Origin: an uncultured Flavobacteriaceae bacterium
GTDB taxonomy: Bacteria > Bacteroidota > Bacteroidia > Flavobacteriales > Flavobacteriaceae
Assembly: GCA_947494205.1 (NCBI GenBank)
Contig: CANLUH010000003.1
Coordinates: 124,001-188,000, forward strand
DNA: 64,000 nt
Direction of reading: 5' to 3'
The notes beneath the pieces were generated by a model that saw only the letters and a program-made list of their open reading frames with translations, had not been told where the DNA came from and made no database searches. Both the position numbers and the translations under genes were made by a program. Of the stretch, positions 1 through 64,000 are shown in pieces; position 1 is the first letter of the stretch, and every line of letters begins with the position of its first letter.

Positions 1-1
1 G

Positions 2-304
2 CAGTTTCTAGACAAAACCATAACCTTAGCCAATTTGTCTAAACGCTTTAATACCAATTCTAGTTATCTATCTAAAATTGTAAACCATTATAATGATAAG
101 AATTTTAATAGCTATTTAACCGAGTTGCGTATAAACCATTGTATAGAGCAATTACAAACTAATAAGGGGTTAAGAAATTACACCATAAAAGCGATTGCAG
201 AAGATATAGGGTTTAAAAACAGCGAATCATTTTCTAAAGCCTTTTTTAAAACCACAGGGATTTACCCGTCGTATTTTATAAAACAAATAGAGAAGCAAGA
301 GAAA
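2..304 (+). repeat. tandem paralogue repeat, copy 1 (copy 2 at about 1711-2013)
   Basis: The DNA from base 2 matches the DNA from base 1711 with only a few substitutions over the first 130 bases and moderate divergence after that. It encodes the AraC DNA-binding domain of two neighbouring paralogues. The low divergence, including synonymous sites, points to a recent duplication or gene conversion limited to the 3' parts; the 5' part of copy 1 lies outside the window, so the full extent is unknown. Confidence 0.85.
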
Positions 305-313
305 GTAGCTTAA
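2..313 (+). CDS. AraC-type regulator, C-terminal fragment (cut by window start)
   Basis: The reading frame is open from base 2, so this is the 3' end of a larger gene and not a small gene starting at the internal TTG at base 35. The 103 visible residues are an AraC-type helix-turn-helix DNA-binding domain with the usual second-helix segment (IAEDIGFKNSESFSKAFF) followed by TGIYPSYF. It is almost identical, in protein and DNA, to the end of the next gene (319-2019), so the missing part is probably a TPR sensor with a membrane segment. It is followed after 5 bases by that paralogue. Confidence 0.88.
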   Translation, partial: QFLDKTITLANLSKRFNTNSSYLSKIVNHYNDKNFNSYLTELRINHCIEQLQTNKGLRNYTIKAIAEDIGFKNSESFSKAFFKTTGIYPSYFIKQIEKQEKVA

Positions 314-318
314 AAACC

Positions 319-2019
319 ATGAAGAAAGGATTATACATAAGATATAAATACAGTATTGTAATACTGTTGTTTCTGTTTGGATTAAAAGGTTTCTCTCAAA
401 CGGACAAGGTGTATTTTATTCCAGATTCTTTAAAAGGGAAGAATTATAAAGAGTTGTTTGAGCAAGAGAATCTTTTTTTTGCTAAAAGAGAACATGCTAA
501 GGCGTTATTTTATGCAAAAATATATTTACATAAAGCAAAGAATGAAAAGGATACAATAAGGATTGCCAATGGTTATTCACAATTAGGAGCGACATTTAAA
601 GAAAAGAGGCTAGGAATTAAATATAGTGATAGTATTATTTTAATAACTAAGCATCTAAAAAATCCGATATACCCTGGTTTTGCTTATATGACAAAAGGCA
701 TATTTTATTTTCAAATAGGAGAATATAAATCATCATTAAATAATTATTTAAAAGCACAACAGTATGCTATTAGAAACAATAATAAAAGACAGTATTTTTA
801 TGTAAGTACAGGAATAGCGGATATTAAAAGAATTTGGGGAGATTATAACGAAGCTATTACTATTTATAAATCATTATTGGAAGAAGCAAGAAAGTATAAT
901 AGGGCGTATTTAGAGACATTATATTATTTATCGGATTGTTATAGGGATTTAAACAAACTGGATTCAGCACTAGTTTACTCTCAGTTTGGTATTAAAGAAA
1001 GCTTACAAATTAATAACAAGTATTGGTATCTTAGTTTTGTTAAACAAACTGGCTATATATTTTGTGAAAAAAGAGATTTTAAAATAGCTTTAGACAGTCT
1101 AAATAAAGGGGGTGTTAATGATGAAAATTCGAATGAATATTTAAATACATACTACTATAAGGGTAAAATATTTAGTAAGCTACTAAAAAAAAGTGAAGCT
1201 GTTTTATACTTTAAAAAAGCAGATTCTGTTTATGATGCTAATCCAGATGATATAGTGCCTGAGATTAGAGATATTCAAGAATATTTTGTAAAGTATTATG
1301 GAAAGAAAAAAGATTTTGAAAACCAGTTAAAATACATCAATCGCTTATTACGAGTAGATAGTATTATGGATTCATACAAAAAGAACCTAAATAAAACTAT
1401 TGATAAAGCATATGACCGCCCAAGACTATTAGCAGAAAAACAAACCATTATAGATGGTTTAGAAAAAGACAACAAACAATCTAATTACGCTATATGGGGA
1501 TTAATAGGATTATCACTTTTAATATTAACACTTACTGTTCGTTTTTACTATTTACAACGCCAATATAAAACACGATTTAATACTTTAATACAGGATACAA
1601 CTAAAGAAAATACATTAGAAAAAGCAGAGATAAAAGAAGCATTAGATGGTATATCTGAACATATAATAACTAGTGTTTTAAACCAACTAAAAACCTTTGA
1701 AGACGAAACGCAGTTTCTAGATAAAGCCATAACCTTAGCCAATCTGTCTAAACGATTTAATACCAATTCTAGTTATCTATCTAAAATTGTAAATCATTAT
1801 AATGATAAGAATTTTAATAGCTATTTAACCGAGTTGCGTATTAACTATTGTGTAGAACAATTACAAACTAATAAAACTCTAAGAACATATACCATAAAAG
1901 CGATTGCAGAAGAAGTAGGATTTAAAAATAACGAATCATTTTCTAAAGCCTTTTTTAAAACAACGGGAATTTATCCATCGTATTTTATAAAACAGATAGA
2001 AAAGCAAGAGAAAGATTAA
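319..2019 (+). CDS. TPR / transmembrane / AraC-family regulator
   Basis: A one-component membrane regulator of 566 residues. It starts with a signal-like hydrophobic stretch (about residues 10-26), followed by a helical TPR-rich region (about 60-380) that would lie outside the cytoplasm. A single membrane helix follows (about 392-414, rich in I, L and G), and then an AraC-type DNA-binding domain (about 455-560). This layout is common in Bacteroidota, where the TPR part is thought to sense a signal and the C-terminus binds DNA; ligand and targets are unknown. It is a tandem paralogue of the truncated gene upstream, with the DNA-binding halves nearly identical at base level. Confidence 0.88.
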   Translation: MKKGLYIRYKYSIVILLFLFGLKGFSQTDKVYFIPDSLKGKNYKELFEQENLFFAKREHAKALFYAKIYLHKAKNEKDTIRIANGYSQLGATFKEKRLGIKYSDSIILITKHLKNPIYPGFAYMTKGIFYFQIGEYKSSLNNYLKAQQYAIRNNNKRQYFYVSTGIADIKRIWGDYNEAITIYKSLLEEARKYNRAYLETLYYLSDCYRDLNKLDSALVYSQFGIKESLQINNKYWYLSFVKQTGYIFCEKRDFKIALDSLNKGGVNDENSNEYLNTYYYKGKIFSKLLKKSEAVLYFKKADSVYDANPDDIVPEIRDIQEYFVKYYGKKKDFENQLKYINRLLRVDSIMDSYKKNLNKTIDKAYDRPRLLAEKQTIIDGLEKDNKQSNYAIWGLIGLSLLILTLTVRFYYLQRQYKTRFNTLIQDTTKENTLEKAEIKEALDGISEHIITSVLNQLKTFEDETQFLDKAITLANLSKRFNTNSSYLSKIVNHYNDKNFNSYLTELRINYCVEQLQTNKTLRTYTIKAIAEEVGFKNNESFSKAFFKTTGIYPSYFIKQIEKQEKD

Positions 2020-2032
2020 TAATTTAATAAGA

Positions 2033-2050
2033 TTCCCGTTTTCTCGGGAA
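2033..2050. repeat. short hairpin repeat (GNAR-loop family), copy 1
   Basis: TTCCCG and CGGGAA form an inverted repeat around a 6-base centre. Read on the minus strand the centre is A-GAAA-A. The same block, flanks included, recurs at 3396-3413. It ends 6 bases before the ATG at 2057 and is therefore inside the leader of the DUF2071 gene. Confidence 0.75.
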
Positions 2051-2056
2051 CTAGAG

Positions 2057-2776
2057 ATGAAAACAGAAGAGATTTTAAAATATAATAATCACAGACCATT
2101 CAACTGTCCAACAAAACCATGGACAATCTATCAAGAATGGAATAAGGCGATTTTTTTACATTGGGAAGTCGATGCTGAGGTTATTCAAGAGATGCTTCCA
2201 AAAACACTAACCGTAGACATCATTAATGGAAAAGCATGGGTAAGTATTGTGGCTTTCGATATGAATAATGTGAGGTTAAGATACCTTCCGAAGCCACCTT
2301 ATATTTCAGACTTTCAGGAAATAAATATTAGAACTTACGTAGTTTGTAGTGGAAAACCAAGTGTGTATTTTTTTAGTATGGAAGCTAATAACAAGTTGTC
2401 CTGTAAAATTATAAAACAAGTCTCTAAGTTTCCGTATCGTTATTCAAAAATGAATAGAGATGAAACAAGCTATCACTCTAAAAACACAAATTTGAATGAA
2501 GCTTTTTCGGTAGAATATACATTAGACAATGTACATGTTGTAAAAGATGAAACTGATAAGTGGTTAACGGAGCGTTATGCCGTATTTCAAAATTATAAAA
2601 ATAAAATAATAGAGTACGACGTACACCATATAGAATGGCCAATGCAGAATATTATTTGTACTTCTATTGTAGTAGACTATCCAAGGTTTACATTTTTAAA
2701 TAATATACCAGATAAAATACATTACTCGAGTGGTGTGCAAGTGCTCACTTGGGATAAAAAAGAACATAAAAAGTAA
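2057..2776 (+). CDS. DUF2071 (YqjF-like) family protein
   Basis: This 239-residue soluble protein matches the DUF2071/YqjF family. Recognisable family features are an N-terminal W-x-x-x-x-F-L-H-W motif (near residue 30), then LP (about 48) with a W-V-S segment at 61-66, then a segment naming an R-T-Y-V core strand. The fold is related to acetoacetate decarboxylase; no enzymatic activity is established for the family. No signal peptide, so probably cytoplasmic. It lies between the AraC regulator and an ABM-domain gene, separated from the former by a hairpin repeat that abuts its start codon. Confidence 0.85.
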   Translation: MKTEEILKYNNHRPFNCPTKPWTIYQEWNKAIFLHWEVDAEVIQEMLPKTLTVDIINGKAWVSIVAFDMNNVRLRYLPKPPYISDFQEINIRTYVVCSGKPSVYFFSMEANNKLSCKIIKQVSKFPYRYSKMNRDETSYHSKNTNLNEAFSVEYTLDNVHVVKDETDKWLTERYAVFQNYKNKIIEYDVHHIEWPMQNIICTSIVVDYPRFTFLNNIPDKIHYSSGVQVLTWDKKEHKK

Positions 2777-2785
2777 CGATAACGT

Positions 2786-2828
2786 CAGTTCGAGTGATTC
2801 CGATTGCTATCGGAATCGTATCGAGAAC
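2786..2828. repeat. dispersed palindromic repeat with variable core, copy 1
   Basis: Left flank CAGTTCGAGTGATT and right flank AATCGTATCGAGAAC enclose a core. In this copy the core is a perfect 9-bp hairpin, GATTCCGAT (2796-2804) with ATCGGAATC (2809-2817) and loop TGCT. The same flanks recur at 60227-60294 around an unrelated and longer core. Confidence 0.78.
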
Positions 2829-2881
2829 ATATTAGAACATTAATACATTCTATTAACTAGCATGTAAAGAATAACTAAAAA

Positions 2882-3199
2882 ATGAAAACAAACTTTAAAC
2901 CCTATTACGCAGTCATTTTCACTTCTACCAGAACCGAAGGCGATAACGGTTACGGAGCTATGGCAGAACTAATGGAAACCTTAGCCAAACAGCAAGAGGG
3001 ATTTATAAGTATAGATTCAGCAAGGAGTGAAGTCGGTATAACAGTAAGCTATTGGGAGCATTTAGAAGCTATAAAACAATGGAAACAACAAACAGATCAC
3101 ATTGTAGCACAGCAAAAAGGAAGACAAGATTGGTACAGTTGGTATAATGTAAGAATCTGTAAAGTAGAACTCGAGTATGAGTTTACAAAAGACGATTAG
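2882..3199 (+). CDS. antibiotic biosynthesis monooxygenase (ABM) domain protein
   Basis: A 105-residue single-domain protein of the ABM dimeric ferredoxin-like fold. Supporting features are the YYAVIFTS first strand, the QQEGFISIDSAR segment, the ISYW-like strand (VSYWEHLEAIKQWK) and the H-x-x-A-Q-x-x-G motif (about residues 77-84) before a terminal Y-x-V strand. Members include small quinol or haem-degrading oxygenases and many uncharacterised proteins; substrate cannot be read from sequence. It has its own 105-bp upstream gap, which contains a dispersed repeat. Confidence 0.87.
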   Translation: MKTNFKPYYAVIFTSTRTEGDNGYGAMAELMETLAKQQEGFISIDSARSEVGITVSYWEHLEAIKQWKQQTDHIVAQQKGRQDWYSWYNVRICKVELEYEFTKDD

Positions 3200-3235
3200 T
3201 AAGTTATAAACCTAAAAATACTAATAGTAGATATT

Positions 3236-3257
3236 CCTTCCTTTAAAAAAAGGAAGG
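3236..3257 (+). terminator. hairpin after the ABM gene, possible terminator
   Basis: CCTTCCTTT (3236-3244) pairs perfectly with AAAGGAAGG (3249-3257) around a loop of four A. It lies 36 bases after the ABM stop codon and is followed by TGTATTTTT, a weak U-tract. It may equally be a dispersed hairpin repeat. Confidence 0.5.
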
Positions 3258-3337
3258 TGTATTTTTCAGAATGAAAAATTCGGATGGTTTTTCAAAAAAT
3301 AGCGAAGCTTATTTTAAACAATAGATTAAGTTTTGTC

Positions 3338-3357
3338 ATTCCTGCGCAGGCAGGAAT
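3338..3357. repeat. short hairpin repeat (GNAR-loop family), copy 2
   Basis: ATTCCTGC pairs with GCAGGAAT (8 bp, perfect) around the loop GCAG. It is preceded by GTC and followed by CCACA. The position of the loop, the preceding TCA and the stem outline match the hairpins at 2033, 3396, 46771 and 59331, but the stem sequence differs with compensating changes. Confidence 0.7.
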
Positions 3358-3395
3358 CCACAAGCAAATGAAAATTTAAGTAATAATTAAAAAGA

Positions 3396-3413
3396 TTCCC
3401 GTTTTCACGGGAA
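3396..3413. repeat. short hairpin repeat (GNAR-loop family), copy 3
   Basis: TTCCCGT pairs with ACGGGAA (7 bp, perfect) around TTTC, which is GAAA on the other strand. It ends 6 bases before the pbpC start at 3420, the same spacing as copy 1 has to the gene at 2057, and shares its flanks. Confidence 0.75.
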
Positions 3414-3419
3414 CTGAAG

Positions 3420-5768
3420 ATGAAAAGAATAATAGCATACATAAAACGAAACAAAATAAAGTCAACACTATTGGCTGTGCTTTTAGTGGCCTATTATTTC
3501 TGTTTACCAAACGAATTGTTTAAAGACCCAACAGCAACAGTAATAACTAGTAGAACTAACGATTTACTAGGCGCGCAAATAGCTAAAGACGGACAATGGC
3601 GATTTCCTAAAAACGATAGTGTGCCCGAAAAATTTAAAACCTGTATTATTAACTTCGAAGACGAATACTTTTACAAACATCCAGGATTTAATCCGGTATC
3701 TATATTTAAAGCTTTAAAACAAAACATAAGCTCGGGAGAAGTAAAACGAGGCGGAAGTACACTAACACAACAAGTTATTAGGCTTTCTAGAAAAGGACAA
3801 TCTAGAACTTATGTAGAAAAGCTAAAAGAAATTATACTAGCCACTCGATTAGAATTTAGAGAGAGCAAAGACGAGATATTGGCCTACTATTCAAGTTATG
3901 CACCATTTGGAGGAAACGTAGTAGGCATAGATGCAGCATCGTGGCGCTACTTTAATAGAGATGCTAACGATTTATCTTGGGCAGAAAGTGCAACATTAGC
4001 TGTATTGCCAAATGCCCCAAGTTTAATTTACCCAGGGAAAAATCAGCAACGTTTACTAGAAAAACGAAACAGACTCTTAAAAAAACTATTAATAAATCAA
4101 ACGATTGATACCTTAACTTATGATTTATCTATAGCTGAGCCCTTGCCACAAAAACCATATCCATTACCGCAAATAGCACCGCATTTATTACAAAAAGTGG
4201 CAAAAACACATTATGGAGAACGTATAAAAACAACCATAAACAATAAATACCAGCAACAAACCAATACTGTTGTATTTAACCATTATAATTTATTACAACA
4301 AAATGAAATCTATAACATATCGGTATTAGTATTAGATGTGAAAACAAGAGAAGTCTTAACTTATGTAGGCAATGCGCCAACAACACGTACACACCAAAAA
4401 GATGTAGATATTATAGATAAAGGACGAAGCACAGGAAGTGTTTTAAAACCTTTTTTATATGCAGCTATGTTAGATGCAGGCGATTTGTTGCCCAATACAT
4501 TAGTGCCAGACGTACCATCTCAATTTGGTAACTATGCACCAGAAAACTATAATAAGGAATACGATGGTGCAGTACCTGCAAGACGCGCTTTAGCACGATC
4601 GTTAAATGTGCCAGCAGTGCGTATGCTTCAGGATTTTGGATTAGATCGCTTTCACCACTATTTAAAAGACTTAAAATTAAAAGATGTAAAATATAATGCT
4701 AATCATTATGGGTTGTCCTTAATATTAGGAGGCGCAGAAAGTAGTCTTTGGGACCTATGTAAAAGTTACGCGAGCTTATCGTCTACATTAAATCACTTTA
4801 ACGAAAACTCTAGCGAATATTTTTCAAATGAATTTTGCGAACCTACTTATTTAGCTTCAGAAACTATTGACTTCGGAAAAAAATCTACAGAAAAAACACT
4901 ATTCGATGCTGCGTCCATTTATTTAACCTACGAAAGCTTAAAAGATGTAAACCGACCAGAAAGTGATGAAAATTGGGAGTTTTTTGATGATTCTAAACAA
5001 GTAGCGTGGAAAACGGGGACCAGTTTTGGGTTTAGAGATGCTTGGGCCATTGGTACTACAAAAGACTATGTTGTTGGTGTTTGGGTTGGTAATGCAGATG
5101 GAGAAGGCCGCCCAGGATTAGTAGGTGTACAAACCGCAGCACCGATTTTGTTCGATGTGTTCGATATATTACCAAGTAGCAATTGGTTTGAAAAACCATA
5201 CGACGAAATGAAGGAAGTTGCTATCTGTACAAAAAGTGGTTATCGTGCAAATTTAAACTGCGAAAGCACTAAACACGACTACATACAAATAAGTGGTTTA
5301 AAAACGCAGCCATGTCCATACCATACACTTATTCATATAGATAGTAACGAACAACAGGTAAATGCGTCTTGCGAAGATTTAACAAATGTATCTCATAAAT
5401 CGTGGTTTGTATTACCACCTTTAATGGCTTTTTATTATAAAACTAAAAATCCATTCTATAAACCACTTCCGCCATTTAGAAACGATTGTAACACAGATAA
5501 TTCTGTGTCTATGCAATTTATTTATCCTAAAGCAGGAAGCACTATTTTTCTTCCAAAAGACTTTGATGGTAAAACGAACGAATTAATTGTTAAAATTGCA
5601 CATTCAAAACCAGAGCAAACTTTATTTTGGTATCTGGATGAAAGGTTTATTGGGACAACTAAAGATATTCACGATATGGCAATAATACCAAGGGAAGGGA
5701 CGCATTTAATAACCGTTGTAGATAATTCGGGGAACGAAGCGAAAAGAAAAGTGGAAATTAGCAGGTAA
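3420..5768 (+). CDS. pbpC: penicillin-binding protein 1C (bifunctional peptidoglycan synthase)
   Basis: A class A PBP of 782 residues, the usual PBP1C length. One N-terminal membrane anchor (about residues 14-30) is followed by a GT51 glycosyltransferase domain with E80-D-E-Y-F and GGSTLTQQ at 111-118. The transpeptidase domain has all three penicillin-binding motifs: S340-V-L-K343, S394-L-N396 and KTGT at 531-534. The C-terminal 100 or so residues look like the BiPBP_C domain seen in PBP1C. It would polymerise and crosslink glycan strands on the periplasmic face of the inner membrane. In many bacteria pbpC follows an alpha-2-macroglobulin gene; that partner is not present here. Confidence 0.95.
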   Translation: MKRIIAYIKRNKIKSTLLAVLLVAYYFCLPNELFKDPTATVITSRTNDLLGAQIAKDGQWRFPKNDSVPEKFKTCIINFEDEYFYKHPGFNPVSIFKALKQNISSGEVKRGGSTLTQQVIRLSRKGQSRTYVEKLKEIILATRLEFRESKDEILAYYSSYAPFGGNVVGIDAASWRYFNRDANDLSWAESATLAVLPNAPSLIYPGKNQQRLLEKRNRLLKKLLINQTIDTLTYDLSIAEPLPQKPYPLPQIAPHLLQKVAKTHYGERIKTTINNKYQQQTNTVVFNHYNLLQQNEIYNISVLVLDVKTREVLTYVGNAPTTRTHQKDVDIIDKGRSTGSVLKPFLYAAMLDAGDLLPNTLVPDVPSQFGNYAPENYNKEYDGAVPARRALARSLNVPAVRMLQDFGLDRFHHYLKDLKLKDVKYNANHYGLSLILGGAESSLWDLCKSYASLSSTLNHFNENSSEYFSNEFCEPTYLASETIDFGKKSTEKTLFDAASIYLTYESLKDVNRPESDENWEFFDDSKQVAWKTGTSFGFRDAWAIGTTKDYVVGVWVGNADGEGRPGLVGVQTAAPILFDVFDILPSSNWFEKPYDEMKEVAICTKSGYRANLNCESTKHDYIQISGLKTQPCPYHTLIHIDSNEQQVNASCEDLTNVSHKSWFVLPPLMAFYYKTKNPFYKPLPPFRNDCNTDNSVSMQFIYPKAGSTIFLPKDFDGKTNELIVKIAHSKPEQTLFWYLDERFIGTTKDIHDMAIIPREGTHLITVVDNSGNEAKRKVEISR

Positions 5769-5958
5769 AATGTTAAAATTATATTGAATAATTGGTTTTG
5801 TAAACTAACAAGTGTTCATTTCATCGAAAAAGGGTGCAGTATGTCTATCTGTAGTTTTATAATATAAGGAATTAGTATACATTGTAGGCTACTAGAAAAA
5901 AAAATTGCGAATTTAATAATATTCGTGCAACCTTAAATTAACCCTAAAAACCAAATAA

Positions 5959-8900
5959 ATGAGAAAGATTACTTTACTGTTAATTTTACTTTCATTTAGT
6001 TTTTCGCTTAGCGCGCAGACTTACTTGCAAGAAAATTTTGATACAGAAATTCCTGCTACTTGGACCATCACCGACGAAGGAGCAGCCACTGGAGATTCTT
6101 GGGCCTCTGGACAACAAGGTGGTTTTAACGACCTTGATGGCACTGCCGGTGCTTTTGTAGACAGTGATGCCAATGGAAATGGCACACAATTAATTGAAAC
6201 TTTAACATCACCTGTTTTTGATACTACAGGAGCAGTAGGACTGTTCTTAGATTTTGATCAGTTTTACAGATCAGGAGGGTCAGATAGCGGTATTGTAGAG
6301 GTTTACGATGGTGCTAACTGGGTAGAAGTATTAAACTTAACAGCGACTACTGGTTCTTTTGCTACTCCAGATCAACAACACATAGACATAACAGCGTACT
6401 CTAACGCTAACATGCAAATTCGTTTTATTTACGATGATGGAGATACTTGGGCTTGGTACTGGATGATAGATAATATTGAAGTACTTAACTCATTATGTGA
6501 TATCCCAACAGCTTTAGCAGCCAATAATATTGGTGGAACTACAGCAGATATTACATGGGACATGGGAACAATAACAGCTTGGGAGTATGTAATACAAACT
6601 CCAGGAACAGGCGTTCCTACTGGAAACGGAACCATGACTACTTCTAATACTGTTAATGCTACAGCTTTAGATTTCCAAACGGATTACGAAGTTTATGTTC
6701 GTTCAGATTGTGGAGGAGGAACATATAGTGACTGGGTAGGACCTTTAAACTTTACAACAACAGTACAAACAGACTTTACTGTAGATTGTGCAGTTGGGCC
6801 ACAAACCTTAAATTACTGTTATACAGCTAATGATTCTAATGTATTTACATTTACAAGTACAGATGGTTCTGGATTAACACTAACAATTAACTCTGGTCAA
6901 GTAGAAAACAACTGGGATGAGTTAGTAGTTACAGATGTAGCTACAGGAACAGATTTAAATGCAGCAACACCTTATGGTAATGCAGGAGATGTAGGCGGAT
7001 TAACATTCCAATCTTCTGGAGACAGTATTACTTTAGCAATAACATCAGATGGGTCTGTAAGTTGTGATACTAACGGGTTTACACCTTTAGATGTTACAGT
7101 AGTTTGTTCTACATGTACAAACCCAATAGCAGATTACGCAGTTGTTTCAGATTGTATAAACGGACCACAGTTTTTTGTTGAAACAGATATTACAGATTTA
7201 GGTACAGCAACGTCACTTACTGTATCAGATAACCAAGGAAACTCACAAGTAGTTAGTGCAACAGGCGTTGTATCTTTCGGACCTTTTACAAATAATACAG
7301 GTGTAGTAGTTACAGTAACAAATGATGACGATGGTAACTGCTTTATAGTAAGCGATAGTTTAACACAAGAAATTTGTTTAGACCAATATGTAGATTGTAC
7401 AGTAGGACCAACTAACTTTGTGTATTGCTACGAGAATAACGACTCTAACGTCTTTACGTTTACAAGTAATGATGGTACACCTTTAACTTTTATTATTAAC
7501 TCTGGTCAAGTAGAAGATGGTTGGGATGAGTTAGTAGTTTTCGATACAGATGGTGTTACAGACTTAAATGCTGCGACGCCTTATGGAACAAATGGAGATG
7601 GAGATGTAGGCGGACTTCTTTATCAATCAACAGGAGATACAATTTCTTTCCAAGTACAATCAGACGGCTCTGTAAACTGTTCAGATAATGGTTTTGTGCC
7701 TTTAGATATTTCAGTGTCTTGTGCAACTTGTCTTTTCCAAGATGTAGAATTTACTGCAGTAGATGATTGCGATAGTGGAACAGACCAATTCTTTGTAGAA
7801 GTAAATGTTGTAGATCTAGGAAGTGCTGTAACTTTAGATGTTAATGATGGAACAACTACTGTAAGTACAACAACAACAGGAGTTGTGCAAATGGGACCAT
7901 ATCCAGTAGATACTGATGTTACCATAGTGGTATCTAATCAGGACGATTCTAACTGTATTATAACAAGTAGTGTTTTAAATATACCAGCTTGTCCACCAGC
8001 AAATGACGATTGTGAAAATGCAATTGTAGCCACAGCCAATGCAGATAGTAATTGTACAAATATAACAAGTGGAACAATATATGGAGCAACGCCTTCACCA
8101 CAAGGAAATGCTGCTTGTTTTGGAACAGCAAATGACGACGTATGGTTCTCTTTCGAAGCTTTAGCAACAGATCATGCAGTATCGTTACTTAACGTTGCAG
8201 GAGACACTACATTTATGTCTTTTGGATTATATGAAGGCGCAGATTGTAATAACTTAACAAATATTGGTTGTCCTAACAATGGTCAAATTGTTGCTAACGG
8301 ATTAACTATAGGTGAAACCTATTATGTACAAGTATTCTCTAATGGGAATGACCCTTTCCAGAATACAACATTCGATTTATGTATTATCTCATTACCACCA
8401 CCAATAACAACAAATACAGACCAATTTACAGTTCAAGAATTAGTAGAAAACGTATTAATCGATTCTCCATGTTCTTTAGTATCTAACATAACATTCTCTA
8501 CAGGAACAAACTTTGGTTCTACGAATGGTATTGGATATTTTGAGCAAAATGGATCTGATTTTCCTTTCGAAAGTGGAGTGATATTAACAAGTGGAGATGT
8601 TGCAAACGCTCCAGGACCAGAAACAGGAACTATTAGTGATGGAGACTTTGGTTGGCCAGGAGATGCAGACTTAGAAAATGAAATAGGCTTGCCAGCAGGA
8701 CAAACAAGAAATGCAACAGTATTAGAATTCGATTTCGTTCCTGTAACGCCTCAAATGTCTTTCGATTTTATTTTTGCTGCTGAAGAATATGGAACGTTCC
8801 AATGTACTTTCTCAGATGCCTTTGCATTCTTATTAACAGATGCAGCAGGAAATACAGTGAATTTAGCTGTAGTACCTAATACTACAACTCCAATCTCTGT

Positions 8901-9993
8901 ACTTAATGTAAGAGATGAAGCATTTAATGGTGGTTGTACTTCTGAAAATGAAGAGTATTTTGGAGCTTATTATAATGTATTCGATTTCCCTAATGGTGTA
9001 GGGCAAAACCCGTTAACAAGTCCAACAAACTTTGGAGGGCGTACTGTGCCTTTAACAGCAATGGCTACAGTGATTCCTAATGATTTGTATCATATTAAAT
9101 TAGTAATTGCAGATGATCAAGATACATTATTCGATTCAGCAGTATTTTTATCTGCAGGTAGTTTCGATATTGGAGAAATTGATTTAGGAGATGATATTTT
9201 ATTAAGTAGTGGTAACGCTAACTGTTTAGGAGATGAAGTTCTTTTAGATATCGGTATAGATATCCCTAACAACTCAGTACTTACATGGTATTTTACAGAT
9301 CCAGATGTTCCTGGGATTTTAGAACCAATTGATGGTGAAAATGGACCAACACTTACAGTAAATGAAACAGGAATATATACTGCAGAAATATTAATTACAG
9401 GAACAAGTTGTTTCTTTATGGATGAGGTATTAATAGAGTTCTTCCCTAATCCAATAGTAGCCTTCGAAGAAGACTACGTTATTAAGTGTGCTAATGAAGA
9501 TTATGATATTTCAATTAACCTTGAAAATTCAGGTGAGATAACTAATCCATTAACATATAATTTCTATATAGAAGGAGAATTAGTACAAGCAACATCTAGT
9601 AACACGTACACATTAACAGCTGCCGCTTTAGAGCAAGGTAATATTACTGCAACAGTTGTAGATGATGTTACAGGATGTTTAGGTGAAACAGCAATGTTTG
9701 TAGAATTCTATGAAAATGCAAATTGTGTTGATCAACCACAAGGATTATCTCCTAATGGAGATGGTGTAAACGATTGTTTAATACTTGATCACTTAGAAGA
9801 TCGTAGAGACATAACAAGAGCCGAAATATTTAACCGTTATGGTGTTAAAGTATGGGAGTTAAAGGATTATGTGGATCAATGGTGTGGTACAGATCAAGAT
9901 GGGCAATTATTGCCAGTTGGAACTTATTACTATAATGTGTATTTAAATAATGTAGAAAAACCTCTTACAACATTTATATACTTAAACTACTAA
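5959..9993 (+). CDS. secreted multidomain protein, T9SS type B sorting (choice-of-anchor L)
   Basis: A 1344-residue exported protein. In order it has: a signal peptide (1-19, ending SLSAQ); a MAM/jelly-roll-like domain (about 25-175); a fibronectin III domain (about 178-268); two tandem homologous units of about 210 residues (about 270-480 and 481-690, each with a C-x-V-G-P start and a WDELVV core); a PPC-like beta domain (about 690-810); a choice-of-anchor L domain (about 815-1075); and beta-sandwich repeats. It ends in a gliding-motility-associated C-terminal domain (about 1255-1344, beginning GLSPNGDGVND), the type B signal recognised by T9SS. It is probably on the cell surface as an adhesin. 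The next two genes encode a PorP/SprF barrel and an OmpA/PD40 protein, the usual partners of type B cargo. Confidence 0.93.
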   Translation: MRKITLLLILLSFSFSLSAQTYLQENFDTEIPATWTITDEGAATGDSWASGQQGGFNDLDGTAGAFVDSDANGNGTQLIETLTSPVFDTTGAVGLFLDFDQFYRSGGSDSGIVEVYDGANWVEVLNLTATTGSFATPDQQHIDITAYSNANMQIRFIYDDGDTWAWYWMIDNIEVLNSLCDIPTALAANNIGGTTADITWDMGTITAWEYVIQTPGTGVPTGNGTMTTSNTVNATALDFQTDYEVYVRSDCGGGTYSDWVGPLNFTTTVQTDFTVDCAVGPQTLNYCYTANDSNVFTFTSTDGSGLTLTINSGQVENNWDELVVTDVATGTDLNAATPYGNAGDVGGLTFQSSGDSITLAITSDGSVSCDTNGFTPLDVTVVCSTCTNPIADYAVVSDCINGPQFFVETDITDLGTATSLTVSDNQGNSQVVSATGVVSFGPFTNNTGVVVTVTNDDDGNCFIVSDSLTQEICLDQYVDCTVGPTNFVYCYENNDSNVFTFTSNDGTPLTFIINSGQVEDGWDELVVFDTDGVTDLNAATPYGTNGDGDVGGLLYQSTGDTISFQVQSDGSVNCSDNGFVPLDISVSCATCLFQDVEFTAVDDCDSGTDQFFVEVNVVDLGSAVTLDVNDGTTTVSTTTTGVVQMGPYPVDTDVTIVVSNQDDSNCIITSSVLNIPACPPANDDCENAIVATANADSNCTNITSGTIYGATPSPQGNAACFGTANDDVWFSFEALATDHAVSLLNVAGDTTFMSFGLYEGADCNNLTNIGCPNNGQIVANGLTIGETYYVQVFSNGNDPFQNTTFDLCIISLPPPITTNTDQFTVQELVENVLIDSPCSLVSNITFSTGTNFGSTNGIGYFEQNGSDFPFESGVILTSGDVANAPGPETGTISDGDFGWPGDADLENEIGLPAGQTRNATVLEFDFVPVTPQMSFDFIFAAEEYGTFQCTFSDAFAFLLTDAAGNTVNLAVVPNTTTPISVLNVRDEAFNGGCTSENEEYFGAYYNVFDFPNGVGQNPLTSPTNFGGRTVPLTAMATVIPNDLYHIKLVIADDQDTLFDSAVFLSAGSFDIGEIDLGDDILLSSGNANCLGDEVLLDIGIDIPNNSVLTWYFTDPDVPGILEPIDGENGPTLTVNETGIYTAEILITGTSCFFMDEVLIEFFPNPIVAFEEDYVIKCANEDYDISINLENSGEITNPLTYNFYIEGELVQATSSNTYTLTAAALEQGNITATVVDDVTGCLGETAMFVEFYENANCVDQPQGLSPNGDGVNDCLILDHLEDRRDITRAEIFNRYGVKVWELKDYVDQWCGTDQDGQLLPVGTYYYNVYLNNVEKPLTTFIYLNY

Positions 9994-10015
9994 ACAAACA
10001 ACGAAAACAAAACCA

Positions 10016-10924
10016 ATGAAAAAACTAATATATACCATTTTCATATTCTTGTTAGGCTACCAATTATATGCACAACAAGACCCACAGTATACACAGTATA
10101 TGTATAATATGAATGTAATAAACCCAGCATACGCTGGGTCTACAGGAACCGTATCTATTGGCGCTCTTTACAGAAGCCAATGGGTAGGTTTAGAAGGCGC
10201 ACCTAATACAGGTACATTGTCTATACATTCTCCAGTAGGTAACCGTGTAGGTCTTGGGTTCTCGTTAATAAATGACGAAATTGGACCAGTAAACGAAACC
10301 AATGCTTACGTAGATTTCTCTTATACATTACCGTTAGGAGGCACTAAATTAGCCTTTGGTTTAAAAGCAGGAGCTACGTTCCACAATATCGGTTTAGTAA
10401 ACTTAGATCTTATAGACTCTGGAGATTTATTCTTCTCAGAAAATGTAGATGAGTTAACGCCAAATGTAGGAGCTGGGGTTTATTTCTATAAACCAAACAA
10501 ATATTATATTTCTGCTTCTATGCCAAATATTTTAAATGGTACGCACTTAGACTTAAATGGCACAAAAATAGGGTCTGAGACAGAGCATTTCTTTGCAGCA
10601 GCAGGATATGTATTCGATTTATCAGAAAACTTTAAATTAAAGCCTCATGCTTTAGCTAAACTAGCTTTTGATGCTCCAGTAAGTTACGATGTAAACTTAA
10701 ACCTTTTCATGTACAATGTAGTAGAAATAGGAGCTGGTTACCGTTTAGAGGATTCTTTTAGTGGTATGATAAACTTTATGGTATCTCCAAACTTAAGAAT
10801 TGGTTATGCTTACGATAGTATACAATCGGACTTAGATGTTGTTACAAACTCATCTCACGAGATATTTATAAACTTCGATATCTTCTTACCTAAGAAAGTA
10901 TCACGTTCACCACGTTATTTCTAA
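10016..10924 (+). CDS. PorP/SprF family T9SS outer-membrane protein
   Basis: A 302-residue outer-membrane barrel of the PorP/SprF family. The signal peptide ends at residue 19 (LYAQQ) and is followed at once by the family hallmark QDPQYTQYMYNMNVINPAYAG and a R-S-Q-W-V segment. Family members act with T9SS to secrete or anchor particular cargo, and paralogues are typically paired with one large type B protein; the natural substrate here is the 1344-residue product encoded 22 bases upstream. It forms an operon with that gene and the OmpA-family gene 33 bases downstream. Confidence 0.94.
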   Translation: MKKLIYTIFIFLLGYQLYAQQDPQYTQYMYNMNVINPAYAGSTGTVSIGALYRSQWVGLEGAPNTGTLSIHSPVGNRVGLGFSLINDEIGPVNETNAYVDFSYTLPLGGTKLAFGLKAGATFHNIGLVNLDLIDSGDLFFSENVDELTPNVGAGVYFYKPNKYYISASMPNILNGTHLDLNGTKIGSETEHFFAAAGYVFDLSENFKLKPHALAKLAFDAPVSYDVNLNLFMYNVVEIGAGYRLEDSFSGMINFMVSPNLRIGYAYDSIQSDLDVVTNSSHEIFINFDIFLPKKVSRSPRYF

Positions 10925-10957
10925 TTGTTAAAGTAAAGAAAAGATAAAAATTATCAG

Positions 10958-12874
10958 ATGAAAAAAATAGTATTATTTATAGCAGTAGCAATTTTGAGTG
11001 GCGTTAGTGTAACGGCTCAAAATAAAGCGACCAAAAAAGCAGATAAATACTTCGCAAAGTTTGAATTTGTAGAAGCGGCAGAGGCTTACAATAAATTAAT
11101 AGAAAATGGTAAAGGAGATGCTTACGTTTACGGACGTTTAGCAGAGTCTAACTATAACATTTTTAATACTGTAGAAGCAGAACGTTGGTACGCAAAAGCA
11201 TTAGAAAGCTCAAGTGATGCAGAGATGACTTATAAGTACTCTCAAATGTTAAAAGCTAACGGGAAATATGAAGCGTCTAATGGACAAATGAAAAAATTTG
11301 CTTCTATGCGTCCAGGAGACGACAGAGCACAAGCATTTTTAGCTAATCCAGATTATTTACCTAAGATTTTAGAAAGAGGTAAAAAGTTTAATGTTCAAAA
11401 TTTAGATATCAATACAGCGACTTCAGATTTTGGAGGAACATTACAAGATGGTAAACTATACATAACTTCTGCAAGAAACGATTCTAGAAAAAATTATGGA
11501 TGGAACGAGCAACCATTTCTTGATGTTTACGAGTATACTGTAGCAGGAGATGGTACTTACCAAGGAGAAGAATTGCTAAGTGATGACATAAATACTAAAT
11601 ACCATGAAGGTGTTGTATCTTTTACACCAGATGGTAAAACAATGTATTTTTCAAGAGAAAGTTTCTTCGAAAATATCTACGAGAAAGATTCTTTATCTAA
11701 CACTAAGTACAGTGTATTACACATGTATGTTGCTAAGAAAAGTGGAGACGAGTGGAAAAACGTAGAAGCTTTACCAATGAACAGCAGAAACTACTCCATT
11801 AAAAACCCTTCTGTAAGTAAAGATGGTAAAACATTATACTTTGCATCAGACATGCCAGGAGGATACGGTAATTTCGATATTTACAAAGCATCTATAGGTA
11901 ATGGAGGTCAAGTAGGTGAGCCAGTAAACTTAGGACAAAAAGTAAATACAGAAGGACAAGAAATGTTTCCATTTATTGGTGACGATAACACTTTATATTT
12001 CTCTTCTACAGGACATTTAGGACTTGGAGGAATGGATGTATTCCTTACTAAGGAGATAGATGGAAAAATGGCACCAATACGTAATGTAGGAATCCCTGTT
12101 AACAGTAATGGAGACGATTTTGCCTTTTCTATGAACGACGAATCTGGCGAAGGTTTTGTATCTTCTAATAGAGAAGGTGGAAAAGGAGGAGATGATATTT
12201 ATGGAGTTAAAAAATTACAACCAATTTGCGATGTATTAATAGCTGCTAATGTTACAGATAACAAAACAGGAAAAGCTATAGCTGGAGCAACCGCTACATT
12301 ATACGATAACCAAGGAAACAAATTATCTTCTAAGCCAACAAATGCAGAAGGAGTAGCAGAGTTTATTGTAGAGTGTGAAACTGAAACGGAACTTGAAGTG
12401 ACTATGAACGATTACGAAAGTAAAAAAGTTACTATAGCTGCATCTTCTGAAGAAGAAGTAAGCGTTCCTGTAGCATTAGATCCTATTGAAGTTATTGTTA
12501 AAGAAGATGTCGTAGTTTTAAACCCAATTTTCTTTGAATACGATAAATCTAACATTACTGCGCAAGCAGCTTTTGAATTAGATAAATTAGTACAGGTTAT
12601 GAATAAGTACCCAGATATGGTTATTTATGCAACCTCTCATACAGATAGCAGAGGATCTGCATCGTACAATGAAAAATTATCAGACCGTCGTGCAAAAACT
12701 ACGGTACAATATATTATTTCTAAAGGAATAGATACAACAAGAATATCTGGAGCTGGAAAAGGTGAAAATGAACTAGCTGTAGATTGTGGAACAGATTGTA
12801 GTGAGGAGCAACACCAATCTAACCGTCGATCAGAATTTTTAATCATGAGCGGAGGTCCAAAAAATAATCAATAA
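10958..12874 (+). CDS. OmpA-family protein with TPR, PD40 and carboxypeptidase-regulatory-like domains
   Basis: An envelope protein of 638 residues with signal peptide (1-20, VTAQN). A TPR region follows (about 22-130), then PD40/WD40-like propeller repeats (about 150-410; several S-x-DGKTLYF-type strands), a carboxypeptidase-regulatory-like beta domain (about 415-505) and a C-terminal OmpA peptidoglycan-binding domain (about 515-632; FFEYDKSNI, then H-T-D-S-R-G and the L-S-x-R-R-A motif). The same order is known for PorE, which connects the T9SS to peptidoglycan; this is a paralogue encoded with its own PorP/SprF and cargo. Last gene of the operon, followed by a clear terminator. Confidence 0.94.
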   Translation: MKKIVLFIAVAILSGVSVTAQNKATKKADKYFAKFEFVEAAEAYNKLIENGKGDAYVYGRLAESNYNIFNTVEAERWYAKALESSSDAEMTYKYSQMLKANGKYEASNGQMKKFASMRPGDDRAQAFLANPDYLPKILERGKKFNVQNLDINTATSDFGGTLQDGKLYITSARNDSRKNYGWNEQPFLDVYEYTVAGDGTYQGEELLSDDINTKYHEGVVSFTPDGKTMYFSRESFFENIYEKDSLSNTKYSVLHMYVAKKSGDEWKNVEALPMNSRNYSIKNPSVSKDGKTLYFASDMPGGYGNFDIYKASIGNGGQVGEPVNLGQKVNTEGQEMFPFIGDDNTLYFSSTGHLGLGGMDVFLTKEIDGKMAPIRNVGIPVNSNGDDFAFSMNDESGEGFVSSNREGGKGGDDIYGVKKLQPICDVLIAANVTDNKTGKAIAGATATLYDNQGNKLSSKPTNAEGVAEFIVECETETELEVTMNDYESKKVTIAASSEEEVSVPVALDPIEVIVKEDVVVLNPIFFEYDKSNITAQAAFELDKLVQVMNKYPDMVIYATSHTDSRGSASYNEKLSDRRAKTTVQYIISKGIDTTRISGAGKGENELAVDCGTDCSEEQHQSNRRSEFLIMSGGPKNNQ

Positions 12875-12906
12875 TTATTTTATAAACACAGCGAATTGTC
12901 TAAAAT

Positions 12907-12940
12907 CCAGTTTCAAATTTATTTTGAAGCTGGTTTTTTT
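12907..12940 (+). terminator. rho-independent terminator of the T9SS operon
   Basis: CCAGTTTCAAA (12907-12917) pairs with TTTGAAGCTGG (12923-12933) with one G-T wobble, loop of 5, then seven T. It lies 33 bases after the OmpA-family stop codon. The rest of the gap up to 13203 is AT-rich and I see nothing else defined in it. Confidence 0.88.
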
Positions 12941-13203
12941 ATACCCTAATCTTTTTTAAACGTTTTAAGACTCCTTTTTTGCATCACTGTGCTAATTACT
13001 GCATATTCTCTAAAACTATTCTTTAAAAAACCTTATAGTAGTACTAGTGTTACTATTATTGTAAAACTTTACTACTCATTATTTAAATTGTAATTTCCTT
13101 AGTTTATTTGTTGTTTTCATGTACTTATTTTTTTTCGATTTCTAGACCCTAATAATAGTTATAGTATTGCCTAAAACAGTATTAAATTATTAAAACAAAA
13201 ACC

Positions 13204-13898
13204 ATGAAAAAAGTAAACAGAGAACTAGTATTTTTAAGAGCATTTGCAGTTTGTTTAGTTGCAGGTATTTTATTAACATCGCTACATGCATTTAAAACAA
13301 ATGAAAATAGATGATTTGGAACTAGCGTATTAATATTATAGAAAAAGATGGTACAGTTAATATGCTAATTACTAATGTAGAACATTTTCCTTCTCAAGGC
13401 GATTCGGTTAATAATAAGGCTACAATTAAACGAAAAAAACGTTCAGGGATGCTTTTCTTTAACGAAGAAGGTTTAGAATGTGGCGGTTTTATTTACGACG
13501 GTACTAAAAAGGAAAACGGACACAGTTCTGGTTTATCTTTAACCTATGATCAATACGACGGTGATCAAGTAATGCAACTTTTAACTACCGATAGTAAAAG
13601 AGGAGACAAAAGAATATTGTCTAGCTTACTAGCCTTTAATGATCGTGCCGAAAATGAAACACATGAAGGTACTGAGTTAATTAGGAAGGAACTAAAAGGA
13701 ATAAAAGAAATAGAAGCGTTTTTAGATCCTAAATTATTTTTTAGAATTAATAGAAGCGAAAGTGTACAACGAAAATATATAGATAAGATTAAACGATACA
13801 ATAAAAATACACTGTCTATATGTTTAAACTCAGAACAGATAACATTAAAAACCAGCCAAAGTAGAACTAGCGATTTTAACCTTTGGTTGGGTATATAG
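13204..13898 (+). pseudogene. probably frameshifted flavobacterial gene of unknown function
   Basis: Two pieces look like one broken gene. Piece 1 (13204-13314, 36 residues) is an N-terminal membrane or signal segment starting MKKVNRELVFLRAFAV. Piece 2 is open from 13326 to 13898 in another frame; its first residues, RINIIEKDGTVNMLITN, continue a conserved flavobacterial family in which such a membrane segment is followed by this strand, and later by a SGMLFFNEEGLECGGFIYDG block. Between them, 13310-13325 reads as Asp-Asp-Leu-Glu-Leu in the third frame, so two small indels within about 16 bases would explain the break. Family membership is from memory. An ATG at 13362 could still start a shortened 178-residue product. 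Sequencing error is possible. Confidence 0.6.
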
Positions 13899-13923
13899 TA
13901 TGTTTATAATTAATCTTTAAATT

Positions 13924-13960
13924 AATAACCCCAGAACTCTATGTGAATTCTGGGGTTATT
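13924..13960. terminator. bidirectional terminator
   Basis: AATAACCCCAGAACTC (13924-13939) pairs with GAATTCTGGGGTTATT (13945-13960) with one mismatch; T-rich tails occur on both sides. It sits between the converging genes ending at 13898 (plus) and 14018 (minus). Confidence 0.85.
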
Positions 13961-14017
13961 TTTAGTAATATAAAATATATTCTATACTTTTTAAGTATGC
14001 GCTATAAACGCTTTGTA

Positions 14018-14905
14018 TTAGAATCCGTAATTTACACCAAGACCAAATACTTGTCTCGTTTGGAAGCCTTTAAAAGCATTATCGTCGTAAATAGTTTGGA
14101 ATGCTAAGTTTGCAGATAAATACTTGTTAATAGACATTACTAAATTCATAGTATAATCGATATCTACGTTTTGTGGATCTTCTAAATAATTAGAATATAA
14201 GTTTAAAATGTTCTCCATAGATACATTTTCCATTAGGTTAAGCTTATAATAAGCACCTACTGCGAATCCTAACTCAAAACGAGAGGTTTCGTTAGCTTCA
14301 ACACCAAAGTAACCTCCAGCGTCGTTAAATGCAGCTTCAGCAACAGTAGGAACGGTTGTAAATTGCTCATTTACAAAAATCATTTTTGCTGTAGCTGGTG
14401 CAAAGTTAACTTTTAAGTTATCGCTCTTTTTCCATAACATACCTGGACCTACTTGTAAAAAGGCTGGAGAGAAAAAGTGTGTTATTTTTGCTCCTGTATC
14501 TGGATCAAAACCAGAATCCATTTGTGTTCTAAAGTTTAAAAAAGCAGAGTAGTACCAGAACTCGTTAGCTTGTTTACCAACTAATGATGTAAACTCTAAA
14601 CGGTCGTCTGTTTTTTGCTTATCAGCATCTTCAATTTTAGTAACACCATAAGAGGCTATAATTTTGTTATCCCAAACAATACCACCTTTCTTATAATTAA
14701 AGTCGTAGTTTAAACCTACAGTCCCAGAGATGTTGTTTATGCCTCCTGCTGTCCAGTTTTCGAAAGAAGATTGATTAAATAAAAATGAGATGTTTCCAAA
14801 TCTTGTCCAACCCTCTTTTGGTGCTTCTTCTGCAGCCGCATCATCTTGTGCGTGTATTGAAATCATTCCAATAAAAAATGCAGATAGTAAAAGTATTTTT
14901 TTCAT
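14018..14905 (-). CDS. DUF3078 family outer-membrane protein
   Basis: A 295-residue exported protein with signal peptide (1-19, ending SIHAQ). The rest is made of alternating amphipathic strands typical of a beta-barrel and ends in an aromatic residue (NYGF), as outer-membrane proteins do. The segments FLFNQSSFENWTAGGINN and the W-D-N-K-I strand are characteristic of DUF3078, a Bacteroidota family of unknown function. It stands alone, with gaps of about 100 bases on both sides. Confidence 0.85.
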   Translation of the reverse strand: MKKILLLSAFFIGMISIHAQDDAAAEEAPKEGWTRFGNISFLFNQSSFENWTAGGINNISGTVGLNYDFNYKKGGIVWDNKIIASYGVTKIEDADKQKTDDRLEFTSLVGKQANEFWYYSAFLNFRTQMDSGFDPDTGAKITHFFSPAFLQVGPGMLWKKSDNLKVNFAPATAKMIFVNEQFTTVPTVAEAAFNDAGGYFGVEANETSRFELGFAVGAYYKLNLMENVSMENILNLYSNYLEDPQNVDIDYTMNLVMSINKYLSANLAFQTIYDDNAFKGFQTRQVFGLGVNYGF

Positions 14906-15009
14906 GTTTATAATAATTAGATGGCGTAAAAGTATATTAAATATTCATTTTAGAGATGAATAAGAAAAATGGAGTGAATTTTTAATCGTTAAAATGCAGT
15001 TTTAATCGA

Positions 15010-15516
15010 TTATTTGTTTTTAAATAAAGGTACAGAGGAACAAGCTTCCCCAAATAGTATGGATTTTGCTACAGGTTTTAATTTACTTGATAGCATTAAG
15101 TATGCATTATTAGGTACAGGTTTTTTAGAGCAACCTTTTACAATTACAGGTTTATCTTTAAACATAGTAATATCTAAATTTGCTATAATATCTTGGTATA
15201 TAGCGGTTTCTAAAGTTTCTAAATCTCCTAAAAGTGTTCGTTTTGCAAAGGGCTCTAATTGTATTGTTATAAGCATGTATGCCCATGCCGGTACAATAGC
15301 ATCTGTACTGCAGGTTAAAGCAACGTATTGGCCTTGGTGTTGTGCCCAATTATAGGCTTTTACTTGTGCTCTAAACTCTTTTTCTCTAAGAACAAAACCT
15401 TCGTATAACCAATCTTTAATATCGAAAATAACACGTTGCCCTTCTGGATAATAATCCTCTAGGTCTACAGTAACTAGTTTACTATTAGCAACGCGATTTA
15501 TTATTTCTTCAGCCAT
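15010..15516 (-). CDS. DUF2480 family protein
   Basis: A 168-residue cytoplasmic protein of the Bacteroidota family DUF2480, recognisable from MAEEIINRVANSKLVTVDLED at the start and the CSTDAIVPAWAYML core. The open frame extends 22 residues upstream to 15582 but overlaps the preceding gene; the family start is the ATG at 15516-15514. A Cys near position 141 (KGCSKKPVP) and one in CSTD are conserved features of the family as I recall it. It is encoded 11 bases after the SufT-like gene and probably co-transcribed with the sufE-SufT genes; function unknown. Confidence 0.85.
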   Translation of the reverse strand: MAEEIINRVANSKLVTVDLEDYYPEGQRVIFDIKDWLYEGFVLREKEFRAQVKAYNWAQHQGQYVALTCSTDAIVPAWAYMLITIQLEPFAKRTLLGDLETLETAIYQDIIANLDITMFKDKPVIVKGCSKKPVPNNAYLMLSSKLKPVAKSILFGEACSSVPLFKNK

Positions 15517-15527
15517 AACAAATAAAA

Positions 15528-15857
15528 TTATAGCATTCCTAGTTCTAATTTCGCTTCTTCGCTCATTAAATCTTGAGTCCAAGGTGGATCGAATGTTATT
15601 TCTACTTCGGCATCTTTAACAGCTTTTAAAGATTTCACCTTTTCTTCTACTTCTAACGGTAATGTTTCTGCTACTGGACAGTTTGGAGTAGTTAGAGTCA
15701 TTAATATTTTTACGTCGTAATCTTCGTTTACAAAAACGTCGTAAATTAAACCTAACTCGTATATGTCTACAGGGATTTCAGGATCGTAAATTGTTTTTAA
15801 AACGTTTACTATTTTTTCTCCTAGTTCTGCAGTATCTATTGTTGTTATATCGCTCAT
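15528..15857 (-). CDS. SUF-associated DUF59/MIP18 protein (SufT-like)
   Basis: A 109-residue MIP18/DUF59 domain protein. Key features are the YDPEIPVDIYELGLIY motif (residues 24-39) and TTPNCPVAETLP with the conserved reactive Cys (residue 60), followed by a D-P-P-W-T motif (residues 90-94). Members assist Fe-S cluster assembly or delivery and are regularly annotated as SUF system proteins in this phylum. It lies 7 bases downstream of sufE and 11 bases upstream of the DUF2480 gene, so it forms one operon with them. Confidence 0.92.
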   Translation of the reverse strand: MSDITTIDTAELGEKIVNVLKTIYDPEIPVDIYELGLIYDVFVNEDYDVKILMTLTTPNCPVAETLPLEVEEKVKSLKAVKDAEVEITFDPPWTQDLMSEEAKLELGML

Positions 15858-15864
15858 CGGTACT

Positions 15865-16290
15865 TTAATTTAATTGTGTTTGGTATGCAATAGCATACAT
15901 TTTAAGTTGCTTAATCATACTTACTAAACCATTAGCTCGAGTAGGCGATAGGTGTTCTTTTAAACCAATTTTATCTATAAAATTGGTATCTGCTTCTAAG
16001 ATAGCTTTAGGGTGTTGGTTAGAAAACACTCTAATTAAAATGGCAATAATTCCTTTTGTAATAATAGCATCACTATCTGCAGTAAAGGCTATTTTATCGT
16101 CTTCTAATTCTGCATGTACCCAAACTTTACTTTGGCAACCTTTAATAATATTACTATCGGTTTTATACTGTGTTTCTATTAAAGGTAATTCTTTACCTAA
16201 ATCTATCATATATTGGTAACGTTCTTCCCAATCTTCAAACATTGAGAATTCGTCTATAATTTCCTCTTGTATTTCTTGTATGCTTTGCAT
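15865..16290 (-). CDS. sufE: SufE family cysteine desulfuration protein
   Basis: SufE accepts persulfide sulfur from the cysteine desulfurase SufS and passes it to the SufBCD scaffold. The 141-residue product has normal SufE length, and the acceptor cysteine is C52 in IKGCQSKVW, followed by the HPKAILEAD and LSPTRANGL helices. First gene of a three-gene minus-strand operon (sufE, SufT-like, DUF2480). A TATTTTTG -7-like box lies 19 bases upstream on the minus strand (16309-16316). It is separated from sufS by a lipoprotein and an M43 peptidase gene. Confidence 0.95.
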   Translation of the reverse strand: MQSIQEIQEEIIDEFSMFEDWEERYQYMIDLGKELPLIETQYKTDSNIIKGCQSKVWVHAELEDDKIAFTADSDAIITKGIIAILIRVFSNQHPKAILEADTNFIDKIGLKEHLSPTRANGLVSMIKQLKMYAIAYQTQLN

Positions 16291-16338
16291 GTCAATTCAA
16301 TTTAACTTTGCAAAAATAAGGAATTAAGACGACGAAGT

Positions 16339-16827
16339 CTACTCTTTGTCTTTAGCAATCGCTAACATTTTGTTAATTAAATCTGCTACTTCCGTATTTG
16401 GATTTCCAGCATCGAAAGAAGGGACTTCGTAAGTCTCTCCATCTTTAGTTATTTTAAGTCCTCCAATTGCGGCCCCATCATATAGCCTAGCAGCACTTGG
16501 CGCTTTCATAGAAGACATGCCTTTTAAATTTGTAATATCTACTAGTTGCATTAAATCTTGCCAATCTATATCATCAATAGTTATAATTGTTGGCTCATCT
16601 GTCCTATTTTTTTTAATGCTTGCCTTTTTGTTGTTTACACTTAAAACGTAAAAAACGCCTCTGGTAATTGCAGAGTATTCTATGGTAACATCGTTTAAGT
16701 CTTGCATAGCTTTCTCCATTGATGCGTTAGATTTACTTTCATCAGATTGAGCAGAAGCTGAAATGTCTTTAGCTCCGCCACAGGCATTTAAAAGAACAGT
16801 GAAAATTAGTATTGTAATCGTTTTCAT
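16339..16827 (-). CDS. lipoprotein of unknown function
   Basis: A 162-residue lipoprotein: short hydrophobic signal and lipobox LLNAC with Cys16, then a Ser/Gly-rich linker. The mature part is a small alpha/beta domain with the strand VTIEYSAITRGVFYVLSVNN and a segment with charged W-Q-D-L-M (about residues 91-95). Such proteins recur in Flavobacteriaceae but I recognise no named family. It is next to, but separately spaced from, sufE (48 bases downstream). Confidence 0.75.
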   Translation of the reverse strand: MKTITILIFTVLLNACGGAKDISASAQSDESKSNASMEKAMQDLNDVTIEYSAITRGVFYVLSVNNKKASIKKNRTDEPTIITIDDIDWQDLMQLVDITNLKGMSSMKAPSAARLYDGAAIGGLKITKDGETYEVPSFDAGNPNTEVADLINKMLAIAKDKE

Positions 16828-16862
16828 AATTTTATGTTGTGTTATTTGTAATATAATAATAC

Positions 16863-16890
16863 AAAAAAGACGCCAAAGTTGACGTCTTTT
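16863..16890 (-). terminator. terminator after the M43 peptidase gene
   Basis: GACGCCAA (16869-16876) and TTGACGTC (16879-16886) pair with one mismatch, flanked by A6 on the left and T4 on the right, so it can work on both strands. It lies 25 bases after the M43 stop codon (minus strand). Confidence 0.7.
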
Positions 16891-16914
16891 TATTTTATGA
16901 ATATATTTTAGCCA

Positions 16915-18003
16915 TTAGTTAGCCAAATCTTCTCTTGCTCCTCCTGGTGCAAAAAGAGCACGCATTCTGTTTCTTTGTCCATCTGAGAACATGTACATAC
17001 AAGCATCGTTAGTGTAATCCATGTAGTTCATGGTCATGTCGTTAGTCTTACAGTTTACTGTTGGGTACGATGGGCATCCGTAGTTTGGTGCATCAGATGT
17101 TGGTGTATCTGCTACAAAATCGTCTTGACGACATCTTCCGTCTCCCCAAATATGACGTAAGTTTAAATAGTGTCCTACTTCGTGAGTTGTTGTTCTTCCT
17201 TCATCAAATGGAGCAGAAACAAATCCTGTGTTGCCAAAATATGGTGTGCCTACAACAACACCATCTGTAGCGGCAGGTCCTCCTGGGAATTGTGCATATC
17301 CTAAGATTCCACCTCCAATATTACATACCCAAATGTTTAAGTGTGTATTTGGTGTAATTGGTGGATAAGCTGCTTTTACAGCATCGTTAGTTCCCCAAGC
17401 AGCTGTAGAACTAGAATATCTATACGTACCAGCTAATGTAAATTCTATTTCACTATCTGTAATATCGTTATCAAACTCTGTTGGTAATTGGCTTGCATCA
17501 CTATTAGTTTTTCTAAAATCTTCGTTTAATACATTTATCTGCGATGTAATTTGTGCATTACTAATATTCTCGTTAGCATTATTGTATACCACGTGTACAT
17601 ATACAGGAATGTTAATAATACCTAAACCATCGTCTATTGGTAATACATCGTTGTCATCGCCACCGCCATCACCGCCGCCGTTTCCGCCGCCGCCATTACC
17701 GCCGCCGTTTCCGTTGCCAGGTTTGTAATTCATTGCTAAAGAACGTGTATGGTATTCTATGTCATACATTTTGTCTTTTAATTCTGGGTTTTCACTTAAT
17801 TGACGGTTTAAGTTTACCATAGAGTAGCATGTAAGCTTTCCTTCAGCCAGTCTTGATGCTTCTTCTGAAGTTGCATCGGTGTAAACATAAAAGTCCGATA
17901 GGTCTACTTTAGACTGTGTGTCGTTTACAATTTCGTTTTTGTCATCATTACAAGATGCAAAAATCATCGCTATCGCGGATAGCGCTAGAATCGATTTCCT
18001 CAT
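16915..18003 (-). CDS. M43-family zinc metalloprotease, lipoprotein
   Basis: A secreted metallopeptidase of the pappalysin (M43) family, 362 residues. Lipobox FASC gives lipidated Cys18, followed by Asn-Asp-Asp, which resembles a Bacteroidota surface-export signal. A Gly/Asn/Asp linker (about 96-119) leads to the catalytic domain. The zinc site is H274-E-V-G-H278 with third ligand H284 (HEVGHYLNLRH) and the Met-turn is MNYMD (about 325-329). Cysteines around 291, 310 and 318 fit the disulfides known in family. Probably surface-exposed and degrading extracellular protein. Its place between sufS and sufE looks accidental. Confidence 0.92.
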   Translation of the reverse strand: MRKSILALSAIAMIFASCNDDKNEIVNDTQSKVDLSDFYVYTDATSEEASRLAEGKLTCYSMVNLNRQLSENPELKDKMYDIEYHTRSLAMNYKPGNGNGGGNGGGGNGGGDGGGDDNDVLPIDDGLGIINIPVYVHVVYNNANENISNAQITSQINVLNEDFRKTNSDASQLPTEFDNDITDSEIEFTLAGTYRYSSSTAAWGTNDAVKAAYPPITPNTHLNIWVCNIGGGILGYAQFPGGPAATDGVVVGTPYFGNTGFVSAPFDEGRTTTHEVGHYLNLRHIWGDGRCRQDDFVADTPTSDAPNYGCPSYPTVNCKTNDMTMNYMDYTNDACMYMFSDGQRNRMRALFAPGGAREDLAN

Positions 18004-18160
18004 AATTCGTTAAGTAATTGGTTAATATTTTGCCGAATATATAAAAAAATAGCTAAATAATTGTTTTTTTTATTGGTTTTGATTATTTGTATGTGTAATT
18101 TATATGCGAATATTCATTCGTGAGACTTAACTTTCAAAAAATATGTTAACACATTTTTAT

Positions 18161-19375
18161 TTACGATAACATCATTTTTGCCTTTTTAACACCTGCTACT
18201 AATACATCTATTTCTGCTTTAGTATTGTAAAACGCAAAAGAAGCTCTAACCGTTCCTGGAATATTAAAGTAATTCATTATAGGTTGTGCACAATGGTGTC
18301 CTGTACGTACAGCTATGCCAAGTTTATCTAAGATTGTACCAACATCGTATGGGTGAATACCATCTAGATTAAACGAGATAACAGAGGTTTTATGTTTAGA
18401 AGTACCGTAAATTTTTAAGCCTTCGATTTCTAAAAGTTTTTCGGTACCGTATTCTAGTAATTCATTTTCGTAATTTGCAATAGCATTAAAACCAATACTA
18501 TTCATGTAATCTAACGCTGCTCCAAAAGCGATGCCTCCACAAATGTTAGGTGTTCCAGCTTCGAATTTATGTGGTAGGCCAGCGTAAGTGGTTTTCTCGA
18601 AAGTGACTTCAGCAATCATTTCTCCTCCACCTTGGTAAGGTGGTAGTTTTTTAAGCCATGCTTCCTTTCCGTAAAGCATTCCTACTCCTGTAGGGCCACA
18701 AATTTTATGTGCAGAAGTTACATAGAAATCGACATCCAGAGCTTGCACATCTGGTTTTATGTGTGGTGAAGCTTGTGCGCCATCTATTAAAACAGCTGCT
18801 CCAAATTGGTGCGCTTTTTCTATAATGTGTTCTATAGGATTTATTGTTCCTAAAGCGTTAGAGATATGGTTTACAAAAACTAATTTGGTGTTATTGTTAA
18901 GTAATGTGTCGTAAACACTTATTTCCAACTCTCCATTTTGGTTCATTGGTATTACTTTTAAAACAGCACCTGTACGTTCGCACAACATTTGCCAAGGCAC
19001 AATGTTACTGTGGTGTTCAAGAGCAGAGACTATAATCTCATCTCCTTTTTTTAATAATGCTGAAAATCCATTGGCTACCAGATTTATACTGTGTGTAGTT
19101 CCAGAGGTATAGATAATTTCGTGCGCATGTTTTGCATTAAAGTGTTTTTGAATGATTTGTCTAGCTTCTTCATATTTATCTGTAGCTTCTTGACTTAAGG
19201 CATGCACACCGCGATGAATATTAGCATTATAATTACTGTAATAATCCACGATAACATCTATAACTTGTTGTGGCGTTTGCGATGTTGCAGCATTGTCAAA
19301 ATACACTAAAGGTTTACCATTTACTTCTCTAGTAAGTATTGGGAAGTCTTTTCTAATTCTATCTAAATCTAACAT
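18161..19375 (-). CDS. sufS: SufS cysteine desulfurase
   Basis: A PLP enzyme that takes sulfur from L-cysteine for Fe-S assembly. It has 404 residues, typical for SufS. The PLP lysine is K224 (TSAHKICGPTG), the pyridine-binding Asp lies in LIDGAQ (about 198), and the active-site Cys is C362 in RTGHHCAQP, as in group II desulfurases. It is 300 bases downstream of an outer-membrane protein gene and has a perfect -7 box (TAAATTTG) only 4 bases before its ATG, suggesting its own, possibly leaderless, transcript. Confidence 0.96.
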   Translation of the reverse strand: MLDLDRIRKDFPILTREVNGKPLVYFDNAATSQTPQQVIDVIVDYYSNYNANIHRGVHALSQEATDKYEEARQIIQKHFNAKHAHEIIYTSGTTHSINLVANGFSALLKKGDEIIVSALEHHSNIVPWQMLCERTGAVLKVIPMNQNGELEISVYDTLLNNNTKLVFVNHISNALGTINPIEHIIEKAHQFGAAVLIDGAQASPHIKPDVQALDVDFYVTSAHKICGPTGVGMLYGKEAWLKKLPPYQGGGEMIAEVTFEKTTYAGLPHKFEAGTPNICGGIAFGAALDYMNSIGFNAIANYENELLEYGTEKLLEIEGLKIYGTSKHKTSVISFNLDGIHPYDVGTILDKLGIAVRTGHHCAQPIMNYFNIPGTVRASFAFYNTKAEIDVLVAGVKKAKMMLS

Positions 19376-19379
19376 AATG

Positions 19380-19387
19380 CAAATTTA
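19380..19387 (-). promoter_or_regulatory. Bacteroidota -7 box for sufS
   Basis: The minus strand reads TAAATTTG, an exact match to the TAnnTTTG -7 consensus, with four bases (CATT) before the sufS ATG. I found no good TTTG at the expected -33 distance, so the call rests on one box. Confidence 0.42.
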
Positions 19388-19562
19388 AGATTTGTTTGTT
19401 TAAAAGACGTAAAATGAAAATAGAAAGATGCTATTTCTGGTATTATAATCTGTTATTGTTCGAAATTGTTTAATATTTTTTATAAATGCATTTTAATAAA
19501 ATGTATATTTGATATTGTTTAACGATTGCTTTTTTATTAAAAGCATTAAAAATTAAGTCATT

Positions 19563-19736
19563 ATGAAGAAATCATTTTATGTTTTAGGATTTGTTACCTT
19601 TTTTATTTTAGGTATTGGTGCTATGTTCGAATTTTTAAGTTGGCCGTATAGAGGTATTATTGTTTTTGCAGGCTTCTTATGTTTAAACTTTGGGTTAATA
19701 TCAACTTATTTTTATCAAAAGTATAAGCAATGTTAG
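19563..19736 (+). CDS. small two-helix membrane protein (57 aa)
   Basis: An ATG-started 57-residue frame on the opposite strand to its neighbours, MKKSFYVLGFVTFFILGIGA onward. It is almost wholly hydrophobic, with two predicted membrane helices (about 5-24 and 32-51) around a short polar turn containing W-P-Y-R-G, and a Lys-rich end (YKQC). The turn resembles the N-terminal hairpin of GldL-like proteins, but this is only a resemblance. Codon usage and the shared terminator at 19829 support a real gene. Too short for a usual ORF cut-off. Confidence 0.6.
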   Translation: MKKSFYVLGFVTFFILGIGAMFEFLSWPYRGIIVFAGFLCLNFGLISTYFYQKYKQC

Positions 19737-19828
19737 TGTTGGTTAGCTATTTAGTAGCTTTTTCGGTTACTCTTATATTGCACTTTATATAAAAACAAGT
19801 TTATAATTATTACTTGTAAAGGCAAAAA

Positions 19829-19850
19829 AAAGCCGCTTGTTAGCGGCTTT
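19829..19850. terminator. bidirectional terminator
   Basis: AAAGCCGCT (19829-19837) pairs perfectly with AGCGGCTTT (19842-19850) around a 4-base loop, with A-rich sequence on the left and T-rich on the right. It lies between the small plus-strand gene ending at 19736 and the minus-strand gene ending at 19878 and probably serves both. Confidence 0.85.
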
Positions 19851-19877
19851 CTTATCTTCTTATTTAAGTATGTTGTT

Positions 19878-20480
19878 CTATTTATTTAAAAGAGAGTCTA
19901 AATTTACATTAAAGTTAAAGTAAGCTCCGGCTGTATTTGAACTATCATCAAAATCTAAGTAATCTGTAAGGCCATAGTCTCCTATAAGCTCAATAGAAAA
20001 ATGCTGTAAGAAATCTGTTCCAAAACCAAATTGGACACCAAATGTTGTGCTTTTATAGAAATTATCTAGATTTATCCCGTCTTGATTTTCTGTATTTATA
20101 ACAAAAGATAATCTTGGACCAGCTAGCAAGTAGAAGCCTTTATTGTATTCTCCGTTAGTGTCGAACTTAAAATGAGGCGTAAGGTTAATAAGTGTTTTTT
20201 TAACAGAAAGTTTGCCGCCAATGGGTCTGGTATCGTAATCTTCTTCAGCTAGACTAAATAACACTGTAGTTTTAATGCCGTAAGAATCACTTAATTGATA
20301 GTTAATGAAACCACCAAAGTTAATAGGTATTTTACCTAATTCTCCAGAGTTGGATATGTTTCTCGCATCTCCATCAATATCGTAAAACGAGGTTCCTAAA
20401 GTCGCGCCATAAGTAAGATTTTGAGCAGTAATTGTTGTTGAGTAAGCTAAAATAGCCACAAGTAAAATTAATTTTTTCAT
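19878..20480 (-). CDS. outer-membrane beta-barrel protein (porin-like)
   Basis: A 200-residue exported protein with signal peptide (1-19, TITAQN). The rest consists of alternating hydrophobic strands, with a Y-x-L-A-G-P-R-L-S strand (GFYLLAGPRLSFVI) typical of the OMP_b-brl_2 family of small Bacteroidota barrels. Function unknown. It interrupts the suf region between sufD and sufS but has terminators on both sides (20612 and 19829), so it is transcribed separately. Confidence 0.8.
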   Translation of the reverse strand: MKKLILLVAILAYSTTITAQNLTYGATLGTSFYDIDGDARNISNSGELGKIPINFGGFINYQLSDSYGIKTTVLFSLAEEDYDTRPIGGKLSVKKTLINLTPHFKFDTNGEYNKGFYLLAGPRLSFVINTENQDGINLDNFYKSTTFGVQFGFGTDFLQHFSIELIGDYGLTDYLDFDDSSNTAGAYFNFNVNLDSLLNK

Positions 20481-20611
20481 CGGTTTTAATTTATAGATTA
20501 ATAGTCATTATATTTTAATTAATAATAAGTCTTTAAGTAGATGGCTTTGTTACATCTTTTTAATGCATATTTAAGTTTGGTTAAAACTAATACAGACTTA
20601 TTTATAAAAAA

Positions 20612-20638
20612 ATAAGCAATGATTAAATCATTGCTTAT
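20612..20638 (-). terminator. rho-independent terminator of the sufBCD operon
   Basis: ATAAGCAATGATT (20612-20624) and AATCATTGCTTAT (20626-20638) form a perfect palindrome of about 12 bp. Read on the minus strand it is followed by seven T. It lies 40 bases after the sufD stop codon. Confidence 0.88.
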
Positions 20639-20677
20639 GGTGAGTGAAATACACTCTTTTTAATATTTTAAAATATA

Positions 20678-21991
20678 TTATAAATCGAAACCAATATTAA
20701 CACCTAATTTCATGGCGATTAGTTTATTGATACGTTGTTTTAATTCTGGAATCTTAACAGAGCTTAATACGTTATTACTAAAGGCATACATTAAAAGGGC
20801 TTTTGCTTCTTTTTCTGGGATACCTCTAGAGCGCATATAAAACATTGCGCTATCGTCTAATTGACCTATAGTACAACCGTGAGAACATTTTACATCGTCT
20901 GCAAAAATTTCTAATTGTGGTTTTGTATTAATAGTTGCTTTATCACTTAGCAAAATATTGTTATTGGCTTGAAACGCATTTGTTTTCTGCGCTTCTTTTT
21001 CAACAACAACTTTTCCATTAAATACACCTGTTGCACTGTCTCCAAAAATACCTTTGTAATCTTGGTGACTTTCGCAATTTGGTTCTATATGGTGTACTAA
21101 TGTGTTATGATCTACATGTTGTTTATCGCCTATAATAGTAATCCCTTTCATTGTAGAATCTATACGCTCACCGTTTTGGTAGAAGTTAAGATTATTACGA
21201 GTTAATTTTCCTCCAAAAGAAAAGGTATGTACTAAACAATGACTGCTTCCTTTTTGATCAATAAACGTATTATCTATTAAAGAAGCGTTAGCATTGTCAT
21301 TTTGTATTTTATAGTAATCTACAATAGCATTTTTATCTGCAGAAATTTCAGTAACGCTATTAGTTAGTACAGGATTGTCTGTTAAACTTTGGTGGCGCTC
21401 TATAATTTGTACTTGTGCGTTTTCTTCTACTACTATAAGATTACGTGGTTGAAGCATTAAAGCAGATTCGTTTCCTGTAGAGAAATGTATAATTTGAATT
21501 GGCTTTTCTGCAACCTTGCTTTTTGGTATATGAATGTAAGCACCTTCACTTGAAAATGCTGTGTTTAATGATGATAAACTGTCCTTAGTAGCAATTTTGT
21601 TAAAGTGCTTGTCTATAACTGTTTTATAGCGTTCTTTATTTAATGCTGAAGACATTAAACAAACATCCATTTTATCGTGTGTTGTTTGCGATAAGTGTGA
21701 TGAGTATTTACCATCGATAAAAATAATATTATAAGTATCTATATCGTGAATAAAGTACTTTTTTACATCTTTATAATCTAATGCGTCTTCTTGTTTTGGG
21801 AATACACTGTAATCTTCCTTTAAAATACTTTTAAGTGACGTGTATTTCCAAGCTTCTTCTTTTTTTGAAGGAAAACCTGTAGTTTCGAATGCTTTTATAG
21901 CTTCCGTTCTAATATCGTGAATAGGTGAATCTATGTCTACACGATTTTCGAATGCTAAAAAGGATGATACTAATTTTTCTTTTAAATCCAT
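20678..21991 (-). CDS. sufD: SufD, Fe-S cluster assembly scaffold subunit
   Basis: SufD pairs with SufB in the SufBC2D scaffold. The 437-residue product has the family's right-handed beta-helix core, with the recognisable C-terminal region CSHGCTIGQLDDSAMFYMRSRG followed by A-x-x-L-L-M-Y-A-F. The N-terminal helical part contains KKEEAWKYTSLK. Last gene of the sufB-lipoprotein-sufC-sufD series. The 174-base gap before it holds an inverted repeat of iterated TTTTCAGT units. Confidence 0.95.
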   Translation of the reverse strand: MDLKEKLVSSFLAFENRVDIDSPIHDIRTEAIKAFETTGFPSKKEEAWKYTSLKSILKEDYSVFPKQEDALDYKDVKKYFIHDIDTYNIIFIDGKYSSHLSQTTHDKMDVCLMSSALNKERYKTVIDKHFNKIATKDSLSSLNTAFSSEGAYIHIPKSKVAEKPIQIIHFSTGNESALMLQPRNLIVVEENAQVQIIERHQSLTDNPVLTNSVTEISADKNAIVDYYKIQNDNANASLIDNTFIDQKGSSHCLVHTFSFGGKLTRNNLNFYQNGERIDSTMKGITIIGDKQHVDHNTLVHHIEPNCESHQDYKGIFGDSATGVFNGKVVVEKEAQKTNAFQANNNILLSDKATINTKPQLEIFADDVKCSHGCTIGQLDDSAMFYMRSRGIPEKEAKALLMYAFSNNVLSSVKIPELKQRINKLIAMKLGVNIGFDL

Positions 21992-21997
21992 TTTCTA

Positions 21998-22147
21998 AGT
22001 CTTCAGTCTTCAGTTTTCAGTTTTCAGTTAACACATTGGTTTACTGAATACTATTTCTGAATTCTTTTAATATTTTTAAAGTAATTGCTTTCTGTATAGT
22101 AAATAAGAGTAATCAGTTTTAAGTCTATTCACTGTATACTGAAGACT
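21998..22147. repeat. inverted repeat of iterated CAGT units between sufC and sufD
   Basis: AGTCTTCAGT occurs twice (21998-22007, 22005-22014) and is followed by two further TTTTCAGT units. The exact reverse complement ACTGAAGACT is at 22138-22147, preceded by ACTGTAT. The arms are about 125 bases apart. The rest of the gap is AT-rich without an open frame. Confidence 0.7.
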
Positions 22148-22165
22148 AATTACTGCCTACTGGAA

Positions 22166-22918
22166 TTAAGCGTCTACTTCTTCTTTAATCCAGTCGTATC
22201 CTTTTTCTTCTAGCTCATGCGCTAATTCTTTACCTCCAGATTTTACAATTTTACCTTTGTATAATACGTGTACATAATCAGGTACAATATGGTCTAATAA
22301 ACGTTGGTAGTGTGTAATTACAACTACGGCATTGTCTTTAGATTTTAATTTGTTTACACCATTGGCAACAATACGTAAGGCATCGATATCTAGACCAGAA
22401 TCTGTTTCATCTAAGATGGCTAATTTTGGTTCTAGCATTGCCATTTGAAAAATCTCATTACGTTTTTTCTCTCCTCCAGAAAAGCCTTCGTTTAAAGAAC
22501 GCGATAAGAACTTTCTGTCGATTTCTAGTAACTCAGATTTTTCACGGATTAGTTTAAGCATCTCCTTTGCAGGCATGTCTTCTAATCCTTTAGCTTTACG
22601 ATTCTCGTTAATAGACGTTTTCATAAAGTTAGTTACAGATACACCAGGAATTTCTACTGGGTATTGAAAAGATAAAAAGATGCCTTTGTGTGCACGTTCT
22701 TCTGCAGCTAATTCATTAATGTCTTCTCCTTCTAAAATAATTTCACCTTGTTCTACTTCGTATTCTTCTTTTCCAGCAATAACAGAAGCTAATGTACTTT
22801 TACCAGAACCATTTGGCCCCATAATAGCATGCACTTCTCCTGCTTTTACTTCTAGGTTAATTCCTTTTAAAATCGACTTGTCTTCAACACTTGCGTGTAG
22901 ATTATTTATTTTTAACAT
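22166..22918 (-). CDS. sufC: SufC, Fe-S cluster assembly ATPase
   Basis: The ABC-type ATPase of the SufBC2D complex, 250 residues. Walker A is GPNGSGKST at 34-42, the Q-loop is near Q85, the ABC signature FSGGEKKR is at 146-153 and Walker B LAILDE at 166-171, with the switch His in [10 protein letters not shown]. It provides the energy that opens the SufB-SufD scaffold for cluster assembly. Its start is 4 bases after a small lipoprotein gene, so the two are translated from one message. Confidence 0.97.
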
Positions 22919-22922
22919 CGTA

Positions 22923-23336
22923 TTATTGTCCTATTTTAATGACTTCGTTTGCTTTTGGATCTAGTGCTTCTACGCTTACTATTTCCTTAATTTCTATTCT
23001 ATAATCCCAGCCTTCTACATCTGCTGGTTTAGGTGATATTTTTCCGCGAATTTTAACAGCTATACCATCTGTAGGTTCTTTTCTAAATTCTTTACCCATA
23101 TTGTATAACTCGTGCATTTTGTCATCTATAATTACACCATATACAGAGCTGCCTACTTGTAATACTGCAGCATCGGCGAAATAAAGAAATTCTCCTGCTA
23201 TTAATGTTAAACCATCATTTTTGGTTGGTTCTATTGGGCTAACAGGCGTCTCTGCTGTTTTTTCTACTGTATTTGTATCGTTTTTACAGCTAGTAAATAT
23301 TGAAAACGCTAAAAGTAAGATGAAAATGTTCTTCAT
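22923..23336 (-). CDS. lipoprotein embedded in the suf operon
   Basis: A 137-residue lipoprotein with lipobox FTSC and Cys17, a Thr/Pro/Glu-rich linker (about 20-42) and one small domain of beta strands ([16 protein letters not shown], then VKIRGKI and YRIEIKEIV) that reads like an OB-fold or similar barrel. It is placed 49 bases after sufB and 4 bases before sufC on the same strand. I recall this arrangement in other Flavobacteriaceae, but no function is known. A lipidated envelope protein in a cytosolic Fe-S operon is odd. Confidence 0.78.
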
Positions 23337-23385
23337 GATTATTATAACTATTGTTAGGGTTTTATATCTTGTTTTTAATTATGTA

Positions 23386-24834
23386 TTAACCTACTGAGCC
23401 TTCTAAGCTTATTTCTAACAGCTTTTGGGCTTCTACGGCAAATTCCATAGGTAATTTATTTAAAACGTCTTTACTAAATCCGTTAACGATTAAAGCAATT
23501 GCTTTTTCTGTATCTATACCTCGTTGGTTGCAATAGAATATTTGGTCTTCTCCAATTTTACTTGTTGTTGCTTCGTGTTCTATTTGTGCAGTTTTGTTTT
23601 TTGCTTCAATGTAAGGGAATGTATGAGCACCACATTCGTTACCCATTAAAAGACTATCGCATTGTGAAAAGTTACGTGCATTTTCTGCTCTAGAGTTTAC
23701 TTGTACTAATCCTCTATATGAGTTTTGCGACTTTCCTGCAGAAATTCCTTTAGAAATGATTGTAGATTTAGTGTTTTTACCTAAATGAATCATTTTTGTA
23801 CCTGTATCTGCTTGTTGGTAATTATTAGTTACTGCAATAGAATAAAATTCTCCAACAGAATTATCACCTTTAAGTATGCATGATGGATATTTCCAAGTTA
23901 CAGCACTTCCAGTTTCTACTTGGGTCCATGAAATTTTAGCATTTTTTTCGCAAAGTCCTCTTTTGGTAACAAAGTTATAAACGCCTCCTTTTCCTTCTGC
24001 ATTTCCTGGGTACCAGTTTTGTACTGTAGAGTACTTTATTTCTGCATCGTCTAAAGCTATAAGCTCTACAACTGCTGCGTGTAATTGGTTTTCATCACGA
24101 CTTGGTGCTGTACAGCCTTCTAGATAAGATACATAACTGCCTTCGTCTGCGATAACTAATGTTCTTTCAAACTGTCCTGTTCCTGCTTGGTTTATTCTAA
24201 AGTATGTAGAGAGTTCCATTGGGCAACGTACCCCTTTTGGAATATAACAGAACGAACCATCACTAAATACAGCAGAGTTTAATGCTGCATAAAAATTGTC
24301 TTTGGTTGGCACAATAGTACCTATATATTTTCTTACTAATTCTGGATGTTCTTTTATGGCTTCAGAAATACTCATAAAGATAATTCCCTTTTCACCTAAA
24401 GTCTTTTTGAAAGTTGTAGCAACCGAAACAGAATCGACAACAATATCCATAGCAATATTGTTCATCTTTTTTTGCTCATCTACAGAAATCCCTAATTTTT
24501 TATACATTGCTAATAAATCGGGATCTACATCATCTAACGTTTTGTTAGGGTCTACAGCTGTTGGTGCAGAGTAGTAGGCAATACTTTGAAAATCTGGTTT
24601 TTCGTAATGTACATTAGCCCATTCCGGTTCTTCCATAGATTTCCAAACTTTAAAAGCTTCTAATCTCCATTCTGTCATCCACTCCGGTTCGTCCTTCTTT
24701 TTAGAAATGGCACGAACGATATCTTCATTTAAACCAACAGGAAAGGTTTCAGATTCTATATCTGTATAAAAACCATATTCGTATTCTTTGGTTTTTAACT
24801 CCTCTCTTAAATCGTCTTCGGTATATTTGCTCAT
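23386..24834 (-). CDS. sufB: SufB, Fe-S cluster assembly scaffold subunit
   Basis: SufB is the scaffold on which the SUF system builds clusters. The 482-residue length is standard. Landmarks are the [17 protein letters not shown] segment, [21 protein letters not shown], and the C-terminal [19 protein letters not shown] and [17 protein letters not shown]. The start [20 protein letters not shown] is the usual flavobacterial one. First of the sufB-lipoprotein-sufC-sufD genes and 91 bases after the SufA-like gene. Confidence 0.97.
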
Positions 24835-24849
24835 TTATTTATGCATATT

Positions 24850-24925
24850 AAAAGATTGAAAGATTAAATGATTGAAAATAAATCACTAATTAATTTCGCT
24901 CTTTTTCAAATATTTAATTTTTTAA
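24850..24925. repeat. imperfect inverted repeat of GATTGAAA-like 8-mers
   Basis: Three adjacent 8-mers, GATTGAAA (24854), GATTAAAT (24862) and GATTGAAA (24870), face a roughly complementary T-rich arm at about 24900-24923 (TTTTTCAAATATTTAATTTTTTAA). It fills the gap between the SufA-like gene and sufB. Confidence 0.5.
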
Positions 24926-25255
24926 TTACAAAGAAAAACTTTCTCCGCAACCACAAGTTCGGTTTGCGTTTGGGTTATTAAAGACAAACCCAGTTCCATT
25001 TAACCCTCCAGAGTATTCTAGAGTTGTTCCTATTAAGTATAGGAAACTTTTTTTATCGACTATAATCTTTACGCCGTTGTCTTCAAAAACTTTATCTCCT
25101 TCTTCTTGTGCTTTATCAAACTTTAAATCGTAAGATAAACCAGAACAGCCACCACTCTTAACACCTACGCGTACATAGTCTGTAGTAGCATTATAGCCAT
25201 CGTCTGTCATTAATTCAATGACTTTCTTTTTAGCTGTTTCAGAAACCTTTATCAT
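24926..25255 (-). CDS. IscA/SufA/ErpA-type Fe-S carrier protein
   Basis: An A-type iron-sulfur carrier of 109 residues. The three conserved cysteines are C37 (GGCSGLSYDL), C101 and C103 (RTCGCGESF). It would receive clusters from SufBC2D and pass them to target proteins. First gene of the minus-strand suf series, with a TATATTTG -7 box 34 bases upstream of the ATG. Confidence 0.95.
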   Translation of the reverse strand: MIKVSETAKKKVIELMTDDGYNATTDYVRVGVKSGGCSGLSYDLKFDKAQEEGDKVFEDNGVKIIVDKKSFLYLIGTTLEYSGGLNGTGFVFNNPNANRTCGCGESFSL

Positions 25256-25289
25256 AATTTTTCGATTAGAATTAATCTAAATTAGTGTG

Positions 25290-25297
25290 CAAATATA
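25290..25297 (-). promoter_or_regulatory. putative -7 box of the suf operon promoter
   Basis: The minus strand reads TATATTTG, an exact match to TAnnTTTG, 34 bases before the SufA-like ATG. No exact TTTG at the -33 position was found. No clear binding site for a known Fe-S or iron regulator was recognised. Confidence 0.45.
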
Positions 25298-25365
25298 CAA
25301 CATCAGTCGCTTTAAACCATATAACATAACATTATATTAATAAATGGTTTGATAGTGAAAAGTTA

Positions 25366-26442
25366 TTAGTTTGTAAAGTCGGGATTAGTTAGAAAAGAAG
25401 GATCGGAAAGTGTAAGTAGAAAAGCTTTTAAATCGGCTTTATCTTGATTAGATAACTGTACGCCGCCTTCGTCTACTTTTTTCATTAAAGGATCTATGGT
25501 TGAAGAGTTTTGTAATCCTTCGCTATAATGATTTATTACTTCCTCCAAGGTTGCAAAACGCCCATCATGCATGTATGGTGCAGTGTAAGCTAGATTGCGA
25601 ATAGATGGTGATTTAAATTTACCGTTATCTGAAGGGTCTCCTGTAACGCCACCAAGACCTAAATCTGTAAATGTTGCGTCTAGTCCATTGTTATGGAAAA
25701 TATTATCTGTCCATAATGGATTGTTCGGGTTTCCATGGCAATGGAAGCAATCGCCTCTAGATTCTTGCATAAAAACATCTAATCCATTTAATTCTTCAGG
25801 AGTTAATGTCGCTTGGCCTAGTAAATAGTTATCGAATTTTGAATTTGAAGAAATTAGCGTGCGTTCAAATTGTGCTAGAGCTTTTGCTGCTAATTCTTTT
25901 GTAATTGTTGTTGTATTAAATGCTTTCCTGAATAATTCTGGATATTCTGTATCTGTAGATAATCTGTCTATAACATCATCCCAATTACTGTGCATTTCTA
26001 CAGGATTTTGTACGGGTTCTAAGGCTTGTCGTTCTAAGCTTAGTTCTTTACCATCCCATGCAAAACGTTCATTATAATTCCATGCTAGATTAAATAAAGG
26101 CATAGAATTACGTGTTCCAAAATTACCATCTATACCATCGCTTAAAGCAGTGTTGTCTGTAAAGGCATTTTGTGGCGCATGACAACTAGCACAGGCTTGT
26201 GTTTGATCTCCAGAAAGTATAGGGTCGTAAAACAATTTTTTACCCAAAGCAACACCCTCTACAGTTTGGGGGTTGTTGCTTGGTATAACTGGTGGAATTA
26301 TATTTTGTTCGAAAAGCGGTGGTATATCTAATGCTAGAGGAGTAGGTTCATATCCTTGATTTAATTGACTTTCTTCATCTGAACATGATGTTGTTAAGAT
26401 AAAAGCTGCTAAGCAAATGATATGTAAACTCCAGTTTTTCAT
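25366..26442 (-). CDS. dihaem cytochrome-c peroxidase family protein (MauG/MbnH-like), lipoprotein
   Basis: A 358-residue c-type cytochrome with lipobox TTSC (Cys20) and two haem-binding motifs, C84-A-S-C-H88 and C232-F-H-C-H236. The intervening sequence has the family segments ALGKKLFYDPILS and FNLAWN. CCP/MauG proteins reduce peroxide or carry out oxidative modification of a partner protein. The gene overlaps the MbnP-family gene by one base (TAATG), and MbnP/MbnH pairs are known in which MbnH, a MauG relative, oxidises a Trp of MbnP to kynurenine for copper binding. A similar role is inferred here. Last gene of a six-gene operon. Confidence 0.92.
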   Translation of the reverse strand: MKNWSLHIICLAAFILTTSCSDEESQLNQGYEPTPLALDIPPLFEQNIIPPVIPSNNPQTVEGVALGKKLFYDPILSGDQTQACASCHAPQNAFTDNTALSDGIDGNFGTRNSMPLFNLAWNYNERFAWDGKELSLERQALEPVQNPVEMHSNWDDVIDRLSTDTEYPELFRKAFNTTTITKELAAKALAQFERTLISSNSKFDNYLLGQATLTPEELNGLDVFMQESRGDCFHCHGNPNNPLWTDNIFHNNGLDATFTDLGLGGVTGDPSDNGKFKSPSIRNLAYTAPYMHDGRFATLEEVINHYSEGLQNSSTIDPLMKKVDEGGVQLSNQDKADLKAFLLTLSDPSFLTNPDFTN

Positions 26443-27221
26443 TAGTTAATAGATCCTAAGCTAAATACGTTTTGTCCGTTTTCGTTCATTAATTTTTGTG
26501 CATTAGCATTTGGCATTAATACTTGGTTAAGTGTATTTAAGTCCCATGTGTTAGGAGTTTTAAACCATTCTGCTACATTCATTTTTATTTCAAAAGTAGT
26601 ATTGTTAGAAATTGCTGCTGGTCCTAAGTCTACATTTATAAAAGTCTCTTGATTAGGAAAAACAGGTGGCATACCTGGATTTACAGCTCTAATATTATGG
26701 TAATTAAATGGAGCATCTGTTACTGTTGTGTTAGAGTACTTTCCATCAAATTGCATGTAATGATATCCACCACCTAAAGCGGCTAGTGGTACATTAAATG
26801 ATGCTGAGTTTAAATCGGTATAGGCACCATCAATGTTTTTTTCGTGTTTTAAACCATAGGTAAACGATACATTAGTGTATACTCCTGTAGGAATTTCTAT
26901 GTCTGGATTGTAAGTTAAATCACCATTTGTAACGTCTACTAGTTTATAGCCATCTATAACAATGTTATCTCCATTGGCTTTTGTAAAGGTAACGTCTGAT
27001 ATTATGTAGCGTAATCGCGTCATAGTAACTGCTTCTCCATTAGCATTGGTGTATGCTGTATTTTCGAAATCTAAAGTAGAAATTGCTGTTCCGTCCCAGT
27101 CATGACTAAAGTTAAAGGTTGTTTTTGCTGATGCTTTAATGTTGTCATCATTATCTTCTCCACAAGAAACGAAGCTAATAGATAATACTATTAGTAGGGC
27201 AATCATTTTTTTCATTTTCAA
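26442..27221 (-). CDS. MbnP family lipoprotein (copper-binding protein family)
   Basis: A 259-residue lipoprotein (FVSC, Cys20) of the MbnP family: FSHDWDGT near residue 40, then the family strand TRLRYIISDVTF, YKLVDV, GVYTNVSFTYGL and GGYHYMQFDGKY. MbnP binds copper in methanotrophs after its partner MbnH converts a Trp to kynurenine. Only three Trp are present after the signal: in SHDWDG (near 42) and two in AEWFKTPNTWDL (near 218-226); the W-rich segment I expect just before the GGY motif is LAALGG here. His residues in SHDW, LKHEK, GYHY and NYHN are candidate ligands. Translationally coupled to the dihaem gene. Confidence 0.88.
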   Translation of the reverse strand: MKMKKMIALLIVLSISFVSCGEDNDDNIKASAKTTFNFSHDWDGTAISTLDFENTAYTNANGEAVTMTRLRYIISDVTFTKANGDNIVIDGYKLVDVTNGDLTYNPDIEIPTGVYTNVSFTYGLKHEKNIDGAYTDLNSASFNVPLAALGGGYHYMQFDGKYSNTTVTDAPFNYHNIRAVNPGMPPVFPNQETFINVDLGPAAISNNTTFEIKMNVAEWFKTPNTWDLNTLNQVLMPNANAQKLMNENGQNVFSLGSIN

Positions 27222-27226
27222 TTTTT

Positions 27227-28579
27227 TTATTTAATTTTTACAAGCAATACATCTGTAAAGCCTTTGTTTTCTGTTATATCTGCATCATTACTAGAAGTAT
27301 CTCCTACTAACACAACCGTTTTGTCGTTTAATTCTGTAATACTGTAAGCAAAATCTATATCGCTACCTCCAATTGTGGTTTGCCATTCTAAATCTCCATT
27401 ACTATTTACTTTAACTGCCCAAGCATCATTTTGTCCTTGATTTGTGGTAACGTCCCCATCATCGCTTCTAGAACTACCAGATAATAAAAAGCCATTATCT
27501 TGTGTTCTTGTTACAGAACGAGCAACATCGAAACCAGTACCGCCAATAGTTTTTTCCCATAATAATTCGCCAGCTGGTGAAATTTTAATGAGCCATAAAT
27601 CTGCTGCACCATTATTGCTAGAAACATCTGTATTATTACTTCTTGTATCTCCTGCTATAATGTAATTACCGTCTCCAGATTTTGTAATACCTCTAGCTTC
27701 ATCTATTTCTGTACCACCAAAGGATTTTTCCCAGACTAATGTACCTGTTGAAGAAATTTTAATTACCCAAAAGTCGTACGTGCCCTTATTCCCTGATATA
27801 TCTGTGTCTTGACTATCTGAACGGCCAGCTATAATAAAGCCATTGTCTTCTGTTTCTATAACACCTTCTGGGGTGTCTGTAAAATTACCACCGTAGAACT
27901 TACTCCATTGTAAATCTCCTGTAGCATTTAATTTTACTGCCCAATAATCTCCTCCAGCATGTAATGTTGCATTATTTTTAGTATTGCCTTGTCCTCCAGA
28001 CGCTGTAACGTCTAAAACACCTGTTACTAGATAACCGCCGTCTGTAGATTGTATTAATGCAATACCACTGTCTGAACCAGAATACCCAAAAGACTTTTGC
28101 CATGATATATTACCATTGGCATCTAGTTTTGCTACCCAATAGTCTTGTGCTCCCGAATTATCTGATACATCTTCATCGTTACTAAAACTAAAGCCTAAAA
28201 TGGCATAACCGCCATCTTGAGTTTGTATAATTTCGTTTCCTCTATCATCTCCTGTGCCTCCGTAAGTTTTACTCCATTGTAGTTCGTTTGCGGCATTAAA
28301 TTTAAGTACCCAATAGTCGTAACTTATATTTTGTTTATCTGTAATATCACCATCCATGCTCTGGGTAAATCCTAAAACTGCATAACCACCATCTGTAGTA
28401 CTTATAACTGATCTAGCACTTTCGTTTTTTGTGCCACCAAGTGTTTTAATAAAGTCTATTTCTCCGGTTGCTTCTGTGGTTGGTATAATACCTTGTTCTG
28501 GACCGTCATCCTTAGAGCAACTAAATAATAATAGAACAGCAATAAGTAAAAATGTATGTTTATTTGTTTTCAAATTCAT
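27227..28579 (-). CDS. repeat lipoprotein (seven W-x-K-x-x-GG repeats)
   Basis: A 450-residue lipoprotein (LLFSC, Cys21). The mature part is about seven repeats of 55-65 residues, each reading roughly DGGYAILGFS, then a D-x-D-[VI]-[ST] turn, DYWVAKLD and LQWSKTYGGTGDD. This pattern gives one four-stranded blade per repeat, so a seven-bladed propeller is likely. Similar proteins are common in Bacteroidota, often with a T9SS tail instead of a lipid anchor; no function is known. It is 5 bases before the MbnP-family gene and 3 bases after a propeller gene. Confidence 0.82.
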   Translation of the reverse strand: MNLKTNKHTFLLIAVLLLFSCSKDDGPEQGIIPTTEATGEIDFIKTLGGTKNESARSVISTTDGGYAVLGFTQSMDGDITDKQNISYDYWVLKFNAANELQWSKTYGGTGDDRGNEIIQTQDGGYAILGFSFSNDEDVSDNSGAQDYWVAKLDANGNISWQKSFGYSGSDSGIALIQSTDGGYLVTGVLDVTASGGQGNTKNNATLHAGGDYWAVKLNATGDLQWSKFYGGNFTDTPEGVIETEDNGFIIAGRSDSQDTDISGNKGTYDFWVIKISSTGTLVWEKSFGGTEIDEARGITKSGDGNYIIAGDTRSNNTDVSSNNGAADLWLIKISPAGELLWEKTIGGTGFDVARSVTRTQDNGFLLSGSSRSDDGDVTTNQGQNDAWAVKVNSNGDLEWQTTIGGSDIDFAYSITELNDKTVVLVGDTSSNDADITENKGFTDVLLVKIK

Positions 28580-28582
28580 AAT

Positions 28583-29842
28583 TTATGTACCGCTTTTTCT
28601 AACAATGAATAATCCGCCTTCTATATCTCCTATAACAATATTTCCACTAGGAAAGTAAGGGTATAGACTCCAAGCTCCACTAAATGTAGCACTGTCACTA
28701 GAAGGAAAAGTATCAAAATAACCTACTTCAGTCATAGCATTAGATGCTGATGCTATATTAGTAATATCTAGTACTCTCATACCTGCTGTGTAATTTGCTA
28801 AAAAAAACTTATTACCTTTAACATATCCATTATGATCTATTGCTTGAGTTGGTCCTGAGTATGTTGAGGATGTTATAGGGTTATCTAAGTCGCTAAAATC
28901 GAATATTAATGTCTTTGTGTTAAAACCAAATGATGATTCATCCAACTCGTCTCCTAAAATAAAGTATCGATGGTCTTCGGTAAACCACCCTTGGTGAGCA
29001 TAAGCTGTTTGTGGATATGTGAAATCACTAAGTGGAATTATATTTGTTTTATCAGTAACATCTAGTATTACTACTTTATCTGTATTACCATTACTTCCTA
29101 CATATATTTCTTTTCCAATATGTTCTATATCTGGGCCATTATATGTGACAACTTGCGCATCGTGAGAATATCCTGTTGCGGTATAATCCCCCAAAAATGT
29201 TGGGTTTACGGGGTCTGAAATGTCTATAAAAATAGGTCCTCCACCATTAGTTGTACCACAAGCAATAAGATAGGCTACAGCTTCACTTTCGTTAATAACT
29301 ATGTTGTGGCAACTTCCTACGCCAGAGTAAATAGCATCTGCAGAAAATGTTTCTGGTGCATTAGCTACATTTCTTAAGCGTGTCAAGTCGAATACTTGCA
29401 TGCCATGTGGACCAACACCATCTGCTACAATAAAAGCATGGTTATTATATACTTTAACATCTCTCCAGAAGTTAGTTCCAGCAGAAGATTCTAATCGCCC
29501 TAATATTGATGGATTAACTGGGTTTGTAATATTAACAAATGCAACAGCATTCGTTAGACCTACTAGAGCATATTCGTTACCATTACTTGGGTCTGTCCAG
29601 CCCCATATATCACTACCTTCGCTATTTGGGTTTCCTCCTAATATATCTGGACTTATATTAAATAATAAATCATAATCATTACACGGATAAGGGCCTGCCA
29701 TACCATTTTCGCATGGATGGATAGGAGAATATGTAGCTTCTCCATTTGTATTAGATACGATATCTGTTGGCTCATCTGAACAACTAAAAAGGGTCAGAAT
29801 AACAAAAAATGAAAATATATAAGTATGTCTTTTAAAAACCAT
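28583..29842 (-). CDS. choice-of-anchor B family protein, lipoprotein form (paralogue 1)
   Basis: A 419-residue lipoprotein (LFSC, Cys21) of the choice-of-anchor B family, built of LVIVD-like propeller repeats. Landmarks are GSDIWGWTDP, the LGRLESS strand, WRDVKVYNNHAFIVADGVG, GSCHNIVINE, GYSHDAQVVTYNGPD, KVVILDVTDK and YAHQGWFTEDHRYFILGDE. Five His (146, 179, 227, 283, 337) are invariant in all four paralogues here, spaced like propeller blades. It ends shortly after the propeller without a sorting domain. It belongs to the same transcription unit as MbnP/MbnH-like genes; function unknown. Confidence 0.9.
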   Translation of the reverse strand: MVFKRHTYIFSFFVILTLFSCSDEPTDIVSNTNGEATYSPIHPCENGMAGPYPCNDYDLLFNISPDILGGNPNSEGSDIWGWTDPSNGNEYALVGLTNAVAFVNITNPVNPSILGRLESSAGTNFWRDVKVYNNHAFIVADGVGPHGMQVFDLTRLRNVANAPETFSADAIYSGVGSCHNIVINESEAVAYLIACGTTNGGGPIFIDISDPVNPTFLGDYTATGYSHDAQVVTYNGPDIEHIGKEIYVGSNGNTDKVVILDVTDKTNIIPLSDFTYPQTAYAHQGWFTEDHRYFILGDELDESSFGFNTKTLIFDFSDLDNPITSSTYSGPTQAIDHNGYVKGNKFFLANYTAGMRVLDITNIASASNAMTEVGYFDTFPSSDSATFSGAWSLYPYFPSGNIVIGDIEGGLFIVRKSGT

Positions 29843-29850
29843 AGTGTCTT

Positions 29851-31167
29851 TTATGTACCGCTTTTTCTAACAATAAATAACCCGCCATCTATATCACTTA
29901 AAATGATATTTCCACTAGCGAAATATGGATATAAGCTCCAAACGCCATTATTAGTTGTAGCAGCATCGTTAGATGGATACGTATCAAAATAACCAGTTTC
30001 TGTCATTGAGTTGGTTGCTGCTCCAATATTAGTGATGTCTAATACACGCATTCCAGCCCTGTAGTTAGATAGAAAATATTCATTACCTTTTACATAACCA
30101 TTATGATCTATTGCAGCAGTAGGTCCTGAGTATGTAGACGACAAGGTAGGGTTATCTAAATCACTAAAATCAAAAACTAGTGTTTTAGTGTTAAAGCCAA
30201 ACGTTGATTCATCTACTTCATCTCCTAAAATAAAATAACGGTGATCTTCTGTAAACCATCCTTGGTGTGCATAAGCTGTTTGTGGATATGTAAAATCGCT
30301 AATTGGAATTACATTTGTTTTATCTGTAACATCTAATATTACTACTTTGTCTGTGTTACCATTACTTCCTATGTATATTTCTTTTCCAACGTGTTCTGTG
30401 TCTGGACCATTATAGGTAACCACTTGTGCGTCGTGAGAATAGCCTCCTGCTGTATAATCCCCTAAAAATGTTGGGTTTAAAGGGTTGGAAATATCCACAA
30501 AAATTGGGCCTCCTCCATTTGTAGAATTACAGCCTACTAAATAGGCAACAGCTTCACTTTCGTTGATAACTATATTATGGCAGCTACCTACACCAGGGTA
30601 AATAGCATCTGATGTAAATGTTTCTGGTGCGTTAGTAACATTTCTTAAACGTGTTAAATCAAATACTTGCATACCATGTGGGCCAACACCGTCTGCAACA
30701 ATAAATGCATAATTATTATATATTTTTACATCTCTCCAAAAGTTAGTTCCTGCAGAAGAGTTTAATCTTCCTAAAAAGACAGGATTTGTTGGATTTGTTA
30801 TGTCAACAAAGGCTGTTGCGTTTGTTAAACCTATTAATGCATATTCATTACCATTTGTTGGGTCAGTCCAACCCCATATATCGCTTCCTTCGCTATCAGG
30901 ATCTCCACCTAATGTTTCTGCGTCTATTATAGCAAGTAAATCGTAATCATTGCAAGGGTATGCTCCTGCCATACCATTTTCACATGGATGTAAAGGTGTA
31001 ATAGTTCCTCCAGAAGTTCCATTACCTCCTCCGTTTCCGTTATTTTCACCAGTTGTATCAGAAACTATATCAGTTGGCTCGTCTGAACAACTTAAAGTAA
31101 TTGAAAATAGAAGACAAGCACTAAGCAGTGTTCTTGATAATTTTAGAATGGAATTTGAGTATTTCAT
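29851..31167 (-). CDS. choice-of-anchor B family protein, lipoprotein form (paralogue 2)
   Basis: A 438-residue paralogue of the next gene downstream, with lipobox TLSC (Cys27). The residues after the Cys (SDEPTDIVS) are shared with paralogue 1, and a Gly/Asn/Ser linker (about 39-53) is unique to this copy. Propeller motifs and the five invariant His are present; the H of YNNHAF is Tyr here. No C-terminal sorting domain. It lies 9 bases after the T9SS-tailed paralogue and 8 bases before paralogue 1. Confidence 0.9.
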   Translation of the reverse strand: MKYSNSILKLSRTLLSACLLFSITLSCSDEPTDIVSDTTGENNGNGGGNGTSGGTITPLHPCENGMAGAYPCNDYDLLAIIDAETLGGDPDSEGSDIWGWTDPTNGNEYALIGLTNATAFVDITNPTNPVFLGRLNSSAGTNFWRDVKIYNNYAFIVADGVGPHGMQVFDLTRLRNVTNAPETFTSDAIYPGVGSCHNIVINESEAVAYLVGCNSTNGGGPIFVDISNPLNPTFLGDYTAGGYSHDAQVVTYNGPDTEHVGKEIYIGSNGNTDKVVILDVTDKTNVIPISDFTYPQTAYAHQGWFTEDHRYFILGDEVDESTFGFNTKTLVFDFSDLDNPTLSSTYSGPTAAIDHNGYVKGNEYFLSNYRAGMRVLDITNIGAATNSMTETGYFDTYPSNDAATTNNGVWSLYPYFASGNIILSDIDGGLFIVRKSGT

Positions 31168-31176
31168 TTTTATATC

Positions 31177-32679
31177 TTATTTCAACACCAGTTTTTTAGT
31201 AATAGTGTTATTTATTTTTACTAAGTACATACCTTTAGAATAATCTGCTATAGGTAGAACGAAACTCTCTTTGTTAATATTGCTTTTTGAGAATACATTC
31301 TGTCCTAATATATTATATATGGATACGCTTTTTATTGATTTCCCTGTAGGTGATTTAATAGTTGCTATTGATGTTGTAGGGTTTGGAGATAAAGAAAATG
31401 CTTTTGGGTCTTCAAATGTTTCTGTACTTAAAGTATTACTTTTCTTAATAATAATCAAACCTTTTTCAATATCACTAATTATAATATTTCCACTTGCAAA
31501 ATAAGGATAAATACTCCAAGCTCCATTGAAATTTGCACTATTACTTGATGTGTAGGTGTCGAAATAACCAATTTCAGCATTTGCATTGTTTGCAGATGTT
31601 AGTGTAGGAACATCTAAAATTCTTACACCTGCTCTGTAATTTGCTAAATAAAATTTATTTCCATTTACATAGCCATTATGGTCTATTGCATTTGTTGGAC
31701 CTTCGTACACGCTAGTTAAAGATGGATTGGAGAAATCGGCATCTAAATCAATAAAATCAAAAATAAATGTTCGAGTAGATACACCAAAACTTTGTTCATC
31801 TCCTTCGTCACCTAAAATAAAGTAGCGTTGGTCGTCTGTAAACCAACCTTGGTGCGCATAACTTATTCCTGTATATGAGAATTGATTAATAGCTATAATA
31901 TTGTTTTTATCTGTAACATCTAATATTACTACCTTATTAGAGTTCCCGTTACTTCCTATATATATTTGTTTTCCTGTATAATCTGAATCTGGTCCATTGT
32001 ATGTAATTACTTGTGCGTCGTGAGAGTAACCACCAGTTGTATAGTCTCCTAAAGTAGTAGGGTTACTTGGATTGGTTATATCAATAAAAATAGGACCGCC
32101 TCCGTTTGCAGAATTACATCCTACTAAATAAGCAACGCCTTCTGTTTCGTTTATTACAATGTTATGACAGCTTCCTATAACTAAATCTCCAGCGCCTCCG
32201 TCTCCTGTGTATTTAAGCACTTGAGTTCCGTCGTAAGTTAAGTCTGGGTCCACGCCATTTCTAAGAATCTTTAAATCGAAAACCTGCATACCGTGAGCTC
32301 CAACAATATCTGCAACAATAAAAGCATGATTATTATACACTTTTACATCTCTCCAGAAATTATTGCCAGCTGCAGATTCTATTCGTCCTAAGAAAACAGG
32401 GTTTACCGGATCTGTAACATCTACAAAAGCAGTACTATTTGTTAATCCTACAATAGCATATTCTTTACCGTCTAATGGATCTGTCCATCCCCAAATATCA
32501 CTTCCTTCTGGATTTCCAGCTGTTGTTGCTAATGTAGATACAGGTATTCTAGACATAAAGTCGTAGTCTTTACAAGGGTATATTCCTGCCATTCCTGAGG
32601 TAACATCACAAGGTGTTTGAGCAAATAATACTTGAAAAACAAAGCATACAATAACAGTAAAAGAGTAATTTTTAATCAT
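31177..32679 (-). CDS. choice-of-anchor B family protein with T9SS type A sorting domain (paralogue 3)
   Basis: A 500-residue secreted protein. A signal peptide (1-20, LFAQT) replaces the lipobox of the other two, and a C-terminal T9SS type A domain (about 425-500) begins with FSLSPNPTTSIATIKSP and contains VSIYNILGQNVF and K-G-M-Y-L-V-K-I. Between them lies the same propeller with GSDIWGWTDP, SCHNIV, YSHDAQ, YAHQGWF and DHNGY. First gene of the tight operon that ends with the MbnP/MbnH-like pair. A TATTTTTG -7 box lies 30 bases upstream. Confidence 0.92.
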   Translation of the reverse strand: MIKNYSFTVIVCFVFQVLFAQTPCDVTSGMAGIYPCKDYDFMSRIPVSTLATTAGNPEGSDIWGWTDPLDGKEYAIVGLTNSTAFVDVTDPVNPVFLGRIESAAGNNFWRDVKVYNNHAFIVADIVGAHGMQVFDLKILRNGVDPDLTYDGTQVLKYTGDGGAGDLVIGSCHNIVINETEGVAYLVGCNSANGGGPIFIDITNPSNPTTLGDYTTGGYSHDAQVITYNGPDSDYTGKQIYIGSNGNSNKVVILDVTDKNNIIAINQFSYTGISYAHQGWFTDDQRYFILGDEGDEQSFGVSTRTFIFDFIDLDADFSNPSLTSVYEGPTNAIDHNGYVNGNKFYLANYRAGVRILDVPTLTSANNANAEIGYFDTYTSSNSANFNGAWSIYPYFASGNIIISDIEKGLIIIKKSNTLSTETFEDPKAFSLSPNPTTSIATIKSPTGKSIKSVSIYNILGQNVFSKSNINKESFVLPIADYSKGMYLVKINNTITKKLVLK

Positions 32680-32708
32680 TAGGTTAAGTTTTGAATAAAT
32701 GAGACTCG

Positions 32709-32716
32709 CAAAAATA
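32709..32716 (-). promoter_or_regulatory. putative -7 box of the propeller-MbnP operon
   Basis: The minus strand reads TATTTTTG (TAnnTTTG consensus), 30 bases before the start of the 500-residue propeller gene. No exact TTTG at -33 was found. The remainder of the gap to 32943 holds a motif shared with the gap at 34644-34678. Confidence 0.42.
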
Positions 32717-32830
32717 GAACAAAAAACGATAAAAAGGTTGTTTTTAACGTTAAACTGCTGTTTTATATTAAAGGAGTTTCAGCTTATTTTAAATAAAATC
32801 TAGCTATACAGTTAAGATTTACTAGTTAAA

Positions 32831-32865
32831 TTAATAACAACTTTAAATAGGATTACCCTACTTTT
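32831..32865 (-). promoter_or_regulatory. shared upstream motif, copy 1
   Basis: TTAATAACAA (32831-32840), then 10 AT-rich bases, then GATTACCCTACTTTT (32851-32865). The same two blocks at the same spacing occur at 34644-34678 (GATTACTCTACTTTT). Both lie 150-200 bases upstream of a T9SS-tailed propeller gene. A shared regulatory site or a remnant of the tandem duplication. Confidence 0.45.
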
Positions 32866-32943
32866 ATATAATGAATACTATAAAAGATTAGTAATGTGTA
32901 TTATATTTAAGAAATATATTGTTAATTAAACTGCTTAATGACT

Positions 32944-34443
32944 TTATTTTAACACTAATTTTTTAACAGAACTATTATTTATTTTTACTAAATAAATTCC
33001 TTTGGATTGTGATTGCATAGGGATGCGAAATTCTTTTGCGCCTATATTATTTCTTGTATAAATGTTTTGCCCTAAAATATTATAAATTGCAACAGAGTTT
33101 ATTGTTTTATTTTGGGGTGCTTTTATTACTGATGATGATGCCGTTGGGTTAGGAGATAGAGAAAAACTAGTGTTTTCAAATTCAGGAACACTTAAGGTAT
33201 TGCTTTTTCTCACTATAATTAAACCACTTTGTCTGTCGCTAATAATAATATTTCCACTAGCAAAGTATGGATAGACACTCCATGCCCCTAAAAAACTAGC
33301 GCCATTACTATTAGGAAATGTATCGAAATAACCAATTTCGGCATTTGTATTGTTTGGAGATGTTAAAGTTGGTATGTCTAATACTCTTAATCCTGCACTA
33401 TAATTTGCTAAAAAGTACTCATCACCTTTTACATAACCATTGTGATCTACAGCATTAGTTGGACCTGTGTAAGTGTTTAGTAATGAGGGGTCCGAAAAAT
33501 CGGCATCTAAATCATTAAAATCGAAGACCAATGTCTTGGTTTGTATACCAAAATCCTGCTCATCGGTTTCGTCACCTAAAATAAAGTAACGTTGGTCTTC
33601 TGTAAACCAACCTTGGTGAGCATAACTTATTTGTGGATAAGAGAATTCATTTATTGCTATAACATTAGTTTTATCTGTAACATCTAATATTACAACCTTA
33701 TTGGAGTTTCCGTTACTTCCTATATATATTTGTTTTCCTGTATAATCAGAATCTGGACCGTTGTAGGTGATTACTTGTGCATCGTGCGAGTAGCCACCGG
33801 TTGTATAATCACCGAGAGTTGAAGGACTATTAGGGTTTGTTATATCTATAAAAATAGGACCGCCTCCATTTGCAGAGTTACACCCTACTAAGTATGCGAT
33901 ACCTTCGGTTTCATTAATAACAATATTATGGCAACTACCAATAAGAATATCTCCCGCGTTTCCATCTCCTGTATATCTTTTTACGTCAGGAGATTCGTAA
34001 GTTAAATCTGCGTCGACACCATTTCTAAGTATTGTTAAATCGAAAACTTGCATACCATGTTGACCAACACCATCTGCTACAATAAAAGCATGGTTGTTAT
34101 ATACTTTTACATCTCTCCATACATTATTTCCAGCAGCAGATTCTATTCGTCCTAAGAAAACAGGATTTACTGGATCTGTAACATCTACAAAAGCAGTACT
34201 ATTACTCATAGCAATAATTGCATATTCTTTATTGTCTAAGGGATCTGTCCATCCCCAGATATCACTTCCAACAGGATTTCCAGATGTTGTTGCTAAAGTT
34301 GAAACAGGAGTTCTAGATAAAAAATCGTAATTATTACAAGGATATATACCAGCCATACCTGTATTGGTATCACAAATAGTTTGTGCATAAAATAGTTGAA
34401 ATAAAAGGCAAGCAATAATGGTAAAGGAGTATTTTTTCATCAT
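32944..34443 (-). CDS. choice-of-anchor B family protein with T9SS type A sorting domain (paralogue 4)
   Basis: A 499-residue secreted protein closely related to paralogue 3 over its whole length. The signal peptide ends about residue 20 (FYAQT). The propeller has all family motifs, including the five invariant His, and the C-terminal domain reads FSLSPNPTASSSVIKAP, then VAIYNILGQNIY and GIYLVKI, a T9SS type A signal. A 264-base gap separates it from paralogue 3, so it may have its own promoter. Confidence 0.92.
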   Translation of the reverse strand: MMKKYSFTIIACLLFQLFYAQTICDTNTGMAGIYPCNNYDFLSRTPVSTLATTSGNPVGSDIWGWTDPLDNKEYAIIAMSNSTAFVDVTDPVNPVFLGRIESAAGNNVWRDVKVYNNHAFIVADGVGQHGMQVFDLTILRNGVDADLTYESPDVKRYTGDGNAGDILIGSCHNIVINETEGIAYLVGCNSANGGGPIFIDITNPNSPSTLGDYTTGGYSHDAQVITYNGPDSDYTGKQIYIGSNGNSNKVVILDVTDKTNVIAINEFSYPQISYAHQGWFTEDQRYFILGDETDEQDFGIQTKTLVFDFNDLDADFSDPSLLNTYTGPTNAVDHNGYVKGDEYFLANYSAGLRVLDIPTLTSPNNTNAEIGYFDTFPNSNGASFLGAWSVYPYFASGNIIISDRQSGLIIVRKSNTLSVPEFENTSFSLSPNPTASSSVIKAPQNKTINSVAIYNILGQNIYTRNNIGAKEFRIPMQSQSKGIYLVKINNSSVKKLVLK

Positions 34444-34643
34444 GATGAATAAGTTTTTAATTGATATATTGTTTTAATAGCATTGATTAATTGCGGAAGT
34501 AATAATACAAAGAAACCAATAAAAGTATTCTAATACTATGTTAATAGTCTTGAATTTATAAAATATCTTAACAAAATTCATGCCTTAAAGGCTGTCTTTC
34601 TTTGTTTTTTTGAAATTACATTCATTATTATCAATGGATTAAT

Positions 34644-34678
34644 TTAATAACAATAAAAAATAAGATTACTCTACTTTT
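34644..34678. promoter_or_regulatory. shared upstream motif, copy 2
   Basis: TTAATAACAA, 10 bases, GATTACTCTACTTTT; the second copy of the motif at 32831-32865. It lies between divergent genes, 201 bases before the propeller gene (minus) and 27 bases before thiL (plus), so it could belong to either. Confidence 0.42.
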
Positions 34679-34692
34679 TTCTAACAAGTCCT

Positions 34693-34700
34693 TATTTTTG
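34693..34700 (+). promoter_or_regulatory. -7 box for thiL, possibly leaderless
   Basis: TATTTTTG matches TAnnTTTG exactly and is separated from the thiL ATG by only four bases (CATC). The geometry equals that seen before sufS. The -33 box is not recognisable. Confidence 0.42.
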
Positions 34701-34704
34701 CATC

Positions 34705-35751
34705 ATGATAGAAGATAAAAATCAACAGCGTACACAGTTAAGCGATTTAGGAGAATTTGGTTTAATAGATCATTTAACTAAAAATTTTAAAATAAAGCAG
34801 GAGTCTACAGTTAAAAGTATTGGAGATGATGCTGCGGTTATTAACCCTGGAAAAAAGCAGATTGTAGTTACTACAGATTTATTAGTGGAAGGTGTACATT
34901 TCGATTTAAGTTATGTGCCCTTAAAACATCTAGGTTATAAGTCTGTTATTGTAAATTTATCGGACGTTTATGCTATGAATGCGGAAGCAACACAAGTAAC
35001 CGTTTCTATAGCAGTTTCTAATCGGTTTCCATTAGAAGCCTTAGAAGAATTATATGCAGGTATTGAAGTGGCATCTAAAATCTATAATATAGATGTTGTA
35101 GGTGGAGATACTACCTCTTCAACTTCTGGATTATTAATTTCTGTTACCGCTTTAGGAGAGGTAAATGCAGAAGATGTTGTTTATAGAAATGGAGCACAGC
35201 CAAACGATTTATTAGTAGTTACAGGAGATTTAGGTGGTGCTTATATGGGATTACAGGTTTTAGAACGTGAAAAAGAAGTGTTTAAAGTAAACCCTAATAA
35301 TCAACCCGATTTAGATGCTTACACATATATCATGGAGCGTCAGTTAAAACCCGAAGCACGTAAAGATATTGTTAAGTTGTTGAAAGACTTAGACGTAAAA
35401 CCAACTGCTATGATAGATGTTAGCGATGGTTTATCTTCAGAAATATTACATATCTGCAAAGCAAGTAAAGTAGGTTGCGATTTGTACGAAAATAAAATTC
35501 CTTTAGATCCACAAGTTATTTCTACTTGTGAAGAATTTAATATAGATAGTACAACAATTGCGTTAAATGGAGGAGAGGATTACGAGCTTTTAATGACGAT
35601 AGCTCAAAAAGATTTTCCAAAGATTAAAGGAAATCCCAATTTAACAGTTATTGGTTTTATGACAGAAGAAAACATAGGTGCTAATTTGGTTACTAGAGCA
35701 GAAACCAAAATACCATTACAAGCGCAAGGTTGGAAAAACTTCGATAGTTAA
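34705..35751 (+). CDS. thiL: thiamine-monophosphate kinase
   Basis: ThiL phosphorylates thiamine monophosphate to the active cofactor thiamine diphosphate. The 348-residue protein has the PurM/ThiL landmarks: FGLIDHL, SIGDDAAVI (about 42-50), the VTTDLLVEGVHFDL motif with metal-binding acidic residues, VVGGDTT and MIDVSDGLSSEI, then GGEDYELL near the C-terminus. No TPP riboswitch is visible upstream. Its last four bases overlap the end of a convergent small gene. Confidence 0.95.
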   Translation: MIEDKNQQRTQLSDLGEFGLIDHLTKNFKIKQESTVKSIGDDAAVINPGKKQIVVTTDLLVEGVHFDLSYVPLKHLGYKSVIVNLSDVYAMNAEATQVTVSIAVSNRFPLEALEELYAGIEVASKIYNIDVVGGDTTSSTSGLLISVTALGEVNAEDVVYRNGAQPNDLLVVTGDLGGAYMGLQVLEREKEVFKVNPNNQPDLDAYTYIMERQLKPEARKDIVKLLKDLDVKPTAMIDVSDGLSSEILHICKASKVGCDLYENKIPLDPQVISTCEEFNIDSTTIALNGGEDYELLMTIAQKDFPKIKGNPNLTVIGFMTEENIGANLVTRAETKIPLQAQGWKNFDS

Positions 35752-35990
35752 GACGTCATTTTATAAGCTGTACGTAACTCTTCTTTGTTAAGTCTGGATT
35801 GACGTTTGGTATGAATTCGTGATAAAATAGAATTAATTTCCCTGTATTTAGGAGTCAGAGGCGTAAGATTGCCTTTGCCGTTTGTTGTTAATTCTTTATT
35901 ACAGTTAGAGCATTTATACTCTTTTACGTGGTAGGTCACATTTCTTGAAACTTCAAAATTGTGTCCAAATAAATTGCATTTTAATCGCAT
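35748..35990 (-). CDS. small zinc-ribbon-like protein (80 aa)
   Basis: An 80-residue protein starting MRLKCNLFGHNFEVSR. Cys5, His10 and the C-x-x-C pair near 26-29 (YKCSNCNKE) form a plausible zinc-binding knuckle, followed by a basic helical tail (SILSRIHTKRQSRLNKEEL). I recall the same layout as a common flavobacterial small protein of unknown role. The stop codon overlaps thiL by four bases on the opposite strand. Confidence 0.75.
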   Translation of the reverse strand: MRLKCNLFGHNFEVSRNVTYHVKEYKCSNCNKELTTNGKGNLTPLTPKYREINSILSRIHTKRQSRLNKEELRTAYKMTS

Positions 35991-36087
35991 AGTTAGTGGG
36001 AGAGTTATAAGGTAATGATAATCATGATTTTAGTTAAAGGTTGTTAAACGTAATAAAAAAAAATCAATCTCCGACTAAAAGTTGTGT

Positions 36088-36861
36088 TTATTCGATAAAA
36101 TGCACTATTTCTTGTAAATATTGTGCTTTATTTTCGATGTGCGACATATGTCCCTGCGAAAACACATGTGTTTTAATATTGTGTTTCTCAGTAAACTGAA
36201 CCATTTTTTTAGAGTCTAAAACAGGATCTTTTTTTCCTAATAGAATGATTTTTTTAAAAGGAGCTTCAGCAAAAAAAGTAGATAAATCTTCTCGTAATTT
36301 CATACCTTCTTGTCCAGCCATATAACCTTGTAAAGAAGTGTTGAGTGCAATTTGTAAAGCTGCTTCATATTCAGTTTGATACGTTATTTTACTTTCAGCA
36401 CTAAAAAGATTGGCAAACGACATACGTACCATATTCTTAAAATTGGTTTGTATCATTTTGTTAGCACGAGTTCTTAATCGTTTTCTTTCTTCGTCATCAG
36501 CTTCATAAGTAGAGTTTAATAGACATAAACCTTCTATGTTTTTAGTAAAGCGTTTAGCAAAATCTAAAGCAACATAACCACCCATAGAATGCCCAATAAA
36601 ACTAGATTTAGTAACTTTTAAATAATCTAAAACTGCTTTTACAGCATCGGCCATTTGAGACATAGTATGTACATAACCAATGCAACCTGTTTTGCCATGG
36701 CCTAGCAAATCTATAGAAATCACTTTATGGTTTTTAGACAAAATAGTTTCAGCATCGTTCCACATAGAGTAATCTTCTAAAAAACCATGTAATAAAACAA
36801 CAGGCTTACCTTGGCCTGCTACATTATAAAAAATATTAATTCCTTTGTATTCTAAAATCAT
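36088..36861 (-). CDS. alpha/beta hydrolase
   Basis: A 257-residue alpha/beta-hydrolase fold enzyme. The oxyanion motif VVLLHGFLED is at about 21-30, the nucleophile elbow GHSMGGY at about 90-96 (Ser about 92), the acid is probably the Asp in LLGKKDPVLD and the His lies in SQGHMSHIEN. It resembles the MenH/esterase branch; the substrate is not predictable. No signal peptide. Divergent from brnQ with 68 bases between. Confidence 0.9.
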   Translation of the reverse strand: MILEYKGINIFYNVAGQGKPVVLLHGFLEDYSMWNDAETILSKNHKVISIDLLGHGKTGCIGYVHTMSQMADAVKAVLDYLKVTKSSFIGHSMGGYVALDFAKRFTKNIEGLCLLNSTYEADDEERKRLRTRANKMIQTNFKNMVRMSFANLFSAESKITYQTEYEAALQIALNTSLQGYMAGQEGMKLREDLSTFFAEAPFKKIILLGKKDPVLDSKKMVQFTEKHNIKTHVFSQGHMSHIENKAQYLQEIVHFIE

Positions 36862-36929
36862 TTTTAAAGTATATTAGGCAAATATAAGTTTAAGTCTCTA
36901 GTAGAACATTTTTACTAAAATTATTTTTT

Positions 36930-38225
36930 ATGGGTAAAAGGAAAGAACTGTTTGTAACAAGTTTTGCTTTATTTTCAATGTTTTTTGGTGCTGGTAATTT
37001 ATTATTGCCACCGCTTTTAGGCTATAATGCAGGAGAAGATTGGTTTTGGGTTACCATTGGGTTTATGATAACAGCTGTTGTTATTCCTATTTTTGGAATC
37101 TTAGCACATGCAAAACTGCAAGGTACAATGTTCGATTTTGGTAAAAAAGTATCGCCAGCATTCAGTTTAGTCTATTGTGTAATCGTATATATTATTTCGG
37201 TAGCTATACCCTCGCCACGAACAGCATCTGCAACACATGAGATTGCTATTCATCCCGTATTTGGAACAAGTCCGTTATTAACAAGTACAATTTACTTTGC
37301 TTTAGTGTTAGTTTTTGTATTAAACCGATCTAAAATTTTAAATCTTATCGGTAAATTTTTAACACCATTAATTGTAATAGCTTTACTAATGGTTATTGGC
37401 ATAGGTTTATTCTCTAGTGCTATGGAAATGAATCCAGCAACATTTAAAACCCCAATAGTTGATGGGATTTTAGAAGGTTACCAAACCTTCGATGCTATTG
37501 GAGCAGTTGTTGTGGGCGCAGTTATCATTATTTCCTTAAACTTTAAAAAAGAAGATACTTTCGAAGATCGAAAAACACTTATAAAAAAGTCTGGATTTAT
37601 TGCAGGCTTAGGTTTGTTTATTATCTATGCAGGCTTAATATCGGTAGGTGCGTTTTACGGATCAGAAATAAATGTAGATACCGCATTAAGTGGCGATATG
37701 CAACGTGCTAATTTATTAAGAGGTATTAGTATTGCATCCTTAGGAACTTTTGGAAACACCGTATTAAGTATTTTAATCTCTTTAGCATGCTTTACAACAG
37801 CAGTTGGTATTATTGCGGGAACTGCAGATTACTTTAAAGGCTTATTAGGTCATTCGCAAATGGTCTATACTATTACTTCTGTCGTTGCTTGTCTTGTAGG
37901 CGTAATTATTGGGCAATTAGATTTTCATTCCATAATTGTTATTGCTTTACCAGTACTTATGTTTATTTACCCAATAACTATTATTTTAATTCTATTAAAT
38001 GTAGTCCCAGAACGTTTTGCTTCTAAATTGGTTTTTAGAGGCGTTGTTATTGCTACATTCATATTTAGTATACCAGATTTTTTAAGTTTTACGCCTTTAA
38101 AAGGTATTTTAGGAGATGCTGTAGCTATAATTCCATTAGCTAAATACCGTTTAGGTTGGGTATTGCCAGCTTTGATTACCTTTTTTATAGTAAATATAAT
38201 AGCTTCAAAAACAGTGAAACACTAG
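36930..38225 (+). CDS. brnQ: branched-chain amino acid transporter, BrnQ/LivII family
   Basis: A 431-residue inner-membrane carrier with about twelve hydrophobic helices. The start has the family signature FALFSMFFGAGNLLLPPLLG (about 12-31), followed by the loop SPRTASATHEIA. BrnQ imports Leu, Ile and Val with Na+ or H+. Transcribed divergently from the hydrolase; the following regulator gene is separated by 100 bases. Confidence 0.94.
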   Translation: MGKRKELFVTSFALFSMFFGAGNLLLPPLLGYNAGEDWFWVTIGFMITAVVIPIFGILAHAKLQGTMFDFGKKVSPAFSLVYCVIVYIISVAIPSPRTASATHEIAIHPVFGTSPLLTSTIYFALVLVFVLNRSKILNLIGKFLTPLIVIALLMVIGIGLFSSAMEMNPATFKTPIVDGILEGYQTFDAIGAVVVGAVIIISLNFKKEDTFEDRKTLIKKSGFIAGLGLFIIYAGLISVGAFYGSEINVDTALSGDMQRANLLRGISIASLGTFGNTVLSILISLACFTTAVGIIAGTADYFKGLLGHSQMVYTITSVVACLVGVIIGQLDFHSIIVIALPVLMFIYPITIILILLNVVPERFASKLVFRGVVIATFIFSIPDFLSFTPLKGILGDAVAIIPLAKYRLGWVLPALITFFIVNIIASKTVKH

Positions 38226-38325
38226 TTTTAGTGGGGTTTGGCGTGTAAATGTCGGGTTAAAAACAATCTTTAAATTTTAAAAACAATAGGTGTTGATGAT
38301 AGATTTGTATCAAAATATTTATACA

Positions 38326-39324
38326 ATGAAACAACCTAAGTTAGGAGAGAAAATCACAGCGTTAAGAAAACAAAAAGGATTAACCCAAGAAGAATTAATA
38401 GAAAAATGTAACGTAAGTGTTAGAACAATACAACGTATTGAAGCTGGAGAAGTAACACCAAGAAGCTATACACTAAAGGCTATTTTAAAAGCATTAGATT
38501 ACGATTTTAGTAAAATACAGTCAGAACCTCTTAAAATAACATCAGTTGAAGAGGCATTAGAAAGCTTTAAATCGAATTGGTTTCAAGAAGCTAAAGAAAA
38601 ACACCTTTCTGTAATACCACTAATAGTCTTTGCTATTATTATGGTTTGTTTTTTTACCATAGAGTTTCCTATATTAACTGTTGCACTTTTTGGATGCCTT
38701 TTAGGTTTTGTGCTTCCCTTTTATGCAGGCTATTTAGAAAGTGGTAAAAAACATGTGCTGCAACGGCAATTAAACAAAAAAGAAGCAGTTAAAATTAAAT
38801 ATAGTTGGTTAAAATTATTGGGTATATTAAGTATTTTTTTTACGTTAATAATATATTATGGCTGGAATATTTATAAAGTATTAAGTATAAATAGCGAGGA
38901 CCTTTCCGGTTCTGATTGGATGTCTATAATTGTATTTAGTGTAATATTATTACTTTTTGGTTTTTTTGCATTAAGAACAATAGTTAAAGTTTTTAAAAGT
39001 AAATTTGGATTAATAATAAATGAACACGGTATTACAGACTACGCTTCAGGATTAGCAGTAGGATTCATAGCGTGGTCAGAGGTGAAAACTATTGAAGTAA
39101 GAACCTTAAGGTTTAATCAAAAATCGATTAAATTAATATTAGACAACCCAGAAGATTATATTGATAACTATAAAAAAGGATCTTTAAAAAGAAGAATAGC
39201 AGAAGAAAACTATAAACGATTTGATTCTCCAATACAATTGCAGACACGATTGTTAAATATTAGACCGAGTCAACTCTATTATGTATTGATTTTTAAGTTA
39301 CAAGACCATATAAATAAAGGTTAA
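38326..39324 (+). CDS. XRE-type regulator with membrane helices and a PH-like domain
   Basis: An N-terminal XRE helix-turn-helix (about 5-60; ITALRKQKGLTQEELIEKCN, then VSVRTIQRIEAGEVTPRS) is joined to four membrane helices (about 88-105, 109-130, 160-180, 200-220). A C-terminal domain then has the pattern INEHGITDYASGLAVGFIAW, like the PH-like domains of the STM3941-type family. The frame opens 12 codons earlier at 38290, but homologues of this HTH start at the ATG at 38326. A membrane-bound DNA-binding protein; signal unknown. Confidence 0.8.
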   Translation: MKQPKLGEKITALRKQKGLTQEELIEKCNVSVRTIQRIEAGEVTPRSYTLKAILKALDYDFSKIQSEPLKITSVEEALESFKSNWFQEAKEKHLSVIPLIVFAIIMVCFFTIEFPILTVALFGCLLGFVLPFYAGYLESGKKHVLQRQLNKKEAVKIKYSWLKLLGILSIFFTLIIYYGWNIYKVLSINSEDLSGSDWMSIIVFSVILLLFGFFALRTIVKVFKSKFGLIINEHGITDYASGLAVGFIAWSEVKTIEVRTLRFNQKSIKLILDNPEDYIDNYKKGSLKRRIAEENYKRFDSPIQLQTRLLNIRPSQLYYVLIFKLQDHINKG

Positions 39325-39372
39325 GATTTTTTAATTTTTTACGACTAAAATACTATACTATTTAATAAACCA

Positions 39373-40212
39373 ATGGCAGTTCAAGATATTACAACTTACA
39401 CCTTTAAAGATATATTTACGTTAAGCGTTGTTCAATTCGAAAAAGCTTGTGTTGTTAATAAACCAGAGCAAATAGATGCCTATAGTATATATTGGATAAA
39501 AGAAGGCAAAGGGACTTATAATATAGATTTTAAAAGTTACACCTTTAACGAGAATGTATTATTCTTCCTCTCTCCAGGGCAAGTGTTTTCTGTAGATTCC
39601 GAAAAAATAAAAGAAGCCTACAAACTCACCTTTGTGCGCGATTTTTACTGCATACAAACCCATGATAAAGCAGTCGCTTGTAATGGCGTGTTGTTTAATA
39701 ACGTTTACGAAACCCCATTTGTAAAACCTTGCGAGAACGATACTAAAAAATTAAATTTTATTTTAGAAAGCTTAGTAGACGAATTTAAAAGTGACGATAC
39801 TGCCCAATACGATATGTTGCAAACCTATTTAAAGCAGTTTATTATCCACTCAGTACGTATAAAAAAAGAGAATTACCCTATAAAAGATGCTATAGAAACT
39901 AAACTCTTTAAGGATTTTAGTGTGCTGGTAGAACAAAATTATAAAACACTACATTCTGTAACCGATTACGCTAACCGGTTAGGAGTATCTCCAAAATCGC
40001 TTACCAAAAACTTTCAAAAAGTAGGGGCGCAAACCCCTAGCGATTTCATTAAAAGTAGAATAGTATTAGAAGCCAAGCGTCAATTAATCTACACAGACGA
40101 ACCCGTAAAGCAAATAGCATACAGTTTAGGTTTTAACGATTCGGCCTATTTTACACGGTTTTTTACCAAAGCAGCTTCAAAATCACCACTTCAGTTTAGA
40201 AAAGACTATTAA
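39373..40212 (+). CDS. AraC-family transcriptional regulator
   Basis: A 279-residue cytosolic regulator. The N-terminal half is a cupin-like effector domain (IYWIKEGKGTYNIDF, LFFLSPGQVF) and the C-terminal 100 residues are the two-helix-turn-helix AraC domain (YANRLGVSPKSLTKNFQK; then QIAYSLGFNDSAYFTRFF). The cupin part suggests a small-molecule ligand, unknown. The nearest likely target is the AhpD-like gene 500 bases downstream. Confidence 0.9.
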   Translation: MAVQDITTYTFKDIFTLSVVQFEKACVVNKPEQIDAYSIYWIKEGKGTYNIDFKSYTFNENVLFFLSPGQVFSVDSEKIKEAYKLTFVRDFYCIQTHDKAVACNGVLFNNVYETPFVKPCENDTKKLNFILESLVDEFKSDDTAQYDMLQTYLKQFIIHSVRIKKENYPIKDAIETKLFKDFSVLVEQNYKTLHSVTDYANRLGVSPKSLTKNFQKVGAQTPSDFIKSRIVLEAKRQLIYTDEPVKQIAYSLGFNDSAYFTRFFTKAASKSPLQFRKDY

Positions 40213-40281
40213 TAAGCACTTATAGTTGTGGTCTATAAAGTAGCTTTTACATTTAATAATTTTCAACTTCATACTAATAGT

Positions 40282-40371
40282 TAGGGCGTGACCACAAGGG
40301 TCAGGCTGTCCATTATATCTTTTTATCCCTTTTTTAGGGATAAAAAGGATGCCATTTCCATCCTTCACGCG
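40282..40371. repeat. dispersed structured repeat with variable hairpin core
   Basis: Outer arms GCGTGA (40286-40291) and TCACGC (40365-40370) enclose the segment ACCACAAGGGTCAGGC and an inner hairpin, CTTTTTATCCCT (40319-40330) with AGGGATAAAAAG (40336-40347), 12 bp perfect. I recall very similar elements, with conserved GGGCGTG...GGGTC-GGGC flanks and a different inner stem, scattered in many Flavobacteriaceae genomes. An apparent 65-codon minus-strand frame across it is an artefact. Confidence 0.65.
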
Positions 40372-40492
40372 AAAAAACATCAGTAAAATTAGGCAAGTCC
40401 AAGCATAAGGAACTTTTGTCCATTTTTTAAGGTGTATTAGTGTCGCATCTTTGCAGTGTAATTAAATAGTAACAATTAAAACACAACAAAAT

Positions 40493-40600
40493 ATGAAAGC
40501 AATAGAAAGTAATCAGTGTCCGAATTGTTGGGGTTATCAAGTATACGATGAGAAACAACCGGAGCAAACACTATGTGAATGCCCAAAAGATAATAAGTAA
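40493..40600 (+). CDS. small Cys-pair protein (35 aa)
   Basis: A 35-residue frame, ATG-started, MKAIESNQCPNCWGYQVYDE onward, with C9-P-N-C12 and C28-E-C30, which together form a plausible single zinc site. The C-terminus is CECPKDNK. It is too short for routine gene callers but recurs, as far as I recall, next to carboxymuconolactone-decarboxylase-like genes in flavobacteria; here the AhpD-like gene starts 107 bases downstream. A CATCTTTG box at 40446 may be part of its promoter. Confidence 0.65.
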   Translation: MKAIESNQCPNCWGYQVYDEKQPEQTLCECPKDNK

Positions 40601-40707
40601 AAAATAAAAAGTGTAACGCTACTTAGAGTTTTTAAAAATATAACTCGAAAGCCGTTAAAACAAAAATTAACAAAAGCTTGCTAAAACGAGCACAAAGAAA
40701 CAATATT

Positions 40708-41265
40708 ATGAGTACAAGAATTAAAACATTAAACCCAGAAACTACAACAGGTAAATCAAAAGAATTATTTAACGCAGTACAAAACAAATTAGGTTTTATT
40801 CCAAACTTAATTAAGGTATTTGGTAATTCTCCAGCAACATTACAAACGTATTTAAGTTTAGGAGAATTAACGGCAAGTGGAAACTTCTCTAATAAGTACA
40901 GAGAGCAATTAGCACTAGCAATAGCAGAAAGTAATGCATGTAACTACTGTTTATCTGCGCACACCGCCATAGGTAAAATGAATGGTTTAACTGAAGAGCA
41001 AACACAACAAAGTCGCCAAGGATTTGCAAACGAAGATAAAGCACAAGCTGGATTACAATTTGCAAAAGCAGTAACAGAAAGCAGAGGACAAGTATCTTCT
41101 GAAGCAATAGCAGAAGTAAAAGCAGCAGGATTTAACGATGGTGACATTTTAGAAATAGTATTAAACGTAGTGTCTAATACATTAACTAACTATGTAAACC
41201 ATATTGCAGAAACAGAAGTAGATTTTCCATCTGTAGAAGTAGGGAAATTTACTGTAGCACAATAG
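40708..41265 (+). CDS. AhpD-like / carboxymuconolactone decarboxylase family protein
   Basis: A 185-residue all-helical protein with the redox motif CNYCLSAHT (C-x-x-C-x-x-x-H), the signature of AhpD-type alkylhydroperoxidase-related proteins. The start MSTRIKTLNPET at 40708 is preferred over an upstream TTG at 40678. Members use the Cys pair to reduce peroxides or act in unrelated decarboxylation; the C-x-x-C favours a peroxidase-like role. It follows the small Cys-pair gene and is followed by an inverted repeat (41298-41362). Confidence 0.9.
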   Translation: MSTRIKTLNPETTTGKSKELFNAVQNKLGFIPNLIKVFGNSPATLQTYLSLGELTASGNFSNKYREQLALAIAESNACNYCLSAHTAIGKMNGLTEEQTQQSRQGFANEDKAQAGLQFAKAVTESRGQVSSEAIAEVKAAGFNDGDILEIVLNVVSNTLTNYVNHIAETEVDFPSVEVGKFTVAQ

Positions 41266-41297
41266 AAATTTAGATAAGTTCATAAAAGTGTAAAAAA

Positions 41298-41362
41298 CGT
41301 CAATTCTAGAGGTTTTTAGAAATAAAAATGAGAATACAGAATAGTATTTACTTGAATTGACG
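41298..41362. repeat. inverted repeat with long loop after the AhpD-like gene
   Basis: CGTCAATTC (41298-41306) and GAATTGACG (41354-41362) pair perfectly with 47 bases between, bounded by A-rich and T-rich sequence. It may act as a weak terminator or leader structure; nothing else is evident in the gap up to 41462. Confidence 0.45.
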
Positions 41363-41462
41363 CTTTTAGCACCAAGATTTCAAAAATTAAAAGAGTAAAA
41401 CAAATAATAATAATCAAGACATTTCCAACCAATTTAGGAAATAATAAAACAAACACAAAACA

Positions 41463-41843
41463 ATGAAAAATTTAGTATTAGGAGTATTTTTAGTAGCATT
41501 CACATTCGTGGCACAAGCACAAGATAGTATGAAAAAAGCTGTGAAAACAGTTTCATTAGAGCAAACAAAAGGAGAATTTACTCAAAAAGCAATTACATTA
41601 TCTGAAGGTACTTATGTATTCGATGTAACAAACAATAACGCAGCACCAGAAGTTGGTTTAGTGTTAATTCCAGAAGGAAAAGATGGATCTAATGCAAAAA
41701 ACCACATTGCAGATGCTTATGTATCTCAAATGGTAAAGCATGGTAAAACAGAATCATCAAAAGCAGTAACACTTAAAAAAGGAACGTATAAGTATTTCTG
41801 TCCTTTTAACAAGACACCTCAGTATACTTTAACTGTGGAGTAA
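41463..41843 (+). CDS. cupredoxin-like exported protein
   Basis: A 126-residue secreted protein, signal peptide 1-20 (VAQAQ). The mature part resembles a small cupredoxin domain: strand TLSEGTYVFDVTNNNA, strand GLVLIPEG, a His-rich middle (H81, H93) and the C-terminal strand GTYKYFCPFNKTPQYTLTV with C113. A true type 1 copper loop is Cys followed by His and often Met; here no His follows C113, so copper binding is doubtful. Separate transcription unit with a good terminator. Confidence 0.72.
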   Translation: MKNLVLGVFLVAFTFVAQAQDSMKKAVKTVSLEQTKGEFTQKAITLSEGTYVFDVTNNNAAPEVGLVLIPEGKDGSNAKNHIADAYVSQMVKHGKTESSKAVTLKKGTYKYFCPFNKTPQYTLTVE

Positions 41844-41869
41844 ATAGTTAGTTATTTAGTTTATTAATA

Positions 41870-41901
41870 AAAAGTGAGCCTATGTTAAGAGGCTCACTTT
41901 T
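41870..41901. terminator. bidirectional terminator
   Basis: AAAAGTGAGCCT (41870-41881) pairs perfectly with AGGCTCACTTTT (41890-41901), with A-rich and T-rich tails. It lies between the convergent cupredoxin-like gene (plus) and SRPBCC gene (minus). Confidence 0.9.
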
Positions 41902-41925
41902 TTAGTATTTGGATATAGTGGTATT

Positions 41926-42384
41926 TTATTTATTAGTTAAAGCATCTAAAGTTTTCTCTAACCTTTCTAATGTAGAACCCCAACCATTATAAAACCCCAT
42001 TTCTTCTTGTTGTTTACAGTATTCTGCTGTGGCATGAATAACACTAAATGTAAACTTCGTTTTGTCTCCATCTGCTTCAAAATAGGCTTGCAGTTCAACA
42101 CCCTCTGTCATAGGTTTAAAATCTGCTGAGGTAATAATTTTTTTTAATGGTGTAATTTCTTTGTAAGTTCCTTCAGATATAAATTCGTTTCCATCTGGCA
42201 TTGGCATGGCATATTTCCATTGTCCACCTATTTTAAATTCGTGTGTAATAACTTTAATATCCATACCATTTAGAGCCCACCATTTTAGTATATGTTCCGT
42301 TTGTGTCCAAGCTTCCCAGACAAGTTGAATAGGTGCATTAAATACTTTTTCAATGGTTAATGTTCTGTTTGCTAAATCACTCAT
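41926..42384 (-). CDS. SRPBCC (AHSA1-like) domain protein
   Basis: A 152-residue SRPBCC/START-like protein of the AHSA1 branch: RTLTIEKVFNAPIQLVWEAW at 7-26, WWALNGMD, GGQWKYAMPMPDG and a final helix NGWGSTLERLEKTL. Such proteins are routinely paired with an ArsR-type regulator. The ATG overlaps the end of the ArsR gene by four bases, so the two are co-translated. Ligand unknown. Confidence 0.92.
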   Translation of the reverse strand: MSDLANRTLTIEKVFNAPIQLVWEAWTQTEHILKWWALNGMDIKVITHEFKIGGQWKYAMPMPDGNEFISEGTYKEITPLKKIITSADFKPMTEGVELQAYFEADGDKTKFTFSVIHATAEYCKQQEEMGFYNGWGSTLERLEKTLDALTNK

Positions 42385-42707
42385 TTTTTATCTTTTTTGG
42401 TTTGTAATTCATTAATATAATTTTCAAAAGAGTCTATTCTGTCTTCCCAGAGTTTATTGTATTGTTTAATCCATAAAAAAGCAGGAATAAGTTTTTGCGG
42501 CTGTATTAGGCATAAGCGTTCTCTTCCTACTTGATTGTATTTAATTATTTCACATTCTTGTAAAATTTTTAAATGCTTTGAAATGGCAGGTCTACTAATT
42601 TCAAACTCATTAGCAACTTCGTTTACAGTCAATGCTTTAGTAGATAGTAGTTGTATAATGTCTCTTCTAATAGGGTCTGCTATTGCTTGAAAAACGTCTC
42701 TTCTCAT
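42381..42707 (-). CDS. ArsR-family winged-helix repressor
   Basis: A 108-residue regulator with MRRDVFQAIADPIRRDIIQL at its start and the recognition helix in EFEISRPAISKHLKIL. No cysteine cluster of the metal-sensing kind is present (one Cys, in LQECEI, and one in LCLIQ), so it belongs to the non-metal branch paired with SRPBCC proteins. It is transcribed first in the two-gene operon, from a promoter carrying two copies of a 16-base palindrome at 42715 and 42741, presumably its own operators. Confidence 0.93.
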   Translation of the reverse strand: MRRDVFQAIADPIRRDIIQLLSTKALTVNEVANEFEISRPAISKHLKILQECEIIKYNQVGRERLCLIQPQKLIPAFLWIKQYNKLWEDRIDSFENYINELQTKKDKK

Positions 42708-42714
42708 ATTTTAT

Positions 42715-42756
42715 GTAACTATTCGGTTACAAATATATGTGTAACTATTTGGTTAC
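42715..42756 (-). promoter_or_regulatory. two tandem operators of the ArsR repressor
   Basis: GTAACTATTCGGTTAC (42715-42730) and GTAACTATTTGGTTAC (42741-42756), with arms GTAAC and GTTAC. Centres are 26 bases apart, about 2.5 helical turns. One lies between the promoter boxes, the other just downstream of the -7 box, where repression would be direct. Confidence 0.8.
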
Positions 42757-42761
42757 GCAAA
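42730..42761 (-). promoter_or_regulatory. promoter of the ArsR-SRPBCC operon
   Basis: On the minus strand TTTG (42761-42758) is followed after 20 bases by TATATTTG (42737-42730), an excellent match to the Bacteroidota primary sigma consensus TTTG-N19/20-TAnnTTTG. The ATG follows 22 bases after the -7 box. Confidence 0.8.
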
Positions 42762-42827
42762 TTTTTATTTTAAAAAGTTTAATTATTTGTAGAATTAATA
42801 AACTTGTAAAAGAGGTATGTGAAGTTG

Positions 42828-43832
42828 TTATTCTTTTTCTAATTCTATTTTTTTGGTCTTGGCTATATGTTGTTCTACATCCCAAGTTATGTCCCAATTA
42901 GAAATATAATCGGCCAGAGTCCCTAATCCAACTTCAGCACGGCGTTTGTCTACATTTTTTGGGTCTTCAATAGGGGAGACATAGTATTCTCCAGTCTTTT
43001 CATCTCTAGCAATTTGACTGCCATATATTTGTCGTTTACCAGTTCTTAAAGCAACTCTGTCTTCCAGCAGAGCTAAACTACTTGGCTGTGCATTATTTTT
43101 TTTAACAGCTTCTCTCATCATTGGTAAGTATTTTTCTTGTATTTCTATAGGCGAGTGCTGTATAACTAAAAATAAAGTCATGTTACCTCTTCCTCCAATA
43201 ACATCTTGACCTAACCAACCTTCTTCATCAAGGATTTTTTGAATTTTTAAAAGATTAATAGAGTCTTTCGTAGCTATTGTTTTCCAATGATTTTTCATTT
43301 CGTTAGACTCTCTTCCAAATTTAGCTTCTACATCCGAGATTTGTTTTCTTAATCCTTGGTCTTCCTCAAAAATAGTGTCTAAAATTGCTACTAACGATTT
43401 GTCTAGTTTAGCTTCTCTTTTTTCTTTATTTTTTTTAACAATCTCAAGAAGTTTGTTCCATCTTTTATCTGAATGTAAGCTAGATAAATCGGTATCAGTG
43501 GTTATGTGATTATAGCTAGAATATGCACCTTTTTCTGCTACTCTAAATAATTGTGAGTATGAAGAATCAATTTCGTTAGCAAGAGCCCATGAGCATGCGG
43601 CATTATAACGATCTGTAGTGTTACTTTTATCTCCAGTAGTTTTAAAGGCTTCAGAGTATTTCTCTGCAGATTTTAAATAATTTTTATTCTTATAAAGATC
43701 AAAAGCTTCTTTTTTAAGTTCTAGATATTTTGCTTTTTGTTCTGCTGTAGGTTCTTTGATACTAATTTCTTTTTGTTCGGTTTTACAAGATGCTAAAATT
43801 AATAATAGCATTAAATATAAAATAGGTTTCAT
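42828..43832 (-). CDS. DUF6624 lipoprotein
   Basis: A 334-residue lipoprotein (LASC, Cys16). Residues about 30-140 form a TPR-like helical region (LYKNKNYLKSAEKYSEAF), and the C-terminal half has the DUF6624 block: ILDEEGWLGQDVIGGRGNMT, LFLVIQHSP and RVALRTGKRQIYGSQI. DUF6624 is a Bacteroidota-rich family of unknown function. Standalone gene. Confidence 0.8.
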   Translation of the reverse strand: MKPILYLMLLLILASCKTEQKEISIKEPTAEQKAKYLELKKEAFDLYKNKNYLKSAEKYSEAFKTTGDKSNTTDRYNAACSWALANEIDSSYSQLFRVAEKGAYSSYNHITTDTDLSSLHSDKRWNKLLEIVKKNKEKREAKLDKSLVAILDTIFEEDQGLRKQISDVEAKFGRESNEMKNHWKTIATKDSINLLKIQKILDEEGWLGQDVIGGRGNMTLFLVIQHSPIEIQEKYLPMMREAVKKNNAQPSSLALLEDRVALRTGKRQIYGSQIARDEKTGEYYVSPIEDPKNVDKRRAEVGLGTLADYISNWDITWDVEQHIAKTKKIELEKE

Positions 43833-44030
43833 CTCTTTTTTGTTTGTATTGTAATAAAAGCTAAAAGGTATTATCGTCTAATAGTTAAATATATGAAGTT
43901 ATTATTTATAGTGCTTAATATGATTGGTATTTATTTCTTATTTAAACTTAAATGTTATCTCGAAAACATTGTATAGGATTTTATGTGAAGCGTTATTTTA
44001 TAAAAACTATAACCCTTTCCTAGACTGACT

Positions 44031-45332
44031 TTAATGTCTATTATCACAAAGTATTGGTATAGAAGGTTCTGTTTTATCTAAAACAGTAATAGATGAGCAA
44101 CCAAAACTATAGCTTAAAAAGCCAAAAAGAACAGTGGGTTTGTTTTTAAATAGTTCTCCGGTCCATTGGCTTTCGTAACGCTCGGTTGTGTTTTTAGTTC
44201 TTAACGGTACTAAATAAGCGCTTTCAGAATCTATTTGCACATTTTCGAAGATAATAGTTCCTGTTTTTGGGTTAATTACTAACATATAACGATGTTTAAA
44301 TACACCATCTTTTGCTAGGTTTTGAATATAATAATCTAGATTCTCAGTTGAAAATTTATAAGATTCAGCTGGTTCAAAGCCTGTAAACCATCTTCTTCTA
44401 TCGTTATTTATAATCTCTGCATTAAATGTTTTAGGAAAGTTTTTAGTTTCTATTTTTTCCCAAAGCATTGCTTTTAACTTACCAGTTTGAAACGGATTCT
44501 TTTTTCCAATAAATACAAGATTATCTCCAGCATTATAATGTTTACCTAAGTCAAATCCGAACTCATAATCAAATTCACTTTTTTCATAATTGTCTCCCGA
44601 AAAATAGATGTTTATACAGGCAATTGCTTGTAAATCCTTAATGCTATATGTTTTAATAGTATCACTGCCTATCCCATAAATATAAATGTTGTCTAATTCA
44701 GATATCTTCGTTTTTTCAAGGAATTTCTTTCGTTGGTTTAGGTTTAGTCTTATAGTGTCTTGCGATATATTATCGCTACTTAAAATAATATTTTCTTCTC
44801 TGTCGCCATTTTCTAGAGTGGTATTCTCAAAATAAGTCTCAGATACGTTTAAAAATGCTGTTCGTGTAGCACCATTATTTTCTTTAAAATAGGAAGACGC
44901 ATAGTATAATTGTGTATCTGAAACAATGGGGTCTGATGATAGAAATCCGTTAAAAACATAAACAGTGTCTTTGTCTTTTTCAATACCAACCCATTCTCCA
45001 GTTATTGTTTTCTCTGTATCTTTTACTTGGTCAGTGATTTTTGTGTATTCAATAACTTTTAGTTGTGTGTTTAATGGATATTTACCCAAAATAGTGCCTT
45101 TAGGTGACGCTCTATAATTTAAACCAGATTTTGCAATAACAAATAGATGTTCGTAGTGTTTTGGAGTAGTAGTATTTTTAGGTATGTTAACTAAATCTGT
45201 AGAGGTTGTATCTTGTTTCTTTATTTCTACTGGTATATCTGTAGTCTCTGTTTTTTGATTAGGGACTTCTTCTTTACAACACAATAAGAGTATTGGGAAT
45301 ATTAAACAAAACCATTTTAAAACTACTTTCAT
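44031..45332 (-). CDS. SH3-domain lipoprotein of unknown function
   Basis: A 433-residue lipoprotein with lipobox LLLC and Cys18-Cys19. Residues about 64-130 form a bacterial SH3 domain (VIAKSGLNYRASPKGTILGK, then the GEWVGIEKD and VYVFNGFLS strands). The rest is beta-rich without a family I recognise; it includes TGEL, F-G-C-S-S-I (about 416-420) and acidic strands. Likely anchored in the periplasm or on the outer membrane and possibly binding the wall or another protein. Confidence 0.72.
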   Translation of the reverse strand: MKVVLKWFCLIFPILLLCCKEEVPNQKTETTDIPVEIKKQDTTSTDLVNIPKNTTTPKHYEHLFVIAKSGLNYRASPKGTILGKYPLNTQLKVIEYTKITDQVKDTEKTITGEWVGIEKDKDTVYVFNGFLSSDPIVSDTQLYYASSYFKENNGATRTAFLNVSETYFENTTLENGDREENIILSSDNISQDTIRLNLNQRKKFLEKTKISELDNIYIYGIGSDTIKTYSIKDLQAIACINIYFSGDNYEKSEFDYEFGFDLGKHYNAGDNLVFIGKKNPFQTGKLKAMLWEKIETKNFPKTFNAEIINNDRRRWFTGFEPAESYKFSTENLDYYIQNLAKDGVFKHRYMLVINPKTGTIIFENVQIDSESAYLVPLRTKNTTERYESQWTGELFKNKPTVLFGFLSYSFGCSSITVLDKTEPSIPILCDNRH

Positions 45333-45497
45333 TTTATGTTACTAAATGTGTCGGAATGCTGTCTATGTTTAGCTAAAACATTTAAGACCTAAGTTAATAA
45401 AAGAAAATGAGTTGAAAAGAAAAATGGAGTTTTTAAATATTTGTTTATGTTGTACTTTATACTCAAAAGTGTTATTGTTTAATTAGTGTATTTAGAG

Positions 45498-46052
45498 TTA
45501 ACCATTAATCTTATAAGAGCTTATGGTCCTTTTTTTTATCCAATTAGTATATTTTAATTCTATATCTAACTCCAATATTCCATGAGTTTGATCTTTAATA
45601 ATAATGTTACTTGTGTATTCTATATCATATAATTGAAGCAACTCATCTATTTTATTTTTATCAAATTCAATATTTTTTCTTTCTTTTCTATATCCATTTA
45701 GTATTACGAAAGCAGAAGTACATAATGAGATTCCAGCTGTTATTGTTAAATAAACAAGATAATAGAGAAGAGCACCAAAGTAACCTTTTAAGAATCCAAT
45801 AGAAATTACTATTAATACAAAGCCAAATAGTAGTTGAGTATAAAATTTACTATAAATAGAGTTTTTATTTCTTTTTATACCTTCCATTTCTATATTTATC
45901 CGTTCTAATTTTTCTTGAAACTTTCCATCCAATGCAATTGTAGAACATGTGTTTTTAAAATCGGGCTTCCTTTTGGTTAATTTACAAGTCACTCCATTTT
46001 TTAAACTAGTTATTTCATTTTCACATAAATCGCAATGCTTTGAAAAATTCAT
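45498..46052 (-). CDS. zinc-ribbon-like membrane protein
   Basis: A 184-residue protein. Its N-terminus carries CDLCENEI, C27 and C36 (KNGVTCKLTKRKPDF, FKNTCSTI), i.e. four Cys for a zinc knuckle, followed by a helical linker, two membrane helices (about 70-88 and 92-115) and a cytosolic C-terminal domain. Similar unnamed proteins are frequent in Flavobacteriia. Function unknown. Confidence 0.7.
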   Translation of the reverse strand: MNFSKHCDLCENEITSLKNGVTCKLTKRKPDFKNTCSTIALDGKFQEKLERINIEMEGIKRNKNSIYSKFYTQLLFGFVLIVISIGFLKGYFGALLYYLVYLTITAGISLCTSAFVILNGYRKERKNIEFDKNKIDELLQLYDIEYTSNIIIKDQTHGILELDIELKYTNWIKKRTISSYKING

Positions 46053-46105
46053 TTACTTTATTTGGTTGTTGGTTTTTAACACAGTTCTTCTTAATGCTTG
46101 CAAAA

Positions 46106-46753
46106 TCAATTTAACCGTTTTAAAGTAGAAAATGCTTGGTCTACCAAATGGTCTTCTACTAAAACGGTAAACTCGTTAGTTGTAGAAATGACTTCGTATA
46201 AGGCAATGCCTTCCCATGCAAAACGCTTAAAAATTTGATAATACAACCCAGAGATTTTAGAATTATCCTTAGGTAAGCGAATACTAATGGCAGACAATTG
46301 TTCTTGTAAACCAATTTGTGTTTCGTTTTTAAAAGCGTCAACAACGGTTTGTTTTTCTGAACTAGAAATAACTAAGTTGCTTTCGTAAATACCACGAGAA
46401 AACCCGTAAAAGACTTCGGTATTAATGCTTTCTAATATTTTAGCGTGACTATGTATTAATGTTTTAGAATTCTCGAAGGTAAAATCGATAAGGTTAGAAC
46501 GCACGGTAATATCTCCCAAGTCTTTTAAAACCGACTTTAGCTGTTTAGAATGTCGTAAATATTTTGGCGGACTGTAACGTCGAAGTGCCATCATAATAGC
46601 GCCAGTTTTTACAGGTTTTCTTAGCATTTTGCTAACAGGAGTTTGTAATTCTTCTGCTAAAGCAGAAAAGTTAATAATACTTCTAGATAAAGCTTCTTCT
46701 AAAAAGGGTTGTGTTATTAAAATATCTTCAACACAAGAGGCTATTGTTTTCAT
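46106..46753 (-). CDS. ACT-domain-containing protein
   Basis: A 215-residue protein. The N-terminal part is helical with a basic segment (KTGAIMMALRRYSPPKY), and the last 65 residues are ACT-like: LSAISIRLPKDNSKI, GLYYQIFKRFAWEGIALYEV, STTNEFTVLVEDHLVDQAF. The frame opens earlier, at 46810, but that extension runs through a hairpin repeat (46771-46788); the start is placed at the ATG at 46753 (MKTIASCVEDI). ACT domains bind amino acids; aspartate kinase, itself ACT-regulated, is divergent next door. Confidence 0.78.
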   Translation of the reverse strand: MKTIASCVEDILITQPFLEEALSRSIINFSALAEELQTPVSKMLRKPVKTGAIMMALRRYSPPKYLRHSKQLKSVLKDLGDITVRSNLIDFTFENSKTLIHSHAKILESINTEVFYGFSRGIYESNLVISSSEKQTVVDAFKNETQIGLQEQLSAISIRLPKDNSKISGLYYQIFKRFAWEGIALYEVISTTNEFTVLVEDHLVDQAFSTLKRLN

Positions 46754-46770
46754 GAAAAAAGTTTTTTTCA

Positions 46771-46788
46771 TTCCCGTGAAGACGGGAA
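46771..46788. repeat. short hairpin repeat (GNAR-loop family), copy 4
   Basis: TTCCCGT (46771-46777) pairs with ACGGGAA (46782-46788) around the loop GAAG, preceded by TCA and followed by TCTC. It lies directly upstream of the ACT-domain gene and is read through by a false N-terminal extension. Confidence 0.78.
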
Positions 46789-46909
46789 TCTCACTAATAG
46801 TTATATACATCTATTGTTAATTATTTAACAACATGTATAAAATTAGACTATTTTTTTCATTTTTAAGGTTAAGGCATGAACTAACTATACTTTTACATCA
46901 TAAAAAAGG

Positions 46910-47110
46910 CAATACATTAATCTGAACTTGTTTTGCATTACTGTTTTAAAAAACAAAGTCTCATAACTCTCATTTTGGTTAATATTGGTAATGAAGTGCT
47001 GTAGCAAGTTCAGATTCTCGTATTGGAAACAGAATAGGTATTCCCACTCGAGTTTATCCTGGGTCTCTCGACTTCGCTCGAGACAAGTTAAATACTAAAG
47101 GCGGGGATGA
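46910..47110. repeat. composite palindromic repeat before lysC
   Basis: A nested imperfect palindrome spans 46910-47025: CAATAC/GTATTG, then ATCTGAACTTG (46920-46930) with CAAGTTCAGAT (47005-47015, 11 bp perfect), then CATTAC (46936-46941) with GTAATG (46988-46993). It is followed by a hairpin TCTCGA/TCGAGA (47066-47083) and AAGGCGGGGATGACA up to 47112, which reads like a further dispersed module. No gene in 46754-47124 otherwise. Confidence 0.65.
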
Positions 47111-47124
47111 CAAAAAAATATGCA

Positions 47125-48453
47125 ATGTTAGTATTAAAATTTGGAGGGACATCGGTTGGATCAGTAGAAAATATAATTACTGTAAAACACATTATCAACG
47201 ACGGTAATAGAAAAGTTGTAGTACTTTCTGCTATGTCTGGAACAACAAACGCACTCGTTACATTTTCAGAATATATTGCGGAAACAGAAAGTGAAAAAGC
47301 ATTGCAATGTATTACTACATTACAGGCACTGTACAGTGAAACCATACAGCAGTTATTTAGTAACCATATATTAAAAACGGAAGTAATTGCTTATGTAGGT
47401 ACTGTATTTAAAACTTTAGAGACAGCGGTAAATACCAAACATACTTTGGTATTACATAATACTATTGTAGCACAAGGCGAATTATTATCAACGTTTATAT
47501 TTAGTCGATTTTTGCAACAAGAAGGCTTAAATGCAAGGCTGTTACCAGCGTTAGATTTTATGCGAATAGATAAAAATAACGAACCAGATAATTTCTATAT
47601 AAAACAAAATTTAAATCGATTATTTAATGCGAATCCTGAAGCAGATATTTATATTACACAAGGTTTTATTTGTCTAGATGCTGAAGGTGAAATTTCTAAT
47701 CTAAACCGTGGTGGAAGCGATTATACTGCAACTATTATTGGTGCTGTTTTAGAAGCTGAAGAAGTACAAATTTGGACGGATATAGACGGTTTCCATAATA
47801 ACGACCCAAGATTTGTAAATAACACCAAAGCGATTTCAAATTTATCATTCGACGAAGCGGCAGAGCTAGCTTATTTTGGTGCTAAAATTTTGCATCCGCA
47901 AACGGTAATGCCAGTACGCGCTTTAGATATTCCTGTGCGTTTAAAAAATACAATGGCACCGGAAGCTCATGGGACTTTAATTACCAATACTATTCATGGT
48001 GAGGGTATAAAAGCTATAGCTGCTAAAGATAATATAACAGCCATTAAAATTAAATCGGCAAGAATGCTTTTAGCACATGGTTTTCTGAAAAAAATATTCG
48101 AAATTTTTGAACGTTACGAAACGTCTATAGATATGATAACAACTTCGGAAATTGCTGTGTCTTTAACCATAGATAATACAACATATTTAGATGCTATTAC
48201 AGAGGAGCTTGAAAGGTTTGCTACTGTTGAAATCGACAATTATATGAGTATTATCTGTTTAGTAGGAAACACTATTATTTATCATCCAGACACACCAAAT
48301 TTATTTCAAGTATTACAAGACGTGAATGTAAGAATGATTGCCTATGGCGGCAGTAATAACAATATTTCGTTACTGGTAAATACGAGTGATAAGTTAGAGA
48401 CACTACAAAAACTACAGCGTTATGTTTTTGAAGCGGAACCTATAGTTGTGTAA
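47125..48453 (+). CDS. lysC: aspartate kinase
   Basis: Aspartokinase, the first step from aspartate to Lys, Thr and Met. The start is placed at 47125 (MLVLKFGGTSVGS, with the K-F-G-G-T-S nucleotide-binding motif at the N-terminus); an ATG 18 bases upstream lies inside a dispersed repeat. The catalytic part includes NRGGSDYTATIIG and WTDIDGFHNNDPR, and two C-terminal ACT domains (about 290-442) give feedback control. 442 residues, usual for monofunctional enzymes. Followed by a strong terminator. Confidence 0.93.
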   Translation: MLVLKFGGTSVGSVENIITVKHIINDGNRKVVVLSAMSGTTNALVTFSEYIAETESEKALQCITTLQALYSETIQQLFSNHILKTEVIAYVGTVFKTLETAVNTKHTLVLHNTIVAQGELLSTFIFSRFLQQEGLNARLLPALDFMRIDKNNEPDNFYIKQNLNRLFNANPEADIYITQGFICLDAEGEISNLNRGGSDYTATIIGAVLEAEEVQIWTDIDGFHNNDPRFVNNTKAISNLSFDEAAELAYFGAKILHPQTVMPVRALDIPVRLKNTMAPEAHGTLITNTIHGEGIKAIAAKDNITAIKIKSARMLLAHGFLKKIFEIFERYETSIDMITTSEIAVSLTIDNTTYLDAITEELERFATVEIDNYMSIICLVGNTIIYHPDTPNLFQVLQDVNVRMIAYGGSNNNISLLVNTSDKLETLQKLQRYVFEAEPIVV

Positions 48454-48480
48454 AGTTTAAATATGAAAAAGGAAGTTTAG

Positions 48481-48509
48481 AAACAGGAGCATTTTGCTCC
48501 TGTTTTTTT
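48481..48509 (+). terminator. rho-independent terminator after lysC
   Basis: AAACAGGAGCA (48481-48491) pairs perfectly with TGCTCCTGTTT (48495-48505), loop TTT, followed by a run of seven T. The gap to 48685 holds no other clear signal. Confidence 0.9.
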
Positions 48510-48685
48510 GTGTTATATAAGTAACTAGTATTACTTAAATATAAACATATATTTAACATTTCTCTAGGGTAATGAACTTTTAATTGAGCACCATATATAT
48601 AGATTAATTAAAGTTTTTAATCTAGATGGAGGTAGCCGAAAATCCATGAAAAAGAGTAGGTCATCAATTAAAAAAACGTAACATT

Positions 48686-51583
48686 ATGTCAGACATTTTT
48701 AGATTTCACACTCTGCGTGGAGTAGAAGAACTCCCAAAAGCAGAATTAGACAAGATTTCAATTACAACACATGCTAATTCAAATAGGTCGCAATGGTTTA
48801 CAAGTTTAGAAGCATTCTGTAAATCGAAAGATTTTAAAGGAATGATTTCCTCAACATTAACCTTTTTAAAAAGCTCAAATGCAATTCATTCAATAAGTCA
48901 GTTAGATAGACAAATCAAACCAATTTTTGATTTTGTTGAAAGTAAAGGGCGTATTAAAACAAAAAAAGATAGAGACAAATTGTTGGCTCTTATTGACTTA
49001 AATGGATTACAAAATTATTTTAAAATTCAGCAAACAAACGGTTCTACTAGTAAATTTAGCTTGGATCTTCAGAAAATAGAAGACACCAAATTATCCCTAG
49101 CAATCTTAGGAAAGTTAGGGCATAAGGAGAATATTAACTACGAGTTACTTTTTAAAGTGTTTCACCTAACGAAACTAGTATTCGATAAGAGGAAAAATGT
49201 ATCATTATCAGAAATCACACAATTATTCGATAGAACGACAACATTACCTGCTTGCTTCTTTAAAGTAAATCCGTGTAGTAAAACATTAGATTCAGTACAA
49301 ATTCAGAGTCCGTTTAGTCATTTAGGAACCTTAGATTTTAGTGGAACTCAAATACTAAATGTAAGAGGTAAAACTGTAGACTTAAATGCTACAGGAGATA
49401 ATTATCATGCAACTCCAATAGGTGGGCAAAGTAGAACTTGTGAGTGTAATTGTGATGAATCTTGCAAGAACCAAAACCCTTGCGGAGCAACAATTAAACC
49501 ATTCATTACAGACTTAATGGTAGTACGTGAAGAGTTACATTGTTATAAATCTAAACATTTAGCCTATGTAGAAACTATTATGCTAGGTGAAGATAGAGAA
49601 AGAGTGCACCGTAATTTAGAAAGAACAGAAAATTATTCAGAAACAGAAACAACAGTTTCAAAATCTGAAACTAAAGACCATCAGGTTTCCGAAAGATTTA
49701 GTTTACAAACCGAGACGCAAAAAACAATAGAGTCCGATTTAAGTATAGATGCAGGAGTAACAGCTAGTACGTGGGGACCAAGTTATGAAGTGTCCACCTC
49801 ATTAAATGCAAGTTATCAAAACTCTAAATCAGAATCGCAACGTGTAGCAAGAGAGCAGGCAGTAGATATTACAGACCGAACGGTTAGAAAAATTCAAGAA
49901 ACGGTTAGAGAATTAAATACCGAAAAAAGAATTGTTGAAACAGAAGAGACTAATACACATTCTTTTAAAAATGCAGATGGTACAAAACATATTAACGGTA
50001 TGTATCAATTTATTAATGCAGAGTATAAAGGGCAAGTAATGAATTATGGAAAGCGCTTAATGTTCGAATTTGTATTGCCAGAGCCGTTACAAATGTATAA
50101 AGCGTTAATGAGCAAGGAGATTGCTCCATTTGGATTAATAGAGCCTAAAAAACCAGCCATTTCACCTAATGATATAGATGAAAATAACTATATAACTTTA
50201 GCTGAAACGTATAATGTGACAGGCATTCCAGCACCAGCAGAAAAATTCAAAACCCTGTCATTTTCATTAGGAAATTCCACTATTCTTAATAAAGATAACG
50301 AAGGGACAGCTTCAAGCGAAACGGTGACGATTGGAACGGTTCCCGATGGCTATACTGCTAAGGTTATTGACGTAGATTTTAGGATTATTGATAATGCTAC
50401 AGATACAGGAGGCGTAGGAAGTGCTCATTTATATATCGCAGGACTTGAAATTCCACAAGGTTATCAAACTGGAAGTCTAGCGTTTTCTGAAGGTGAACAA
50501 ATTTCTGGTTCACTTCTCTCTGTAGGAACCGTTTCCGTATCAGGTGCTGGTTTAGTTAGATGTGAGCGAAATGTAGGTGTGTATAACAATTGGAAGTTAG
50601 AAGTGTATAGTAAAATTATGCAAAAATATGAAGAAGAACTTAATGCATACAAAGCAGAGTTAGCCAGATATAATGCAACAAAAAATCAAAAAACAGAATT
50701 TGGTCGTAACCCATTTTTAAACAGAGAAATAGAAAGAACAGAATTAAAAAGAATGGCTATTTCTTATATTTCTAGTCAATTTTATGATCAATTTACGGCA
50801 TTAAAGAAAAACGTAAAACCCTGTGGATATCCACAAATGGATATAGAACAGGCAGAAAAAGACGGGAAATTTATTCAGTTTTTTGAGCAGTTGTTCGACT
50901 GGAATTTAATGACCTATTTATTTTACCCATACTTCTGGGGGCAAAAATGTGAATGGGCAGATAAAGTACAAGAAGACTCTGGAGATCCTCTATTCGATAA
51001 AGCTTTAATGGCAGGTGCAGGACGAGTGCAAGTACCAGTAAAATTAGGTCATGAACCATTGGCAATGCATTGGATTACTTTTGGAGAGATATGGCAAGGT
51101 GCAAACCAGCCACCAGTTCCAGGAAGTCCTTATTATATTTCGATGGCTCAAGAAATTAAAGAACAAAAAGGTGTTTTTTATACGGATAGAGAAGGTGTAC
51201 TAGAAGTTACAAACGGATTAACAGAAGTAACGCTTACTGGTTCGGCTAACTATTGGAACTTTACTGAAGATGCAATAGATGAATTAAAAATAGAAAATGA
51301 CATCGATAGAGAAATTATTCTAGATTGTATAACGTATCGTATTATAGATATACAAGAAGATGATACCGATGCAACACACGAAACTTGGAAGATTTTTATA
51401 GAGCGTGCTTACGAAGGTGAAAACCAAACGAATTTAAAATGGTCTACTGGCGCCTTATTTGTTGGTTCAGAATTCTTAATAACCGTACCTACTAATTTAG
51501 TATACCTAAAAAATAAAAAAGAAGCAGGTGCTTATGTAACAGAAGATTGTTTGCCGTGTTTTCCTCAACCTAAATGCGAGTAG
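48686..51583 (+). CDS. large uncharacterised protein, cytosolic or injected/particle-associated type
   Basis: A 965-residue protein without signal peptide or membrane helix. Residues 1-240 are mostly helical; a Cys-rich patch follows at about 250-265 (CECNCDESC). A central region (about 270-480) has S/T/E-rich helices with FSLQTETQKTIESDL, GVTASTWGPSYEV, DITDRTVRKIQETVRELN and ends YGKRLMFEFVLPEPL. Beta-rich domains make up about 500-640, a helix 650-690, and 770-960 is beta-rich. I recall similar central segments in unnamed large proteins of other phyla, never with a proven function. It is followed directly by a LysM protein, and the pair stands between two terminators. Confidence 0.7.
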   Translation: MSDIFRFHTLRGVEELPKAELDKISITTHANSNRSQWFTSLEAFCKSKDFKGMISSTLTFLKSSNAIHSISQLDRQIKPIFDFVESKGRIKTKKDRDKLLALIDLNGLQNYFKIQQTNGSTSKFSLDLQKIEDTKLSLAILGKLGHKENINYELLFKVFHLTKLVFDKRKNVSLSEITQLFDRTTTLPACFFKVNPCSKTLDSVQIQSPFSHLGTLDFSGTQILNVRGKTVDLNATGDNYHATPIGGQSRTCECNCDESCKNQNPCGATIKPFITDLMVVREELHCYKSKHLAYVETIMLGEDRERVHRNLERTENYSETETTVSKSETKDHQVSERFSLQTETQKTIESDLSIDAGVTASTWGPSYEVSTSLNASYQNSKSESQRVAREQAVDITDRTVRKIQETVRELNTEKRIVETEETNTHSFKNADGTKHINGMYQFINAEYKGQVMNYGKRLMFEFVLPEPLQMYKALMSKEIAPFGLIEPKKPAISPNDIDENNYITLAETYNVTGIPAPAEKFKTLSFSLGNSTILNKDNEGTASSETVTIGTVPDGYTAKVIDVDFRIIDNATDTGGVGSAHLYIAGLEIPQGYQTGSLAFSEGEQISGSLLSVGTVSVSGAGLVRCERNVGVYNNWKLEVYSKIMQKYEEELNAYKAELARYNATKNQKTEFGRNPFLNREIERTELKRMAISYISSQFYDQFTALKKNVKPCGYPQMDIEQAEKDGKFIQFFEQLFDWNLMTYLFYPYFWGQKCEWADKVQEDSGDPLFDKALMAGAGRVQVPVKLGHEPLAMHWITFGEIWQGANQPPVPGSPYYISMAQEIKEQKGVFYTDREGVLEVTNGLTEVTLTGSANYWNFTEDAIDELKIENDIDREIILDCITYRIIDIQEDDTDATHETWKIFIERAYEGENQTNLKWSTGALFVGSEFLITVPTNLVYLKNKKEAGAYVTEDCLPCFPQPKCE

Positions 51584-51585
51584 TT

Positions 51586-52914
51586 ATGTATGGAGAACAA
51601 ATTCAAGAACCACAAGGTTATTATGGAAAAAATGAAATAGAAACAGAAAGCGAGAAGTTTAACTTCTCGCATTTTGGAAACATAAATGATTTAGGGTTAC
51701 AAATTGAGCCTACGGAATTTATAGAATATGAAGTCCAACAAGGTGAAACTTTATACTATTTGGCAGGTTTTTTTAAATGCAGTGTACAACAAATTTTAGA
51801 ATTAAATAGTGATATAGATATAGACAAAAAGATAATTCGGGCTGGTGAAAAAATAAAGATTCCTTATACTAAAGAATTTGAAATTGCTGCTATGAGTCAT
51901 ATTGAAGGTGACTTGAGTTATTTTTTAGAAAATATTAGAAAAAATAAATCATACGAAGAATTATTAGAAGATCTTTTTAATAAAAAAATGTCTTTTATTG
52001 GTGCACAATTGGAAGCTTTAGATATTTTTAAAACAACTATCACTATTCCTAATATAAACGAGTTAATTCAGAAATCCGCAGGAGAAATCTTTATTAAGAA
52101 TATAGCAGCAAAAGTTAAAGATGAACTAACAGATTTATTTATAAAGGATCTTCCAATCGCTAGTGAGGCATATTCTCTTATAGAATCTTTTATTGTTGAT
52201 GTAGAAGAGGAACAGAAAAGGTTTATTGATGCAAATGAGCAGTATCAAATGAAGACTATTATAATAAAATGGCAAACTACGTTGGCTGATATAAGAAACA
52301 AACTATTATTTGATAAAACTCCATCAATAAAGAATAGGGTAAAGGTATATGAAAATTTAAATTCAAATGATTATCGTGATTTACTTTATGCTAATATCTA
52401 TTCACAAATAAATAAATATGAATTAAATAGAAGGCTTATTGAAACACGCTATGCATTTTTAAATTTGATTACTCAATGGATAAATGATTCTAGTTTCTAC
52501 TTTAAAGATTATTCAATCATGAAACAGGGTTTTAAAGACTCATATGTTTTATTTGGAATAAAGTTTAATGAGTTAAAACCCACATTAACAAGTTTTATTA
52601 TTAATTGCCCTTTTGCAAAAGAAATTGCTGCGCAATTGATTGTTTACTTTCCAGAAGGAGTTGATTTAAATTATTTTTTAGAATGTAGATTAATATCTAG
52701 ATGGGAAAGGAATGGTTGCCAAGTGGATTATTCTTATGAGCCTAAGAATAAAAAGTATGATACAAATTACAGCTGTTTATATATTTTTTCTCCTAAAAAT
52801 GATGAGCAAAAAGAAGCGTTGGAAAAGAAAATTAGAACTGAATATTTAGTCATAATTGATGCTATAAAAGATAAAAAATTTCCAACTATTAAAAACATTA
52901 GAGGTAAAGATTAA
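51586..52914 (+). CDS. LysM-domain protein of unknown function
   Basis: A 442-residue protein, start at 51586, two bases after the previous stop; an alternative ATG at 51574 overlaps it by 10 bases. A LysM domain lies at about 44-95 (YEVQQGETLYYLAG, then LELNSDIDIDKKI and GEKIKIPYT). The rest (about 110-440) is helical and has no family I recognise. There is no signal peptide, which is unusual for a peptidoglycan-binding LysM protein but usual for LysM proteins in phage tails and contractile injection systems. Co-transcribed with the 965-residue protein. Confidence 0.7.
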   Translation: MYGEQIQEPQGYYGKNEIETESEKFNFSHFGNINDLGLQIEPTEFIEYEVQQGETLYYLAGFFKCSVQQILELNSDIDIDKKIIRAGEKIKIPYTKEFEIAAMSHIEGDLSYFLENIRKNKSYEELLEDLFNKKMSFIGAQLEALDIFKTTITIPNINELIQKSAGEIFIKNIAAKVKDELTDLFIKDLPIASEAYSLIESFIVDVEEEQKRFIDANEQYQMKTIIIKWQTTLADIRNKLLFDKTPSIKNRVKVYENLNSNDYRDLLYANIYSQINKYELNRRLIETRYAFLNLITQWINDSSFYFKDYSIMKQGFKDSYVLFGIKFNELKPTLTSFIINCPFAKEIAAQLIVYFPEGVDLNYFLECRLISRWERNGCQVDYSYEPKNKKYDTNYSCLYIFSPKNDEQKEALEKKIRTEYLVIIDAIKDKKFPTIKNIRGKD

Positions 52915-52960
52915 ATTATATTATAAGTAGTATCTTTTTCTTTAATATTTATAATGAACT

Positions 52961-53001
52961 AAAAAGCTGCAAGTTTCGAAATTAAACTTGCAGCTTTTTT
53001 T
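52961..53001. terminator. bidirectional terminator
   Basis: GCTGCAAGTTT (52966-52976) pairs perfectly with AAACTTGCAGC (52984-52994) around a 7-base loop, preceded by A5 and followed by T7. It separates the LysM gene (plus) from the convergent aceA (minus). Confidence 0.9.
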
Positions 53002-53015
53002 GCTTTACCCTTATT

Positions 53016-54647
53016 TTAATAAGCAGGAACAAAATCGTTAGCTACGGTTTTTATTACCGTTTTCTCTTCAAATTGATTTGAAGTGTTTTTTGTACCTCCA
53101 GCTTTTAAAGCATTTTCCCCAGCAAAAAATGTTTTATGGTCATCGCCAAGATCAGAACCAGCCATTCTTTGGTGTTTTACACAAGCTACACCTTTTCGGA
53201 TTTCTTGCCTTTGTACCTCTTTTACATAAGCTAACATGCCATCGTTTCCAAAATAGTGCTCTGTTAAATCATTCATATGTAATGCTGTGGTATGATAAGT
53301 TGGCAGTGTAATTAAGTGGTGAAAAATGCCTGCTTCTCTTGCGCCATCTACTTGGAATGTTTTTATTTTTTGGTCAGCTCTAAAACATAATTCAGAACCG
53401 TCGTATTGCGCATCCATTAAATTATTTCTGTCGTAAGCAGTCATGTTTTCACCTTCTTCTAACATCTCATCATACGCTTGATTTCTAAAGTTTAAAGTCC
53501 AATTAAAAGAAGGAGAATTATTATATACCAATTTAGCATTTGGTACAACGCTTTTAATACGGTTCACCATGTTTGCAATTTGCTTCACGTTTGGCGTTGG
53601 GGTTTCAATCCATAATAAATCTGCTCCGTTTTGCAAGCTTGTAATACAGTCTAAAACCACGCGATCTATATTAGAGCCTTTTTTAAATTTATATAAGCCG
53701 TTAGCTAATCGTACTGGACGCACTAATTTATCATCTCTTTTAAGGAGTACATCGTCTTCTTTAGCCTCGTGTATAGCAATCTCTTCTGCTTCTACAAAGG
53801 CTAAATACTGAGAGGCTAAATCCCCAGATTTTTCACTTACAGGTAGTTTTTGAGTTAAACCAGCGCCTTCCGAGTCTGTTCTAGCTACTATAATACCATC
53901 TTCTACACCTAATTCTAAAAAAGCATATCTAATAGCGTTTAGTTTTGCAATAAAATCTTCATGCGGTACCGTTACTTTTCCATCTTGATGGCCACATTGC
54001 TTGGCATCTGAAACTTGATTTTCTATCTGGATAGCACATGCTCCAGCCTGTATCATCTGTTTTGCTAATAGATAAGTTGCCTCCTCATTACCAAAACCAG
54101 CATCTATATCTGCAATAATAGGAACGATATGGGTTTCGAAATTATCAATCTCATGTTGTACATCTTCACCATTATCTAATCTTCTAAACAAGTCGTTTAA
54201 TTCTATGGCATCTGCTTGACGTAAAAAATCATAAATTTCTTTAATTAATCCTGGAACAACTGTTTTTTCATGGATAGATTGATCTGGTAGTGGTCCAAAT
54301 TCCGATCGTAATGCTGCAACCATCCACCCAGAAAGGTATAAGTACTTTTTATCGGTAGTTTTATGGTGTTTTTTAACAGCAATCATTTTTTGCTGAGCCA
54401 CAAAACCATGCCAGCAACCAAGAGATTGTGTGTATTTAGATGAGTCTGCATCATACTCCTTCATGTCTTTTCTCATGATAGATGCAGTATATTTAGCAAT
54501 GTCTAGTCCTGTTTTAAAACGATTTTGGGTAGCCATTCTTGCTGCATTTTTAGGGTTTATAGCATGCCATGTATTGCCATACTTTTCTTTAAGTGATGTT
54601 AAAGCTTGTAATGCAGATTGATAATTACTTTGTGCTAAATTTTTCAT
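53016..54647 (-). CDS. aceA: isocitrate lyase
   Basis: Splits isocitrate into glyoxylate and succinate, the first step of the glyoxylate shunt. 543 residues, the long form of the family. The active-site loop is K-Q-C218-G-H instead of the more common K-K-C-G-H; the neighbouring IIADIDAGFGNEEATYLLAK and ARTDSEGA segments are standard. Second gene of the aceB-aceA pair, with an 85-base gap that includes a strong hairpin. Confidence 0.95.
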   Translation of the reverse strand: MKNLAQSNYQSALQALTSLKEKYGNTWHAINPKNAARMATQNRFKTGLDIAKYTASIMRKDMKEYDADSSKYTQSLGCWHGFVAQQKMIAVKKHHKTTDKKYLYLSGWMVAALRSEFGPLPDQSIHEKTVVPGLIKEIYDFLRQADAIELNDLFRRLDNGEDVQHEIDNFETHIVPIIADIDAGFGNEEATYLLAKQMIQAGACAIQIENQVSDAKQCGHQDGKVTVPHEDFIAKLNAIRYAFLELGVEDGIIVARTDSEGAGLTQKLPVSEKSGDLASQYLAFVEAEEIAIHEAKEDDVLLKRDDKLVRPVRLANGLYKFKKGSNIDRVVLDCITSLQNGADLLWIETPTPNVKQIANMVNRIKSVVPNAKLVYNNSPSFNWTLNFRNQAYDEMLEEGENMTAYDRNNLMDAQYDGSELCFRADQKIKTFQVDGAREAGIFHHLITLPTYHTTALHMNDLTEHYFGNDGMLAYVKEVQRQEIRKGVACVKHQRMAGSDLGDDHKTFFAGENALKAGGTKNTSNQFEEKTVIKTVANDFVPAY

Positions 54648-54694
54648 AATTTCGCTTTTAATTATTAAGGTTTTTCTAAGATTTTGATAATGAC

Positions 54695-54725
54695 GTCTCG
54701 TTAACTATTGCCGTAGTTGCGAGAC
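54695..54725 (-). other. hairpin between aceB and aceA
   Basis: GTCTCG (54695-54700) pairs with CGAGAC (54720-54725), and AACTA (54703-54707) with TAGTT (54714-54718), separated by small bulges. On the minus strand it is preceded by eight A and followed by GTCATT, so it is not a terminator for aceB. It may shape the message between the two genes. Confidence 0.5.
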
Positions 54726-54732
54726 ATTTTTT

Positions 54733-56331
54733 TTATATGTGGTTATATGCAGGTAGTGTTAAAAACTCATTAAATGTTTTTGCTAAAACGAGCGTGTTAA
54801 ACAGTTCGAAAGCCAATTTAAATTTGCTGTTTTTTATGTTTTCTTCTCCATATTCGGTGATAATCTTTTCAACTTCATCATCGAATAATTCTAAGTAAAG
54901 TTGCGTGTTTAGTTGTCTTCCGTCTTCAAGTGTAACTTCATTTTTTAACCATTGCCATACTTGTGTTCTAGATATTTCGGCAGTAGCAGCGTCTTCCATT
55001 AAATTATAAAGTGCTACAGCACCATGGCCACGTAACCAAGCTTCGGTATATAAAATACCAACATTAATATTTTTTCTAATTCCTGCTTCTGTAATAGTAC
55101 CTTCAGGAAGTTTAACTAAATCTTGCTCTGTTATTTTTATATCATCTCTAGTAACATGTAATTGGTTTGGCGTTGGCATGTGTTTATTAAACTCAGTCAT
55201 AGCTACAGAAACTAATGCTGGGTGAGCTACCCAAGTACCGTCGTGCCCGTTTTTAACTTCACGTTCTTTATCTAACCTTACTTTTTCTAAAGCAGCGGTG
55301 TTAGCTTTTTCATTGTTTTTAATAGGAATTTGTGCAGCCATGCCTCCAATAGCTAGGATACCTCTTTTATGGCATCGTTGAATAACAAGTTTGGAATAGG
55401 CATCCATAAAAGGTGTAGTCATTGTAACTTGGTCACGATTGGGCACAACGAAATTTTTATGATTTCTAAATTTTTTGATATATGAAAATATATAATCCCA
55501 ACGTCCACAATTTAAACCTACAATATGATCTTTAAGTTCGAAAATAATTTCATCTAATTGAAAACTAGCAGTAATAGTTTCAACTAAAACCGTTGCTTTA
55601 AAAGTGCCTTCAGGAATATTAAGGTAGTTTTGCGCAAATACAAAAACAGCATTCCACCAACGGGCTTCTGTATAATGTTCCAATTTAGGAAGATAAAAGT
55701 ATGGAGCCGTACCATTTTCTAGCATCACTTTTGTATTGTGAAACACGTAGAGGCCAAAATCTACTAAGCTACCAGAAGCTTCTTCATTATTTATTATAAT
55801 ATGTTTTTCGTTAAGGTGTAATCCTCTAGGTCTTACCAGAAGCGTCGCTATATTGTCCTTTAATTGATATGTCTTTTGTCTTTTTGTATCTACTAATGCA
55901 ATTGTTTTTTTATTAGCATCTATAAGGTTTTGTTGTCCTTGAATGCAGTTTTCCCAAGAAGGCGCATTGCTATCTTCTAAGTCTGCCATAAAGGTTTTTG
56001 CTCCAGAGTTTAGAGCATTTATAATCATTTTTCTGTCTACCGGTCCAGTAATTTCTACACGTCTATCTATAAGATCGTGAGGGATATTACCAGCGGTCCA
56101 GTCTCCTTCTCTAATCGTTTTTGTTTCTTCTGGAAATTGAGGAAACTTTCCGCTATCGAAAATCTTTTGCTGTGTCTCACGATTTTTTAATAAGGTTAAC
56201 CGTTTTGCATTGAAGTTTTCATGAAGAGCAGTAATAAATTCTAAAGCTTCATCAGTTAAAATTTCTGGATAATAGTTTTTTACAGAACTAGCGAACTGAA
56301 CTTTAGGTTGTTTTAAAAGAGTATGTTCCAT
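54733..56331 (-). CDS. aceB: malate synthase A
   Basis: Condenses glyoxylate with acetyl-CoA to malate, completing the glyoxylate shunt. 532 residues, standard for the A isoform. Landmarks are TFMADLEDSNAPSWENCIQG, LNCGRWDYIFSYIK and the C-terminal NVGILYTEAWLRGHGAVALY. The frame begins earlier at 56355, but the family start is the ATG at 56331 (MEHTLLKQPKVQFAS). Divergent from the RamB/ScfR-like regulator over a perfect palindrome. Confidence 0.95.
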   Translation of the reverse strand: MEHTLLKQPKVQFASSVKNYYPEILTDEALEFITALHENFNAKRLTLLKNRETQQKIFDSGKFPQFPEETKTIREGDWTAGNIPHDLIDRRVEITGPVDRKMIINALNSGAKTFMADLEDSNAPSWENCIQGQQNLIDANKKTIALVDTKRQKTYQLKDNIATLLVRPRGLHLNEKHIIINNEEASGSLVDFGLYVFHNTKVMLENGTAPYFYLPKLEHYTEARWWNAVFVFAQNYLNIPEGTFKATVLVETITASFQLDEIIFELKDHIVGLNCGRWDYIFSYIKKFRNHKNFVVPNRDQVTMTTPFMDAYSKLVIQRCHKRGILAIGGMAAQIPIKNNEKANTAALEKVRLDKEREVKNGHDGTWVAHPALVSVAMTEFNKHMPTPNQLHVTRDDIKITEQDLVKLPEGTITEAGIRKNINVGILYTEAWLRGHGAVALYNLMEDAATAEISRTQVWQWLKNEVTLEDGRQLNTQLYLELFDDEVEKIITEYGEENIKNSKFKLAFELFNTLVLAKTFNEFLTLPAYNHI

Positions 56332-56382
56332 GGTCTTAATTTTTTTACACCACAATATTAAAACAAAGATTTTAAAAAAACA

Positions 56383-56396
56383 AGCGAACGTTCGCT
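56383..56396. promoter_or_regulatory. palindromic operator between aceB and its regulator
   Basis: AGCGAACGTTCGCT is a perfect 14-bp palindrome. Further TTCGC half-sites are at 56408-56412 and 56426-56430. It lies 52 bases upstream of the aceB ATG and 64 bases upstream of the regulator ATG. Confidence 0.65.
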
Positions 56397-56414
56397 AAAA
56401 GTTTTTTTTCGCTT

Positions 56415-56447
56415 TTTGTTTTACATTCGCAAAAATGATTATTTTTG
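56415..56447 (+). promoter_or_regulatory. promoter of the RamB/ScfR-like regulator
   Basis: TTTG (56415-56418) and TATTTTTG (56440-56447) are separated by 21 bases, a good match to TTTG-N19/20-TAnnTTTG. The ATG at 56460 follows 12 bases after the -7 box, so the leader is very short. The TTG used by the longest frame (56445) is inside the box. Confidence 0.62.
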
Positions 56448-56459
56448 CTTTTAATAATT

Positions 56460-57938
56460 ATGGAACAAGACTATATAAAACTCATATTTGGTTTAAAACT
56501 TAAACAAATACGTACCGATAAAAATTTATCGTTATTTGGTTTGTCTAAACTTTCGGGTTTATCAAAATCGTATTTAAACGAAATAGAAAAAGGGAAGAAA
56601 TACCCGAAGCCAGATAAAATTGCTATTCTTTCTGAGAAATTAGACGTGCCTTATGATCAAATGGTGTCTCTAAAACTGGATAAAAATCTAGCACCAATAG
56701 GAGAATTGCTACAATCTAAAATTTTAAAGGAAATCCCTCTAGAATTATTTGGTATTAAAGAAAGTAATTTAATAGATATTATTGCTAATGCACCAGCAAA
56801 AGTAAATGCATTTATTAGTACTATTATAGAAATAGCGCAGCATTATAGCTTTAGTAGAGAAAGTTTCTTTCTTGCATCTGTACGCTCATACCAAGAAGCA
56901 AATAATAATTATTTTGACGATTTAGAGCAGCAGGTTTTAAAGTTTTCGAAAGCTTATCAAGTAGATTTATCTAAGCCAATAACATCTAAAGAGATAGAAG
57001 ATATTTTAGTTGAAGAATACGGATATAGTATTAAAGAAAATGAATTAGATAAGCATGAGGCTTTAGAGAATTTGCGTTCTGTTTTTGTACCTAAAACGAA
57101 AACATTATTACTGGCAAGCGGAATAGATGAGGCACAGCGAGTTTTTATTTATGCTAAGGAGATTGCTTATAATTTTTTAGAGATTACAGATCGATTATAT
57201 ACTTTTCCATGGATAAAGTTTGAAGTATTTGAGCAGGTGCTTAATAATTTTTATGCATCATATTTTGCAGGAGCTTTAATTATACCTAAACAGAAGTTAA
57301 CATTAAAATTAGAAACTGTTTTCGAAAAAGAAGTGTTTAATAAAGCCCAATTTGTTGCTATTTTAGAATCTTTTAATGCTTCTCCTGAATCGTTTTACCA
57401 GCGGCTAACTAATATTTTACCCAAAGCCTTTAATCTTCAGAATTTATTCTTTTTGAGATTTACCCATAAGGCAGGTAGCGAAAGGTTTTATTTAAAAAAA
57501 GAATTGCATTTATCGCATCAACATTCACCGCACGCTAATGAAACTAATGAACATTACTGTAGGCGTTGGGTGTCTTTAAAAGTTTTAAAAGATATTAGTA
57601 AAAGTAAAAAGACACATGAGTTCGATGTACAAATTTCTAATTACGATAGTGATAATACTAAGTATTTAGTATTGTCTTCTGCAACTAAAGACCCTTTTAA
57701 AGACAATCAATATCGCAGTATAAGTGTAGGCTTGCTAATAAATAAACAATTAGAGCGAAAAATTAAATTTTTAAAAGATAAAAATATTACTGTAAAAAAC
57801 GTTGGTGTAACTTGCGAACGTTGTGCTATTAAAGATTGTAGTATAAGGCAAGCACCAGCGGTTGTTTTGGAAAAAGCAGCAAAAAATAAAAAAACAGAAA
57901 AGATTGTAGAAGCTTTAAATACAAAGTTTGAATTTTAA
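56460..57938 (+). CDS. RamB/ScfR-like short-chain acyl transcriptional regulator
   Basis: A 492-residue regulator with an XRE helix-turn-helix at about 5-65 (LKLKQIRTDKNLSLFGLSKL, then SKSYLNEIEKGKKYPKP). The long C-terminal region has the family's IrrE-like and DUF2083-like parts: EAQRVFIYAKEIAYNF, YFAGALIIP, and a C-terminal Cys group GVTCERCAIKDCSIR. RamB and ScfR-type regulators control acetate, propionate and glyoxylate-shunt genes. Divergent location next to aceB-aceA supports that role. Start chosen at 56460. Confidence 0.9.
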   Translation: MEQDYIKLIFGLKLKQIRTDKNLSLFGLSKLSGLSKSYLNEIEKGKKYPKPDKIAILSEKLDVPYDQMVSLKLDKNLAPIGELLQSKILKEIPLELFGIKESNLIDIIANAPAKVNAFISTIIEIAQHYSFSRESFFLASVRSYQEANNNYFDDLEQQVLKFSKAYQVDLSKPITSKEIEDILVEEYGYSIKENELDKHEALENLRSVFVPKTKTLLLASGIDEAQRVFIYAKEIAYNFLEITDRLYTFPWIKFEVFEQVLNNFYASYFAGALIIPKQKLTLKLETVFEKEVFNKAQFVAILESFNASPESFYQRLTNILPKAFNLQNLFFLRFTHKAGSERFYLKKELHLSHQHSPHANETNEHYCRRWVSLKVLKDISKSKKTHEFDVQISNYDSDNTKYLVLSSATKDPFKDNQYRSISVGLLINKQLERKIKFLKDKNITVKNVGVTCERCAIKDCSIRQAPAVVLEKAAKNKKTEKIVEALNTKFEF

Positions 57939-57970
57939 CTAAGTTTAGCTTTGTATAACTATAAAAATAA

Positions 57971-58008
57971 AGAAGCTACCTAAAATTACTTTTTAGGTAG
58001 CCTCTTTT
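57971..58008. terminator. bidirectional terminator
   Basis: GCTACCTAAAA (57975-57985) pairs with TTTTAGGTAGC (57991-58001), loop of 5, with an A-rich left and TCTTTTAT right side. It separates the regulator (plus) from the convergent aminopeptidase gene (minus). Confidence 0.85.
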
Positions 58009-58018
58009 ATTATTATTA

Positions 58019-59311
58019 TTAAGAATTCATAATATCCTCAATCTCATCGGCTTCAATAGGAATATTACGCATTAAATTAAAAGGATCTCCGTTTTCTTGT
58101 ATTACCACATCGTCCTCTAAACGAATACCAAACCCTTCATCAGGAATATAAATACCAGGTTCTACAGTAAATACCATATTGGCTTGCATCGGTTCGGTTA
58201 AAATACCATAATCATGCGTGTCTAATCCCATGTGGTGAGACGTACCATGCATAAAATATTTTTTATAAGCTGGCCAGTTTGGATCTTCATTTTGTACATC
58301 GGCTTTATCAATTAAACCTAAACCAAGTAATTCACTCGTCATTAATTTACCTACCTCTACGTGGTAATCTGCCCAAATAGTTCCAGGAGTTAATAGTTTT
58401 GTTGCAGCATTTTTTACTCTATTAACAGCATTATAAACCTCTTTTTGTCTGGCAGTAAATGTTCCAGATACAGGAATAGTACGCGACATATCGCTAGAAT
58501 AATTAGCATACTCTGCACCAACATCTAATAGTATTAAATCACCGGCTTTACACTGCTGATTATTTTCTATATAATGCAATACATTAGCGTTATTACCAGA
58601 AGCTACAATGGGTGTGTAAGCGAATTTTTTAGAACGATTTCTTAAAAACTCGTGCATAAACTCTGCTTCAATTTCAAACTCCCAAACATCAGGTTTTACA
58701 AAGTTTAAAATGCGACGGAAGCCTTTTTCAGTAATATCACAAGCCTTTTGTATTAAATCTAATTCAATTGGATCCTTTACAGAGCGTAAACGTTGTAAAA
58801 TAGGATTACTTTTTGCTACACGATGCGCAGGATATTTATCTTTTAACCATTTTGTAAAACGGTCTTCGCGAGTTTCAGTTTCCACATTAGCACGGTAATG
58901 CTCGTTAGTATTAATATATACGGTTTCGCATTGCGACATAATTTCTGCCATAACCTTATGCAAATCCTGTAACCAATACACGGTTTTTATACCACTTGTA
59001 GTAAAAGCCGCATCTTTAGTTAGTTTTTCGCCTTCCCAAACAGCAATATGTTCGTTAGTTTCTTTTAGAAACAATAGTTCACGATTTTTCGGATTGGGAC
59101 AATCTGGAAATAATACTAATATACTTTCTTCTTGGTCTACACCGCTTAAGAAAAAGATGTCTCTGTGCTGCTCAAACGGTAAGGTACTATCTGCGCTTAC
59201 TGGGTAAATATCGTTAGAGTTAAAAACAGCGATACTACTCGGTTGCATTTTTGCAGCAAAGTTTTTACGGTTTTTAACAAAGAGGCTACTGTCTATTCTG
59301 TGGTATTTCAT
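58019..59311 (-). CDS. pepP: Xaa-Pro aminopeptidase (aminopeptidase P family)
   Basis: A 430-residue M24 metallopeptidase that removes N-terminal residues before proline. An N-terminal creatinase-like domain (1-170) precedes the pita-bread domain with the metal ligands: Asp in LLDVGAEYANYSSDMSRT (two Asp), His in HGTSHHMGLDTHD, Glu in FTVEPGIY and Glu in RLEDDVVI. No signal peptide, so cytosolic. A GNAR-loop hairpin repeat lies just upstream at 59331. Confidence 0.93.
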   Translation of the reverse strand: MKYHRIDSSLFVKNRKNFAAKMQPSSIAVFNSNDIYPVSADSTLPFEQHRDIFFLSGVDQEESILVLFPDCPNPKNRELLFLKETNEHIAVWEGEKLTKDAAFTTSGIKTVYWLQDLHKVMAEIMSQCETVYINTNEHYRANVETETREDRFTKWLKDKYPAHRVAKSNPILQRLRSVKDPIELDLIQKACDITEKGFRRILNFVKPDVWEFEIEAEFMHEFLRNRSKKFAYTPIVASGNNANVLHYIENNQQCKAGDLILLDVGAEYANYSSDMSRTIPVSGTFTARQKEVYNAVNRVKNAATKLLTPGTIWADYHVEVGKLMTSELLGLGLIDKADVQNEDPNWPAYKKYFMHGTSHHMGLDTHDYGILTEPMQANMVFTVEPGIYIPDEGFGIRLEDDVVIQENGDPFNLMRNIPIEADEIEDIMNS

Positions 59312-59330
59312 AGATAAGTTATTTTAGTCA

Positions 59331-59348
59331 TTTCCTCGAAGGAGGAAA
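59331..59348. repeat. short hairpin repeat (GNAR-loop family), copy 5
   Basis: TTTCCTC (59331-59337) pairs with GAGGAAA (59342-59348) around GAAG, preceded by GTCA and followed by TCTTAGA. It has the same outline and loop as copy 4 but a different, compensating stem, and lies 20 bases upstream of pepP. Confidence 0.75.
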
Positions 59349-59416
59349 TCTTAGATTTATAAAAGGTTTACCCAAAAATAAATAAATACGCTGTGTAATC
59401 TAGTAGCCATTTGGCA

Positions 59417-60001
59417 CTATTTTATGTTTTTACGAATTCGGCTCATGTGTCTTGAGGAAATACCTAAAAAAGAAGCTAAATAATGTAATGGCACTTTTTG
59501 AAGTAATTCGGGCTCGTTAAATAGTAGTTTTTTATAGCGCTCTTCAGGAGTTAACGTAAGTAAATCGATACGATAATCGTCGATTAGAAAAATCTGATTT
59601 TCAATTAAATTGTAGTAGAATGTATAAAACGCAGGGTTGTTTTTAATTAAATCATTAAAGGTTGCTAAGTCAATAACCCAAAGTTTGCAATCGCTTAAAG
59701 CACGGATGCTTTTTCGAGACGGCACCTGATTTTTAAAACTGTTTAAAGCTGAAGTTAATGAGTTTTTTAAAGCTAAATACGTTGTTTTTTCTTCGTTTGA
59801 AACCTTAATAGCGTGTTGTAAAATACCAGTTTCTATATAGCAGAAGTAGTTACAAATCTGTCCTTCTTCAACAAAAAAATCATTTTTATTTAATTCTAAA
59901 AAAGAGAAATGGTCTAAAATAGATGGAATGCGCTCTTGTAAAGCAGCGTCTTTAATAACCTGTTTTAAATAAAGTGCTAAATGTGTTTTTGAAATATTCA
60001 T
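59417..60001 (-). CDS. Crp/Fnr-family regulator
   Basis: A 194-residue regulator with an N-terminal cyclic-nucleotide-binding-like fold (NDFFVEEGQICNYFCYIETG) and a C-terminal winged helix (TPEERYKKLLF, then HYLASFLGISSRHMSRIRK). It lacks the Arg-Ser phosphate-binding motif of cAMP-binding Crp, so the ligand is probably different. Such single regulators are frequent in Bacteroidota; targets unknown. Confidence 0.88.
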   Translation of the reverse strand: MNISKTHLALYLKQVIKDAALQERIPSILDHFSFLELNKNDFFVEEGQICNYFCYIETGILQHAIKVSNEEKTTYLALKNSLTSALNSFKNQVPSRKSIRALSDCKLWVIDLATFNDLIKNNPAFYTFYYNLIENQIFLIDDYRIDLLTLTPEERYKKLLFNEPELLQKVPLHYLASFLGISSRHMSRIRKNIK

Positions 60002-60226
60002 TAAAGATGCTATGATTTCTCACATCGAATTTAAAAAGATAAATTCAATAAATGTTAATTATTAGAATAATAACGGTCTTTTCGTTTGGGAACTTTGTTA
60101 CTAAAATAACTTTTAATTACCTTTCATACCTTAATAGTATGAATCTGAAATATGAAGGGTTTTTAATTGAATTTAAATGGATATAAATAGTAATGTGTTT
60201 TCAAACATATTTATTATAGAAACCTT

Positions 60227-60294
60227 CAGTTCGAGTGATTTTGATACTTCGTCTGCGCTCAGTACAGGGTGAACGAAAAATCGTATCGAGAACT
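60227..60294. repeat. dispersed palindromic repeat with variable core, copy 2
   Basis: The flanks CAGTTCGAGTGATTTT and AAAAATCGTATCGAGAACT repeat those at 2786-2828, but the 33-base core between is unrelated and contains only a weak TTCGT/ACGAA pairing. It occupies most of the informative part of the 359-base gap 60002-60360; nothing else was identified there. Confidence 0.75.
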
Positions 60295-60360
60295 ATTTTA
60301 AATTGAATAGATAAACATATTAAACACCACTTCAAACAGATAAAACTAATACCATAACTA

Positions 60361-63198
60361 ATGAAAACCAACCTATTTACACTTCTATTTTCTATTGCAG
60401 TATTGTCTAACGCACAGCAACCCGCATCGACAGCAAACACAGTAACCGAAGCGTTACAGCAAAAAGCGACATTGCAAGAACAATCGATAGTAAAAAACAT
60501 TCCGTTTAAAAACATTGGTCCAACCGTAATGAGCGGTCGTGTTACAGATTTAGCTGTAAATCCAGAAAACGAAACCGAATTTTATGTCGGTTATGCTTCT
60601 GGTGGTGTTTGGCATACTATAAATAATGGGACAACGTTTACACCAATTTTAGATACTGCGCCAACACAAAACGTTGGAGATATAGCTGTAAATTGGAATA
60701 CGAGAACTATTTGGGTTGGTACAGGAGAAAATAACAGTTCGCGATCATCGTATGCAGGTATTGGACTTTTAAAATCTACAGATAATGGTAAGACATGGGA
60801 GAATATGGGTTTGCCAGATTCTCACCATATTGGGCGTATTTTATTAAACCCAAATAATGCTAATGAGTTGGTTGTTGGAGTTACAGGACATTTATATTCC
60901 CCAAATAAGGCACGTGGTGTTTATAAAACAAAAGATGGTGGGAAAACATGGTCGCAAACCTTATTTGTAGATAATGTTAGCGGTGTTATAGATTTACAAT
61001 ACGCTCCTAATAATTATAACGTCATGTTTGCATCCTCTTGGACTAAAGATAGAAAAGCATGGAATTTTAATGGAAGCGGAAATAACTCGGCCATTTTTAA
61101 AAGTACAGATGCTGGAGAAACTTGGACGCGTGTATCTACTAAAAAAAGTGGTTTCCCAACGGGAGATGGTGTTGGTAGAATAGGTGTTGCTATTTACGAT
61201 GAAAATACAATTTATGCGATACACGACAGTCAATTTAGAAGAGCTTCAGAAACAGATAAAGAAGAAACAAGAGGACTAACTAAAGATGATTTTAAATCGA
61301 TGACGGTTGCTGCATTTTTAGAGTTAGAAGATAAAAAACTGAATGGCTTTTTAAAGCAAAATGGTTTTCAAGAAAAGTATCGTGCAGAGAATGTAAAGCA
61401 AATGGTAAGAAGCGGTAATGTAAAGCCAGTTGATTTAGCAAATTATCTTGAAGATGCTAATTCTATGTTATTTGATACACCAGTAATTGGAGCTGAAATA
61501 TATAAAAGTACAGATGGCGGAATAACATGGGGGAAAACACATGAAGATCATTTAGACGGTTTGTATTATAGTTATGGTTATTATTTTGGGCACATCCATG
61601 TAGCACCTAATAATAAAGACAATATTTATGTTTATGGTGTGCCTATTTTAAAATCTAAAGATGGTGGGAAAACATTTAAATCTATAAGTAAAGAAAACGT
61701 ACATGCCGATCATCATGCACTTTGGATAAACCCTAAAAATCCTAATCATTTAATAAATGGTAACGATGGTGGCGTTAATATTTCTTACGATGATGGCGAA
61801 AACTGGATTAAAAACAATTCACCATCAGTAGGACAGTTTTATGCTATTAATGTAGATAACGAAAAACCATATAATGTGTATGGTGGTTTACAAGATAATG
61901 GCGTTTGGGTTGGCTCACATAATGCGAGAGAAAATAAAGCATGGCACCAAACAGGGCAATATCCTTGGGAAAGTATTATGGGAGGTGATGGTATGCAAAT
62001 AGAAATAGATAATAGAGACGCAAATATTGTATATACAGGCTATCAGTTTGGAAATTATTTTAGAATAAATAGAGGGACAGGGGAGCAAAAATACATTCAG
62101 CCAAAACACGAATTAGGTGAGAGTCCATACCGTTTCAATTGGCAAACACCAATACAATTATCTACACACAATCAAGACATTTTATATTTAGGAGGTAATA
62201 AACTAATGCGTTCTATGAATAAAGGAGACGATTGGAAAGCTATTTCCCCAGATTTAACCAAAGGTGGTAAAAAAGGAAATGTCGCTTATGGAACCATTTC
62301 TAGTATTAGCGAATCGCCTTTTGAATTCGGACTTATTTATGTAGGTACAGATGATGGTATGGTGCAAGTTACTAAAAATGCAGGAGGAAGTTGGGAGACT
62401 GTATCGCAATCCCTTCCGAAGGATTTATGGGTAACCCGAGTTATTGCATCTAAGCATGACGAAAATAGAGTTTATGTTGCTTTAAACGGCTACCGTTGGG
62501 ACGATTTTGGCACATACGTTTATATGAGTGAAGACCAAGGAAAAAACTGGAAAGCAATTAATAGTAACATACCACATTCGCCAGTAAATGTTATTAGAGA
62601 AGATCCAGTAAACGATGCTGTATTGTATTTAGGAACGGATAACGGTGCCTATGTATCGTTTAATAATGGTAATACATGGAGTGCTTTTTCTAACGGATTA
62701 CCTGCAGTAGCAGTACACGATATAGTAGTGCAAAGTGAGACTAACGATTTATTAATAGGCACACATGGACGAAGTATTTATACCGCAAATGTAGCACCAT
62801 TACAAACTAAAGACTTATTTACAGAAGCAAATGATATTGTGTTTTTCGATATAGATAAAATACGTTATTCATCGCGTTGGGGAAGCTCTTGGAGTAAATG
62901 GTTAGAACCATACGAACCATCTACAGTCTTAAAGTTTTATGCAAAGCAAGCTGGTAAGAAAACCTTAGAAATACGAACAGATAAAAACACAGTAATACAA
63001 ACTATTGTGGTCGATGTAACTAAAGGTTTTAATTATGTAGATTACGATTTAACAATTTCTAAAAAAGGAAGAAAAAAGTTGTTAAAAGAAAATACAAGTA
63101 TAGATATTAATAAAGCTAAAAACGATAAATACTACATACCAAAAGGCAACTATGTTGTTTATTTAGATGGTGTAACTAAAGGTTTTGAGATAAAGTAA
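60361..63198 (+). CDS. Asp-box / sortilin-type beta-propeller exported protein
   Basis: A 945-residue exported protein, signal peptide 1-18 (LSNAQ). The bulk is a large VPS10/sortilin-like beta-propeller with many Asp-box repeats of the S-x-D-x-G-x-x-W type (STDNGKTWENMG, TKDGGKTWSQ, STDAGETWTR, SEDQGKNWKA). The last 120 residues form a separate beta domain (DIDKIRYSSRWGSSWSKW and on). Similar proteins are annotated as glycosyl hydrolases but lack proof of catalysis. No T9SS tail or lipobox is visible; a soluble periplasmic or surface location by another route is likely. Confidence 0.88.
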   Translation: MKTNLFTLLFSIAVLSNAQQPASTANTVTEALQQKATLQEQSIVKNIPFKNIGPTVMSGRVTDLAVNPENETEFYVGYASGGVWHTINNGTTFTPILDTAPTQNVGDIAVNWNTRTIWVGTGENNSSRSSYAGIGLLKSTDNGKTWENMGLPDSHHIGRILLNPNNANELVVGVTGHLYSPNKARGVYKTKDGGKTWSQTLFVDNVSGVIDLQYAPNNYNVMFASSWTKDRKAWNFNGSGNNSAIFKSTDAGETWTRVSTKKSGFPTGDGVGRIGVAIYDENTIYAIHDSQFRRASETDKEETRGLTKDDFKSMTVAAFLELEDKKLNGFLKQNGFQEKYRAENVKQMVRSGNVKPVDLANYLEDANSMLFDTPVIGAEIYKSTDGGITWGKTHEDHLDGLYYSYGYYFGHIHVAPNNKDNIYVYGVPILKSKDGGKTFKSISKENVHADHHALWINPKNPNHLINGNDGGVNISYDDGENWIKNNSPSVGQFYAINVDNEKPYNVYGGLQDNGVWVGSHNARENKAWHQTGQYPWESIMGGDGMQIEIDNRDANIVYTGYQFGNYFRINRGTGEQKYIQPKHELGESPYRFNWQTPIQLSTHNQDILYLGGNKLMRSMNKGDDWKAISPDLTKGGKKGNVAYGTISSISESPFEFGLIYVGTDDGMVQVTKNAGGSWETVSQSLPKDLWVTRVIASKHDENRVYVALNGYRWDDFGTYVYMSEDQGKNWKAINSNIPHSPVNVIREDPVNDAVLYLGTDNGAYVSFNNGNTWSAFSNGLPAVAVHDIVVQSETNDLLIGTHGRSIYTANVAPLQTKDLFTEANDIVFFDIDKIRYSSRWGSSWSKWLEPYEPSTVLKFYAKQAGKKTLEIRTDKNTVIQTIVVDVTKGFNYVDYDLTISKKGRKKLLKENTSIDINKAKNDKYYIPKGNYVVYLDGVTKGFEIK

Positions 63199-63320
63199 CT
63201 TATTTAGAGTAGTTCTAAATCTATAGCATATACTGTTAAAATAAACTAAAGGCATGAAATTTGCGTTTTGATGATGACTACATTGGTCCCCTAAACTAAA
63301 TTCATCAATCAAAATCAATT

Positions 63321-64000
63321 ATGCACAAGTTCGCAATTATTTTACTTGCCCTTTTTTCTGTGTTTCAAAGTTTTGCTCAAGAAAACACAAACAAAGAATT
63401 AAAAATATTTTTAGACTGTAACATCTGTGACAATACCTACATTAGGCAAAACTTAGGGAATGTAGAGTTTGTAAGAGATCAAAACCTTGGAGACGTACAT
63501 TTGTTTTTTGTATCGCAAAGAAATGGTAGTGGAGGTAGAAGCTATGAAATCGATTTTATAGGAAAAGAAGAATTAGCAACTATAAACTACAAAATTGAAT
63601 TCTCTACAGACACTAACATGACGGATGACGATGTTAGAAAACGAATTCTTAAAAATATTAAACTAGGTTTAGTGCGCTTTTGGATAGCAAAAGGGATAAC
63701 CGACGATGTTACTATAGATGTTCCAATTCCTAACGCAGAGACAGAAGAAACAGAAGCTAAAGAGGAAGAAAAGGATCCTTGGAATTACTGGTTATTTAGA
63801 GTAGGAGCTAGAGGATTTTTCAATGGACAAGAATCGAATAGAAGAAGTAACTTGAACTTTAATGTTTCGGCAAGGAGAGTAACGGAGAAAAATAAGTTTT
63901 CATTACGAGTAGGTTTCGGAGAAAACAAATCGGTATTTACCTTCGATGGAGAAGATATTATAGCAATTAATAATAATAAGTTTCTAGATGTTGAAGATGT
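63321..64000 (+). CDS. exported protein of unknown function (cut by window end)
   Basis: An open frame of at least 226 residues running off the window end, started by an ATG with a signal peptide (1-20, LFSVFQSFAQ). The mature part starts with IFLDCNICDNTYIRQNLGNV, a Cys-x-x-Cys segment, and a predicted alpha/beta domain with VEFVRDQ and GRSYEIDFIG. An acidic linker (about 141-156) leads to strands that look like the start of an outer-membrane barrel (FRVGARGFFNGQ, then VSARRVTEKNKFSLRVGFG). I recall homologues in other Bacteroidota, unnamed. It begins 122 bases after the propeller gene. Confidence 0.8.
   Translation, partial: MHKFAIILLALFSVFQSFAQENTNKELKIFLDCNICDNTYIRQNLGNVEFVRDQNLGDVHLFFVSQRNGSGGRSYEIDFIGKEELATINYKIEFSTDTNMTDDDVRKRILKNIKLGLVRFWIAKGITDDVTIDVPIPNAETEETEAKEEEKDPWNYWLFRVGARGFFNGQESNRRSNLNFNVSARRVTEKNKFSLRVGFGENKSVFTFDGEDIIAINNNKFLDVED

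What the first reader, a model, noticed from the sequence alone, without database searches (positions are those of the whole stretch)
48686..52914. Isolated two-gene unit: 965-residue unknown plus signal-less LysM protein
Seen: the genes are two bases apart (or overlap by ten), bounded by strong terminators at 48481 and 52966. Neither has a signal peptide. The large protein has a Cys patch near residue 250, a long S/T/E-rich central segment and several beta domains. A LysM domain without export signal is typical of phage-tail and contractile-injection baseplates. Inference: a particle-associated, injected or tail-related module, or a self-contained effector system. No sheath, tube or ATPase genes are within the window, so if it belongs to such a machine the rest is elsewhere.
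Basis: partly seen in the sequence, partly recalled or inferred. Interest (0 to 1): 0.66.

Follow-up and report, generated by a model that had tools for sequence, protein, structure and literature searches.

The report
Two-gene polymorphic toxin: carrier plus effector
The two genes look like one small toxin kit: a large carrier protein of an unnamed family found in bacteria and archaea, followed by an exchangeable effector gene that in relatives of the carrier can be a deaminase, glutamine deamidase or phospholipase toxin, here replaced by a protein with a sugar-binding LysM domain.

Summary
In detail: an isolated two-gene unit (965 aa; 442-446 aa with one LysM) between two strong terminators, with no export-signal-like N-terminus. 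The large protein has no match in Pfam, NCBIfam, PHROGs, PADLOC or PDB sequences. It belongs to a widespread unnamed family (50 members aligned; Bacteroidota, Campylobacterota, Proteobacteria, Actinomycetota, Cyanobacteria, a haloarchaeon). In 46 of 50 cases a same-strand gene lies within 450 bp downstream. That partner is exchanged: in the closest relative the carrier is 79% identical, but DNA identity falls to background at its stop codon. Elsewhere partners end in Toxin-deaminase, Gln_amidase or patatin domains, often with SUKH immunity genes: a polymorphic-toxin arrangement. All carriers share an amphipathic beta-hairpin pattern of transmembrane length (P0001 354-375), suggesting a beta-pore or translocon (inference; AlphaFold2 models were poor). 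Release is probably by lysis or injection: some relatives sit beside holin, CHAP and tail-fibre-like genes, and carriers co-occur with contractile-injection tube genes (9/15 versus 49/284 genomes, p=4e-4), though never next to them. Two congeners lack the unit at this site. What P0002 does is unknown.

The parts
48479..48507 (+). Intrinsic terminator upstream of the unit (end of aspartokinase gene)
   Evidence: 13 pairs, 5 GC, T run
48686..51583 (+). P0001, carrier protein of an unnamed family (965 aa)
49439..49483 (+). Cys patch (C252-C266), shared only with the closest relatives
   Evidence: alignment
49505..51175 (+). Family core (about residues 274-830), shared across bacteria and an archaeon
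49745..49810 (+). Amphipathic beta-hairpin (residues 354-375), two strands of about 9-10 residues around a Gly turn; candidate membrane-spanning hairpin
   Evidence: alternation in 50 members; periodicity
49838..49966 (+). Long amphipathic helix following the hairpin (residues 385-427)
   Evidence: low-confidence model
50237..50572 (+). Jelly-roll-like beta domain (residues 518-629), poorly conserved in sequence
   Evidence: pLDDT mostly 78-92, VIA Z up to 8.7 to generic jelly rolls
50867..51169 (+). Best conserved block (FFEQxFxW...YPYFW...DPLF...G.ARV..P)
51586..52914 (+). P0002, exchangeable partner/effector gene, 442 aa from the likelier start (446 aa from ATG at 51574)
51727..51864 (+). 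LysM domain of P0002
52961..52999 (.). Bidirectional intrinsic terminator at the end of the unit
   Evidence: 16 pairs on both strands

Best explanation
The unit is a two-gene polymorphic toxin. P0001 is the conserved carrier. It is made and folded in the cytoplasm and leaves the cell by lysis or inside an injection particle. It most likely works at the target membrane: the conserved amphipathic hairpin (residues 354-375) of several subunits would form a beta-barrel pore or translocon, while variable regions (the N-terminal part and the jelly-roll domain) would bind the partner or a receptor. P0002 is the exchangeable effector carried by P0001; its LysM would let it hold peptidoglycan, chitin or another GlcNAc glycan at the site of action. 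Shown by sequence: the pair, the family, the swapping, the toxin domains and immunity genes in relatives, the hairpin pattern. Inferred: pore or translocon, delivery of the partner through it, the role of LysM, and the export route.
For: Family and spread. No named family. Same-strand gene within 450 bp downstream at 46 of 50 cores. Partner swap at the nearest relative: carrier 79% identical (78%), DNA identity 83% up to the stop codon, then 54-63% against a shuffled mean of 61%, and partner proteins unrelated. Toxin domains at partner C-termini: Toxin-deaminase (L048p above cut-off; L081p just below; L046p weak), Gln_amidase (L054p); patatin partners (L045p, and the annotated L037p); SUKH immunity after L081p. 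Partners L054p and L116p share only the C-terminal toxin region at 45% identity. Hairpin: positions 354/356/358/360/362 and 367/369/371/373/375 are 64-92% hydrophobic with 0-10% charge, intervening positions polar or Gly, in 50 members including an archaeon. Lysis genes (CHAP endolysin, holin) near some units; a lysis cassette releases a very large cytoplasmic toxin in Yersinia entomophaga (PMC10847048).
Against: Both AlphaFold2 models are poor (mean pLDDT 43 and 53) and give the hairpin only low confidence, so the pore is not shown. Fold matches are to the jelly-roll alone and generic. Partners larger than a pore would need unfolding. The window unit itself has no immunity gene, no lysis cassette nearby, and P0002 has no recognisable toxic domain and no full-length relative in the sets searched, so its being a toxin rests on its position.
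Confidence: 0.5

Rival explanations
1. P0001 and its partner are cargo of an extracellular contractile injection system encoded elsewhere in the genome: P0001 would be a loading/adaptor effector packed in the particle, and the LysM partner a co-effector.
For: Own genome has an eCIS-like locus on another contig with sheath, two tube proteins and a PAAR-like protein. Carrier genomes have sheath in 9/15 versus 41/284 (p=1e-4) and tube in 9/15 versus 49/284 (p=4e-4). The conserved N-terminus (about xLFRFxTxRxP) is hydrophilic with aromatics in the first residues, like the described eCIS signal, and LysM occurs in predicted eCIS toxins such as EAT14 (PMC11297309).
Against: No eCIS gene beside any family locus although the query works on control loci; 6 of 15 carrier genomes lack detectable sheath and tube; no DUF4157 in the partners scanned; genome size and relatedness could produce part of the association.
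Confidence: 0.25
2. It is a structural part of a phage tail, tailocin or baseplate, as the first reader leaned towards.
For: LysM without signal; tail-fibre/spike-like and lysis genes near some relatives; four IMG/VR contigs carry the gene.
Against: No match in annotated phages, no meaningful PHROG for the carrier, no tail genes near most copies, several divergent copies per genome with different partners.
Confidence: 0.06
3. A two-gene system of other purpose, such as an anti-phage or surface-structure module, in which the partner is a variable sensor or ligand.
For: P0002 itself shows no toxic motif; patchy distribution and horizontal mobility also fit defence.
Against: No PADLOC match; deaminase, deamidase and patatin partners with SUKH genes are the mark of toxins; no recognisable NTPase or nuclease in the pair.
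Confidence: 0.12

Closest known systems
Polymorphic toxin systems (Zhang et al. 2012, PMC3482391)
   Same: Modular, swapped C-terminal toxin domains (Toxin-deaminase, papain-fold deamidase), SUKH immunity, cassette-like spread
   Different: The conserved trafficking part is a separate gene and belongs to an unannotated family; the whole partner gene can be exchanged
Binary AB toxins with a separate beta-pore component (iota/C2/CDT type)
   Same: Two genes, candidate amphipathic beta-hairpin in the large component, separate effector; weak Foldseek hits to Ib and CDTb
   Different: No Binary_toxB match, no signal peptide, fold matches restricted to a generic jelly roll, effectors far more varied
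Tc toxin operons with lysis cassette (type 10 secretion; PMC10847048)
   Same: Large cytoplasmic toxin without signal; holin/endolysin genes beside some relatives
   Different: No TcA/TcB/TcC or RHS domain match; lysis genes at a minority of loci and not at the window unit
eCIS-associated toxins (PMC8213781, PMC11297309)
   Same: No Sec signal, LysM or toxin domains, genome co-occurrence
   Different: Not encoded near eCIS; no DUF4157 found
TANFOR polymorphic toxins of Bacteroidetes (PMC7073777)
   Same: Same phylum, Tox-deaminase and SUKH genes
   Different: TANFOR proteins are single large proteins, mostly with signal peptides and linked to T9SS; TIGR02542 not matched here

Membership tests
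Polymorphic toxin system | Conserved trafficking part combined with exchangeable toxin domains | tested here: met
   (at family level)
Polymorphic toxin system | Cognate immunity gene downstream | tested here: inconclusive
   Met at several relatives (SUKH: L081 over cut-off; L046, L049, L052, L055, L082, L113, L115 by BLAST); not seen at the window unit
Polymorphic toxin system | Recognisable toxin domain in the partner | tested here: inconclusive
   Met in relatives; P0002 shows LysM only
Binary AB toxin B component | Binary_toxB sequence family | tested here: not met
   No such Pfam match in 27 members
Binary AB toxin B component | Beta-barrel-forming amphipathic hairpin | tested here: inconclusive
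   Sequence pattern present; structure models too poor
eCIS effector | Encoded in or next to an eCIS cluster | tested here: not met
   with positive control
eCIS effector | Loaded in the particle | not testable with these tools
   Needs particle proteomics
Phage tail/baseplate LysM protein | Homology to phage or tail structural families | tested here: not met
   only the LysM itself matches weakly
TANFOR polymorphic toxin | TIGR02542 domain at the N-terminus | tested here: not met
   No NCBIfam match in 27 members
Type 10 secretion (lysis-cassette) toxin locus | Holin + endolysin + spanin next to the toxin | tested here: inconclusive
   Present at L081 and L054 and in part at L049, L052, L060, by eye also L144; absent at the window unit

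The most novel reading that the evidence does not exclude
A previously undescribed cross-domain class of two-component polymorphic toxins: a beta-barrel translocon protein that accepts many unrelated effector proteins encoded in the next gene, made without any secretion signal and released by phage-derived lysis genes or an injection particle.
Probability: 0.3. Interest if true: 0.82.

Novelty: new variant of a known kind. Interest (0 to 1): 0.62.

Why it matters
The family databases searched (2025-2026 editions) hold no name for this family, although it spans several bacterial phyla and at least one archaeon and carries known toxin domains as partners. If the carrier is a translocon with interchangeable cargo in a separate gene, a large unseen reservoir of effectors and immunity proteins can be read off simply by looking one gene downstream, and how they cross membranes becomes a testable question.

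Tried and rejected
Sequence searches of both proteins in Pfam, PHROGs, NCBIfam, PADLOC and PDB gave only LysM and spurious hits (RILP in P0001 is below its cut-off). Phage records gave nothing. More IMG/VR scans added one contig to the first three, so the alignment allowed for structure prediction stayed at 6-7 sequences and the models are poor. Foldseek hits to iota toxin Ib and C. difficile CDTb concern a generic beta domain in low-confidence models and were not taken as evidence of kinship; binary-toxin chains did not appear among the 50 VIA rows shown. BFVD gave mixed low-score matches. An attempt to survey Campylobacterota genomes failed for lack of a handle. The structural-part reading was rejected because copies vary in partner and context. 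The isocitrate lyase gene gave no DNA match in the congeners, and that search had no positive control; gene order was judged instead.

Full report
WHAT IS THERE. The window lies in a 5.06-Mb genome, by its relatives a member of Flavobacteriaceae (inference from L032). The two ORFs, their close spacing and both terminators are confirmed. The second gene most likely starts at 51586, because the two closest relatives keep a two-base gap between stop and ATG. P0002 has one LysM (residues 52-97 of the longer form). Neither protein has a hydrophobic transmembrane segment.

THE LARGE PROTEIN IS A MEMBER OF AN UNNAMED FAMILY. No Pfam or NCBIfam family covers it or its 26 aligned relatives, and PADLOC has none for it. 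Homologues occur in 15 of 299 genomes of the family by single-sequence search, in 16 of 395 genomes drawn from the phylum by profile, in a Campylobacteraceae MAG at 40% identity over the full length, and on replicons of Tsukamurella, Streptomyces, Ensifer, Sinorhizobium, Cupriavidus, Aulosira and the archaeon Natronorubrum. The host genome has four copies on four contigs. The family shares an N-terminal motif (about xLFRFxTxRxP), a core (P0001 274-830) and, in many members, a C-terminal PTxL...LP motif; the part between motif and core is variable. In a maximum-likelihood tree the window protein, L032, L033 (Campylobacterota) and L043 form a supported clade (98/99), and an alphaproteobacterial and a Bacteroidota sequence group together (98/94), so transfer between phyla is likely (long branches make deep nodes unsure).

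THE PARTNER GENE IS EXCHANGED. At 46 of 50 core genes a same-strand gene lies within 450 bp downstream. The nearest relative (carrier 79% identical) shows the swap directly: DNA identity is 83% in the last 100 bases of the carrier gene and then 54-63% in successive 100-base blocks, against a shuffled mean of 61%; the encoded partners (446 and 556 aa) share no similarity. In many Bacteroidota the partners are related to one another over their first 500-600 residues and differ at the C-terminus. C-terminal domains include Toxin-deaminase (L048 partner above cut-off, L081 partner 28.2 against 29.6 bits, L046 partner weak) and Gln_amidase (L054 partner, shared at 45% identity with the C-terminus of the otherwise different L116 partner); whole partners are patatins in L045 and, as annotated, in the archaeal L037. 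SUKH-type immunity genes follow some of them (L081 above cut-off, L082 below it; others by BLAST). L043's partner has an HExxH-like HESKH motif (by eye). This is the signature of polymorphic toxins (PMC3482391). The window's P0002 has none of these domains; its role as effector is inferred from position. No immunity gene follows it, which would fit a target other than kin bacteria, but this is inference.

HOW THE CARRIER MAY WORK. Across 50 members, P0001 positions 354, 356, 358, 360, 362 and 367, 369, 371, 373, 375 are mostly hydrophobic (64-92%) and almost never charged (0-2%, 10% at 354), while the positions between are polar or Gly, with a Gly-rich turn at 364-366; periodicity analysis agrees and shows amphipathic helices before and after. 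Strands of this length and pattern are what a beta-barrel pore-forming hairpin looks like (established knowledge of such toxins). The only well-modelled part is a jelly-roll-like domain at 518-629 plus the following helix; its matches (best VIA Z 8.7) are to many unrelated jelly rolls and carry no function. So the pore or translocon is a hypothesis with sequence support, not a result.

ROUTE OUT OF THE CELL. Nothing carries an evident export signal. Two routes have circumstantial support. (a) Lysis: CHAP endolysin and Phage_holin_4_1 genes lie near the L081 unit of the same genome, similar genes near L049, L052, L054 and L060 and, by eye, L144; M15 peptidase and patatin genes precede the Chryseobacterium-type units. 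A lysis cassette releases the very large Tc toxin in Yersinia entomophaga (PMC10847048). (b) Injection: the host genome encodes an eCIS-like cluster on contig C4 (sheath, two tube proteins, PAAR-like protein), and carrier genomes are enriched in sheath (9/15 vs 41/284, p=1e-4) and tube genes (9/15 vs 49/284, p=4e-4). I did not correct for genome size or phylogeny; tube-positive carrier genomes are larger (median 4.6 vs 3.5 Mb). No family locus has eCIS genes in its flanks. Tail-fibre/spike-like genes lie near a minority of loci. The window unit has neither lysis nor fibre genes near it, so its own route is undecided.

MOBILITY. In the two other genomes held of the genus, aspartokinase is followed directly by the counterpart of window gene 58019-59311; the two-gene unit, isocitrate lyase, malate synthase and the regulator at 56445-57938 are all missing at that site. 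The window stretch of about 9.5 kb is thus a gain here or a loss there, and the unit is accessory.

VERDICT. Family-level toxin reading about 0.85; this particular pair as a toxin about 0.7; pore/translocon mechanism about 0.4 (my estimates).

Noticed in passing
window 48454-57940: Relative to two congeners (L142, L143) this stretch (the unit, isocitrate lyase, malate synthase and an XRE/ScfR-like regulator) is absent from between aspartokinase and gene 58019-59311, suggesting a glyoxylate-shunt island next to the toxin unit.
   Followed up: partly
L114:13410-18519: Array of at least five short proteins with the start GELTxAIKGGLRKSAKEVLEH, alternating with small genes, beside a family unit: looks like spare toxin/immunity cassettes.
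   Followed up: no
L046:6345-6692, L114:6990-7361, L117:12017-12385, L118:7515-7883, L121:12415-12783, L145:2965-3312: A small protein of about 115-123 aa (MSQVK...WQHEKVLPYIL...GSRxR, nucleotidyltransferase-like by eye) sits between carrier and partner genes.
   Followed up: no
L082, L046, L053, L054, L055, L145: Units sit at a recurrent chromosomal site beside a divergent XRE regulator, an rnpA-like gene and an S41-peptidase-like gene (names by eye) in several genomes: an integration hotspot.
   Followed up: partly
L081:8403-8903, L051:4631-5134, L115:2812-3309, L144:9583-10089, L053:17912-18415: A gene of about 167 aa, endonuclease V-like by eye (untested), recurs near family units.
   Followed up: no
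L128:7372-10847: A family gene split into two overlapping ORFs (774 and 404 aa) with a partner gene kept; could be decay or assembly error.
   Followed up: no
L083 (G000 C4:264000-283900): eCIS-like cluster of the host genome (sheath, tubes, PAAR-like) with no family member nearby; a second weak sheath hit lies at G000 C6:103119.
   Followed up: partly
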